A stretch of DNA of 64,000 nucleotides from Polytrichum commune. Its lineage: Eukaryota; Streptophyta; Polytrichopsida; Polytrichales; Polytrichaceae. Within the stretch, counting starts at the first letter, position 1. Each line of letters begins with the position of its first letter. The notes beneath the pieces were generated by a model. It saw only the letters and a list, made by a program, of their open reading frames with translations, was not told where the DNA came from and made no database searches. The stretch is from contig OX485806.1 in NCBI GenBank assembly GCA_950295325.1, positions 10,728,001-10,792,000 on the forward strand. The letters run 5' to 3'. Positions 1 to 64,000 of the stretch are shown piece by piece. The position numbers were made by a program, and so were the translations under genes.

Positions 1-2
1 TT

Positions 3-128
3 GCAACTGATGGTCAGGACGGCAAACTTGGTGGGCCAATCACCTCAGAAGGTGCTAGTAGTAGTAGCGGTGATGAAGAGTCTGAAGAAGACAAAATTGT
101 GCAACTTCCAAAGAAAAGAAGGAAGTAG
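3..128 (+). CDS. Last exon of an unidentified, probably nuclear protein (5' truncated)
   Basis: The frame starting at base 3 is open from the window edge to a TAG at 126-128 and gives 41 residues. The tail has a serine run followed by an acidic stretch (SSSSGDEESEEDK) and ends in PKKRRK directly before the stop. That basic run resembles a monopartite nuclear localisation signal, and an acidic-serine linker before it is common in nuclear and nucleolar proteins. The rest of the gene lies left of the window, so the family cannot be named. The two other forward frames read as low-quality or stopped sequence, which supports this one. The downstream sequence looks like a 3' UTR. Confidence 0.6.
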   Translation, partial: ATDGQDGKLGGPITSEGASSSSGDEESEEDKIVQLPKKRRK

Positions 129-2853
129 GTGCTACGGGAAATATTCTGTCTCAACTATGGCTGTAACCAAGGTTGTTCACCAGCCCAAACGTGTTGTCTA
201 CCTTTGTTGTGTTTTTCTATATTTGTGTTTGGAGAGGGAAGAGGGTGGTGTTTTGGAGTGCCCCAATCTGCAAATGAACATTGTTACTGATTTCTTTTTA
301 AAGCCACACTTGTTTGAAGATGGAGATTAAGTGCTTACAGACCTTTCCAAGTGTTTACTGTGGTATAGAAAAGTATTGATTATAATAGAGTCATCCACAG
401 TCCTTCAAAGATGGACCAAACTCTAAGACCTGTGCCTCTATTAAGGGCTCATTAGAGCTTAGTTTTGAAACAAGAGGCAACTCCTTGGGCTTCTTTCAAT
501 CTTATTTCTTTTTAGAGAACTCTAGGATCTAGAATGTGGTTTAACCCATGACACCTGCTACCATAATCCCAGCTCGACCTATGTGAGGTTAATCCAAGCT
601 TCACCTACGTGAGGTTAGCTTGCAAAACTAATCCTAGTAACGTAAGTGGGCCTTATATGGACACTTCAGCTCTGCACCCACTTGTATTGGGATAAGAGAC
701 ATGTAATTCTGCAAGATGAAAGGATATTTCAAATTGTGTCTCAAGCAGTTTGCCTCATAGTAACCGAACTCATGAATATCTTATTCTTTATCAAGGTGAA
801 GATTCTGGAGCTCGTTAAATGGTCAGACAGTCCCACCAATTATTTTGACTTCCAAGTTCATAAGTCTTTTTGCTTCCTGGACTTCATAATCAATTTCGTC
901 TCATTTCATCAAGCCTAGAATAGCTAGTAAAATTTGAGTACATATGAACACATCATGTTTCTAGTGTCCGTACTTAGTTCCACACCAAACAACACACCAC
1001 TCAAATACAGCTCTGATTATAATTAAATAAAAGTTCATATACGGCATGCATACATTAAAACAAACTTAAAAGCTGAGGCTATATATCTCAAACCCACTCT
1101 TTCTGGCACATGTATTTAAGCCTTAATAAAGCCATTAGCTCTCAAACTCACCTTTTAACCAATCTACCTGGAGTTTGACCCAAAGATGTTACAGCTAACT
1201 ATAATGTATTGAGAGGCTCCATGAAATTAGTAGATTAATCTGTCCAAACAAATAGCATAAACAAACATAACACTTTCCATGAACAAGTATATGAGATTTC
1301 CTAAGTACCATTCAACTTACCATCCTGATGGATCTTCCTTTCCAAAGGTTGAGATACTCACAACTTTTATTATCGACTGTTTAGGACTAAAGTCAGCTGA
1401 AGCTTAATAAAGTTCACATAAAAAGCACTCTGATTACTTGAAGGAGGGCACCATCATCCAAGTTAATAAACAGTTCCAACCTTCGGAAGGGAGCAGGGTT
1501 GATTTAAAGGGCCATCTTACAAATTTCAGTATTTTACAAGAGTAGAAGGGCTTAAAATGTCCACTGTAAAAGCTCGATTACCACACTCCATTTCCTACAC
1601 TAATGCAAAACTTGCCCTCTGCCCAACCTCAACCCTAAACCCTAAACTCTGAAGCTACCTTGGAAGCTAATTCTCTATGTTTTAAAAAGTCTGTGCACCT
1701 AATTTGGATTTAGATGATGCTGATTCTGACTGAAGGCAACATCTCTTTTGAACCCAGTTTTCCTTCCACAAGTCTTTTTAAATCTTTAACTATGACTCAG
1801 TGGGGAAATGCAAAAAAGAGCCTGCTGTCCTGTCCACCTTCAATGGAGATCATAGGCATATCACATTGGTTGACGAAAAAATATCCCTGAAACCCATAAG
1901 TCGTGAACATCACAGAAATATTGCCTTGTTGGGATTGGAATGTGAAGAACTGAAATCTGAGTCTGCGACATGAGCACTGTGCTGAGATGGATGGATTCGC
2001 GAAGTTGCTCAGCTTTGCTCAAACAAGACATGGGTTTGAGAGTGGACAAACCTAATCGAGAGTTTGAATGAGAGGTTTCCAACAGGATGATAATCACAGG
2101 CACCCTAATGTCGTTTTTCCAGTACGTGAAATCATTGGACGCATGGTGCACCAAAGTTAACACCTGCAAACTCTGCCATTGAGGGTTCATTCGCTGGCCA
2201 TGACCCTGCAACATTCACAAAGTTTTAAAATAATGTACAAAAGTGCTAATCTAAGTGCTTGAAGGAGACAATACAGTTATCCATTAACTCATCAGGAGTT
2301 GGTCACTTGTAGTTTTCCATTGGTTGTTTTGCATATAATATCAATAATCTCTTTCCACTTGTGGTGCATGCTTGGAGGTGGTCTTTGAATCTGAATGAAG
2401 AGCAACTATTTCGTGAGGTTTGTTGAAGGCCAAACTCATTTTAGCACATCCTGGCATGTCCAAATGAGTTTGACCATCGATGAACCAATATAGAACGTTC
2501 TCCATTCAAACCTCCACACTACAACCATGCACTGAAACCTTTCCAAACATGGAAGGGTTTGTGTCCACAACAACCAAGTCCCGACCAGAAGTCATGTTGA
2601 GTTAGAGGGTAACTATAATGTCCATATATATAATCAGAAAATTTGGTCTGTGCAAGGTGATTATGTCAAGAGGAGATGAGTTTCTGTGCACGTCAACTCA
2701 CTTAGCTGCAAAGAAAGAACAAGGTCCTACATACTGTGTCTTCTATTGATTATTAGTGGCATAGTACAAAGCAGGGCTCCCTGATCTGATTTGATGGAAT
2801 CTAACTCATAGGAAACTCATCACACAACAGTTTTCAAAATGTGGAAATCTAGT
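129..2853. other. Intergenic, between two convergent genes; no convincing gene
   Basis: This holds the presumed 3' UTR of the left-edge gene and the region beyond the 3' end of the PUB62-like gene. A short telomere-like stretch (two or three CCCTAAA units) lies near 1626-1645. Sequence near 630-690 resembles the dispersed repeat described at 8940. A minus-strand ORF at 1861-2214 begins just after an acceptor-like site and could be 3' UTR or an alternative last exon of the PUB62-like gene, but its protein looks random. Confidence 0.4.
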
Positions 2854-5800
2854 TCATTGTATAAAACCTATAAAAGCTGTTTTGACCCACCAATTATGAC
2901 CACTTGGCCGTGAGTTAGCATTGGGAGACGTCTGACCTCCTCCCACTTTTTGAAGCGAGCGATATTGAAGACGAACACTCTCTCCACTATCCAATGTTCG
3001 TACTAGGTACCTGGCGAAATTGGGACAACAATGTAAATTAAGCAAAGACCTTGAAATTTGATAAGGATCCAAGTGCTTGAATGAGATGATGATAAGTAAA
3101 CTAGACAAGAAAATAAGCCATACCAGCCATTAAGACATTGGGTTGTGATAACAGCTTCTCGGCCAACAAATCGCTCTGGTGTCCGTTTATTTCCCTGAAG
3201 TGCACCATCAAAAAACCTTTAAATTACAATCAGCATAAATCCAGATGGATGGATAGAGTGTGGGGTCAATACAAATAAGGCCCCCTTTACACTCAGCACA
3301 AGTTTGAGAGCTCAATGAAAGGAGCCTTTTCAATGGCAGGGAGCATCTTACGCGTGCTTGTTCACTCAAATCCACTTCACAGATGAGCCATCAACTTGAC
3401 AGCTTGACCTTTTAATCAGGCTTACATTGCTTTAATTGCACCTCAATGGAACGACTACAAGTTCTTGGTCATGTTCAGCAAGCTCGGTCAACATCCTAAG
3501 CTACCTCATGGAGATAGCTTAGGAATGTTGAGAGCTCGAGCTCTCATTTCATGGGTCCCAAGCCAATGGGCTTTCAAACATTCTTTGGCTTGTCATGAAT
3601 GCTCCCTTGTTTGATATCATCCCCCCCCTTCGATATCTCACCTTGAGCATGGCCACCTTCCACTTGCTTAAACTCTAGAGAGCTTGAAGATTGGTCAAAC
3701 TCTCAATAGCTTGAGCTTTGGATAAAGTTTTTGTACTCCAAATATCAAATTCCCGAAATTGCAAGTTCAAGCTCTCAACTCAAGCTGTAGTGTAAAGGGG
3801 GCCTCACACATACTTGGCCTCAAACATGGGCAACTTGTTGCAAGTTTACCTTGATCATAACTCGGTCACTCACAACAAATGGGAACTGTACTCCCTTTGC
3901 TCTTGCTGCATCTGAGGCAGCCTGCTCTGGTATCCCAACACTCTCCTGCAAACTCCAGAAAAATAATGATTATCCTGCATAGCTTAAGTTATCAACAAGT
4001 GATTTTAATTGCAGCCAAAAATTGCACCCCCAAATCAAATTTCCTCGAGTGAGTATCCAAGGTATATTGCAAAATAACCTCTCATCCAGAAAGGGTACCA
4101 TTAAGGCACTTCTCCGCCAAGGTCAACACATTTCACCTTTATACCCCAAGAAAACCAGACTACATTAACCTACTTCATAATTTGAAGCAACCATGCAGGG
4201 TCTATTGAGAGTGAATGATTTTGTGTGGTATGGAGAAAAATGCCAAACCATCGACAGTTGATATGCCAAATTAAAACAAAAGCAGATAGCTTCATAGACA
4301 ACATTTTTGATGTACTTCAAGATACTGACAGAAAATTACATGGTTTTCTCTCAAGCTTCTGGAGGTATACTATGTTTGACATGTCAATGCAAGGCCACCT
4401 AGGACAATAGAGTTCCAGAGATTATACTTCCACACAGACATCAACCACCACTGTACTCAATTGCTCTTTTGTTAATGGGGAGCCAAGGACAAAAATGTCT
4501 AAAGAAAGTACGGATCTTCACGTAAAAAGTATACTACATTTTAGAACAAGTCCCAAGTTGTCATACTTGCATTAAGCATACTTGTACTAAATAACCAACA
4601 AGGTAAGAGGCCTAATTAGGTCACTTACTTTAATTGGACACCTATATTTGAGGGGGTGGTTAGGTGCAGATCAATAAACGAACATCAAGAAAGGCATGTG
4701 TTTAAAAAGAGATTGGACTACATGCTCAAAATTTGTTCACTGTTCTAGGCTCAATGATCAACATAAATTGGGGAAACCTATGTGGCCTTCTTATGGCTCA
4801 CTGTCAATGGACTTGGATAATTCATAACAATTCAATATTAGCACCAAAACTTCATGGGATTGGTTCTGGCTTCTTTCAGATACATTTGCAGAGGCACATA
4901 AATTTCAACCTCACAAATGTGAGTAGTATAAGTAGCAAACAAAAAAAAGTAACCAAATAAGGCTCATCTACCTTATATATGACACTCCATACCTGAACTG
5001 GATCCCTCCTCCTCTTGGTAGTTTTGATGGCGGAATTACCATTCATTTCTTCCTCCCGCTTATACGCTTGTATGACCAGACGAAGTGCTGATCCCAGCAT
5101 ACAGAAAACCAAAATAAGTTTTATGTAAAATAATCAAATATGAGAAAGCAAGGTTTGGGGTTGGCATGAATTAAGACAACACCTGGACCTTAAATATCAT
5201 GGAATAAATCATAAGCAATTAAGACACCATCGTACCATAATTTGGAACCATATCTGTTCGCACTGAAGCTCCACATATAATGCATACACTCTGAAGATAC
5301 AAGCAACCACAGTCATGCCTTAGCAGTATACATATTAACGCTTGATAAATATGTCCCTAAATATTCAGAACAAGTCCACACACACCTTATATAAAGCAAC
5401 CCAGTCAAATATTAAACTGCCACAGTAAATTAGGTATTCATCTGATAGCATCAGATTATTACCACCATATTTCAACTGCCAGCACTCACCACTGCCTTTC
5501 CCTTGAGTCTAAATTAATATTTAAAAGCTTAAATGCGGTCCCCATTCATGAACATACTTTCATTAACATTTGCCAGCGCCCAACATGAAAACCTAACAAA
5601 TATTTTTCAGCAATATCTCAATTCAAAGACAGATGTCTTCGCTGTCACTTCAAGACTTGCTTATTTTCCATACTTTGATATGATATAGCTCAAGTATGTC
5701 ATGATATTAAGTTTCTTTAGTCCAGAATATGGAACTTACAGTCTCCATCACACGCCTCAGCCCAGAATTTCCTACACTGTGCCCGCAAGATATGATCATG

Positions 5801-7575
5801 GCATCATCCATAAGTGCACCTCTGTACAACAACAAAAATCATGGCCAATGCACCCATTAGTGTCTCTCTTTCCCAAGAGATTGAGATTTAAAAAAAATTG
5901 TCTCATGTTTGACAAACAACAACAAACAGTGCACGTCTGTCTGATCATTACATTTGGGTTAACATTGTGTTTAGATAAAACATTATGTCATGTAAAGACT
6001 CCATGCTGCTTACTACATGATGGAATGACAGAGTAGTAATTATGGTGTTGCACTTACATACATTTATCAAGACTTCCCTCATGTGGCAGTGTAATAGCAT
6101 AGTAGGATAGGTTAAAATACATATGCAAAGGTAGTTATGGAAAGGAGGGTTCTAAGATTGTGTTTACTAAAATACATTATGTGATTTGAAGACTTTATGT
6201 TACTTACTACAGAATGCATTGACAGTGTAGTAGTTATGGTATTGCACTCAGATAAACTTCTCTCAAGACTTCTCTCTTATGGCAATGCAATGGCAGAATA
6301 GGATAGGTTACTTCTGCAGATGTAATTATGAAATGGAGGAATTGAAGATTGTGTTTAAATTGAAACATTTTGTGATGTACAAATTCTATGCTACCTACTA
6401 CTGTGCTTGAGAGTAAGATAGGTTACATTACATATGAGAAGGTAGTTATGGAAAGGAGGAATTACGTGAGTGGGTCAGAAAGAATGCGCCGTAACGAGGG
6501 TTCAGAGATCGATTGCGGATCCACAATGCGCCGTTGCCCTGTTGCAGAATCCGTTGCAGACTCCCCAGCTTTCATCCCATTATTATTGTTACTGTTGTTT
6601 ATTTGCGTATTCAAAAGTGTGGTGTAGTAGTTATCTGTATCAGCTGATTGCAGTTGCTCATGTAATGGAGCTGTGGTAATCCTCGTGTGCTCTTGCAATG
6701 ACCCCACAGCTACATTCTCACCACGAAACCCTTCTCTCACCACTTCTCGAGTTAAGGAATAAGACGGCCCCGAGCCTGCCCCAATCCTAACCCCAAGCAT
6801 TCCCCCACCATTTTGCACAGGGGTTACCTCCCCATGGCCACCAACATGCCCGCCACCGCTGCCTAACTGCGGATTCGAGTGTGCAGGCGTTGTAAACGGG
6901 TTCATAAATGCCAGAGGTGCCAGAGGTGCAGATGGAGAATGGAAATTTCCAAATGGAGATGTGCTCACACCAATACTCCCCCCAATGGCAGCTTTCATTG
7001 CCCCACGCTCCCGTTCCCGCTCCAAGCGCTCTGACGAAACAACATTTCTTTGAAATCCCCCATCCACCACCACCGCCCGGGTGGATAATGATAATTCTTG
7101 CCCTCTCCCTTGCCCTGTTGATGTTGCATCCATTCCTCCCATTTGGGATGCATGTGAGAGAGGTAACCCTCCAGGGGGGATTTCCCTTACCACGATCTTT
7201 CTGTCTTCTTCCTCCCCTTCATTCTCCACCATGTTGTTACCATCTTCTTCCTCATCTTCCTCATCTTCCTCCTCATCACTCCCTTCGCTCTGCGAGCCAT
7301 CACTCACCCCTGTGTGTACTTCTTGTCCTTGCCCCCACTCTTGCTCATGGCCATTCCTCCCCATGCTCCCCAGTTGGGGCGCATACACATCCCCCCTTTG
7401 TTGTTGTTGTTGATGTTGTTCACCATCCCCTTGTCCTCCCTGTCCATGTCCACCATCTTCACGAGGCTCCCCCTGTTCCATTTGATACCCTGCCCCTCGA
7501 AAATCCCTCTCCAAGCTTGCAAATGGTATGATGCTCTTGTTACTACTGCTGCTGAGCTTCCCTGCCTCTTCAAAA

Positions 7576-7613
<38 letters not shown>

Positions 7614-7934
7614 TTGCTGTTGTTGCTGTTGTTGTTGTTGTTGCTGCTGCTGCTGCTCGGTTCTTTTGGAGATGGGATGCTTTGGAGGGTTATGACCATA
7701 AGCTGATGAGGCAGGAGCAGGAAAATTCTCTCCGGGATGATGTGCAATCCGCACTCCGGGTTCCGAATTCAGCCCAATGTCCAATGCCTTCGTCTCCCCT
7801 CCTCCAACCATATCTAGGGTTAAAGGGCCACTCACTCCATTTTCGCCCCCAAGAAACAACACACACCGACCTGTACTGAACACCACGTCGGTTGGGGAAA
7901 TACCATAGTCTCCTGGGTGATTGATTGCTGCCAC
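2854..7934 (-). CDS. PUB62: U-box E3 ubiquitin ligase, PUB62/PUB63-like
   Basis: Predicted E3 ubiquitin ligase whose U-box should bind an E2 and direct ubiquitin transfer; the substrate is unknown. Seven exons fit with consistent phases: 7934-6466, 5821-5740, 5290-5236, 5087-4993, 3945-3850, 3194-3124 and 3010-2854, giving 674 residues. Exon 1 is disordered: 26 glutamines at about residues 93-118, glycine-rich and acidic stretches. The U-box (about residues 480-550) starts with SLRRILSDPLTGALMDDAMI, continues through CGHSVGNSGLRRV and CIICGASV, and ends in ALRLVIQAYKREEE. It spans exons 1-4. A second conserved block follows (about 584-645: KGVQFPFVVSDRVMIK, then RFVGREAVITTQCLNGWYLV and LQYRSLQKV). 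From memory this two-block plan is that of Arabidopsis PUB62/63. The ATG at 7934 opens the long ORF and follows a GA-rich leader. The last 20 or so residues are weakly supported. Confidence 0.85.
3279..3803. mobile_element. Tourist-like MITE (GGCCCCCTTTACACT ends) in PUB62-like intron 5
   Basis: The ends are inverted repeats: GGCCCCCTTTACACT on the left and AGTGTAAAGGGGGCC on the right. The left flank is TAA and the right flank TCA, so a 3-bp duplication is only approximate. There is no coding sequence inside. A relative sits at 46095-46466 in an intron of the 4CL-like gene and shares an internal GATATC-containing C/G run. Confidence 0.6.
4625..4755. repeat. Dispersed repeat (ACCTATATTTGA...AGATTGGACT), intron 4 copy
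   Basis: The block reads GACACCTATATTTGA, then a GTGGTTAGGTG motif, then GAACAAAC-like and AGATTGGACTA motifs. Similar blocks lie at about 10978-11100 and 11512-11620, with weaker ones near 18240-18365 and 49545-49640. No terminal repeats were found, so the element class is unknown. Confidence 0.5.
7578..7655 (-). repeat. Polyglutamine (CAG/CAA) tract in PUB62-like exon 1
   Basis: On the coding strand there are 26 consecutive glutamine codons, a mix of CAG and CAA, between ...SKRTE and DFEEA. The downstream end of the tract is pure CAG while the upstream half is interrupted by CAA. The pure half should be the most length-variable part. Confidence 0.95.
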
Positions 7935-8460
7935 TATGTGATTGCCATGTTACCCCATCCCATTACACCTGCATTTTACTAGATGACATATGGGAAGAAA
8001 GAAAGAAAACAGGAAATAGATACAAATATATATCACCACAATGTGCGATCGAATTATTTCGGCGCCAAAAACCACCATCCCCATACCATGCTTGCACAGT
8101 GGTAACAAAAACCAAAAACAACAAAAAAAAACGCTCTACACGTTGCATTGAACGAATTCCCCTTCCAATTCCCGTCACACTCTCATTAGCCCACTTGGAA
8201 CCCCGGAAAAGAGCTTACCTCGCAAAACCAAGGAAAAAAGAATTCCTCGCAGAATAGTCAACCGAGTATCAAGACTCTCGCCATCTCGGCGCCACCATCA
8301 TCATCATCATCCCCATTCCACCTCGGACAAAACTCCCTCCCCCCCCCCCCCCTCTCTCTCTCTCTCTCTCACTCTCTCTCGCCCTCTCTCTCTCACCCCC
8401 GAGAACCAAAACCGAAACCAATAAATGCACAATTTCTGCCACCAGCCGTGACAAATTGCA
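7935..8460 (-). promoter_or_regulatory. Leader/promoter of the PUB62-like gene with GA-rich tract
   Basis: Upstream of the ATG at 7934, the plus strand at about 8338-8396 is a C run followed by interrupted CT repeats. In the transcript direction this is a GA/G-rich tract about 400-460 bases before the start codon. GA repeats of this kind are frequent in plant 5' UTRs and promoters, where GAGA-binding factors act. No TATA box was assigned, and the transcription start is not visible from sequence alone. Confidence 0.4.
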
Positions 8461-8939
8461 AACAAAAACTAGAGGTTCTGTTTCTTTACAACGGTGTAGG
8501 AGAAGCGGCAGCCATGGCTGGGTTTGGTATGCTTTGCTTTGCTATGCTTTGCTTTCCGTTGCGAGGGTGGGAAGGGCAAGCAAACCAGTAGTACAGGCGG
8601 AGGGAAACACAAAGGCAAAAGAACCTCCAAGCCCAGCCCTCCCACTTCGTGCCTTCAGACATACGGTTCGTATCTAATATGTATGTATCATCGTTATCGT
8701 ATACGACGGACGACTGGACGATTTTTCGTCCGTCCTTACTCCCTCGGAGTGGGCGAAGTTGTGGTGGGTTGGGTTAACCGTGTATGTATAAGATACGTAT
8801 ATACGATGTATTGGGAGCAGTGGGCGGCACTAATCGTCCGTCCTCCTTAATTTACGGCCCTCGTAAAGGGTAAAACCTTAACCTACGGTAAAAACCACCG
8901 GTTGTAGTGGGTAACCCTACTTCCTCGGCTTTGGAAGGA
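8461..8939. other. Unassigned sequence upstream of the PUB62-like gene
   Basis: This is somewhat GC-richer than the flanks, with a short TGCTTTGC repetition near 8528-8560. Short ORFs exist on both strands but none resembles a known protein or has coding character. It may be distal promoter. Confidence 0.3.
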
Positions 8940-9360
8940 AGGCTACTGTGGTGTGTGGAGTTCATAAGGGCCTTGTGGTAACTTTTGACCGAATCTAGGT
9001 ACTTGAGTGAAATAATAGGATTAAAAACTTCAATATATGATGCTGACATGGTGTAAGAAGAAAATAAAAGAAAAGAAAAGAAATAACAAGAGCTCATTTA
9101 TCATATATCAATTATGATGTTTCATGCCCCGATCACACCAAGTCTCCATCCAGTTCCAGCCATGAAATTGATGGGGATTATATGTTGAGAAACAGATGTT
9201 GGCCCACCACTTTTCACACTATTACAGCTAGAGATGCCGACAGATGGTGTCAGAATTGGCCGGTGTGATCAGCCCCTCGTGCATGATGTAAGAATTATCG
9301 TAAGTGGACCTTAAATGGACACAGTTAGCTTTGTGTCCACTTATCCTTTTCTATTGACCC
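8940..9360. repeat. Dispersed repeat L, copy 1
   Basis: It starts near GTGTGTGGAGTT and includes TGGTAACTTTTGAC, a GTGTAAGAAGAAA purine run, and later GTAAGTGGACCTTAAATGGA. The same order of motifs is seen at 11095-11380, and part of it near 630-690. No coding content and no terminal repeats were recognised. Confidence 0.5.
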
Positions 9361-9410
9361 TTAACTTCTCTCGCCTATGAAAGGGTTGTTTTCAGTGCAT
9401 TTTTCTCAAT

Positions 9411-9820
9411 GCCCAAGGGGTGCACCTCTCATTAAAACCAAGAATCATGTGCATTCGCCCTCATACTCTTAAAACCCCCTATATACAAGTTTTTTTTTGA
9501 TAAAAATAAGTAGTACACATACAATTTCAATGATCAAAATACAAGTGACAATATGCATATATACAAATTACATTAATATATAGTCATTAACATAAATCTA
9601 CAACTATACATTTGAATAACAATAAACCCCTATCATATGTATAATGCAAAATCCCAGCATTCATCAATAAAGTCATTGAGGACTTTTCATCTCCCGGATA
9701 GAACTCATAAGCATCAAAGTTTGCAATATATGTTATAGAAACCAATGCAATCATTATTTCCAAGTCTACCATCAAATGATCTGTATGATCATATCTTCAC
9801 TTGTTGTGGTTACTTTTAAA
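9411..9820. repeat. Dispersed repeat J, copy 1
   Basis: From GCCCAAGGGGTGCACCTCTC to about ACTTGTTGTGGTTACTTTT this matches 41151-41570 in the same orientation, by eye at well over 80% identity across roughly 400 bases. Both copies include CCCCTATCATATG and CATCAAATGATC. The minus strand is open for 62 codons in this copy but is disrupted in the other, so it could be a decayed coding fragment or an element end. Confidence 0.6.
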
Positions 9821-10977
9821 TGCCCAGTTAGAAAAACTTATGCTATACAATATAATATATGACACCACCACACAAGTACAGATGTTGTATATTTTTTAAG
9901 GTCCTCCATACATGTACATAACTACAAGCTATAATTTGTGCAACATATGTATATGTAGTATAGCAAAGTTCAAATTAATTCCCCTTTTGTGAACTCATGT
10001 GTTCTTGTACATGTTTAGTATAGTGCACCCCCCTGGACTCAATGTTGGTTGTGGAATTTTCATGAACAAGTTTTAAGGGTAAAATGGGATTTATCTATAG
10101 GATCATCAAACCGTGGGAGATGAGCTATTTTGAGGGGACAAAGGGCATGAACAAGCCTTCAAATACTTAGATTGAAGCAACTAAAGGAAGCAATGCACAA
10201 GAAAATGCCATCTTTTATTCGTTAAGAAAAGACCTTTGACCAATTAAAATCACTTGGAAAATGAGCGGAATGCTTGTGCAATCCACTAGATGGGAACAAC
10301 TCAATAGTCGAACACCTCCACCAATTCTCATGCAAAAAGTATGCAAACCACAATAGGCTAGCCATCTTGCATTTGGAGTATGTAAATTATCCTCGTATTT
10401 CTATCCACATATATACAAAGAATTCCTTCAAAATAAGAGAGTGTCCAAATGTTAAACTAAACGGTCGATGTGAGCACCAAGGCCATTTTTACACGAGCAT
10501 CACAAAAACTTTTCACTTTTACCAAAATAAGCATCTTCGATGTTCATGCAAAGTTTACATCAAAGTGGCGAACAATGATTGGAGTCACCACCCTTACACA
10601 AGCTCCCAACACAACAATAATATGACCACTTCCCAGTTTAACATGTTTTTACACGTTCTAATCATCACCTAATTGCATGGCTCACGAGCTTATGGATTGA
10701 TATCCATGTTGGCTTAATGTTCAAAGTTATTTGATTGTGGATGAATGAGTATGGTGGGGTTAATGTAGGGAAGTAATCATCCATCAATAATAGAAATGAG
10801 TTGCTTGGGAAGTTAAGGGTTAAGCATGCGATATGTTTGAGATGATTAGAAAACAATTATTTGGCTATTGATTTTTGGAGTTCATACAGATTTGTTATTC
10901 AATATCAAATAGAGTATATATTTTTAAATTAAATCATCATATAAGGCATGTGGGTGTTATTTGGCTACTTTTCTTAA
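9821..10977. other. AT-rich intergenic DNA, no gene seen
   Basis: The longest ORF here (10274-10672, +, 132 codons) has no recognisable motif and an unbiased composition, so I do not call it a gene. No clear terminal repeats were found. Confidence 0.3.
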
Positions 10978-12418
10978 TTAGACACCTATATTTGATGGGT
11001 GTGTGGTTAGGTGAAGATCAAAGAACAAACACCATATAGACACATGTGTAGAAGAGGTTGGATTGTCTTCAAATTTTGTTCACTACTCCACACTCAGTAG
11101 TGTGTGGAGTTAATCAGGGCCTCATGGTAACTTTTGACAATTTATGGTACATGAGTAAAATAATACTATAAAAGACTTCAATATTTGAAATTGGCATGGT
11201 GTGAGAAGAAAGAAAAGAAAAAAGAAACTTTAGTGCTTGTGCACCAACATGAATGAGAGCCCATTAACCTTGTATATTGATCATGATGTTTCACGCATGG
11301 TGTAAGAAGTAATGTAAGTGGACTTTAAATGGATAATTTATTTGGCTCTCATCCACTTCTTCTTCCATATTTAACATGATTAGCAAAATAAAAATTCCCA
11401 TTGAATTTTGGAGTTCATATGGATATGTTACACGTTATCAAGGTGAATATTTTCTTTATCTTAAATATTCATATAAGGTATGTGGGTAGTACTTGACTAC
11501 TTTTCTTGATCAAACACCTATATTTGATCGGTGTGTGATTAGGTGAGGATCAAAGAACAAACACCATTTAGACACATTTTCAAAAGGAGATTGGACTTTG
11601 TCTCTTTTACTACAAGCTCAATAGTGAACATAATTGGGAGGACCTTTGTATATAGTGAAAGAATCAACAAATATGCACTTCCAATAATCTTAACTAACTC
11701 AATTTGGTTTTTGGTGACGTTCCATCGTGGTCGTGCTAATGCAACACAAACTTGAAAATGTAAATACTGTATGATCAATAGAATATGGACAACAAGATAA
11801 AACGAACCAAATAACACATGCATACATGAGGTTGTTGCAATTGTGTTGACTATTGAACCAAGTGTAGTTAGCATATTGTGAGCATGTATTCCAACCTCTT
11901 TTGAACACGTGTATTTATGATGTCCATTCTTGTATAGACACATGACCAAACACCACTATAATATAGGGATTTTGATTGAAAATGTGTAAGTGTTTAGGCA
12001 TGCTTACCTTAATTTAGCATTGGATTGGTATCCTTGACACACACACATGATATTACATTGTCTTTTAAGGTATGGGTATAGTTGAGGATGTTTTTGTTTC
12101 TAATATCATTCATGCCATGCAAAAAGTTGAATGATCCCAATATCAAATTGGCTTTAGGATGGTATCAAAGCAAATAATGACTCACATGTACAAAGGATCT
12201 CTTAGCTTGAGATACACACCAAGTATCGGTACCATGATTGGTATGACACTTTTGATACTTGGTCATGAAGGTTTTTTTGATACCAAAATTGGTATTGTGT
12301 ATCGATACCATGTTTTTACTTGTATACTCTTCCATTGGCACGAACCTAGGAACCCTAGAAACGTGGGCTCTTTGTGTTTAATGCGGCTCTGCATTGGTAG
12401 TCCATAGGCATGGCCCTC
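10978..12418. repeat. Intergenic block with dispersed repeats K (two copies) and L (copy 2)
   Basis: At 10978-11100 and 11512-11620 there are two copies of the ACACCTATATTTGAT...AAAGAACAAACACCAT block, about 535 bases apart. Between them, 11095-11380 is copy 2 of dispersed repeat L (GGTAACTTTTGACAA, then GTGTGAGAAGAAAG). The spacing suggests duplication of a larger unit. Around 12200-12320 there is a GGTATCAAA/GATACC-rich stretch like the array inside the 4CL-like gene. Confidence 0.45.
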
Positions 12419-13140
12419 GGGGGCACTATTCATTAGACCTTGACGGCTTGTGACCACTAAAGTCTTATTGATGGAAAACGCCAAGATTGTCCCGCTTCAC
12501 TTTACGCTAGAGCTCGAGGGCTTAAGAAACCCCCCCCCCCCAAAAAAAAAAAAGGTTTGAATGGATGAAAAATGTACATGAAGCCTACACGGAGTCTTAG
12601 ATGGCAAGTAATGAATTATGTTTCATGCTCATTCGTGTTTCGTGCCAAGCCCACTTCAAGAGGTGGATCTAATACGAAACTAGGAAAGCCGTAGCTCTTC
12701 AAAATCTCATAACCCTTGATGTTATTATAACACAATATGTAGAAGGCCCCACATGAGTAGGGTGGTGATCGATGGCATTTGGTTAAGAACCCGGTCATGT
12801 ATGACTTTACAATACACTTGAAGGCATGTGACCGAGCAATATTCATTTCTGTTGTTAATGGTACTATCTTTGGATGAGTGTCAGGGACCCTCACAATTTT
12901 CATAGTGGTAGCCCTTGACCACACCATAACCATTTGGAACCTAAATGGACGTTCTAGAAATGGGGACGTCGATAACATGTTCCCAAGAGCATAACCCTCA
13001 TCCTCCTTTGCCCTCGATTTAAGCCTTTAGATCTTCACGGTCATAAGGCATAAGGAGATAACACTCAAATGGTTATGTTTGATAACCCCCCTCAGACCTT
13101 TGAGCCTTATTGGTTACCCGGCTGAAGTGTAAAGTGGCCC
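12419..13140. mobile_element. Degenerate Tourist-like MITE (family A)
   Basis: The right end is GTAAAGTGGCCC followed by TAA. The left end is eroded but aligns with the other family members (GCACTATTCATTAGACC, then a GTGACCACTA motif). Internal segments follow the order seen in the copy at 14195-14696, including the AACCC(GG)TCATGTATG-like block and the AGGTGG(G)TCTAA motif. It directly abuts the next copy. Confidence 0.5.
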
Positions 13141-13144
13141 TAAA

Positions 13145-13812
13145 GGGCCACATTACACTAGACCTCGAGGGCTCGAAGGGCCAAAGAAATTCAAATGGAT
13201 GAAATACCTATGTAGCGTCCGACATGGCACCAAATAGATATTGTTTCAAGCTCTTTCAAATATTGCATCCAGCCCATCAAAAAGAGGTGGGTCTAACGTA
13301 GAACTAGGAGCCATGACTATGGATCAAATCTCCATTGGCTCCTAAAATTAATACATTACTATGATGAGGACCCGAACCTAAACATATGTTGTGGTCCCTT
13401 AATATGGTCCATTTTCACTTTTACACTGAACTTGAGGACTCATCAATTACAACACTGGATTTCTATTTCCTACGGTACAACCTTTGGAGGATTTTCAAAG
13501 GCCGGTTCACATGACGTCCCAAGTCCCAAGCCCTACATGGATGCCTACATGGCAACACTTTTTGGAGGTGAGGCTCGGGACTTGTGCTGAGAGTTAAGTA
13601 CATAAAAAAGGTAGACCCACCTCGCAACACAAGTCCCACAAGTGTTTATACATAAAATAATCGAGATCCCATAAAAAACTATACTTTAGTAAGCTCTCGC
13701 AGCTCAAAAGTTGGGACTTGTTGACATGAGTGAGACTTGGGGAGGACCCCATGTGAACCGGCCCTTAGAATTTCATGGTTGTTTCTCTTGGGTCTACGTG
13801 TAAGTGTAAGGT
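13145..13812. mobile_element. Degenerate family A MITE, split by another MITE
   Basis: It begins with GGGCCACATTACAC right after the TAA(A) that ends the previous copy. Its right part (AGAATTTCATGG, then a GGGTCTACGTGTAAGTGTAAG stretch) resumes after the element at 13500-13763. The right terminus is worn. An insertion into an older copy explains the split. Confidence 0.45.
13500..13763. mobile_element. MITE with GGCCGGTTCACATG ends, nested in a family A copy
   Basis: The left terminus GGCCGGTTCACATGACG and the right terminus CCCCATGTGAACCGGCC are inverted repeats, and the subterminal AAGTCCCAAG/GAGACTTGGGG also pair. Length is about 264 bases with no coding capacity. The target duplication is unclear. 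Confidence 0.65.
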
Positions 13813-14194
13813 ATGTGGAAAAGAACGTTTTGGTGTGGCTAATCACTAGAGAGGTGTTTAATATCTTTTTTGTGTTTGTAACAACTCCCCCAACTCAAGG
13901 ACTCCCACCCCAATCCTAGATTCTTTTAACAAGTGGAGGAACGAGTGACTCGTTTTCGCCATGTCACCTCTCTTATTGTCACATGAGACTTCCTACTAAC
14001 CTAAAAAGGTATCTATGACTTGTCAATTGCACTCCCGGTATGCCGTTCTAGAAGTAGCCACTTGCTCATACGGATAGGTCAACGAGTAGCCCCCTTTTTA
14101 AGCCTTGATGTTGGTATATAGTGTTGTAAATGAGGCCTCGTGGTTCATTGGGAGTTCGGAACCTCATTGTGTTAGCTAGAGAATGATGATTTAA

Positions 14195-14696
14195 GGACCA
14201 CTTCACACATGAGACTGAGAGCCCGTGACCATTATACTTGAAGCACTCTCATTGGTGGAAAAGGCGGAGCCCGTCCAAGTTCGCTTCACGCTACACTTGA
14301 GGGACCAACGGAGTATGTGAATGCAAGATGGATGTTAAAGTTTACGTGGATTCCTACATGGCATCAAATGGATCATGTTTCATGGTCACTTGGACTATTT
14401 TCAAAAGCCACCTCTTGGAGGTAGACCTAACACAAAACCCGGGAGATCGGGGCACTCGGAATGCTCACAACCGTTGATTTGTTTACTTTTATCATGTGTG
14501 AGGACCCGCATGAATAGAAATTCATTAAAATAGCATTTGGTTGAGAACCTGATCACATATGGCTTCACACTACACTTGAGGGTCCGTGACCACACTACAT
14601 GATTTTGGAGGTGTCTTGGGACGGCCTTTGGACACTTTTCTTTTGGGCTCTCACGATTTCATGGTCACGGCTCTTGGCTCGTGTGTGAAGTGGCCC
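14195..14696. mobile_element. Tourist-like MITE, family A, with TAA duplication
   Basis: A 502-bp element with inverted termini GGACCACTTCACACATGAG and CTCGTGTGTGAAGTGGCCC. It is flanked on both sides by TAA (14192-14194 and 14697-14699). A 3-bp TWA duplication and termini starting GGGCC are typical of PIF/Harbinger (Tourist) non-autonomous elements. It contains no ORF of note. Confidence 0.8.
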
Positions 14697-14976
14697 TAAG
14701 GCTAGTTCACACATAATTGGAAGCTAATCTTGCCCAATATTCATAAACCTTCCTTGTATCATTCTTTCACGATGACATCGTCATGCTCGTATTAGACTAT
14801 TTGAAAAGTCTACGATAAATGTGGTCAACATCTCATGCCACAGTAACAAATCTCCTTTGATGATTGAACTTTAAAGCTCTTGGAACCTAATTAAGCAACC
14901 TAAGCTGGGTCATTTAGTCAAAATAATTTATTCAAATGATCCCCAAGGGATTGGGCAACCAATGTGTGATGTCATT

Positions 14977-15164
14977 GGTCCGAGATGACCTTAAACTACA
15001 GGATGATGGTGGAGAGATACCCAAACCTCAAGGAAGAGGTTGGTGGTTCGAATCCCGGCTGTGAAATCTCTTCTCTACTTGACGGAAAACTTGTCAGGTG
15101 GTCAACTGCCTCCTGTGCTTTAGCGCTGGCTTGTCGACCTTCTGTCTCAAAAAGAAAAGAAAAA
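14977..15164 (+). mobile_element. tRNA-derived SINE with 13-bp target duplication
   Basis: The element starts GGTCCGAGATGACC, carries a perfect pol III B box GGTTCGAATCC at 15045-15055, and ends in an A-rich AAAAAGAAAAGAAAAA tail. It is flanked by GTGTGATGTCATT at 14964-14976 and again at 15165-15177, a perfect 13-bp direct repeat as made by LINE-driven retroposition. The A box is less clear (GATGGTGGAG region). A relative lies at 57701-57967 on the other strand. Confidence 0.85.
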
Positions 15165-15499
15165 GTGTGATGTCATTTGAAAATTCTTTTAAAAAAAAAT
15201 TTGTTATGTAGAGAATTTGCACAACAATCATGAAGTTATAGCATTGTATGAGCGTTTTATTCTGTACAATAAGTGTAGATGGAGATAACACATCATATAT
15301 ATCAAACTGCTTCAAGGAATTCGGTTTCTAAGTTTATCCAAACCATCATAGATGTTTTTTTAAGTGGACATGTGTTGATTAAAGGGGACATCCCACTTCT
15401 TAAATTCAATGTTGAATATGAGTATATGGGAGGATCTTCATAAAGCTATTCTGACACAACTCACATGTCTTCTCGGACCCACATCACTTCTAAAGTGTT

Positions 15500-15680
15500 T
15501 ATGATATTTAGTGTCACTTAATATGTGGAGTTATGCAATGCTATAACTTTTTACCAAGTTATGTTATTTATGTTTAAAACATATAAACAACTCATTTAAG
15601 CTTTGTTGGTAGCACAAGAGGCTTAGTAAGAAGTTATGACATTGCATAATTCCATATAGTAAGTGACAATAAAGACCATA
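15500..15680. mobile_element. Short MITE, TTTAGTGTCACTT-type ends (family E)
   Basis: Inverted arms of about 50 bases: TATGATATTTAGTGTCACTT on the left pairs with AAGTGACAATAAAGACCATA on the right, and the pairing continues inwards through GTTATGCAATG/CATTGCATAA. About 180 bp. A relative is at 21894-22104. Confidence 0.6.
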
Positions 15681-15935
15681 TTAAACGATGTAGTATTGGC
15701 TTAGAATTGTTATAAATAGGCATGTTGACATAGAATGTTATGAAATGTGGTATGTGAACCATGTCATTGAGGCATTGTGAATGGAGGGTGTGTCGTTGTG
15801 GGCAGACCACATCCAAGTTGTACGTTCACAAAGCCCCATCCTACGGTCTACGAAACTGCTCAAGCAACCCAAAAATAACTTTTGATGGATGAAAAATCAA
15901 CGTTTGTAAGATGAAGGGGTTGATTGTTCATCCCA

Positions 15936-16091
15936 TTGTATGGGAGCATTTGTTGTGGGATTTTGAAGGCTCCCAAAGGGTTCCTTAAGTTCCCAATGGA
16001 GTTCTCCGGAGAGCATAAGTGTGGAACTCCATTGGGAACCTAGGGAATCCTCTGGGAACCTTCAAAGTCCCACACAAATGCTCTCATACAA
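15936..16091. mobile_element. Hairpin (fold-back) MITE
   Basis: Nearly the whole 156 bp folds on itself. TTGTATGGGAGCATTTGTTG and TGGGATTTTGAAGG on the left pair with CCTTCAAAGTCCCACACAAA and TGCTCTCATACAA on the right, with further inner pairing through CCCAATGGAGTTC/GGAACTCCATTGGG. A transcript would be a long hairpin. Confidence 0.7.
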
Positions 16092-16116
16092 CTGGTTACA
16101 ATTCATTTCATTTCAA

Positions 16117-16259
16117 GGTTGGTCATCAAAAGGGGCTTGGAGTTGATGGCTAGCACCCTTGGTTCTACCTTTTAGAAGGAAGAGGTAGGAGTTTGACCCC
16201 CGGTTGGCATCGTCTCCTCCGCAAGCCCTTTTAATGAAGGACTTAGTTTGAAAAAAATC
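16117..16259 (+). mobile_element. Possible SINE-like sequence
   Basis: A GATGGCTAGCACCC stretch resembles an A box, and GAGTTTGACCCC about 45 bases later resembles a B box. It ends in GAAAAAAATC. No clear flanking duplication was found and it does not match the better SINE copies closely, so this is weak. Confidence 0.3.
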
Positions 16260-16477
16260 ATCCAAGATTTGTGAGTGGATGGAGGTGGAGATTTCATCCA
16301 ACATGAAGTTTTTCAATTTCTACTCAAAAGAAAGAAAAACCAAAAGTTGGGGCAACATAGGAACCTTTAGATATGTCATATTACAATCGACGACCAAGAT
16401 CTTCCTAGCCCCCAACCACACAGGAGGTGTTCACAACGCCTCAATGACACAAGTATGTGAATGTAACATGATATTAA

Positions 16478-17065
16478 GGGCCACTTTGCACACAAGTCCG
16501 AAGGCCCGTGACCATTGTGATTGAAGAGCTCTCATTGGTTGAAAGGGTGGAGACTGTCCAAGTTCACTTCACACATGAAGGTGAAGGCCTAAAGGCCCAA
16601 AGAAGACTTCATGGATGAAAAGTCTACATGGAGTCCTACATGGCGGACTTTGGATAAGGTTTCATGGTCTCCCGGAATTTTCGTCAAGCCCACCTCCAAG
16701 AGTATGAGCCTGACACAAATTCCGGGAGACCATAACTTTTATAATATTATTCCAACAAGAAAGAATGCATGGCAAGTTCCAGAACAAATTCTAGTATAGA
16801 TCCAGGACAAACAAACACCACCAAGTAATTCTCTCAAATTGATAGAGTTTGAGACATCTGATATTGAACCAAATCCTCCCCTTTTTTCCGCCAACATAAT
16901 ATACAATGGTCCCGCAACATGGTCCATTCTCACTTCACAATATGCTTGAGGGCCCGTGACTACATAAAACGGCTTTCCCAACACCCTTGGTACGGCCTTT
17001 GGATGAGAGTCGAGGGTCCTCACGATTACAAGGTCACGGCTCTTGGCTCATGTGGGAAGTGGCCC
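16478..17065. mobile_element. Tourist-like MITE, family A, with TAA duplication
   Basis: 588 bp with ends GGGCCACTTTGCACACAAG and GGGAAGTGGCCC, flanked by TAA at 16475-16477 and 17066-17068. The interior follows the family A order (CTCTCATTGGTTGAAA; AGTTCACTTCACAC; a GGGAGACCAT motif). It is the longest clear copy. Confidence 0.75.
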
Positions 17066-17373
17066 TAAGAACAACTCATTGACCTATACTTGACTTCCAT
17101 AAACAGTCACAGATTGCTGTAATCCCCTAAAATAAATTAGACCAAGATTGTGTCCAAATTTAGATGATCCTCTTCAAGGAGTGTATGCCATCTTCGGAGA
17201 TTTTTGGGCATAAGTTAATCTATCTAGATCCTAGTGTTTCCAAGTCCAACTAGTTATATGTTGTGATCTTTGTGGTGCATCTTTGTTAAATTGGAGTATG
17301 TTCCATAGATTCCTCTACAATGATTGGTAATTTTCATGAAGTCTTGAACTTGAACTGGTCATTTTGCAAACTC

Positions 17374-17705
17374 AACTACACTAAATAGGATATTTAGTGT
17401 TTGATACATTAAATATGAATGCATACACTATATATCAATAACCCTTTGAAAGTAAGTAACATTAAATGTAAACTCAAACACTAAATATCAACTATGGTAA
17501 TATGTGGAAGTTACATGTTTGAATTTAGTGTTAGTAAGGATATGCAAAAAAAAAAGGATATAATAAGGGAGGTGGCAGTAGGGAAGGTAGCGGCACATTT
17601 GTGTCTAACACAAATTGTCAAGGAATTGAGAATTAGTGTTGAGCAAGGTAGGGTGGTAACAACACTAAATATTATAAAACACTAAATATCCTATTTAGTG
17701 TAGTT
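17374..17705. mobile_element. MITE with ACACTAAATA-type termini (family D)
   Basis: A 332-bp element with a perfect inverted repeat of 27 or more bases. AACTACACTAAATAGGATAT plus TTAGTGTTT on the left is mirrored exactly at 17679-17705. No coding content. Relatives are at 18893-19279, 58653-59031 and 60328-60522. Confidence 0.75.
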
Positions 17706-18892
17706 CATATGTAACTAGCGGTTAGTTCTCCCGTTCATTGGTTTGAAGCTTCGTGGATTTCTTACAGTGGGAAGAGATTCAACGGTCAACTTGTTGGTGA
17801 GAGGGAATTATTTTGTAGGAGTGTGTATTTGTCATCTATCCATCCAGCATAAAGTCATAAAAGAGTGTGAAGTCCACATGTCACTTTATATTAGTTGATT
17901 TGACACTGGAATCAACCTCAAAGACCATGAGCTAGTTTAGTCCAAGTCATGAGAGATGAATCAACCACAAGTTTATAGTGTCAAACTTTTATGTTAGATG
18001 GATGAGAGATATGCTCCTTATGCAACAATTCCTTGTTGCTCAATCGATCTACAAGGCTTAAAATGTGGTAAGAGTGAGGGGACCAACTCTTACAAGCCTA
18101 GAAGAAAATAAAATATATAGATAGATAGATAGATACCTAGGTGAATATTAACTAGTGAATTGTGAATCTCATCAAATATAACACAATGCCTTTCGCTACT
18201 CCGATGTAAAAGGTATGTGGTAATGCCCCTATGCATTTACTCTTCTTGATTGGGCACCTAATTGAGCAGTTTGTGGCAAGGTCTTTAGTTAACAATTGAC
18301 AACAAAAAGACATGTGTTACAATGAGATTGGACTATGTGTTCACAATATATGAACCATTATGCATTCAGTTGGAAACACGATTAGGCATAATAACATTGA
18401 GTCTAGTGGGTGTAATCCCTTTCTCAGGGGGGGGGGGGTGGGGGAGGGCCTAACCCATGCTAATGTGTTGGCAATGGTCTATTGAGGATGATTCCTAGGC
18501 CTTCAACTCGCATGTTGGTGGTGACATACAACACATGTGCATGTGCCCCCCCCCCCCAAGTGTGGGCTTGGAAAAATAAACCTTGCAATGCAAAAATAGG
18601 CCCGGAAAATCCTATCTCTCGGTTCAATGTGATAGAGTAAACAATACTCATTTGTTAATTTGTAAGAGCACTCCAACATAAAAGGGGCATTGTTCCTTTT
18701 TGACTCCACAATGGGAGAGCCTAACATTGAATCATGTTATGGGAGGTTATGAAAGAGATTCTTCAGTTTTACCTCTTATAACCTCCACATCTCAAGTCCG
18801 TCTCTACATCTTGAAATGAGAATTGTCATGATTCGTCGCAATTGCTGAGCAAATAAGAAGTTAGAACATTCCCAATTCACTAAAATAGGTAT
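17706..18892. other. Intergenic, with opposed G and C homopolymers
   Basis: A run of about 12 G at 18428-18440 faces a run of about 13 C at 18547-18558, some 110 bases apart. An ATAG microsatellite lies at about 18115-18136. Around 18240-18365 there is a degraded copy of dispersed repeat K. No gene was seen. Confidence 0.4.
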
Positions 18893-19279
18893 AGTACACT
18901 AAACATTGTATTAAGTGTCACCAATTCTAATTGTCTTGATCAATAGTAATTGTAAACCCCAGTGTAGTGTCACCGACACTAAATGTTAACCTAACGTTAT
19001 TTGTCATTCCTTGTAAAACATTTTGGGCATCATATATTTACAATGTTGCAATTATTGTCATTTCCTAAGTGACAATACATCCACATTTCAATCATCCATG
19101 ACAACATTTCATCACATATTTGTTAGGATGCGAATTATACCAATTTTCATTTCAACAATTGACATTTACATGAACTAAAAGTAAGTTGGGATGAAAACAC
19201 TTATAAACTTTTTCATAGGAAAGTGTCACTTCAGTGACACAAAATACCACATGACACTAAATACAATATTTAGTGAAGT
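18893..19279. mobile_element. MITE, family D
   Basis: The left end AGTACACTAAACATTGTATT and the right end AATACAATATTTAGTGAAGTT are imperfect inverted repeats. The interior (CACCAATTCTAATTGTCTTG, then GTAAACC and TTATTTGTCATTCCTTG) matches 58653-59031 closely in the same orientation. Confidence 0.65.
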
Positions 19280-19636
19280 TATGGCCCGTTTCAATGATTG
19301 TGCTATGTAGCGGGACCCAAATCAGTCTCGGAGATTATATGCAAGATATTAGTAGTAAACAGAAGACCTTATGAAACCTACTTATGCTTAATATATAAGG
19401 CTACTCTTAAAGTTTGAAGCTTAAGTATGAATGAAAGAAGACCATACTACAAAGCTACTTAAGCTTATAAAATGAGTGCATATGATTGATGATCGGCACT
19501 TGGCAGCCCACGAGCCCTTTCAATTTTCAAAGCTTTTGGCCCTTGCAAGGCCCTGCCAAGTGTCACTCAAAGCTGAGTGTGGAGGGCCCGTATCAAAATT
19601 AACCCAATTCAATCCAAGGATTAGCACATAACATTA

Positions 19637-20122
19637 GGGCCACTTCACACACGAGCCAAGAGCCGTGACCATGAAATTGTGAGAGCCCAAAAGAGAGTGT
19701 CGAAAAGCCGTCCCAAGACACCTCCAAGACCATGTTGTGTGGTCACGGACCCTCAAGTGTAGTGTGAAGCCATATGTGACCGGGCCCTCAACCAAATGCT
19801 ATTTCAATGAATTTCTATCCATGCGGGTCCTCACACATGATCAAATAGAATAAACCAATAATTGTGAGTGTTCTAAGTGTCACGGTCTCCTGGTTTTGTG
19901 TTAGGCCTACCTCCCTCCAAGAGGTGGTTTTTGAAAATAATCCAAGTGACCATGAAACCTAATCCATTCGATGCCATGTAGAAATCCATGTGGACTTCAC
20001 ATCCATCTTGCATTCACGTACTCCGTTGTGAAGCGAACTTGGACCGGCTCCGCCTTTTCCACCAATGAGAGTTCTTGAAGTGCAATGGTCACGGGCTCTC
20101 GGTCTTGTGTGTGAAGTGGCCC
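19637..20122. mobile_element. Tourist-like MITE, family A, opposite orientation, TTA duplication
   Basis: 486 bp, starting GGGCCACTTCACACACGAG and ending CTTGTGTGTGAAGTGGCCC, flanked by TTA at 19634-19636 and 20123-20125. The interior reads as the reverse complement of the copies at 14195 and 55072, so both insertion orientations occur in the window. Confidence 0.8.
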
Positions 20123-20137
20123 TTACACATCCTTGGC

Positions 20138-21222
20138 CCCAACATAGTTTCCGTCACTAGTCTTGAATGCACAAGCTAATTATGGTCATGTAAAAAATGG
20201 CAAAGTGTATCACCTTGGAGATCAATACATGTAAATGTTCACATTCTATCAATAATTACACACATTCAATGATTTAATGATCCAATGTTGCAGTGTTTTA
20301 GAGTTGAGCAGAAACTCAAGGGACTTCAATTATATAAAAAAAAGGATGCTTAAAAATACGAAAGTTGTGTGAAACTGATATTTGAATGTTACAAAAATGC
20401 AAGTATGGGTGGCATGATTCAAACCTACATCTTTATCCTCCCAAAATTTGTTCCAACTATGTTGTCCACATATTGTTGAGGGAGATGATGAGCTTTCGCA
20501 CTTTTATATAGTCATAAAGAGCAAGGCGGGCATGGATTTTGTTGTTCCCCACAATGTTCCCCTCTGTGGGGACATCAAATTCCACTCCCATCTTGTCCTT
20601 TATTGTTGAGACCCACTAGGGAACATAATGGAAACGTTATCTACCACTTAGGCCTTTCTGGATTACAAAACATTTATGGAATGTAATATTATAACAGTGT
20701 AATATTTCTACAATGTAACATTAAAACACTAAAAATTTGAGATTTACAATGGGTAAAGTACCCATGCGCGGTTCCTGGAGCGGTGACTTGTGCATAGCCT
20801 AACATGACCATAATTAGCTCGTGTATGCAAGACTACATTAAATAGTCCTATTAGTGTGGGTGGAAAAGTAACGTGGAAACTATTAACATGGGCCACACTA
20901 ATTTTCTAGTCAAGGGTGGAATTAACGTGGGTTGAACACACTGGATCTTTCCCCAAGTCTTCTCAAAGACTTCCTTCCAGCACATTGAATATTAGTTATA
21001 GGACAAAAGTAGCACAAAATAGAATAATCACCCCCATTAATTTTCTAGGAAACAATTACTATGGCCCATGCTAATTTTCTACTAGAAATTTAGCGTGGGT
21101 TGAAAATTGACGTGGCCCGCGTTATTTCTCATTGTGAAAATTAGCACAGGCTCTAGAAAATTATTGTGGCCCACAGTCTTAAGACTATTTAGTGTAGTGA
21201 TGGAAACTATGTTAGGACATCC
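20138..21222. repeat. Composite inverted-repeat region
   Basis: CAACATAGTTTCCGTCACTA near 20148 is mirrored by TAGTGATGGAAACTATGTTA near 21198. An inner pair, AATGCACAAGCTAATTATGG at about 20173, is mirrored near 20807-20835. Between them are several ATTAGTGTGGG/CCACACTAATT motifs like those at the ends of the 59563 element. It looks like nested, eroded MITEs, and borders are uncertain. Confidence 0.4.
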
Positions 21223-21893
21223 TTGGATGCGTTCCATGGGACAAGGTATCAAATGAGCATAATTCTCCTTTAATTCCAAGTTTCCCAGTTCATGGGGAGC
21301 ACTCATGGTGCTTACTATGAATTTTCAACAAGAAGTTGTAAATTATTACAATATTCTAGTCACAACCTTTTTCTTTAGAAAAAACCATCATGTGGCCGCT
21401 TGGTAATGTTCTACAATGTATCGAGACTAGTGATAACCCGCCCTGGACACCAACTCCATGACTATATCATTCAACAAAAATATATTGAAAAATGAAATTC
21501 AATGGGATTTTCATTTTATAGTAATGAATTGTTAATGATACATTGAATCTCCTCTTGAGAATAAAGCTCATGTGAAGATAATTCTAAAAGCACTTCAATC
21601 TTCCCTTTCTCAATGTTGATTGTGTTAGGTTGATCCACGAACCTCACTTGACCCATCCAAGTGACATAGGTCCCCTCAAAGTGGACAGTGGTGATCATTA
21701 ACATTTTGTCTCCAATAACCAATGAGTTGCATTTGCGATCCTTATAATAATACAATTAGTGTTCTTGTTGAAGTACGTAGTTGCCCACCTTGGAGAAAAA
21801 GTTGGTGTTGGAATTGGGTGCTTCTACCTTATGTGTTGTGAACCCTTACCCCCAAAACTTTGTGATGAGGTTGAATACTATTAGGCTACAATG

Positions 21894-22104
21894 TTTATGG
21901 TGTTTAGTGTCACTTACTATTTGAAGTTACATAATACTACAACTTTTTATTATTAAGAAGGTAATTTTTTCCCAAGTAAAAGTTATTTATGTTATATGAT
22001 GTCCATAAAACCTATTTAATATTTGTAAATACACAACAAAAAATATCCTAAGAAGTTAAAATGTTGCGTAATCCCAAATACAAAGCGACACTAAATACCA
22101 TAAA
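21894..22104. mobile_element. Short MITE, family E
   Basis: Inverted ends TTTATGGTGTTTAGTGTCAC and CGACACTAAATACCATAAA enclose about 210 bp, with further inner pairing through GTTACATAAT and a GTTGCGTAAT-like block. Same family as 15500-15680. Confidence 0.6.
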
Positions 22105-23824
22105 TTGTGTAGCAACAAGTTTTGAGTGTAACTCAACACCGAGTTTCAAAACATTGTAGCTTCCGGTAGTAATTCTAGTCAAGTCTCAACTTATCCAACT
22201 AAGTCTCAATCAAGATAGAAGCTTTCCTTCATTTAAGTTATCCACATGTCAAGCATCTAGTGTCCATGGAGGTTTTTGGGCATGCATAATCAATTGAGAC
22301 CCTACTGGTGTTTCCAAGGCCAATCAGTCATGTGTTGTAATCTTCCGGTTTTCCTTCGTTAATTTGAGATATATTCCATGTAGTCATCTAAAAGGATAAG
22401 TTTTTTTCACGAAAGTCTTGAACTTCAAAAGTTCATTTCTCAAACTCAACCAATTCATCAGTAACTACAAGTTGGTTCATCCTGTTCATTGCCCGCAAGC
22501 ATGGGAGGGGCGTGTTTTTTCTTTTTTCGTGGCCCATACCCTCTCCCAGTTGCAAACAAAAAGCACCGCCTCTCCATGTTAATCAGATGATTGTTTTTCT
22601 TTACCCATCATGTCCACGCACACATGGATAAGAGGCGGTGAACATACATTAATTAATTATGCCAATTTGGGGCCATTGATGTTAATTACAGGATCAAATA
22701 TGATAAACAAGAAGAATTATGAGCTATGAGTAGTTCCCAACATTTTCACATGAGAATTCCATGCCTTTCACGAGTATTTGACCGGTATTTATGTTTGGTA
22801 CATTATTATGCGAAGGTTTATACCGGATTGTCTATTGTACAATGTTAGTAATGTAAATGCCAACATAAGTAAGTGCATAATGTATACTATTCTAAATATT
22901 GGCATTTACTATAAAGGGGGGGGGGAGGACAAGGAGTGATGTAAAGAGAGGGTGACAACTTAACTCCGAATTGCCCCCGGGACACCTTGAGGGGGTCACC
23001 TTTGGGTGGGAATGTACTTTAGAGCATCACCTTATGTCATCACCCCCCCCCCCCCTCCCAACCCAACATGCAAATTCTTGAAATATGTTTCAAGAAATGG
23101 ATAGGTGTAAGTCCTAATAGATTTTGCTTTGATTTGGGTTTGGTTCAAAGGAGAACGGTGTTTTGAAGTGCAGTTAATGTTCATAAAATATGACTAATAC
23201 TTGTAGGAGGAGGAGGAGGAGGCAAGTTTTCTTGTTCATTGTAAGTATCAACTATCTTTACCGTTTTGGGACACCACCCTAATTTAAACATGCTTCAAAG
23301 ATGACCTTCAAGGTCAATACAACAGAAACCCATCCTCTAGTCAATGAACTTTGACCCCAACTTTGAGAATTCAAGATTTCACATGATGTGTTTAAAAATT
23401 GTATATAAACATTCATACTTATGTAGGAGTATAATCCAACCCATCATCCAAAACCTAGAAAATAAAGGTTTCCATTAGTTGTCCCATCTTGGACATTTCA
23501 ATTTTGTGAATATAAAGATTTGAAGAAAGTATTGAAAATGGGGGATTTTTCTACCCACACCTCATTGTGGAGTTTGTTTCCACAAACAATCCTACCTCTT
23601 TAATATGACATGTTTGGTAACGAGAAAACCATTGTATTATCGAGGTGTCCCAAATTTGATACTATGACAAATTGGACCTCTTTGTCATAATAACAAGGTA
23701 CTTCATGAAAACACACATTATATATATGGCCACATATATAAAATATATAACCTTTCAAATACCTTTACAAAAATGTAAATTACTCTCATGAATCTACGTG
23801 GATTTGAAGAAGGGATCAATAGTC
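22105..23824. other. AT-rich intergenic DNA, no gene seen
   Basis: A G run at about 22917-22926 and a C run at about 23042-23054 face each other across roughly 115 bases, with GGAGTGATGTAA and TTATGTCATCACC near them as a partial inverted repeat. A GGA microsatellite lies near 23207-23221. No ORF of interest. Confidence 0.35.
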
Positions 23825-24712
23825 CGTTGATGTTGCCACTTCACATTAAAATCACCGAAGTACAATTTGTACATTGCCCATTATTGTCACACCTTTGTCA
23901 AAACAACTCAAGTTTGAGAAAAACTACCACCAAATGATGAGTTGTTTCTATAGCTATCCAACAATAAATCAATCAGATTGATTAGATCAAAATCTCGGGG
24001 GGGGGGGGGGTAGTCATTGGTTGGAGTAGCAATATACGTGCGAACAAATGATAGGGTATTTTAAAAACATGAGGGCTAAAAATTATAAATGGACTTAAGA
24101 GTAATATAGGGTATCAAAAATGGCACTAGACATCTTTAAAGTACTATAGGGTATGGAATAATAGGTAATTTGGAATTATAAGTAATGCAAGCCATTTTTC
24201 TATTAACCCAAAGTAGAAATTTACATAATGATAGCATGTGAAAAAAAGAAGAGAATTGAAAGTAATACCCCCCTATAAAATAGTGGTTGTTCGCACCTAT
24301 ATCCTTAATTTTTTAACACACTGCCCCCCCCCCCCCCCGAGATCAAAATTGACCTCGCAATGTGCAAAAAACACATTGTTGTCTTGAAATTAACTTCTAA
24401 AACTCAACCAACCTTCAAACAATCACAACTCTGCCAATACAACTCAAAATTGAGCAAACTACCACCACAAGAAGCGCAACTTCAATAGCTTTTCAACAGT
24501 ATGCATTTCAAAATGATCAGATCAAAATTGATCTCACATTGTGCAAAAGAATAACATTGTCTTACAATCAACATCTAAATCTCAACCAACCTCTAAACGG
24601 TCATAACTTTGCCAATACAACTCAAAATTGACCTAAACTACCACCAAATGAAGCACAATGCCAATAGATTTTCAACAATATGCAAATCAAACCAATTTAT
24701 TAAATATAGAGT
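23825..24712. repeat. Tandem repeat, ~180-bp unit, three copies, interrupted by an insertion
   Basis: Each unit carries CACAACTCTGCCAATACAAC-like, AAACTACCACCA and ATCAGATCAAAATTGA-like blocks. The junction motif recurs at about 24341 and 24520, a 179-base spacing. The first unit (up to 23992) is separated from the second (from 24343) by the element at 23993-24342. If that insertion is removed, the three units are contiguous. Confidence 0.7.
23993..24342. mobile_element. MITE-like element with G-run/C-run termini and 6-bp TCAAAA duplication
   Basis: The element begins TCTC followed by a run of about 14 G and ends with a run of about 15 C followed by GAGA, so the termini are inverted repeats made largely of a homopolymer. 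About 21 bases inside each end, ATATACGTGCGAACAA and its mirrored TTGTTCGCACCTATAT also pair. TCAAAA flanks both sides (23987-23992 and 24343-24348). The site lies in a tandem repeat unit, and the sister unit near 24515-24530 shows the unoccupied sequence AGATCAAAATTGA. No coding content in its 350 bp. Confidence 0.8.
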
Positions 24713-26090
24713 TCAAAATACTCAAAAATACATTGTGCACCTTGGTTTAGGTGAAAAACTGTTGTAGAAGAGCTAATGGGTCTCTTGATTAGATTCAAAG
24801 ATAGAGAACCTAGTTCCCTTACTTCCCATGCTTAACATCATTTTACATTAAAATCTAATTTTTTCCACATTTGATATGTGAAGATAGTTAAAAATTTCAT
24901 ACAAACTATGTACTTTATACATGTGTGAGACCCACCATATATGCATTTATTACCTCTATAATATGACATTTTATGTATCTAGAAGTGGTGTATTAACAAT
25001 GTCATAGTTGTCTGATAGAGGTAGATTCTAATTAGAAAGTTTGGTGTACAAAATTTGTGTCATTATATTGAGATTGTCATATTAAAGAGGTACGATTGTT
25101 CAAGTGGCCAATCAAACCGGAGCAATCCACTAGTAAAATATTAGAAATAGGGTAAGACCTAGTATATGGTACTCTTTATTTGTGCAAGCAATTTTTTTTT
25201 GAAAACATTCAAATGTAATATATCATAAAATGTTCTATCCACATATTGCATAATACTATACATGATCGTACCTTGTAGAGGGTCACAAGATTTTTCCACT
25301 CACAACCTTAAAGCTTGAGCACTTAGTATTGTCCTTGTTGTGCTCAATCACGTTATTGTAGTATTTTTGTAATGTTTGGTAGTGTTCTTGTTTAGCGTGT
25401 TGTATTCGTGTCATTGTTTGGTGTCTCAATCCCTTGTCATTATTGTATTCCACCTTATCGACGAACTTAGTAACATAAAACCCTCATAACTTATTTTGAT
25501 GATGACTGATGTTACCAAGCATGTTGATAAAGGGTTCCTTAGAGCACCACACATACAGTGATTTAATACAACACGTAAGAGGCATTTTTTGAATTAACAT
25601 AGGGTTAGAGTTTAAATGAAAACGTTTTAGTTCAATCTACCATAGGGTGCAAGACAATGGGGCAAAGTATAAGTAAAACAATAAAATATGGTATCAAATT
25701 AAGCAAATCAATAGATAAATAGCCCCCCTTAAGAAAAGAGCGTTGACACACGTAGATACAAAAACTATGGGATAGTGAAATACTCAGGCAATCATTACAA
25801 GTGTTGATGATGTTCGGCTTAATGCACTTGAGATTGAAGGTGGTATGAAAGCTTCAAGTTCATTGACATGTCACCCACATCTACCCTGGGCCCACCCTAG
25901 AGCAATTAAGAATTAAGGTGGTCCGTCCAATGTGGGACATTTCCTATAATTATTTTAAAAAGGATATGACATATAATAATTAAAGTAAAATGTGCTAGAA
26001 AATCTAGTACAAATACCTATTATTATTATTATTATTATAACCAAGATACACTTTTAATTGCTAATAGTTGCATAATGATACAATTTCTAA
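24713..26090. other. AT-rich intergenic DNA, no gene seen
   Basis: No ORF with coding character and no clear terminal repeats. A TAT microsatellite lies at about 26020-26038. Confidence 0.3.
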
Positions 26091-26236
26091 CATAACATTA
26101 TTTACATCCATAACAATGTTCTGTGGGATTGACAGTATTTTTTGGGAATATTCTCACATTCAATACGAATGTGGGAATATTCTACATAATACTCTCCGTC
26201 CCACACAACATTGTTATGGATATAAATAATGTTATG
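26091..26236. mobile_element. Hairpin (fold-back) MITE
   Basis: Left arm CATAACATTATTTACATCCA then TAACAATGTTCTGTGGGA; the right arm is its reverse complement ending ATAAATAATGTTATG. About 146 bp with inner pairing through GGGAATATTCTCACATTC and GAATGTGGGAATATTC. Essentially a complete hairpin. Confidence 0.75.
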
Positions 26237-26539
26237 AAGGTCACTATTACTCCGGTTTTGCTTTACCCTATGTTGTGACATTGATTGGAAACCTCTCATT
26301 AAAGGCTTCAACATAGGATAAGTGACATTATCGGCCTGTTGACATTAAATGCCCTCAGCAATGTAGTGAGTCATATGTACTAGGAAATCCAAGTCTTTCA
26401 ATAACCTATATAGCAATAGACAATCAAGTTGTCTAACTTTTTTGTCACTCTACATAGTCCACAACATAAACCCTAACCTCTATGAAGAGACCTCATTGTT
26501 GTTGATGGGAGTTGATGTTGCTTGCTTTTTTCTAGAGCC

Positions 26540-26940
26540 TCATTTTCATGAAAAGAAAAGAAAGAAAAAGAAAAAAAGGACGTCAGAGTCTTTAATCCTG
26601 ACATGCGCTATCCATTCATTGTCTCCCTCTCATGTCTGTGTGAGCATGAGAGTGGGCCTGACTTGGTGCCTATTTTCATAGGTGGACCATGGGGTTAGTG
26701 TTAAGGCACTCATTTTGATGCACGATGAGTTGTGTACCATTTCTACACAAAGTGGTTGTTCACTTCCCTTTATCAAGAAAGAAAAAAAGAAAAAGAAAAA
26801 GGAACGTTGATGTGTAATTGTACATAGACATGCGATGTTTGTTCATCATCTCCTTCCCCATTCCGCTTGGGCTCAAGGGAGTAGAGATGACTTACTGCCT
26901 ATGGTTAATAGGTGGACCAATGGTTAGTATGTAATATTAG
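26540..26940. repeat. Diverged tandem duplication with GA-rich heads
   Basis: Two blocks of about 200 bases each start with an AAAGAAAGAAAAAGAAAAA-type tract (about 26548 and 26778). Each then contains GACATGCG, a CATTGTCTCC or CATCATCTCC motif, and AGGTGGACCA near the end. Confidence 0.5.
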
Positions 26941-28170
26941 TTCATGAGATCACTAGGTTAAGGGAGGGTATTGGTATTATTCTAATGGTATTGAGGTTTG
27001 GTTCCTTTCTATTTTTCTCTTGTTGAGAATAATGTGCGTGAGATATCAGATGGAGATTTGGGAAAGGTTTTCAATAAGTTTATGAACTTTATTATTAGGG
27101 ATTTTAAGATCAATGAGGGTTTTGATGGGAGCATTGTGAATTGTGCCTCTAATGTCGGCTGTGATAATGACAGGGGGGTAGGACTGTCCATCCTTGTGAT
27201 GTTAATGTAGCTTGTAGGGTGTCATTCTTTTTTTAAGTTTTCTCGGTGGCGGCTTGTGGGAAGCGAACATTGTAGTATGTGAATTCAAATATTTGTACTT
27301 TATGGTTGGGATGTGGTAGGATTGGGGGTTTATCAGTCGTTGTAGTGCCTACGAGGCATAGTATATCTTGGCGAAGTCTAGCTAAGCATTTGCAGCTTGG
27401 GAGGTAGCATGAACATGGGAAGAGCCATGCATGTATGTTGTTGTTTGGTGGGTTGCCTTGTATCTAACTTGTAATTATAAGTGTAAAACATCTTGTTGTT
27501 TGGGTGGGCTAGAATCGTTATGGCAATTTGTGCGGAGATTGTTTATATGTTTATTTGTGCAACAAGATAGTAAGTGGAGGTATGTGTCATTTTGTTTGAG
27601 TGGGCAAAGATTACGGGGGGTGCTATCATGTGAGCGGTGAGCAATGAGCGGTAAGTTTTGAGAAGGGAGGGTGGAAAAATATTTGGAATTACACCCAATA
27701 TTATCCTATAACCGTGGTATTTTGGCATGATTGATTGCGTATTTTTCTATAATATTAGAAGTGGGTAGTGCAAACAAAATGCAACGAACCTAATGAATTT
27801 ATTACGATTCTACTTTCAAAATCAATAACCACAAGATTGGCATGAGAGTTTCATGATGAATCTCAACATTGTTGCTAGATTCAACACAACAAATGCAAAC
27901 ACATTTCAAGTATTGAGAAATGAATTGATGGAGGCGTTTGGGGGGGGGGGGGGGACTAAATTATTTGGGCATATCATTTATGAATAAGAGGAATTTGCTC
28001 ACATAAAATCAGTCTCCACTAGTTGTGGTAATTCAAAAATAATGCAAAGAGTGGCTTCAATTTTATTTTTGTTTTTATTGGAATGCCAAATTCAATGTCA
28101 TTTCACATTTCAAACCAACCATATCCAATCCAATCCAATCCAACATATGGCGGATGGTATTTTCAACTAT
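26941..28170. other. Intergenic DNA, no gene seen
   Basis: Short ORFs only. The sequence GAGCGGTGAGCAATGAGCGG at about 27631-27652 is the reverse complement of the type of unit found in the tandem array at 36675-36775. A run of about 15 G lies at 27940-27954. Confidence 0.3.
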
Positions 28171-29930
28171 CTAAATGCATCCATTGTCCTCTGATGCCTC
28201 TAAATGAAAGAACATCTCCACATTGGAATTAAACTTGCGAGACTTTGGCCGACGTGTAGGTGTTGATGTGGCCGCTTGTGCAAGAGCAATGCTCTCCGCA
28301 TATACAGGAAGCAACAACGACCTCGGAGGAGATGACAATTGCTCCATCATCTTGCCAACACTGCATTTAGATATACACAATGAGGGTTAGTAACTTTGAC
28401 GATATACAAGTTCACAAATAATCATAAATTCCAATAGGTTGGGCAAAACTCACGTACTCAAACGTGATTTCCTTGCTACTTTGCGAGGAGGTTCATCCTC
28501 CTCCTCCAATGAAGGTGGTTGTGATGATTGACCAACTACGGGATTTTAATATGAAAGCTCGCGAAGCGGTTGAAGTATCTTATTGAAGATTAGATCATCT
28601 GCCTCATAAGCAACAAGATGGCGTCCATTTTTACGACATGCGTGGACAGAGGCACCTGAAATGAAAATAAAAAACCAAAAAAAATTGAAACACATTACAA
28701 TGATTTTAGAAAATTTCGCATAAGAACATACCTCCACCATGAAATCATCTCCATTTGTAGGATCCGCTACTGCGAGCATCTTATCAAATTCTTTTTTTCT
28801 AAACAATTTGACAATTGCAGTTGTAGCTTTGGCCATTTCCTCCCATTCTCCTTTCGCAGATTGTTTTTTTATTGGAGTCTTTTCTTTGTACAACCTGGAT
28901 GCCTCATCAACAGCAGCCACCACCTCTCTCTGTAGATAAGAGTCATAAATCAATAGCAATTACACACTTAACATTCTTAAAATCAAACATAAAAAATGAA
29001 CAAAATTTAAATTTGTACCTTATAAACCAAAGTTGCAAACACATCGATTGTCAAAGGGTACCACGTAGTCCTTGATTTTTTTTTCACGCAATTTGCATAG
29101 TCTTCAGAAGAAATAAGATCTTTAAATTCATCAAGCTTCAAAATGCTTACATTTCGTATGCGATGAAGCTTGTGGGGTAAACTGGTTTTCACATGAACGT
29201 TCTCAGTGGATTTGATATGCATACAACAAATAAATCATTAAAAATGAATTTGAAAAAAAAAAAATATATCAAATAAAATATTGGGGTATGATAATTGTTA
29301 CTGATCGGTTGACATCATTCATAGCATCGAGGAGTACTCCGACCGAGCCTTTTGGATCCAAAAAATGTAATCCACTGATTAATGCCATCGTTCTTCATCA
29401 GAATAATGACGTTCAATGTGGCGTAACCACGCCGTCATTCGATGGTTACCTTCCCAAATATAAAACATTTTACCTTTAAATTTATGCAAATCTTGTCCTT
29501 ATTCAATTCTTTCTCAAAATGATGATTTGCACGTTGCCAATGTTGGCCCCAAGAGCTAACTGTCTCATCCGTAACATCAAGAGAAAAACCATCATTTTTG
29601 GCAATCGACACATACAAAATACCATCTTCTTCCCTGTATCCATTGGAAAATTCAGTCTCTAATAATTGAACATCACCCTCAAAGATTGGTCTAACCAATG
29701 GTAAAACCACAAGACGACACAATGGAACACAAAATCGCGATTTCTCATATGTGATCGCCCGCAGTTGGTTAATGATAGAATTAAAATCCGTTCTTTTCAA
29801 CCTACAGGCATCATAATCCTTGTCTTCCAAACCCTAAACATTAACATCCATATAACAAAGAAAAATAATTAGAAACCCATTGAACTAATTTTGTTGAACT
29901 CACCAAAACAAAATTGGACAACATGTTCAT
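28171..29930 (-). pseudogene. Decayed multi-exon gene of an unidentified family with a GNHR motif
   Basis: Minus-strand pieces join through good splice sites: 29930-29904 (MNMLSNFVL), 29833-29302, 29201-29019, 28929-28732, about 28655-28447, and about 28373-28171. The longest exon reads LRAITYEKSRFCVPLCRLVV, then FSNGYREEDGILYVSIAKND, and, after a one-base loss near 29487, KMFYIWEGNHRMTAWLRHIE. The C-terminal part is basic and acidic-rich (EEEDEPPRKVARKSRLS). Lesions: the 29487 frameshift, an in-frame TAA in the same exon (RWH*SVDY, about 29370), an in-frame TAA near 28546, and mismatched phase at the junction to the 28655 exon. The GNHRMTA segment recalls the G-x-(H/N)-R-x-x-A core of ParB-type domains, but this is a faint resemblance. 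I do not recognise the family. Confidence 0.6.
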
Positions 29931-31395
29931 AATATGCTATGAATTCTAACAATGTACATCTACTAAACAAAGCAAATCTAGCACATATCAACACGTGACC
30001 AATTGAGCTTGGAAACACTATGATCAAGTGTGACTATCTCCAAAAACCTCCCTAGTTGAGTTTGAAAAAATAACAGATTGGAGGTCAAGACTTTAGAGAA
30101 TACTAACAGATCCACTTTAGATAAATCTAGAAAATATACCTGCAACGAATGAAGCAAAACCTAAGATATCAACGTGTAGTCTGTTGGACTAGGAAACACG
30201 AGGATCGCGACAGACTATGTCCAATTGCTTCCCAATTGATTTTCTTCAAATTGCAAGTAAAGTTTGAGATTTTTGGAACACTCATATATGCATTTTTGCT
30301 GAATCTAACAAATATACTTGAAATGAGAAAAAAAAAAAACATGTAACCTGTGGGACTTGTAAACACTAGGATCATTTATATGCAATTAGTTACAAATGAA
30401 CCGGTTGAGTTTGAGAAATAACCAGTTGAAGTTGCAGGAAAATTGCCGATCATTTTAGAGGCGGGAACAGTTGATAAAAAAATGATCCAGGAACACAATA
30501 TCCACAAGTGCCTTGAGCTATTACACTACCCTCGTCATAATTACAATACATGTCCTCTTGAGTCATGATAGAGAATTACAAGGAAAACTCACCCAGAGAC
30601 CTACAGGTTTACCACATGAGTTTGTAGATTTACATGAAGTGGACTCAGGTACAACTATGAGATATTAGCTTTATAGCCAAGTACAACTACCAGGAAGCAT
30701 CAGTTTGTATTTTGAGATTCTCTTGCAAGGTTAACTACTATTGGTTGTGGCTCTCACTAAACAGAGAGATAGAGAGAGAGAGAGGCAACCCCAGCCCCAA
30801 GCTGGCTCCATCGCTCTCTATTTTCAGAGAAACAAAGTTCATCAACGGGATGAGGACCCCATCATGTCGCCATAAAGGAGGGGATTGGAAAACCATGTGT
30901 GAATTTGACTCCAAAATGAAATTTGACAAATTTCTTGAATGTTGTCAATTCATGCGTTAAAATGGTACTATGCCATAATTTGTTTGCTTCGCTTATGATA
31001 GATTGGTGACTCAAAAACTTTCAGGTTGATTTGTGAGTCATAGAATTGCAAGGAAGTGAAGTGTGCATCACTACATTGTGCTATATAATGGCTCCTTCGC
31101 TAGTTGATGAGAAACTAACATTTATGAGTATGAACATAGCTGTGTGAGCTACTTTCAAGTTTTGGGTTGATAAGTATTTAGAATTGCTAAATCTGAACTC
31201 CAGAAATTCAAGGCCAATTTACCTCAAAGAAGTTTCTCAACTATCTCTGCTCACCATATCAGGATTTAAGCACTGCCCCCCCTCCCCCCAGTCCAATTTG
31301 ACATCAACTGCCAAAAGTCTGAAATGGGCCCAATTTCCATCAACTGACCTTATTGTATTCATCCCCAATCACTGTTGCACACACCCTAAACCCAA
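29931..31395. repeat. Cluster of a diverged dispersed repeat (GTTGGACTTGGAAACACTAGG)
   Basis: Related lines of about 50-150 bases recur near 30000-30060, 30165-30215, 30340-30470, 31684-31745 and 33050-33100, with another copy at 46678-46890 inside the 4CL-like gene. Shared motifs are AAACACTAGGATC, a CAACTTGTAACC-like block, ACCGGTTGAGTTTGAGA and GCCGATCATTTTAGAGG. No terminal repeats or coding region were found. Confidence 0.5.
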
Positions 31396-31481
31396 AAACT
31401 TGGCAGAATTTTGTCAGGTGTACCTTCGGCAACGAAAGTACACTTGACGGAATTCTGCACTTGCAGAATTCTGCCAAGTTT
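31396..31481. mobile_element. Fold-back element H, copy 1
   Basis: AAACTTGGCAGAATT pairs with AATTCTGCCAAGTTT around a core TCAGGTGTACCTTCGGCAAC then GAAAGTACACTTGACG. The right side has an extra TGCACTTGCAGAATTC that breaks perfect symmetry. Confidence 0.7.
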
Positions 31482-31805
31482 GTGCAACCTTCTTTCTTCT
31501 TGGCAAAATTTGAAGGCACCGGTTTCTTGACAATGTCTTTTAAACTAGCAGTTGCTTTTCATATTGACTTAACTTGCTTTATTTTCAAGATATGCTTCTT
31601 AACAAAATTTTGGAGCTGTCTGGAGAAAATTTGACAAGACTCTTTTTGCTCAACATAACTGAGAATCAACTAACTGAAGATGTCAACTTGTAACCTGTTG
31701 GATTTAGGATCACTAGGATCTTGACCGACTAAACCCCAAAACTTCAAGGGCAATGGTTTAATCAGTATTTCTCTTAATATCTCAAGAAATTGCATACAAA
31801 CGTAC

Positions 31806-31907
31806 CATAAAGACATAATTGTGCAAGTGCAAAATACTGTCAGGTGTACTTTCGTTGACGAAAGTACACCGGACAGAATTCTGCACTTGCACAATTATGT
31901 CTTTATG
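31806..31907. mobile_element. Fold-back element H, copy 2, with different outer arms
   Basis: The core TGTCAGGTGTACTTTCGTTG then ACGAAAGTACACCGGACA is shared with copies 1 and 3. The outer arms differ: CATAAAGACATAATTGTGCA on the left and TGCACAATTATGTCTTTATG on the right form an exact 20-base inverted pair. Confidence 0.75.
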
Positions 31908-32081
31908 TTGCTGTAAGTATGGGGGAGGGGGTGATCACCCCCCCACATCAGGCGTTTGCCTTCATTTACAATTTCACTAGTGCAGCTCAACACAAACCTA
32001 AGGTCATCATTATGCGTATAAATGTAAGAGCCTTCCTTATGATTCTAGCAACTCAAAGGGTACTACTTATTTTCTAGAAAA

Positions 32082-32082
<1 letters not shown>

Positions 32083-32126
<44 letters not shown>

Positions 32127-32151
32127 ACATTGTCGCTATGAACGCTTGGCT

Positions 32152-32183
<32 letters not shown>

Positions 32184-32223
32184 ATGACACCTCTAGCTTC
32201 AAATTCCGAAAGACTAAAGGATC
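32083..32223 (-). pseudogene. 26S (large-subunit) rRNA fragment, antisense
   Basis: The plus strand carries ACAATGATAGGAAGAGCCGA, ATGAACGCTTGGCTGCCACA and AGCCAGTTATCCCTGTGGTA. These are the complement of the highly conserved 3' domain (domain V region) of nuclear 26S/28S rRNA. Only about 140 bases match, several positions differ from the canonical sequence, and no other rDNA is near. It is a dispersed fragment, not a working gene. Confidence 0.9.
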
Positions 32224-32237
32224 TGCTACAAAACCCT

Positions 32238-32317
32238 AAACCCAAAAACTTGGTAGAATTTTGTCAGGTGTACTTTCGTTGCCGAAGGTACACCTGACAG
32301 AATTCTGCCAAGTTTTG

Positions 32318-32322
<5 letters not shown>
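32238..32322. mobile_element. Fold-back element H, copy 3
   Basis: AAACCCAAAAACTTGGTAGA on the left pairs with TCTGCCAAGTTTTGGGTTT on the right, around the core TTGTCAGGTGTACTTTCGTT then GCCGAAGGTACACCTGACA. It lies 14 bases from the rRNA fragment and runs straight into a T homopolymer. Confidence 0.75.

Positions 32323-32361
<39 letters not shown>
32320..32361. repeat. 42-base T homopolymer
   Basis: An uninterrupted run of about 42 T directly follows fold-back copy 3. On the minus strand it is a poly(A), so it could be the tail of a retroposed transcript that entered on that strand. Confidence 0.9.
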
Positions 32362-32362
<1 letters not shown>

Positions 32363-33129
32363 AGAAGGCCAACCGCCAAAATGAATAAATCAAGAAAAAA
32401 GTTTTTGGGTGATCAAGGCCAGTGAGAAGCATAAGTCTTTCAAACTTGTGCTGAGTGATCTAATGCAGCTAGAATCAAGAAACTTTGTTTTGGTAGCGTT
32501 TTATTTATTTATGAGGTATACAACAATCCAGAGTGGAATTTTCTAGGTATTGGTGTTACTTGGCACATCTACCTTGTAATATGTAAATTTCATAAGTGAT
32601 GCATAAATTTTATGTGTTGAGTGAATTGGGGATGGGTACTGATGGAATTCTCTAGGCTTTGGGCGATTGGCACGGATGTTAGAAGTGGCGTCGTGTTTTT
32701 TGGGGGGAGTTTTTGAGATTGAAGCTAGTATGTCATAATCTGTGAAAATCATTAGCATAGCTAGAATCAAGGAACTGTGTTCTGGTAGCGTTTTTATTTA
32801 TTTATGAGGTAGACAATAGGGTTGTTCTGATGCTATCTTATCTTGATGGGGATATCCACAACTATTTGTTTTCAGTTGTACTTTGCCAAAAATGTTCTAT
32901 CATTATAGCATAAAACCTTCTTGCTCGATATTATGACTTTTCGACAATGAAATGAAACTGACCTAATTAGGATTGACTATGCCCAACAATTTCTCGAGCA
33001 CTGATTGGAGGGGGAGGGGGAGGGGGTGATTGGACCTCCATCCCTCAAGTGACAACATATAACCTATTGGACTTGGAAACACTAGGATCTCATCAACTAA
33101 ATGTAAAATCAGGGTTTGGGGGAGAAAAC
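32362..33129. other. Intergenic DNA upstream of the SWIM-type pseudogene
   Basis: A segment recurs within it: GAATCAAG(A/G)AACT(T/G)TGTT and TGGTAGCGTTTTATTTATTT occur near 32470-32515 and again near 32763-32812. A GGGGGAGGGGGAGGGGGTG tract lies at about 33008-33027. Confidence 0.35.
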
Positions 33130-36100
33130 ATGGATTGGAGAGGTTTTGTCTGCTTCTCCATCATCCCCCTCTCTCTTGCTATCCTCCTTGGCATGATGCT
33201 TGCCGTCCTCCTCGCCCTCTCCTCCACTTTCTTCTTCTTGTTCTTCCTCCTCCCTCAATTGACTACCCTCATTGTTATAGAGGATGTGAAGTATTTGCCG
33301 TCTTTTTTCAATGGGGATGTCATTTTCATTTTGCCGCCGGTCAAGACTGGAATTCCAGATGCTTATGGCAAGGCAATGGATGGCATGGACAAGATTTACG
33401 ATGGGCATGCTTGGTGCAGAACCAAAACAACAAACACTCAGAATGAATTTGGTTTGACTTTTTGGAGGTCTTCATGCGTTGGTCATCTCCAATGCCGTAA
33501 CGACTCGTGTGAGTATCTTTTACGGAATGGTGGAGTTCGCAACTCTACCGAATGGATCAGTATAACACCCACTCCTTTCATGATTGGTACTGAACCACCA
33601 GAGAAATCTAAGGTTCAATGTAAGGTTTGCCATGCCGCTCCTATATGCCTTGATGTTTGCTATGCTAAAATTATATACGTCCATTCACAATCGTCAAGCA
33701 TGTCGCGTGTTTGTATCCACTTGGGTGTTCATAACTACCCTCTGTTTACTAGAGTGTGTCGTGAATCACTAGACATGGCTTATCAGTGTGTGGCAAATGA
33801 GGTGGCTAAAACTCCAACCGCAAAGAACTCAGCTATTGTTATGGCTGTCAGTAAACAATTTTTGGCAGATTACCTCCTCAATCCCCTCTCCTAGGAGAAA
33901 AAAACCATCTTCATGGAACATCCTTGGAGGTGGTAATGGATACATTCTCCACTTTGGCTTCCCCTAACTGTAGGAACTTCGTGGCGGGTTCCAAACGTTT
34001 CATTCGTAGTGGGATGGGTTTCTTGGATAGCATCATGACATTGAAAAACCACTCTGGGTTCAAATATGTACATGATAGTCGGTTTCCAGGGCAATCCAAA
34101 GATAAGGTCTTTGTATTCAAGATGTCTGTGGATCTTGCTGGAAGCAGAGTCGATTTGGTAAAGCGCATGCAGTATGGAGGAGACATGGAAAATTCGTGGA
34201 TCATGTTTGACCATGTCAAGCGTTTGCGAGACTGGACTACAATGGCATGTCATGTCTACGATAGCAAACATTGCAAGGTTCTCACAATAGCATGTTGTGA
34301 TATGCAATCGGAGGATGCTCGGGCCCAGATCATTTTTTGGGAAAATTTAAATACTGTCATGTTGGAGAATGACGTTCCCAATATCAATTTCAAAGGATTC
34401 ATGGCGGACAGTGTCCAAGCAAATTGGATTGCTGTGAGGAAGATTTACGGGGATGGTGACCCATCTGTTCCCCTCGAGGGTCGCAAGCATACATGTTTTT
34501 TTCTTTGGTCTGCCAATTTGGATAAAATAACACAAAAACACATCCGACCTTCATTGCAGCATGAACACAAACAACTTTGTAAAGATTACAAGGATGCCAA
34601 GAGTTTGGAGGACGCCGACATCAAATACCATGTAATACGGGTATAGTGGTTGTCATCAGGGGCAACCACCGAGGAGGGCATGTACAGTTTGTCAGAATGG
34701 TTGGGGTTTTGGCATTATCGATATAGACAATGGGGAGGTCACATGCTCATTGTAAGTTTTTCCTATACACAAGTGCCCCTCCTTTATTATTGATGAAATT
34801 GTTGTGTCAGTTCATTTTTAAACTAAAAATATATTCCCAATATGTATTGCAAGATCTGACTTTGGATCAACGTGCTGAGATGCCAACTTGCAACCTAGCA
34901 GAAACAGTACATAACAAGTGGTTGCAACAATCAGGGAACAAAATGACATGTTTGTACGATGCAACCGTGGATGACATGATCCGCGCATTCATGCAGATCG
35001 CAAATTATCATTCTTGGCTTAAAGGGGGCAACACCATATTCGAAAATTTGGGAAAATTCCATGATTTTGGGAAAATACAGTTTAGGTTGAGTCGACCTAA
35101 ACTGTCATAAAATTGGGAGACTGGAAATCTCCCAAAATTTCAAATATGGTGTTGGGCTCTTCAGGGAAAGGGCCAGATCAAGCATCATTGAAGCTCAAAG
35201 CTGCAACACACACTGGTGATCCCAAGCTTCTTGCAGAGGCAATGAGGTCATACCCTGGGGCAGAGGATCTTAATACAAGGAATTATGCACTGGAGGGCTC
35301 TGAGTTGTTTGGATCAACCAAGAGGAAACTATACTTACCACCTGGATCTGAGTATGATTCTCATCGTCCTGACAAAGTGAACTACTCCATCCCTCATCCT
35401 AATAGAAGGTCAACGAGGGCACGCATAGATGATTCCTTCAAGCATGATGAGAATGTGGTGTCTCACACCACTAATGTGTTGGAGTCAGAATGTCATGAAT
35501 CCCAATGGCATATTTCACGATTGCCTTATCCGTCCAAGAAAGAGTATCAAGCATTGCAGACAAACATTGGACATCCATGTAGGGCTAAAGTTGGGAAAAG
35601 TACACATGGCACACCTGCGCCAACATACACAGGCATGAAGAAGGAATACCGTTCCAACAACCACGTTCCAACAAATTTTTGGTTTTGTGCAGATGACATT
35701 AATCGATGTGTGAAGGGGAGCAAGAAGAAATGGGTGTTTGATTGGCCAAATCTCCCTAAGGTGTGGCCGGTGAAGGTTGGTACAAACCTTACACGGGAGG
35801 AGGTGTTTGCATTGGAAGATGTTGGGTTTCAACTGCAACAGAAAGAGGCATGGTCACCACATCGTCGATTGAGAACAATGACAAACCTCCCCATCCCTCG
35901 TTCACATTTCCGTGTTCCTCCAAACCCAGATGTGCATCCAAATACACGGTTTTCCAAGGCAGTTCGACGAAACATGGCAGCACCATTATCAGAGCACAGG
36001 AATAAGTGGGAGAGAGCGTTACATATGGATGGGTACTATGTGGTTGGTGTGACTCCCATTCCATACCTTGGATACGGATGCATCATAACCATAGTTTCCA

Positions 36101-36462
36101 AAGAGGAGAAGACGTACCTTATCTCCATTGCAGATATCCCGCAATGCACTTGCCCGGACTTTGTGAAAATGTTGTCTTTGGCAGTGGGAAAGAGGGGTCA
36201 GTGGGTTTCATGCAAGCACTTGTATTACGTGTTCAGGTATTTGTGCAAAGTTGACTACGCCACTGACAAGTTCATTCATGCACCGACATTTAGCTACAAT
36301 GAGGTGATGCGACTTCTTGAGCTTGCGGGTGTTGCAGAAAGGTGTAGTGGCATAGGGGTGAAGGGCATGGATGCAATTATTCATCATTTCTACATATATA
36401 TAAATATTTGTGTACATCCATATGAAATGTATGTAGTAAAAACTGATGGTACAACTAAATAG
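33130..36462 (+). pseudogene. MULE-transposase-like gene with C-terminal SWIM zinc finger, disrupted
   Basis: Reads from MDWRGFVCFS at 33130. Segments in order: a hydrophobic stretch; a Cys-rich part (CVGHLQCRNDSCEY, CKVCHAAPICLDVC); an RNase-H-fold-like region (VFKMSVDLAG, DWTTMACHVYD, FKGFMADSVQANW) with acidic residues in MULE-like spacing; a helical region (SLSEWLGFWHYRYRQWGG); a basic linker; and a SWIM finger (CTCPDF then CKHLYYVF, C-x-C...C-x-H) at about 36145-36225. Lesions: a frameshift at about 33875-33900, an in-frame TAG at 34644-34646, a short non-coding stretch from about 34752 to 34853 that may be an intron, and the MITE at 35030-35153. The TAG is followed in the same frame by clear homologous coding (WLSSGATTEEG). 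Known MULE and FAR1/FHY3-type proteins share this transposase-plus-SWIM plan; the host family is multicopy by inference. Confidence 0.7.
35030..35153. mobile_element. 124-bp MITE inside the SWIM-type gene, GGGC target duplication
   Basis: Ends AACACCATATT and AATATGGTGTT are perfect inverted repeats. GGGC flanks both sides (35026-35029, 35154-35157). The centre is ACAGTTTAGGT TGAGTCG ACCTAAACTGT, a perfect stem with a 7-base loop. Removing the element plus one GGGC (128 bases) joins the codons into LKGGSSGKG and puts the upstream and downstream ORFs in the same frame. Confidence 0.85.
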
Positions 36463-36674
36463 ATGTTTGTCACAATAAAGTGCTCGACATTTCAATGGCG
36501 TACTTGACATGTCAATAAAATGCCTATCACCGTGGATCATCAAACTTCTTGAATTCCATGGTAATAGGGCCGAGTTCAATATTTTATTTTCCCACAATGT
36601 TATTTTCATAATATATAATCCAAATATGTTGGAATATTTTCTTTTCAAATCCTATAATTGGTCATTTTTTTGCT

Positions 36675-36775
36675 GACTGCTCACATGTTACCGCTCACTG
36701 CTCACTGCTCACTGCTCACCGCTCATTGCTCACTGCTCACCGCTCACTGCTCACTGCTCACTGCTCAATGCTCAC
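36675..36775. repeat. Tandem array of ~7-bp TGCTCAC/CGCTCAC units
   Basis: About a dozen repeats of the form CTGCTCA or CCGCTCA, with occasional ATT or AAT variants. It sits between the end of the SWIM-type pseudogene and the end of the LINE-like element. Confidence 0.9.
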
Positions 36776-36849
36776 ATACATAGGGAGAAGATGTATTGTT
36801 TGAAGGTGTGCTTTTGATAGTTTCCCACATAACTTCCATAGTGATATTT

Positions 36850-39800
36850 TAGAACTTGAGTGATTTAGGCATTTGTGATTCATGGGGCGTCCCAAAAGAG
36901 GTTGGACCATTTAAGGTGGAGGCCATTAGTTGATAGCCATTTTTATACGTATGATATGGTGTTAGTGGTATGTGATCTAAGGGGTGATTTGCGTTCTTTT
37001 TTTGTGGAGCATTTGAGATTGCAGACCAAGCCATCATGTTAGGTCGATGTCGGTGGGATGGCATGCCAAAAGGGGGTTGTGTGGCTGATATGGTGAAACG
37101 GGATAACTTTTATTTTAGGATTCAATGCACCTTGTTTGGCTAAATTGTCAGCTTTGTTGTTTATGTTTGTGTTTGTGTGGGCGTGGACTTCTTTGATGGT
37201 AATTTTGTGTGTGGATGTTTTAATGGCGTGTATTATATATGTGATGAGGAGTTTATCATGGTGGTTATTTTGGGAAGAGTGGTGCCGGATGTGACTTAAT
37301 AAGAGGTAGATGTTGTTAAGGTTGTTGGTGAAGATGAATGTGTTAGTGGTGAGATTCTTGGTGTGCTCAATTGCTAGGAGAAGTGCATAGAGTTTTGCTC
37401 TTTGGATATTTGGGTATCATGGTAGTTTGGTAGCTATAGATACATGAAGTGGGATGTTGAAGACATATGCTCCTTTTAAATTTATTTTTTGATCTATGTC
37501 CAGCTAGAGGGGTGAAAGATCCATCCGTGTACAACATGATTGTGTGTGTGTGTGTGTGTGGGGGGGGGGGGGGATGGGGTGTTGTAGTGTTGTGCCATTC
37601 TTTGGGGATTATGTTGATTATGGTTCGAGTGTCCAAGGTGAGAGCAATGGGGTAGATGTGGCTAGTTGTTTTGATGGGTGGGGGGAGGGTTTGGATAAAA
37701 GAGTTGATTTGTTTTGGATGTTTCTTGTTTGAGGTGATGATTATTGAGGTGAGAAGGGGTTCTTTAGTGTTGTAGTAGGACATGAATTCAGGGAAGGGAG
37801 GTATTGTGTTGTTAATGGTGAGGATCGGTGTTACATCTAATTGTTGAAGTGGGATGGCTCCAATTGTCGTTGTTGCTGATCATGATGGTGGTGGTATTGG
37901 GTTGGGTTTGTGCGGCTAGGTGGGTCCATTTGATGGGCTTTAAGGCGACAATTATATCAATTGTATGTGTGAGTCCTTGGCCATGCCATTGGTGAGAGTA
38001 TGCGGGGCCTAGAGATCCAAAGACTTTGTCTCGGTTGTAAGGGGAGTGACATTGGGTGGAGTTGATGGGACACGTGAATGGGTTGGAGAAGTATGAGTGT
38101 GTAGGTTGGAAGGAGGAGATGAGGGTGTCGAGGATGACTCGGGGGAGGATATGGTAATTGTCAATGATGGGGGTATGATTTGGGGGTTGTTGAGGTGAGG
38201 ACTTAAGATAACTGTTAATTAGTAGAAGGATTTATGTTTCAAAGTCTTTTGTTGGGGTTGGAAGTGTGTGTAAGTTGCTAGAAATGTATGTGGATTATCT
38301 TTCCCATAGCCATATAAGTCTTTCTAAGGTGATGGTTGTTTAGTAGTTTCCTCTTTGGTCATGGGTTTGAGCGCCAGGGGGGGGGGGTGCGTGGTGATGT
38401 ATTTGAAAGGTTGGTTTGTGTGTGATGACATCTTTGTCCATGTTGCATTCTTAGGTGAGTAGAGTGATGTGTGGGTTAAAGATACTAGGTAGACATATAT
38501 GCATTCTTCAAGTTATGATTTGTGGTGTGTGTTTAGTAGTTCAGTTTTGATGACTAGTTGTTTTGTTTGTTGTGCAAATTTGGTGATTAGTAGTAAATTA
38601 TGGTCACAAAGAATGTTATCGGGTTTTAGGATGTGGGATTGGGGGATCCATTTTGTGTGTGAGGTATGTCGGGGGTTCGTATGGCATTTGAAGTGGATGG
38701 AGCATTTTGTGACTCCCTATTTTTCTTTAATGAATGTAATCTTGAATGCATGTATTTCTGTGATGGCCGTTCCTAGTGATTTGTCCATGTTGGGATGTGT
38801 GTCATGAGGATTTTTATTTATTTTATTTTTTATTTTGGAGGGGGGGGGGGGGGGGAGACATGGGTGTGTAATATGTGATTGGGGGGAATATGGTGGCAGT
38901 TTATAGTAGGGCATATTTAATTATTATGGATTTGATACTTTTGTTGGAATTTTTGGAATGTAAGTATTATGGTACCATTTGGGTCTCGCAATTGGGGTAG
39001 TGCAATTATGTTGAATCTGACAAGTTTTGCGAGGAATTTGATTTTGGTGGGGGTGAGGGCTCGATAAAAGGAACCACTTGCTATGGAGAAGTGAGTTGTG
39101 GAGGGGGAAGGTGGTGTCTACTAGGTCAATATGTATCATAAATTTTTCTTTTCAATATGAGAAGGGTGCAGGTGGTGGGTGAGCAGAGGCATGCTTGGGG
39201 TTTGAGATGTGGGAGGTGTTTGTCCCCCTCCCCCACCATATTTGGTGGTGACAACTTCACAATTCCTTGGTAAATTTGTTTGAGCGGTCTAGGGTCATTT
39301 AGTGTTTTTGTTAGTTTTTCACTAAATGTTGTGGGTATTTGGGGAGTAGGATGAACGTTTCTATTCCAAATATATCATTAAGTAATTGGGTGAAGATATG
39401 GGGGGTACTAGTGGTGAGGTTACAAATGTTTGTTGTGAGTTTGATGAGGAGTTTGTCCATTTTTCGGATGAATGGGATTGAGAAGGGGGCTATGTAGAAT
39501 GCATATCCAAATTTTGGTCGAATGACCATGTTAAGTATTTGATTTTTTGTTGGGGCAAGGTTGGTGATAGTAGGAGAGCGGCACTCTATTTTTTCATAAT
39601 CTATGGTTACCTTTTTTTGGATATTCCATCGTAGGGAGGGGACTAGTTTTATTCCTAGGTATGCGTATGGTACATTTTATGACAATATTGGGAGTTGTTG
39701 GTTTTATGGTTTATGTTTTGGGCTTGAAGGTAGCTTGTGAATGCTAGATGTTGGAGTTTAGAATTGTTGGGGCAGCTGGTTATTGCACTTTTTGTTATCC

Positions 39801-41165
39801 CAAGGTCCATATGTGCATGACAATCCACATGTTATTGAGTTGTGGTTGTATGTGGTGGATATTATCAAGGAGAATAGCTAGGTCATTGGCATGTGAGGTG
39901 GAGGTTATTGTGTTTGGTGAGGTTTGAAATTGGTAGCCTACTTGGTTTTTTTTCTAGTCATATAAGGAGTGGTTTCAAGAATATGATAAAGAGGTAAATG
40001 CTAAGTGTATCCCCTTGAATAGTGACTTTGCTGTTTTGGATGGAGGGTAGTTATGAAGTGGGCTCCTTAGAATGAGATGGATGATTCCAAATATGTGTTA
40101 TTGATGAAGGATATGGCGTTAATGGGATAGCCTAGGTCTTCCATGATGGCTAGTAGCCATGGGTGGTCTATGGAGTCGAATGCATTTTAGAATCCGATAT
40201 AGGTAATGAAGATATCTTTGTTTCTGTATTTTGCATCTTCAAGGGCTGCAATGACCACTTGGATTCGTCTGGTTGTGTTTCTCATAGTGCGGAAACCTTC
40301 TTGACTATGGTGTAGGATTTTTTTTGGTATTCTCCAAAGGTGGTGAGGAGGGTAGTTAGAGTGCTTGTGAAGAGTTTGTATATGGTGGATGCGAGGGCAA
40401 TTGGTTGGTAATTTGTGACTATATTAGGGTTGTCTTTTTTATGTAGTAGAATGGTGGTGCTATGTTTCCATTTTTCAAGGATAGATTGTTGGAGGTACAT
40501 TGTAGGAAGAATAGGAACATCATATCATGGAAGGTAGTGGAGAGGGCTTTTAGTATGTCATTTGGTATGCCGTATGGACCTAGGGTTTTTCCTTTGGACA
40601 TGTTTTTGAGGCATATGTCATATGTTATTCTTGTAAACTAGATGTGAGTGTTTGGGGACGTTCTCTCCTCAAGATTAAAACTTTATTTAGAGTGCCATGG
40701 GTATGGTCTAATTGCGCACATGCACTCAGGTGGGCGGTCTATTGGGTTTGAGCATAATGGTGCTTATCTATGAAATATTTCTTCTATGTATTAAGGATAA
40801 TGTTTGATGTGTTCTCTGGGTGTGTTGCGAGATTCCCATATTTGTTAATAAGGCAATAAAAAGGTGAGGCAATTTTGGGGTTAAATATGCTTTTATGGAT
40901 TTTCTTGGGTTTCGTGTTGAGAGTGATTGTGTATTTATCGATTTCCTTATTGACAAATATGGGAATTTTGTGTGTGTTGGTTGTTGTATGTAGGATGTGG
41001 AGAGTATGGATCCCAAGAGTATTAGGATGAAGAGTATGGATCCTAAGCTTATTGGTACGGTATGTGAGTTGAATGTTGTGGTAGGTGGTGAAAGTTCTAG
41101 TAAGGTGTGGAAATCTTAGTTTAGTGGCATTCTCTTTGGAGATAAAGGGAGCCCAGGGGTGCACC
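36850..41165 (-). mobile_element. Decayed LINE-like retroelement (RT, methylase-like segment, RNase H)
   Basis: Minus-strand coding relics in order. RT: KGKTLGPYGIPNDILKA (about 40600), STTILLHKKDNPNIV and PIALASTIYKLF (about 40450), EGFRTMRNTTRRIQ (about 40300), then motif A as YIGF-stop-NAFDSIDH (about 40195) and motif C region HANDLAILLDNI (about 39887). A connection region holds PKFGYAFYIAPFSIPF (about 39510). A block VFGSLGPAYSHQWHGQG then KPIKWTHLAA, NNDNW lies at about 37860-38030, and RNase H starts MLYTDGSFTPLAG (about 37530). The catalytic aspartates of motifs A and C are lost and there are many stops and shifts. No apurinic endonuclease was seen, so it is 5'-truncated or ends at repeat J. 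A (TG)n plus G run (37541-37574) interrupts the RNase H region. Confidence 0.7.
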
Positions 41166-41570
41166 TTTCATTCAAACCGAGAACCACATGCTTTTGCAAC
41201 ATGTTGTAAAAAAAACCCCTATATACAAGTTTTTGTTTTGTTTTGATATTAAAATCAAGAAATACATGTACAATTTCAATGATAAAAAAACAAGTGAAAC
41301 ATGTGCACATAAAAAAATTACATCCATATATAGTCATTAACATAAGAATACAAATATGCTTTTGAATAACAATCAACCCCTATCATATGTTTAATGCAAA
41401 ACCCTAGCATTCACCAATAAAGTCGATGAAGACTTTTTCATCCCTCATATGTAGCTCATAAGCATCTAAGTCTACAAGACCTACAATATATGCCATAGAA
41501 GCTATTATAGTTTCTAAGTTTTTCATCAAATGATCAATACGATCGTACGTCCATTTGTTGTTGGTTCCTT
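41151..41570. repeat. Dispersed repeat J, copy 2
   Basis: GCCCAGGGGTGCACCTTTCA through TCAAATGATCAATACGATCG matches 9411-9820 along its length. Its left edge overlaps the 5' end of the LINE-like relic by about 15 bases, so this may be an insertion junction. Confidence 0.6.
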
Positions 41571-43550
41571 TAGAAACCAACATAAGTTAATCTCCATGTT
41601 TGATGGATGGTCCATCAAGACAATCAGTTCCCTCCACCCAACGATTACAAATTTTTCTATGCATTTTATAAACCCTCCCAAGAAACCAAACCTTAATTGG
41701 AGCTATTTTTTGGTCTACCAATTTTATTTGACAATCCTAGCTTTAGGTGTGTTCTTGTCGAGAAGAAGTCTATGGGCGATGAAAGCAACTTCTGGCTTCT
41801 GGTGAGGCCACGTTGCATGTGCTTTCTCGACCGTCGGATTTGACCGATGTAACCCTCCTCCCCTGATCTCCTCCGTTCCTGCCACCACTCATCCACTCCG
41901 TGTGCAAACAGACAGATAGTCAGAGAAGACAAACATACACTCACTCTCTTCACCTTCCCGATTACAATTTCTTTGCCGATTCTCTTCGCCAGAGGTCATC
42001 CGATTACGTTTTGACTAGCCTTGCTTGCATCCTATAGTACTGACAACAATTAAAACTCTAAGTATTTGGAACAAAAGAAAACTACTTGATCCCTTTTATT
42101 CCACTTGTTGATCTACCATGCATGCTTTAATGATAGACACAACTTAATTTGGAGACAAGACAAACATTATGCTTTCTATTCAATACCAGACTTTCAATTG
42201 ATGACAATTATCTACAAACACCTACTGTTACTTCCTCAATCAAACACACGAAGTCAGTACTATGACAAACACCCAAAAGGAGGTAGGGGCAATGTGGAAC
42301 ACACAAAAAGAATGAAAAAGAGAGAGTTTTGAGCACCTTTGCAATTTCAACATACTTTTCTGCTAGACATGTGTGACAAGGCCTACCTTCTAAGTCACCT
42401 AATGCTTATCCCATAAATTTTAATGATAGTTTCATACAAGTACAAATGTTGCATAATTTTAAGAAGTCCTTTATACATGTATAGTGGGGTGACAATCAAA
42501 ATGGCGTTTTTGAATTTGTAGCGAAGGAAATTATTTCACATATGCCAACTTTAACAGCCTCCCGAGGGTTGAAAATTTGATATTACCATGATTTTTTTAA
42601 CAAAATCATCACTAAGTTAATAACATGTGCACCAAATTATGAGACCAAAAGATTCACTAGAAAAAAACTATAGATTGAAAAATCTACCAACATGTGTAGT
42701 TGTGAAAATATTTTCACTACTGCCAACTTTAACAACCTTCCAAGGATTGTTTTTTTTGTTTTTTGTTTTTGTTTTTTTGATGGAAAATTTGGGACAACAA
42801 GTTCTCTATGTTGATAACATATGTTTCACATTTTCAGGCCAAAAGATCAATGAAAAAAAGATATTTACAATTTACCAACATGTGTTGTTTTGAGAAACAA
42901 TCATGGAAATAATTTCACAACTGCCAACTTTGACACCCTCCCAAGGGCTAAAAATTTGCTTATTTACTATGAAATTTTTGTCACAAAATGGTTTCTATGT
43001 TCATAACATGTGTGACAAATTTCAAGGCCAAAAGAAATCACAAGGCTTGTGTGAAATTCTCTAGTCAACGCTCACAAGGCTTGTGTGAAATTCAACGACC
43101 CTATGGATGTTATCTCAACATGAGACTCTACAATTTTGTGCAAGAAATCAATGAAAACTCAAATGATTTAGTGCATTCTATAGCTTATTTGTACATAGTG
43201 AAGAAACCCCTGGGCACAGCTTAAGGGTTTTATCAATGCTTGGTCAAAAGGGACTTGCAACCATGGATCCCAATTTGCATAAGTTCAATTAATTCCGCCC
43301 CCTACAAAATCAAAGTTGGGCTTCCCGGCTTGCAGTGCTTGTGTGTAATTTCTACCAGAATCACTACCTATTGTTGATGCATGAAGAAGCTTGGAACTCG
43401 CCTTCCTAACTAAGCAAAGCTCTGAAGCTTTCAGGTTGGTTTTCACTCGATGCAAGATTGTGTATTAGTATCTCGATGAAATTCCTGGCTCAAATTTATG
43501 TACTTGGTATTATAACGTGTGGCGCATGATGATGGTTTTGGGGAACTTTG
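41571..43550. repeat. Intergenic DNA with three diverged copies of a ~170-bp unit
   Basis: CTGCCAACTTTAACA(A/G)CC(T)CC-type blocks followed by CCAA(G)GG and a TTTTT(C)ACAAAAT-like stretch recur near 42545, 42720 and 42917. Each is followed by a CCAAAAGA(T)(T)CA motif. 41800-41950 is richer in GC. No gene was seen. Confidence 0.4.
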
Positions 43551-46500
43551 TCATTGTTTGTGCCTTGCGATGAGTTCCTTTCGAAGAATCTTCCCAGCAC
43601 TGGACTTTGGAATGGCTTCAATGAACTCCACTTTGCGAACTTTCTTGTGGGGTGCTACCTGTGAGGATCCAACAACAACAACAACAACAACAACAGCAAC
43701 GTTTAATGATATGTGATTGTAGAATTTTTATGAAGCATTCGATATACACATGTGGAAGGTGGCGTGAATTAGACATCACTTCACCCTTGGGCATATGATG
43801 AGCTCACATGTAAACCTGACTGACTCGTTACGGAACTAAGGTATGGACTAGTGTTGGTCTGGTATCACAGGTGGTGAATGGCATGAGTATCAATAATCAA
43901 CACCAATAATGGTATCAAAGAACCTACCAAGCGTATCAAAATTGTAGTATCAATCAAACATTGAGATCTGGTGGGTATGTCAAGGTGAGGGAATCTCTGT
44001 ATACCCGATTATTATTTGGGTCAATGCCGTCCTGAACCATGTTGACACTTGGACGATTTTACCTGGGTATGAGGGTTCTTTCATGGTATATAGATCCGAA
44101 TGATATCAAAAACAAAAATACCCCACTAGTATCAAAAATTGTGATACCAACCACATATTGATATGTGGTGGGTAGGGCAAGGCGAGAGAATCTTTGAATA
44201 CCTTAATTGTTTGGGTCAATACTATTCTAAACCATACTAGTATTGGGGTGATTTTGCCTAGATATGAAGGTTCTTGCATGTTCTATAAATCCAAGTGATA
44301 TTGAAATAAAAAATACTGTCAAATACCCATACCCTACTAGTATCAAATTGTGATACCAACCACATATTGATATGTGGTGGGTATGGCAAGGTGAGAGAAT
44401 CTTTGAATACCTTAATTGTTTGGGTCAATACTATTCTAAATCATACTAATACTGGGGTGATTTTACCTAGATATGAAGGTTCTTGCATGTTATATAGATC
44501 CAAGTGGTATTGAAATAAAATATATTGTCAAATACCCATACCCTATTGGAATCCAAAAAATGCGGAATGCTCATTATAGATATCTAAATGGTATTAAAAG
44601 AGAAGACAACTACCGGATCAAATGATCGTAGCAACACACATATTTACATGCATTTGTCTACAACACACACATGCAATATTCAAGTACTTGGGATCGCATT
44701 CATGCCAAAATTAGAGTTCTGAATATTCGAGTCTTACCATTCTGGCCACAAAGCTCATGACCTCTGCTTCTGTCAAGTCGACATGCTCCCGCTTGACCAC
44801 ATAGGCTAATGGGAGCTCCCCTGCCTGTTCATCAGGGAAGCTGAAATTTCAACAAAGATTGGTCAGATTTTGAACTGCATAAGTTCTGGAATGCACACAA
44901 GGTGTTGTAGATGTTGTCAAACATTGATATTCATCCCAATTACTACCACTGGTATTTGCCATGGACGTTCTCATCACGTGTCCCATGGAACAAATTGTGT
45001 GTCGAAGAAAGAATTGCAAATCTGTCACAACAGTAGATGAAACTTCACATTGCAAAGCAACTGTCATGGTTTGAATTGGACCAGTAATTAAATGGACATG
45101 ACTGGACCATAAGTTTCAATTTTGGCAAATAATACAGGCACTTACGGAACGACTGCCACATCTACGATTCGAGGGTGCTTCAACAACACCGCTTCCAACT
45201 CTCCTGGTGCAACCTGTTTTATTACACACAATTTGTGGAGAAAATAATTAGCAACTAGGAACAATATTTGGTCTGTTAAACCCTGAAAGGTCTTTTTTAA
45301 CGACGTAGTAAAACTTATTATCTCTCTTTCATGCACTTTAGATTCAAGATTAATTCGAATCAAGACTTTACATCCTACACTTTCACTCTAGAATCAAGCG
45401 CAACTGTTTAAACTTATTCTCAACAGAAAAGAACATGCTCTTTTCTCTTATAGATAGTGTGCCAATAGTGTTATGAGTGAATGACTTAGTTGTGAATGTG
45501 TTGAATTTCTTGTTCAAAGTGTATTATTAGGTGGCATCATCTACTCAATAGTTTTTGGCAAATGTATGTTAATTATTTTGGTACCCTGATATTGCCGGTT
45601 TTATCACAATCCATTTGAATTGTTAGGATGGATGAAGGAGTAGAAATGAAGTTGTGCAATCTACAAACCTGATGAGCATTGTATTTAATCATCTCCTTCA
45701 AGCGATCAACAATGAATAAGTAGCCATTGGTGTCTACATAGCCCAAGTCACCAGTGTGTAACCAACCATTTGAATCCAACGAAGCAGCTGTGGTTTCAGG
45801 GCTGTTCAAGTAACCTGCATCAATCAATACAAAAATACCCCATCAAATTTGGGGAGCTTGGATCCAACTCCACATCATCAAAACAAATGTTTGTAATGAT
45901 TTTAGAGGCTTCTTAGGGTTGATCCCCTATGGTAATTAAATGAAATTCACGCAGCTTTGCAGACTGTCTATTCCAGCTGGGAAATAGTGTACATTGATCA
46001 AGTAGTTGTTGACCTATAGAGAGGGATGCAAATATCTAAGACCCAAAAAGATTCAAGTGCTAGAAACAGAGGGCAAGGATATGAACTCAAACTAGGGCCT
46101 CTTTTAAATACACCTGAAATCCCAAACCCACAATTTTTGAAAGTTTGATATGTGGATATGACAAGTTTTCATCGAAATTTTGACGAGCCACTGAGAGCTT
46201 GACCATTCCTCAAGCTCTCATTAGTTTAAGCAAGTGTAAAAGTGGCCATTCGTGTTGAAAGTGAGATATCAAGGGGGGAACGATACTACACTGAGGAGAA
46301 TCTGTCTAAGGGTTGCAAACAATATAAAATGACAGTCAAACTCTAAAGTTGAAAACTCAAGTGTATTGTGGACTTGACTGAACATGCATGAGGAAGTAAG
46401 GGGCTCCCTTGCCAATGAGAGGGCTCCTTTCTTTAACCTCGCAACCTCTCTAGTGTAAAGGGGGCCTTAGATTTTCAAACCGAAAGCTTCTCATAAATGT

Positions 46501-49500
46501 CCCCAGGCTTGTCGTAGTCGTTCCGCAGGGGACCCGTCAAAGGGACCATGTAACCATTATAAGCCCAGTATGAAGTTCAAGATGTCAAGTTGAAAGCTCA
46601 ACTGTAAAGTGGACTTTCAATAAATTAAAGCGTGAGTGAAAAGGCCTTCCGGTAATGGACGGGGAGAACCCACCGCTAGTTACAGATGAACCAGTTGAGT
46701 TTGAGATATTACTAACCGGTTGAAGTTCACTACTTCAGAGGAAAATTACCGATCATTTTAGAGGAATGTATGGAATACACCTCGAATTACTAAAGAAACA
46801 AAACCGAAAGATCACAACATGTAACCGGTTGGACTTGAAAACACTAGGATCTCGACCGATTATGCCCAAAAATCTCTCCGGACACTGCCTTCCGCTTATG
46901 AAAGGCTCCTTCAGTCAAGCTCTCAACCTCTTTAGTGTACAGGTGATAGTGGGCCTAATAAGAAACAGGAGATGAATGGTTACCTTTCATGACTTGTGGG
47001 CCACGGACCCAAACTTCTCCAGTAGCCATGGGCGGCAGGGCGTTTTCGGATTCAATGTGGGTGATGCGCACTTCGATACCAGGCACAAGTGGCCCCACGG
47101 AGCCCCATTGCCGTCTCTCATTGGCAACTACACTGAAAGAGATCAGAGGCGCCTCTGTCATTCCATAGCCCTGCTCAAATGAGAGATCATACATGTCAAG
47201 CCCAGAAAACCACCAATTAGGTGTACAGTTCCTCACGATTTATGCAAAAATTAGTCAAGGAGCTTGTGATTAGGGTGGTGGTGGTGGTGGAAGATTTGGT
47301 GTCTGATTGATTAGGTGCAGTAGTGACAACACTAAATGAGATCACCAGAGGTGCCTCTGCCATTCCATAGCCCTGCTCACATGAAGGATCATACATGTCA
47401 AGCTCAGAAGACCCCCAACTAGGTGTACAAAAAAATTCATGATTTGGGCAAATCAATTTCCATCCTTTAACTATGTATGCAAAAAATAGTCAAAGAGCTT
47501 GTGATTAGGGTGGTGGTGGTAGATTTGGTGTCTGATTGATTAGGTGCAGTAGTGACAGCACTAAACAGATTACCAGAGGTGCCTCTCTGCCATTCTATAG
47601 CCCTGCTCACATGAAGGGTGGTGATGATCACAAGCTCAGCAGCTGACGTACTGGGTGTAAAATTGCTCATAATTCGAACAAATTGATCTTGAGCCTTTAA
47701 TTAAGCAGACACAAAGTAGTCAAGGATCTTGTGATTAGGGTGGTGGTAGATTTGGTGTCTGATTGGTGTGGTGCAATAGTCACAACACTAAACGAGATCA
47801 ACAGAGGTGCCCCTGTCTTTCCACAGCCCTGCTCACATGAAGGATGATGATGATGAAGATGATGATGATCGCAAGCTTATGAGCAGCTGACGAACTGGGT
47901 GTACAATCTCTCATGATTTGAACAAATTAATTTGAAGCCTTTGACTAAGTATGCATAAATTAGTCGAGGAGCTTGTGGTTAGGGTGATGGTGGATTTGGT
48001 GTCTGTTTGTTTTGGGGCAATAGTGAAGTGGAAAGGATGAGATTTGGTACCTGGCGCATGATGGCATGCGGGAACATCAATGCGATGGCCTTCATTGTAT
48101 CTTCACGCAAGGATGCCGCTCCTGTGAATCAATATCCATAAAATTATCAACAAGGCTATGGTACAATTCCATTAATACCATTTGTGTCTGAACTAGAAAA
48201 TGTTTATACATTGAAGCGTCGATGTTACTAGACCTGATTAGAAGCAATTTTTCTCAACCAGGGGTCATCATCATCCAGAAACCTTATTCTCATTTCTAGG
48301 AAAATCCACAAAACTTCTCAAAATGTATAGTCTTAACCATACTTAAAAAACTCCCATTGAGTAACCTAAGCTTGTTTTATCTGCTTCGAACCAGGTTATC
48401 TAAAGATGGTGACCAATGCGGGCGGGTGCTCCAGATAGTCGCAGACACCCCGAGAATTGCACAAAATTTCACCACAACTGCACTTCATGCATTCTGGAGC
48501 CACGGAAATTGCACAGAATTGCGTCTTTTGCATGCTGGAGCCCCGGCAATTGCAAGGAATTGCAACAGAGTTGCCATTCATGCACTCTGGAGTCCCAGAA
48601 TTTGCACAGAATTGCATCAGAGTCGTAATTCATGCATGCTGGAACCCCAGCGATTCGACATAAGTGCATTGAGTTGCAATCCACGCATGCCGGGAATTGC
48701 ACAGAGTTTTTGCTTCAGGAAGTGCATAGAGTAGCATCAAAATTGCAGCAATTCAATAAACATGCTGGAGGTGCTGGTGTTTATTGCTAATTACCTGTGG
48801 CGATGATTTTGAGTGACGACAGGTCGTACTTAGCCACAACATCTCCGCTCTTCACAAGCTGCACGAGGATAGGAGGCACCAGAGTGGCGACACTAATCTT
48901 ATACTTCTCCACATACTGCAACATGGATGGCAACGAGTACCGCTCCATGGTGACGACACAAGCACCCCTCTCCAGGGTAGCTAGCATGACGATCCCCAAC
49001 CCATACACGTGATACATGGGGATGATGGCCAGGCACACGTCCATGTCGCTCGTCGAAGCTCCCGGTTCCAATGCGTTGTAGGCAGCGATGGCCGACATGA
49101 AGTTGCGGTGACACAGCTCCACCGCTTTGCTCACCCCCGTGGTGCCCGACGAGAACAGCAATGTGCATGTGTCGTCGGGGTGGGATGTGAATTTCTCATC
49201 TGCTGCAGGTGAAGATTGCTCAACACCTTCTTCTTCTCCTTCTTGCTCTTCTTCGGTGACGACGGAGTCGTCAGATTCTTCGGGGTGGCACTCAATCTCC
49301 GACTTAGGTTGCTCCGGCTGATCGACCTCATTGTTAGCATCTGCAGGTTGAACATCGACCTCCGTGGAATGATCCTCGCCTGGTTGGCTATGTTCTGTAG
49401 GTTGATCTTCTTTGAAAATGATGTCGGAGAGAAGGATTGTCGAGGATGTCTGGAAGTCCTTGCACTTGGCTTCGGTGCCTGAAGGGTTACTCACCAAGGG

Positions 49501-51579
49501 GGAGTTATGATTCGGTGTGGAGGCCTAATTTGGTCACTCACATATAGGTATCCTATTGAGAGGAGTTAAGAACGGACACTAAAAAGACACGTGTTATGAC
49601 ATTGGATGATGTGCTCAACTTATTGATATGATTCTAGGTTTATTAGTTGACACAATTTATTGAGAGAGTCAGTCTTCTTTTTTTCTTCTCAAAAAATTAC
49701 TTTTAAGGAATCCTCGCTTGACCTTTCACAATTGTTTCATTTTAATCCTATTTACAAACTTAGAAACTTGAAGTGACCATTGGCCGGTCACTAAAGGACA
49801 TTATATCTTCAGTAAAGGTGCTACAACATATGCAATTGAGAACCTTGAAACTTTGAAAAGCATGTCAATGTAGTTGCCTTAAATGTTTAGAGGTATGAAT
49901 GTTAGCTTATTTTGGAACTTTGAAAGAGCAAAGATGTACGTGTTGACACAACCGTTGTTTTCAAGTTCCAAAATGATTGAGTGTTGAAGGCAACATGTTG
50001 AACAAACAGTGCGGAGGTGGCCCATGACATTAACTCATAGGCCCAATCTTAAAATTATATTTACCTATGAGCATGGTTGGTAGGGCGCAACCCTCGATCT
50101 TGCTTAAAAGCTCTGGAACCGTCACCACGAATTTGACACTTGCTTGTGCTAGCTGCTTGGCGATGTCTGCATGTGTGTTGAGGGGGTTGGACGGTGCGAC
50201 CACGGCTCCTAGAAGAACCACTGCAAGGTACACTATTGGAAACTCAGGAAGATTCGGAGAGAGCAATAACACCACATCCTTCGGTTTCACGCCCCAAGAT
50301 GTTAGCCCTGTTGTTGTTTTCTTCACCATATTGTATAGCTGCATATATAATACACACACACCAACTTTAATTATTTTTTTTCCTCCCTCTTGCATTTGTC
50401 CACTCAAGCATGCCAAAAGATCATTATAAATGCAGCTAGGGCATTGAAAACATTTAATCAAGTCATAGGGGCCCTAAAGTTTATTACCCTTGTCCCAATA
50501 TCTAGAATGTTGGTAGATATACTACCTATACTCCAAGGGCATACATTTATTCTTGGTTCATATTTAGGACCCTACCAATGTATCTAGATATTGGAAACAT
50601 AGACGATGAACTTCAATGTCCTTGTGCAAAGGCTTACTTTCTTGGTTCATAGATATGACTCTACCATTATGATAAGGTGTCAGACTAAGGTGATGAACTT
50701 CTGGGTCCTTGTGCAACTCTAGAATATAAACATTTACTTACACTAGATATTGGACAAAGGTGATAAACTTAAAGGCTCTTGTACAAGAGAACACATTCTT
50801 GTTCATATACCATAGAGGGCTCCCTATTTCATCTTTATATGTGCCAAAATTGTAGTTTCCACTTGGAACACAATATTGAAGGGAAAATAATTAGTTTGTG
50901 GAGAATTAGAGAGCACTCTACGGTATATGACTCTGCCAGGTCAGCGAAAACAATTCTCTAGTAGAAACCACGTAGGACCCAATGACTCCAATACTATCCT
51001 GTGTCACAAAAAAACATTGCCTATGGAGCCATCTACTACCCTCTTAGATGTTGACATAAACTTCAGAGGACTTCAGGGCCTTGGAACTCATCAGTATGAA
51101 CTTGCAGAGAACTTGACCAAGAACATGCCCACGACCTGCTCCCATGATACCCTGAGTCACAAAGTAATAACATTGTCGCACAAAAAGATACCAAAAAAAT
51201 CCAAGAGCCAGATTGAACAATAACCGACCTGCAAGTATGTATACTCTGTGCCGGTGGCGCCGTCCACAATGGCCGTTTTGTTGGCAAATTCAGGTCCCTT
51301 AGCATTCTCCAGAATGAAAGCAGCCAGATTGTTGTGGACGATGGCAGGGATCTCCACATGGCTCCTGTAAATGTGAGGGGCTTTCGGAGACTCATGAGCC
51401 GATTCAACAGACTCCTCCTCAAGGGACAGTTGTTGCAGAAGGCTAACTGCGTCGACGGTAGTAATCGTAGTAGTAGTAATACTAGTATTTATGACCGCCA
51501 CCTGATCTGTCGATACCTCCTCCAAGTCATGAGGCGAAATTGCCACAGGTGACGAAGGTGGAAAGCAAGCTGCACCCAT
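43551..51579 (-). CDS. 4-coumarate:CoA ligase-like acyl-CoA synthetase (ANL superfamily)
   Basis: Predicted to adenylate a carboxylic acid and pass it to CoA. Nine exons with canonical GT-AG sites and matching phases: 51579-51229, 50338-50065, 49478-48795, 48121-48051, 47170-46984, 45814-45669, 45213-45146, 44840-44738, 43658-43551; 663 residues against about 550 for usual 4CLs. Motifs in order: P-loop [104 protein letters not shown]; and the catalytic-lysine loop [19 protein letters not shown] and GEVWVRG resemble the 4CL-like clade (as in Arabidopsis At4g05160) more than true 4CLs, whose Box II is GEICIRG. That clade usually ends in a peroxisomal SKL/SKM; this one ends ARHKQ. Exon 3 holds an extra acidic segment before the P-loop. 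The second ATG was chosen because the TATA box leaves almost no leader for the first (51606). Confidence 0.9.
43910..44550. repeat. Tandem array, ~200-bp unit, in 4CL-like intron 8
   Basis: Three units recur, for example AGGTTCTTGCATGTT(C/A)TATA at about 44278 and 44477 and a diverged form at about 44073, giving spacings of 205 and 199. Each unit has TGATACCAACCACATATTG, GAGAGAATCTTTGAATACC and TTGTTTGGGTCAATACTATT. The last two units are nearly identical and the first is older. A single reverse-complement copy is at 59215-59400. Confidence 0.85.
46095..46466. mobile_element. Tourist-like MITE in 4CL-like intron 5
   Basis: Left end GGGCCTCTTTTAAATAC, right end GTGTAAAGGGGGCC followed by TTA, with CTA before the left end. 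The GATATCAAGGGGGGAACGAT stretch mirrors one in the 3279-3803 element, so the two are related. Confidence 0.5.
46678..46890. repeat. Dispersed repeat (ACCGGTTGGACTTG type) in 4CL-like intron 5
   Basis: GAACCAGTTGAGTTTGAGA, then CCGATCATTTTAGAGG, then GTAACCGGTTGGACTTG and AAACACTAGGATCTCGACCG. The same order of blocks occurs near 30165-30470 and partly at 31684 and 33053. Confidence 0.6.
47160..47845 (-). repeat. Tandem repeat of the exon 5 5' end in 4CL-like intron 4
   Basis: Upstream of exon 5 on the coding strand are three further copies of its acceptor and first codons. The AGCCCTGCTCA(C/A)ATGA motif (plus strand) sits at 47167 for the real exon and at about 47369, 47599 and 47825 for the copies: spacings 202, 230 and 226. 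The copies keep an AG acceptor and read [16 protein letters not shown] or close variants, then run into [11 protein letters not shown] and threonine-rich sequence instead of [10 protein letters not shown]. Confidence 0.85.
48480..48700. repeat. Tandem array, ~50-bp unit, in 4CL-like intron 3
   Basis: GCAT(G/T)CTGGAGCC-like motifs at about 48489, 48530, 48582, 48634 and 48684 give spacings of 41, 52, 52 and 50. Between them are AATTGCACAGAATTGC-like stretches. Several ORFs on both strands here are a by-product of the repeat. Confidence 0.75.
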
Positions 51580-51640
51580 TTCTCTGATGTCTAGCAAACT
51601 ACACAATTGCTTCCTTGGAGCGATCTGGAGTAAGTCAGGT

Positions 51641-51649
51641 CTTTATATA
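51641..51649 (-). promoter_or_regulatory. TATA box of the 4CL-like gene
   Basis: TATATAAAG on the minus strand. A start of transcription about 30 bases downstream (near 51615) would leave only about 9 bases before the ATG at 51606 but about 36 before the ATG at 51579, which favours the latter. I found no convincing AC-type MYB element nearby. Confidence 0.55.
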
Positions 51650-52918
51650 TGCTAACGAACTTGCACTATCGACTCGAGGATTCCAAGTTGAAACCTTGGA
51701 AATGTTCTTTCCAATCCCACTTTATACTCCTCCTTTTCAACAACTAAAGGGTGAGCCGGCCTTACCCTTTGACGTGCCTCGAGAATATTACCGAATGATT
51801 CTAGTGCTGGAATTGATTGGCTGGGATAAAAAAGGTCGGTATTTGCTACCAAACAAGGAATGAATGGGCTAGCTGTAATCTGTAGTTCTCACTGTACATC
51901 AGATGCTAGTACAGTGAATTAGTTGGTTACAGCTCCCGCCCACTTGTTGCTGGTTACCATAAATGACTGTCAATCGTGCCCACTGACTGGACCCTCGAGC
52001 ACACGAAACCACAAGAAGTGGGCGACAAAACTTACAGTCCTCACAATGATGCTATCTGGAGTATAGTTCACGGAATCTCTTGGTTTATGCTAGAAATATC
52101 ATCTCCTCCAGCTCTACCTTCACAATATCAATCTTCCCAGACCTAAAACCCGCAAACGAACTTGGCAAAGCAGGTCGACACAGAAGGGACACAGACAGAC
52201 ACAGGTAGGCACAAGGAACTGACCCAACTAACGAAATGAAGTACCCGACCTATTACTCCGCCGATTTGTAAGCTCAGGTCGGGGGATTGTCGCCAGTTGT
52301 ATAAATGCCGATATATATTGCAGGGGTTAAGTTCCTGCACTTAACCTCTGGCGATCTCGAGAGGATCGAGAGAGATGTGCAGCGCGCGGTCTCGGAGATT
52401 CATCGATCAGGAGGCTACAAGGCAGCCGAGAGTGATGGTGATATTGTGGTGACAGAATCAATATTAGTAGATCAGGCTCGGTGCAATATCTGGTGATTAA
52501 CACGAGGAAGTCAAGTAAGTATCGGTCATGTGCCTGCACAGTTCCATCCTGCAAGTGCCTTGGAATCCCGGGAGATTGGAGCCATGGATCTATGGCGGGA
52601 GAAGGGGACTTTGATCGGGAAGAATTCATGCACACGGGATGTTGCAACAGTGATCAATCGATCGATATTTGGTTGACCTGACTGAACGTGATCAAGTCTA
52701 AGAATCATCTGATGCCTTGACCTGACCTGACCGGAGTGGAGTCAAGCGCCGCCTCCATCAGTCTGGGAGTAGGGTCAAAGTTGCGGTGGGTGGTTTTGGG
52801 GTGGGCCCAAAACACCCTCAAAGGCTTCCAAGGGTAGGGTTTAGGTCCAAGGAACTTAGTGGAGTCCAAAAACATGTAGTGGACCTTCCCTTTGGACTCA
52901 CAAGATTTGATGGGAAAG
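51650..52918. other. Upstream region of the 4CL-like gene, GC-richer, with a possible small ORF
   Basis: 52140-52780 is richer in GC than its surroundings. A plus-strand ORF at 52305-52496 reads MPIYIAGVKFLHLTSGD then LERIERDVQRAVSEIHRSGG, helical and charged, and its interior begins after TATTGCAG, a possible acceptor. It may be an exon of a gene on the plus strand or chance. No family is recognised. Confidence 0.3.
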
Positions 52919-53569
52919 TAAATTGTTTTGTTTAATTAGGGTGTTCATGCGGGTTGGGAATTAGTGTGGCCCACATTAGTACTTGTTTTATTGACATCAT
53001 TTTGGATGAAATTTGTATTGCCGTCCCAAGCATTTCATCCATGTACGTTAGGGTTCTTTGTGGTAGGCCATTGGGCAAAAATTAGGTTAAAGGACAAAGA
53101 TGATTTGAGCATAGACTGTAATGTCCATCTTTTCTTGTTGCCAAGCTTAACAACAGAGGAGGAGGAGCTGCCTCAGAGTGATTGAAGTAAGTAGGAATGT
53201 ATATTTAGTGTGGCACTTTTGGTCTTTCAACTCATCTTTGTTGTTGAGTTGGAACTGTAATTTCGGTCTTTAATAAATAAGGTCATTTATTGGACTATCC
53301 GTTGGGATGTTTTAAAGTACTAGATTTTGGCTATCAGTATTGCTCATTTGTGATCTTTCAACATTTCCTACAAATGTGCATGTTCGATTGAGGATGGTTG
53401 CAAAATACAATTGGATGAGATTTTAAATTTTCATCCAAATATGCAAATGAAAAAGCCCATACTAATTTTTAGATTGGAAATGACAGTGGGCCATTTCAAA
53501 TTATAAATAAAAATAGTGTGGGCAATTGAGATTTATTGTGGCTCACACTAATTAGAAAAAATAATGTAG
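52919..53569. mobile_element. Possible eroded inverted-repeat element (ATTAGTGTGG ends)
   Basis: TTGTTTTGTTTAATTAGGGT on the left and CACACTAATTAGAAAAAATA on the right are imperfect inverted repeats, like the termini at 59563-60195. Several ATTAGTGTGG(G/C)CC motifs occur inside. Confidence 0.35.
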
Positions 53570-55071
53570 TCATGGTGCCACATCAACGCCACATCATGTT
53601 TTTGAGGCTTTGGATTTAGATCCTAGTTAACTCTTTTGAGATGGAAGAAATAAGCAAAGATTTGGATTCAGTAGATGCAGAACCAATTGATGCACCATCA
53701 ACTAGTTCCAAACAATCTACTAGAATACAACATAATAAAGTGACAACCATACTCAACCAAATATATATATATATAATTGCATTCTTATCAAACCTATGAT
53801 ACGTTGGTGGGATTGAGCTCTCGGCACCTAGGCGAGATTGATAAACTGATTTTTTTTTTTTTTTTTTGGAGTTAACGTTTAACGATTTTCCTCGTCGAAA
53901 TTTAATTACAGTTTGGAGGACTGTTAGCGACATCCGCCTCCCAACAATTCATGTTACAAAAACGAGACTGGGATTCAATGGACCTAAACCTCGTTTCTCA
54001 ATTTGTGGAAGAGGACTTTGAAATTTTACCCAAACCTCAAGCCACTGAAGAAAGTCAAAGACACCGAATGATATCCAGAAAAACAAGAGCGCCTGAAACT
54101 TCCCAACATATTCAAAAGGACAAGCTTGAGTTGCAGAGTCCACAACATGCTTGTTAGCGACCAAAATGTCCGATGAATGTCGCGATCCTGCAAAGAGTGT
54201 GATTGGGAACCATCCTCACGAGTGCAAAGATGGCAACAATGGATCTTTCGTGTGTCAAAGGGTGAAAAAATTCATAGATGAATCTAAAATTCATCTATGA
54301 AAACGGTAGAACCATGAGGCTCTGTCCTTTGCTATGAAAGACTACAATTGTAGCTGATTACTTTGCTCATGCCAATCCATGGCTATTCACTATACCAAAC
54401 GTTTCTTGGATTTTGTGCACTTTCTTCTCACATACGGGTCAAGGATTGAAGCTACTCATTTATCACCCAAAATTTTTAAAATAAATAATCAAGAACTACC
54501 AAAATAACCATAGTTAACTAGATTTCTTTCAATGCATTTTAGGGATCACTTATATATGAACTATAGTTAACATCCACATTAAATAAAGTGGACCAAAAAT
54601 AACAAGAACAAGTAACGTCCAAGTGTGAACACAAAGTGGTTAGGAAATTTGCTCTTGAAACGAAGAAGTTGATGCATAGTCTCTGTCCTACAGACAGCGC
54701 CAACAAATGGGAAGCGGGCATGCTCATGGAGTATAATGTGATGCAGTCGGTTCAAATGCTAATAACAGTATTGAATATGATTTAGGTAGTCATTGTCAAA
54801 TATAATGTCATTGACACATAAATAAACCTTGAGATTATCTTCTTAATTTTATTGACTGAAACTAAAATACTACAATTTGCATTGTCCAAAGTATATATTT
54901 GACTGTCCATATTTGGAAATATGGAGGCAATAAATATTATCAAAGATACAAGAGTAAGTCTCTTACTTACAAACCTAGGCCAAGCTTGCTAGCCTAACCA
55001 ATTGAGGATTCCAGACTTAGTAATTTCATGTGGCCGAGACCTGGTCCTCATTCTCCAAGCCCTATGCTTAA
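53570..55071. other. AT-rich intergenic DNA, no gene seen
   Basis: A TA microsatellite lies at about 53759-53774 and a T run at about 53850-53867. Around 54278-54300 a small inverted repeat (AATTCATAGATGAATC then ATTCATCTATGAA) is present. No ORF of interest. Confidence 0.3.
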
Positions 55072-55565
55072 GGGCCACTTCACACACGAGACTGAGAGCC
55101 TGTGACCTTTTACACTTCAAGCACTCTCATTGGTGGAAAAGGTGGAGCCGGTCCAAGTTCACTTCACACTTGAGGGACTAACAGAGTATGTGAATGCAAG
55201 ATGGATGTAAAGTCTACATGGATTCCTACATGGTATCAAATGGATCACGTTTCATGGTCATTTGGACTATTTTCAAAAACCACCTCTTGGAGGTAGGCCT
55301 AACACAAAACCCGGAGATCATGGCAGTTTGAATGCTCATAACCGTTGATTTATTCTATTTTATCATGTGTGAGGACCCACATGAGTAGAAATTCATTGAA
55401 ATAGCATTTGGTTGGGGGCCCGGTCACATATGACTTCACAATACACATGAGGGTCCGCGACCACACTACATGATTTTGAAAGTGTCTTGGGACGGCCTTT
55501 GGACGCTTTCTTTTGGGCTCTCACAATTTCTTGGTCACGGCTGTGGCTCATGTGTGAAGTGGACC
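55072..55565. mobile_element. Tourist-like MITE, family A, with TAA duplication
   Basis: 494 bp, GGGCCACTTCACACACGAG to CATGTGTGAAGTGGACC, flanked by TAA (55069-55071 and 55566-55568). Its interior is very close to the copy at 14195-14696, by eye above 85%, so these two are among the youngest copies in the window. Confidence 0.8.
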
Positions 55566-57700
55566 TAAGTATTGAGGCATGGGCAACATGTGTCATCCCA
55601 AGTCCCGGTTGTCAAACCACAAAAGCCAAGAAACTACCCAAAAATCTTGACCGTCCGTAATGGACGGTCGAGATGTCCCCCACCCCCCGGGACACATATA
55701 TACATAACCTATGTCTAGATAGTGAAGTACTTGGGCTCCTTGCAATGCTCAAAATTGAAACCCTCATATGAATTTCATTTTGAAGGGCTCTGAAATTTCA
55801 GCATTGCAATTGAAGGGCATATCTAAATCTAGGACGTCAATGGAAAATTTTCAAAGAATATATAAAACTTATATTAAAATTATGCATGATTTGCATGGTA
55901 CATGCTTCTAGTTGCACCGAAAGGATTTGTATAAGCTGCACCAGATTGAATCAGAAGCTTGACTGGTCCCATATCACCGAAACTTAGAAGTTTAAGAGAA
56001 ACTTAGAAAGTATAAGCTACACCAGAGTGAATCAGAAGCTTGACTGGTCTAACTGATCGGAAGCTTCAAAGTTCAAACCACCGGAACTTGGAAGCTGAAT
56101 CATTCGGGAATCGGAATTCTCAAGTTTTGAACTAATTCCCATCTGGATCTGAGATCTGGAGCCCAAAGTTAGACAGCCAGAGTTAAACAACTACTTGAGA
56201 TGATGAACATTACTTGAAGGGTACTATTTATCCAACACTTCAAGTGACAGGAGCACTTAGACATGAGGATTATGTTTTGTAGGGTTGTTTTCCTTGAGGT
56301 ATTTTTTGAAGTCCCAAAAGCCATTTGAAGGGCACTGAAGACTTCAATTTTGAGCACTGGCTCCTTGGACATGTTTGGTGTGGACCAAAAGCATGCTGGT
56401 ATCCCTAGCTAAAATTAACATGTTGCTACAAGTTTATAAAATTTGTATCAACCTCAAATTGATTCCAATAGGTATCTTTTTATTAGATATGGGTGCAAGC
56501 ACGGTAAAGTGGACAACTCCTGATCCCTGCCTAGTGTTAAGTGAAAGTGATTCAATTTTATGTACTAACTTTGAATTTTGTGAAGAAATAAACCATAGAC
56601 ATTTTTAAAACATCTTGATCTACAAAGCCAAGCAATTTATGATGACAAAAAGAATTCCAAGAAAAATCTACCTATTTTAGAAGACAACGCAAGTGGCGTG
56701 CAAGTAGGTGATATTGAATAAGTGACTGTCTAAAATTTGTTTAAAATATGATAAAATTACATTAAATTGATGGTTTTATACCCCGGGTACGCAACTCCCA
56801 TATTATACGCAGGGGGCATCGTACTTAAAACGGCTTAGAGGACGGCTTTTGTAAAAATTATATCAAATTATATCAAATTAAAATGATCAAAAAGTTGGGT
56901 GAAGACCAAATTAAATAAAATGAGATGAAAAAAAAGTTGGGTTGCATATTTATTAAGCCTCCCATTAAAATTATAAGCCACGACTAGTTGCCTCCCATTA
57001 AAATTATAATTCATTCACAATGTTAAAATTTTATTAAAAAGTCCAAAAAGTTGGGTAGTTTGACCTATGGTACATGTATTAAAAAATCATATAATTAGGT
57101 TTTTAATGCAATTATATGCTTCAAAATATATTCATTTCCTATATATAATTACATTTTTGGATTCCTTGTTAGAAGGGCTACAAGGGTTTCCTACATTAAA
57201 ACAAATTGTATCACTCAATATTGGACTAAAACGCATTATAAGTGATTATAATCAGGACCATATAATACGGGAGTTGCGTACCCGGGTTTTATACAAAGTT
57301 TTGTGGTGATGCCCTCAAGTAGATAATGAATTCAAGGAATTAAAAAAAAATCTAACTTCAAAATAGTTAAGGTCATGAAATTTACATCCAAAACCAGACT
57401 CAACCATTTGTTTTTGAGCATCACTTTTGATGCTAAGTATTGAAGATCTCAACTTGATATTCTACATTTGAGTATTTAACACAACAATAGAGGTCATCAT
57501 AAAAAAAATTCCAATTTAAATAACTCTTTGCTACTACTTTTAGGCCTTTGACCAAAAAAATTATGGTTTTAGTATACCAGAGCATTTTTTTGGTCCACTT
57601 TACCATGCTTGCACCCATATAAGATGAATATTTCTATATTTATGAGTATTTCAATAATAATATCACTCACTAAAGTTGTTAAATATCAAAGTTGACCATA
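55566..57700. other. AT-rich intergenic DNA, no gene seen
   Basis: 56767-57290 contains TACCCGGGTACGCAACTCCC-like motifs in inverted orientation at both ends (CCCGGGTACGCAACTCCC near 56781 and GGGAGTTGCGTACCCGGG near 57269), suggesting an element of about 505 bp. Inverted GATATGGGTGCAAGC and GCTTGCACCCATATAAG at 56486 and 57605 suggest a larger fold. Confidence 0.4.
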
Positions 57701-57967
57701 AATAAATAAATAAATAAATAACCAACCCCGGGCAATCCGACATGAATTTGAGCCCGTTGGTCCTACCCTGCTCAAGAATCCTCTTGGTGCAGGATGGGGT
57801 TTACTGCCCACCTTGCGGTGGGTGAACTCTTGGCTTCCTACTTACCTAACTAGTTTTTTTCCATCAAATAAAAAAAAAAATCCACAGCAGGAATCGAACC
57901 GCCAACCACTACATTCGAAAATGGTACCTCTCCATTATCACCCGTTAATTTAGGGTCATCTTGGACC
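57701..57967 (-). mobile_element. tRNA-derived SINE with 9-bp target duplication
   Basis: On the minus strand it starts GGTCCAAGATGACCC, has a perfect B box GGTTCGATTCC (plus 57890-57900), a T run and a (TTTA)n end. TTGACCATA flanks both ends (57692-57700 and 57968-57976). The 5' half aligns with the SINE at 14977-15164; the 3' half differs. Confidence 0.75.
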
Positions 57968-57976
57968 TTGACCATA

Positions 57977-58652
57977 CAAATATAAGGGCCACCATTTAGG
58001 AGTTAATCAAAGCACGTATCACGAAGGCCAAGGTCCATGTCAACCTTCGGTGGACATATTTGTCACATATGGTGTCGGAACATCTATAAGGTCACTCTTT
58101 GCCTTTTCTTCTTTTGCCCGAGTTCAAGCTTGGACTATTTCTTCATTCATCTGTGCCTATGGATGATTTGTTTGGATGAAACGTGTGATGGAAAGCATGA
58201 AGCATAGTATGTATACTTGTAAATTATATACTTGGTCCACCACAACACGAGGAGTAACCGGGTCCTCTTACTTGACAACCGTGTGATTGGTCTAGGCAAA
58301 GAAATAGCCCTCAGTTGACGTTTACCATACCTCAAACTTAGACCAATAGCATGTTGACACTTGTGTAGTTAGAGTGAGTTTCCATGTAGGCTGCTTGCCC
58401 ACCAAATTCTAGATAATAGTGGGTTGGAGGTGTTCACATGTAGATAAGCACAAGCCATCAACCAACCACATTTTGGTGGCCTATTAGAATGTGAAGAACC
58501 GTGGACATGAGTCACTAGACTTTCATGTGCCCATTAAAGCGTTCTTTAACTTATAAATGTCGGTCACCAAAGGATTGAAGGAGGAGGCCCATCCTTGGTA
58601 ACCTAAAGGAGGAGGTTAGTAGGTGGACCCGGATTTGAGAAGATGAGAGTAG
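57977..58652. other. Intergenic DNA, no gene seen
   Basis: Only short ORFs. No terminal repeats were recognised. Confidence 0.3.
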
Positions 58653-59031
58653 CTACACTAAATGATATTTAGTGTCATCAATTCTAATTGTCTTGCTCGA
58701 TATTGATTGTAAACCACAGTATAGTGTGACCAACAACTAAATGTTAAACCCAACATTATTTGTCATTCCTTGGAATTTTTTGGGGGGATCATAGATTTAT
58801 AGTGTTGCAATTACTATCACTTACCAAGCGATTTTCCCATCTAAATGTAGATCATCCTTGAAGATATTTCATCACAAGTTGTTGACAAGACAAAGTGGGG
58901 TTTTGGCCACTAGATGAACTCATGCATCATCCATGACACTATTTGTTCACTTATTCATAAGAAGTGTCATATGAAAAGTTACCATAGTGATATTAAATTC
59001 CGTATAACACTAAATATCATATTTAGTGTAG
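58653..59031. mobile_element. MITE, family D
   Basis: Ends CTACACTAAATGATATTTAG and CTAAATATCATATTTAGTGTAG are inverted repeats. The interior matches 18893-19279 (CAATTCTAATTGTCTTGCTC, TTATTTGTCATTCCTTGGA). Confidence 0.7.
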
Positions 59032-59214
59032 TTGGCACATATGAAGCCTACCCCACCAAACTTCATCTACATTTGGGCAAGTTTGTCCTTATTATCACTA
59101 GAATTTGATGGACAAGCGGCTTACATGGAAACTTATCCTTATGGTTATACAAGGTTTTATTTTCTTACACCTTGCGTATCTATAATGAGGATTCTACATT
59201 TATCGATATTAACA

Positions 59215-59400
59215 TGGTATGGGTATTTGAGGAAATTTTGGTTTTGATACGATTTGGGTCTATATATCATATGTTAAACCCTTCACATCTAGCCTCAATG
59301 GTGTCAACACGGTTTAGAATGGTGTGTTGACCTAAATAATAACTCTAGTACGCAAAGATTCTCTCACCTTATGATAGTGGCCAAGTATCGATATTTAGAT
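59215..59400 (-). repeat. Single copy of the 4CL-intron array unit
   Basis: Reverse complement contains GAGAGAATCTTTGCGTACTA, a GGTCAACACACCATTCTAAACC-type stretch and TATATAGACCCAAATCG, the same order as the unit at 43910-44550. The unit therefore existed outside the gene. Confidence 0.6.
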
Positions 59401-59562
59401 GTTATGACAATTTTCCCAGATTACCGATCTATACTCTAGGAAATTAGCTAAAGCAAATTCTAAATACGAATTCCTATCTTCATTAAATTACTAGGAATAA
59501 TTAAAGCATTTCAATCTATTTTAAGGATATTGACAAAGTTGGCTCAATTTTCTCCCCATCCA

Positions 59563-60195
59563 CTACAATGTTTTGTTTAATTAGTGTGGGTTAACTTCGG
59601 GAGTTACACGTTGCTATAACATTTTACTGAGAGTATCATTATTCACCCAAATAACATACTCCGTCCGTTTCAAAATAAAAGTTAGTACGTTTGGACATAA
59701 ACTGCATTACGAAATAAAAGTTACATTTGGTGAAACTTCTCTCAAACTTCGCCAAACAAACTGGAATGTTGCCAGAAGCAATGTAACTGTTGTTGCTGAT
59801 GAACTTCCAAGTCAAATGATAGTTTACACTTGTTTAAGAATTGATATTTGGACTTGATGGCGTCGACACACATCAACACGGTTTTATGTGTGAGATCAAT
59901 CAGTTTCAATCGTCAATGACAATGAACGAGCGTTACTATTGACACCCCTAGCTCGCCGGAAAGCGCTTAGTGAGAGCTATGCAACGCACACAGTTTCGTG
60001 CTAAAAGTGCAAAAAATGACCCACGGATTTTCTAAAACGTAACTTCTATTCTGAAATGGAGGGAGTATGAAGTTAATATGCACACCAAAGAATATGATAT
60101 AACTTAGTTGGTAAAAAACTGACAATGTCGGTAAGAAGGTATAGCAGCACGTAACTCCGAATGGTAACCCACACTAATTAGACAAAACATTGTAG
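59563..60195. mobile_element. Inverted-repeat element (CTACAATGTTTTGT ends) hosting a Stowaway-like MITE
   Basis: The ends are inverted repeats over about 48 bases at roughly 90%: CTACAATGTTTTGTTTAATT then AGTGTGGGTTA on the left, and TAACCCACACTAATTAGACA then AAACATTGTAG on the right. Without the nested insertion (59659-60065) it would be about 225 bp. Confidence 0.75.
59659..60065. mobile_element. Stowaway-like (Tc1/mariner) MITE with TA duplication
   Basis: Left end CTCCGTCCGTTTCAAAATAA, right end TTCTGAAATGGAGGGAG, flanked by TA (59657-59658 and 60066-60067). The CTCC(G/C)TCCGTTTCA terminus is the classic plant Stowaway signature. 407 bp, no coding sequence. Confidence 0.85.
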
Positions 60196-60327
60196 CTAGG
60201 GAAAGTCATTCCACTAAGACCAGCATGAAGCAATCTCAAGTCTACGAAAATGATAGGGCAATGGTCCATGTGCTTGATGTTACTTGGGATTTGGGAAGTC
60301 AATACTCTATAAGGCCGTTTGTCACAC

Positions 60328-60522
60328 AACTACACTAAATATCTAATTTAGTGTGGCACTATAGTTGGTTCTATGTTAATTAGAGTGGTCTGCATGACTT
60401 ATCATGTAGCACCAAGTGTCATATTAAACCATCTCTGGTTGTAATCCAATGATTTCAAGACTATTGATGTCCCTTCATGATGAATAATATGAGCCACACC
60501 AAATAAGATGTTTAGTGTAGTT
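60328..60522. mobile_element. Short MITE, family D
   Basis: AACTACACTAAATATCTAAT and AAATAAGATGTTTAGTGTAGTT are inverted termini; about 195 bp. Confidence 0.6.
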
Positions 60523-61729
60523 ACTCAAGTGGTTGTTTGTGGTTGTAGTTTGGGTCCACCTTCAATGACAATTATGAGGCCCTTTTTTCATGTTCACAAA
60601 GTGTACGTTGAAGTCGTAGTTGAAGATTGGAGTTGCAACGTTCAAGAGGAATGGCCCCACTATATTCCCAGGGGTGGACTCTTCATACCACGTACATTCA
60701 ACTAATGTGAGTGTAAACAGGGGTATTATTTGAGGCATTAGTGTACATAGTGTGCATAAGGGAGAAGTATTATTATTCTTTGTGTATGTTCAAAAGGTTG
60801 TTAAGAAATTTGAAGGTAGATGTACAAATTGGAGCTCTGAAGTTTAAACAAAAGATTGACAATAGATATGTCAGTTTCACATCTTCATCCATCATTGTCA
60901 TATGGTAAGAGTCCTCAATGACAACCGTGTTCATAAAGCTCAAGCAAATACATTACAACCACCACCCACTATGGTTTGTGGTTTTGTGTAAGGAACTCTT
61001 GAGTTGTACACAGATAAGCAAAAGTGTGTGACTATTATTGAGCACTTATATCCTTTTGGGAGACTAAAATTTAAACTTCTCCAATAAAAGCTAATGACAA
61101 GTCTATAAAGTTATGGGTCATAATATTGGGGAGTGTTCTTTATAGATTGTTTCACTTTAACCTTTCAAAGATGAGAGGTTCAATTTGAACAAATGAACCA
61201 CAAGCTCAGAAGTGTCTTATGTGTTGAATAACATCCATCAAAGCTTAATTTATAACTAGATGATTATGTGGCAAGTGGTGCATGGACTAGATTTAAATTA
61301 ACGTAGGTGCACCTATTTGGTTTGTGACATGTTTTGAACATCTTAAATTAAGGGTATTGTGGAGACAAGGCTTATAAAAAATGGTCTCTAAATATGTTTT
61401 TGAAGAGTGGAGGCGTAGCATGACCCAATGCACAGGATGTTCACCGTATAGCACATTGTGACATAAATAAGTGAGCGAAAGTTCCAACAAAGGTAAGGTC
61501 ATGGATTTGTCAATTACTACTTTAGTGAACTTTATATGAGACATTGGAGACTTGCATGGCATGTAACTCCTGGTCCTATATTTTGAGAATCGTGAGGTGC
61601 TACGCAACATCATGATAGGTAATTTGAAAGAAGCACTTTACCCCATGCAAAAAGTGGGACATGACCAAGATAGGTAGCATAAATGGATGGCCCTATGTGA
61701 CCACTGTAATGAGTCATGAGAACTTTTCA
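60523..61729. other. Intergenic DNA, no gene seen
   Basis: Only short ORFs without motifs. It adjoins the end of the LINE-like copy that follows. Confidence 0.3.
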
Positions 61730-64000
61730 CTTAGAAATATTCCACAAAGGTTTTGAGATATGATTCGCATAAATATAAATTGTAGGACAGCTTCCAAATC
61801 CACTTTGAATTGTTGATTCCGACATTCCATGAGATGATTGGTGGGGTATTATGATTGGATGGCAACATTGATGGGCATGAGTGAAAGAATGCGTACCCAA
61901 TAGTGGATGCATATGAGCAACATTGCTTCCAGTTCAAGCATGTGTATGTAGTTGGGGAAATGGGCGTTGGCATGGTATTGGAGGGTGTTACATGGGAAAT
62001 GCACAAGGATTTGAATGTTGGAGTGGGGTGTGTCGATTAGGCTGGACTACTCCTTCCAGTCGGTGTTTGGGATAAGTAATATTGTGATGGATTCGGGGTG
62101 ATGCGCGGTTGCTAGTTGTGCCCATTTTATAGCTTGTTGGGTTTCTCATATGGGGGGAATTGCTAGTATGTTTCCTTTCCATTTGTGGGAGTGGTTTGTG
62201 CCTATGGACCCGAAGATGCAATCTCTAAGGTGGGGGCTTTAGAAGAAGGAGAGTGAGTTTGGGCAAATAAGTGGGGAGGAGTAGTATGAGTGGGAGATGT
62301 TGAATTTGGTGATGATCAGGTCTAGTGGTTGGGGAGATATTGTGAAGTTGAGAGAGTTCATTCAAGTTCTATTTGTGAATTGGAGGGTTAGGAGGGGGTA
62401 TCTTGTAGGTATTTTACAAATAGCTAGATGATTTTCATGTTAAAATCTTGTTTGGGGGGGTTATAGTTCAGAGTTTGTGATTGTGATGTGGTATTGTTGC
62501 CATAACCATAGTAAGCATGGGTATGGGATGGAGCCAAGTATGGTGCCAAAGGGTGTGTGAATATGTGCCATGGATTCATAAAGATGGAGGGGGAAATGTC
62601 ATGGTCGGGGGGCTTCTTTGGTATTTGATAGTGAGGTGTGGGATGTTCATCTTGGGGAGGATATAGTTGATGTCTTTGGGTTGCCAAAATGACATAAATC
62701 TATGGTGTGCGATGGTGAGGGCATTGTTGTGGTGAGTTGTGTAGAAGTTTTTGATGAGGGTTTTGTTGATTTCATGGTCACATTCTGTGAGGTTCCCGTA
62801 TAGGCTATCGTCTAGTTCTATGGTTTAGTTCTACATGGGTAGCCTCATCATTTAATTTGTAGTAGGTTTGTATGTAGGTGGAAACGATAGTCATCAATGG
62901 AGTTGTTATGGGTGATGTTGAGGATTCGTTTAATTTGTAATTCATGTTCTGATGGGTTATTATTGATGGTGTTAGCATGGTGGGTTTGGGTGAGTGAGGG
63001 TATAGTTGTGGTTGAGAAAATTTCCTTGGGTGTGTGTATGAAGGATATTTTGTTGTGTGGTCTTGGTGTGTGGTCTTGGTGTGTGGTATGTGGGAAGGAG
63101 AGTGTGTAGGGCCATGTACGCGGGTGGTGTGTTTGGTAGCTACATATGGTGGAAATGATATGTAAGGCTTCTTCAATGGGTAATGCAAGGGTTTTGTACT
63201 ATATATGAAAAGCGTGGAAGGAGAGAAGTTGCTAGCCTAAGACCTCAATAAGTTGGGAGAGATATGTGATGTGGAGTTTGTTCAAGGTTCTAAGGGTTCT
63301 TTTTTGCAAGTGGAATCCGCAAGGTAAGTTGCTTTCAATCTGTGCTTGTATCCTAGAGGAGGTGGAGTGGTCCATATATATGTTTGGGTCAAGGCTCTAG
63401 GATTGTTGGGAGAGGGGTGAAGTTGGATGGGAGGTGTTTCTAGAATGTGGATTGAGATGTCCATGAGTTGTAGGATTTGTAGACTTCTTGTGAGAGGGGA
63501 ATGGGAACATGTGGGACGGGTGAGCAATGGTAGGGTGGCGAGCCCCCCTAATTTGTCACCAAGGTGGGAAAGAAGGTCTAATCAATCAACATCCTCTAAG
63601 GCTTAGGTGAGTTGTGTCCTGATTGTTTTTGTTTAGGAGACAAGTAATTGCTATGTTTTGCTCTAAATCCTTCCTGAAGTGGGTTAAGGATTTGGAAGGT
63701 CTCACTGTATGTGGTCATAGCTTTTGTGAGGGTGTTGGTAAAAGTTTGTAAAATTGTAGTTGCAAGGGAGATTGGGCGTAGGGATAGAAGGAAGGTGGAG
63801 GATTTTTTGTGTATTAAAACCAATTCTCTATGTTTCCACTAGGCAAGGATTCTTTGGTGTTTGTACAAGAATGTGAAGAGTGTGAAAATAGTGTTTTTGT
63901 GATCCGGTGAAGGCTTTTGATGGCTTCATTTGGGATGTTGTCAGGGTTGGGGGGTTTGGAAGAGGGTATGTCGTGTTAACATTGGTCAAAAAAATCTTTG
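61730..64000 (-). mobile_element. LINE-like retroelement relic, second copy (runs off the right edge)
   Basis: Reading leftwards from the edge: PDNIPNEAIKSLHRITKT (about 63930), VLIHKKSSTFLLSLRPISLA and LQEGFRAKHS (about 63680-63820), later MHYPLKKPY, and at 62000-62220 a block IFGSIGTNHSHKWKGN, then AIKWAQLATAHHPESITILL and NTDWKE. That block aligns with VFGSLGPAYSHQWHGQG...KPIKWTHLAA...NNDNW of the copy at 36850-41165. Stops and frame changes are frequent. The RT amino end lies outside the window. Confidence 0.6.

Follow-up and report, generated by a model that had tools for sequence, protein, structure and literature searches.

A high-copy miniature transposon with G/C-homopolymer termini in Polytrichum commune and a coding relative that shares both of its ends

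Plant miniature inverted-repeat elements (MITEs) such as Tourist and Stowaway are short, AT-rich, and non-coding, carry terminal inverted repeats (TIRs), and are marked by recent bursts. The MITEs of the hAT superfamily are likewise short, non-coding, and high in copy number; hAT elements create a target-site duplication of 8 bp and usually start with CAGGG or TAGGG. The P superfamily also makes 8-bp target duplications, and PMC7776569 describes for it terminal plus inner inverted repeats, a transposase with the residues D, D, D(2)H, and E, internally deleted non-autonomous copies in zebrafish, and THAP domains restricted to animals. The spacings D1-D2, D2-DxxH, and DxxH-E are given as 73, 36, and 192 for the Drosophila P element and as 70, 40, and 199 for human THAP9 in PMC8230255.

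The window, the whole 64-kb stretch of DNA that was analysed, holds a genuine mobile insertion whose TIRs are built on homopolymers (Table 1). The terminal runs and the inner inverted match reported by the first-pass annotation are both present, the former as 14 G after CTC and 15 C before GAG, on either side of a 313-bp AT-rich interior. The same annotation had described a 350-bp insertion with TCTC(G)n/(C)nGAGA ends and a 6-bp TCAAAA duplication: the insertion stands, its outer bounds move inward to CTC and GAG, and the duplication is actually 8 bp long, the shorter reading having arisen because the element boundary had been placed one base too far out. No open reading frame of at least 100 aa lies inside the element, and the DNA folding of the copy (z = -4.1) is what its inverted repeats lead one to expect.

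Table 1. Coordinates of the element and its surroundings in the window
Feature	Position	Strand	Remark
Non-autonomous element (MITE), 348 bp	23994..24341	+	Ends defined from the 8-bp duplications around 70 copies
Left target-site duplication ATCAAAAT	23986..23993	+	
Right target-site duplication ATCAAAAT	24342..24349	+	
Left terminus CTC(G)14	23994..24010	+	
Right terminus (C)15GAG	24324..24341	+	
Inner inverted repeat, left copy ATATACGTGCGAACAA	24032..24047	+	End 37 bp inward of the G run
Inner inverted repeat, right copy, minus-strand ATATAGGTGCGAACAA	24287..24302	-	End likewise 37 bp inward of its run
Tandem repeat of ~179 bp; second unit is the uninterrupted (empty) site	24340..24691	.	

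The host genome (407.8 Mb, 64 contigs) contains 1057 matches to the left-end pattern CTCG N{1,30} TAGTCATTGGTTGGAG, 549 forward and 508 reverse, against 0 for the reversed control, and a DNA similarity search yielded 1574 candidates, of which 40 places were scored. Together with the first 30 places of the pattern list, these give 70 copies, which are flanked by an 8-bp duplication without any mismatch in 63 cases, with one in five, and with two in L029 and in L095, whose placement is loose; the boundary was shifted for four copies with interrupted runs or a TGAG ending. In the scored set, CTC adjoins the G run in 37 of the 40 copies (of the other three, two have an interrupted run with CTC beyond it, and one has CTT) and GAG adjoins the C run in 36. 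The 69 aligned interiors differ from their consensus by substitutions at 0-4.5% of positions, and two of them do not differ at all; this closeness indicates that the amplification was recent. The many copies with common ends and target duplications that the first-pass annotation had anticipated in the genome are thus found, and the element is a recently amplified non-autonomous cut-and-paste transposon of about a thousand copies. It shares with Tourist and Stowaway the features listed above, and differs from them in the length of its duplication and in the homopolymer within its TIR. One copy, L072, harbours a nested, unrelated 560-bp element (L072:1730-2289) with the ends CACGGGTAGGTCAC / GTGACCTACCCGTG and an 8-bp duplication of its own, AATTTACA; this MITE copy was included in the duplication count and excluded from the interior alignment.

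Relatives with divergent arms were sought through an ungapped inner-repeat pattern followed by letters unlike both MITE arms, which gave four places against one for the control. Two of these are MITE variants; the remaining pair, L102 and L103, consists of copies of a longer element, which end in CTC followed by seven G and lie in different flanks. Behind L102, the region L106 holds a 932-aa open frame plus 149 in-frame residues past one TAG, a stop that interrupts the coding frame of this sister copy; the 932 residues are the C-terminal frame and are 98% identical to the L103 element. Compared with the genome, this protein gave 1757 candidates, of which 49 places were scored, many in frames of ~1500 aa: the L103 copy matches at C3:22479784-22482579 (98% identity, frame of 1493 aa), and C3:22756017 at 79% identity to the L106 protein (1549-aa frame). 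At the top four protein loci, a TIR match at CTC follows 0.7-2.0 kb past the end of the protein match. Three further loci (C5:50060035, C5:50081753, and C4:41298906) have near-equal scores, 1518-aa frames, and 71% identity to the L106 protein, which suggests another recently mobile subfamily.

The second end of the L102 copy, sought genome-wide via its flank, gave 0 exact matches. For L103, the motif CCCCGAG + GTTTCTTT, predicted from its flank, occurs with at most one mismatch 50 times in the genome against 60 for the reversed control, that is, at chance level; one of these matches, C3:22477303-22477317, lies ~2.5 kb before the protein match in the correct orientation. There the far end reads AAAGAAAC CCC GGGGGG TT..., then GATATAGGTGAGAACAAACGTAGGGTG, and from these letters follows a coding element of 6351 bp (C3:22477311-22483661) with the 1493-aa frame and a perfect 8-bp duplication, GTTTCTTT, on both sides. 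This far end is convincing solely by its place, orientation, and letters, and not by the pattern match itself. It starts with CCC, not CTC, and the two G tracts of the element are G7 and G6. The end at C3:22477303-22477317 matches the MITE left arm at 74% over 65 bp (E 1e-8); the opposite end, as read in L102, matches the right arm at 66% over 220 bp (E 6e-22), so that both MITE ends are shared with a coding element. As the arms are 26-34% diverged, the 6351-bp element is not the direct parent; on the homology of its ends, it is a plausible autonomous relative, and we infer that its protein is a transposase. In the 64-kb window, tblastn found no transposase remains, and in L080 it found one weak transposase-like stretch.

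We regard it as very probable that the window segment represents one copy of an abundant MITE, which would have moved by cut-and-paste and made its 8-bp target duplication on insertion, that the MITE derives by internal deletion from a ~6-kb transposon family encoding a ~1500-aa, DDE-type, putatively P-like transposase, and that its long homopolymer is a slippage-lengthened by-product. Of this reading, the data establish the 8-bp duplications, the number of copies, and that both ends are homologous to those of the 6351-bp coding element, which has a perfect 8-bp duplication of its own. The transposase of this element or of a close relative would, in addition, recognise the CTC-G tract and the conserved inner repeat ATATASGTGCGAACAA and act in trans on the MITE. 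A short G tract (6-8) would have stood in the ancestral TIR and, once past ~9 bases, may become slippage-prone and drift quickly to 10-20, independently from end to end and from copy to copy, as G tracts elsewhere in the genome would do.

A P-like enzyme is our best guess for the ~1500-aa protein, with the case for and against it evenly poised, because of the 8-bp duplication, common to the MITE copies and the 6351-bp element, the layout of terminal plus inner repeats, and the DDE-like residues and their spacings. Picked by eye in the 932-aa frame, the candidate residues are D142 (after a hydrophobic strand), D261 (within HASDGD), D308xxH, and E503 (within SCEIFFS), and, for residues so chosen, D1-D2, D2-DxxH, and DxxH-E measure 119, 47, and 195. 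The last value compares with 192 in P and 199 in THAP9, whereas the first departs from their 70-73; internally deleted non-autonomous copies are a further likeness, whereas the ~1500-aa frame, the terminal G tract, and the plant host set the present element apart. A difference also lies in the profiles, in that hmmscan, run on the 932-aa frame, on the 149-aa piece upstream of it, and on three fragments of the core, returned no P-family match, the same Pfam scan giving solely weak matches to unrelated families (best E 0.006, below the cut-off of the family concerned). A PDB search of the 932-aa frame returned only nanobodies (E > 0.5), and the P-family profile PF21787 found no match over the whole genome, where its controls were silent as well. 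With the 932-aa protein as a single query, which reaches close relatives only, viral contigs gave no pattern match, and seven stretches of prokaryote genomes matched the pattern, none of them confirmed. Among the papers listed for P elements, for duplications of 8 bp, and for plants or moss, none presented, in its title or the opening of its abstract, a plant P-like family with such ends, and a search for terminal inverted repeats with poly-G, as MITE or hAT or with a target site duplication, found no paper.

More tentatively, and with somewhat greater doubt, the ~1500-aa proteins could represent an undescribed land-plant superfamily of cut-and-paste transposases or a deeply divergent branch of P in plants; they would have been active recently, and the TIR G tract would serve as a built-in hypervariable microsatellite that dates or barcodes each insertion. 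A thousand-copy plant MITE is, at any rate, tied here to a transposase family that has moved recently, looks intact, and has no match in the curated protein library searched, and the superfamily of this transposase is now directly testable. Moreover, each of the roughly one thousand closely similar insertions carries two G tracts, which were probably short at the start, and together they offer a natural experiment on the onset and the speed of G-homopolymer expansion in a plant genome.

Across near-identical MITE copies, the G run is 6-22 long and bimodal, at 7-8 or at 10 and more. In the first 100 of the 1057 places listed, all on contig 1, the left run measures 6-8 in 24, 9 in two, and 10-19 in 74, and nine of these stretches, as read from the list, contain one non-G letter; the right run, in 29 copies of this set (L072 excluded), measures 8-9 in nine and 10-19 in 20. 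In the same 29 copies, the states of the two runs are independent of each other (2, 6, 7, 14; Fisher p = 1.0), and run length is uncorrelated with divergence at either end. This absence is a counter-point to simple growth with age and may point either to a fast equilibrium or to lengths that are reset by transposition. When 69 rows are pooled, left and right lengths correlate weakly (rho 0.31, p 0.009), and right length correlates negatively with divergence (rho -0.36, p 0.002); both results are given less weight because 40 of the rows had been chosen for their likeness to the window copy, its runs among the criteria, and because the row of L096 was mis-scored; the scored 40 alone have no left-right correlation (rho 0.08, p 0.64). 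Homopolymer assembly error could shift lengths by a base or two and would hardly create two modes.

Long G/C runs are common beyond the MITE. Ninety-nine other loci (L002-L070 and L072-L101; 256,956 unmasked bases) contain 28 G/C runs of at least 10 versus 18 A/T runs, and two G/C runs of 8-9 versus ten of length 7, a gap like that in the MITE ends, and the window (39.6% GC) contains 12 G/C runs of at least 10, two of them the element's own, versus seven A/T runs. Unrelated runs of 10-16 are thus frequent in this genome and similar in length distribution to those of the MITE. In mammals, according to PMC12769509, repeats longer than ~10 nt are kept in a rapid equilibrium between expansion, contraction, and interruption, and the bimodal lengths and the genomic gap would, by analogy, fit the threshold behaviour described there. 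The long run is accordingly read as slippage of a short G tract, given the tracts of 6-7 in the 6351-bp element, the range in the copies, the independence of the ends, and the similarity of unrelated runs.

The bimodality could also mirror two classes of source elements with differing tract length, from which the copies would have inherited their runs with no slippage in each copy. This is unlikely, as the two runs vary independently in the 29 copies and short-run copies are scattered on the tree, where the 10 short-left copies need 10 changes and the 10 short-right copies need nine, although the tree of such young copies is weakly informative. It is very unlikely, in turn, that the run is functional, as a G-rich or quadruplex-prone terminus that is read by the transposase or the replication machinery and whose length is under selection: the predominance of runs of at least 10 among the 100 left ends and the G/C runs of at least 6 at both ends of the tabulated copies would agree with it, but nearly a quarter of these left ends are only 6-8 long, L023 and L034, which are among the least diverged copies, have G7, the 6351-bp relative has short tracts, and unrelated genomic runs have a similar length distribution. 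The recognition signal that the first-pass annotation had suggested for the long run is thus not borne out, the independence of the two ends also arguing against it. The opposed G/C runs that it had likened to the element at 18428/18547 and 22917/23042 do exist (18427-18557 and 22916-23055, ~110-120 bp apart) and lack the element's ends; as candidate sister elements they were rejected, each sequence being present once in the genome.

Derivation from the ~1500-aa transposase family also has to be set against membership of the MITE in the hAT superfamily, with mobilisation by one of the many hAT transposases of the genome, a reading of very low probability. The 8-bp duplication is as in hAT; of the 70 duplications, 43 have a pyrimidine at position 2, 38 an A at position 6, and 31 an A at position 7, which is a weak hAT-like bias; and the hAT dimerisation domain (PF05699) is found at no fewer than 150 scored places out of 1060 candidates, in some cases within frames of 583-1084 aa. 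Yet none of the 30 best of these 150 loci, with ~1.5 kb of flank each, has paired CTC(G)n ends of its own: four have a lone CTCGGGG or CCCCGAG, and the sole full pair, at L045, is a separate MITE insertion. Furthermore, the coding element that shares both MITE ends has no match to PF05699 or any other hAT domain of Pfam in the 932 aa scanned (the C-terminal frame of the L102 copy), and the CTCGGG terminus differs from the usual hAT start. The insertion at L045 (L045:306-652), in the flank of the hAT domain, is a further MITE copy whose left end is CTT in place of CTC.

That the segment is merely part of the local tandem repeat in which it lies has a negligible probability, given that its left end recurs throughout the genome and that the sister repeat unit lacks it. 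Specifically, the flanks, joined without one duplication, align through the junction with the second ~179-bp unit at 78% identity, hence this unit is the empty site, which upholds the position within a tandem repeat and the empty sister unit that had been proposed from the sequence.

Lastly, two observations concern other parts of the window and of the genome. Positions 48787-49497 of the window, on the minus strand, contain a 4-coumarate-CoA-ligase-like exon. The genome carries miR160, a land-plant specific microRNA, at three loci, each over the family cut-off on at least one strand.
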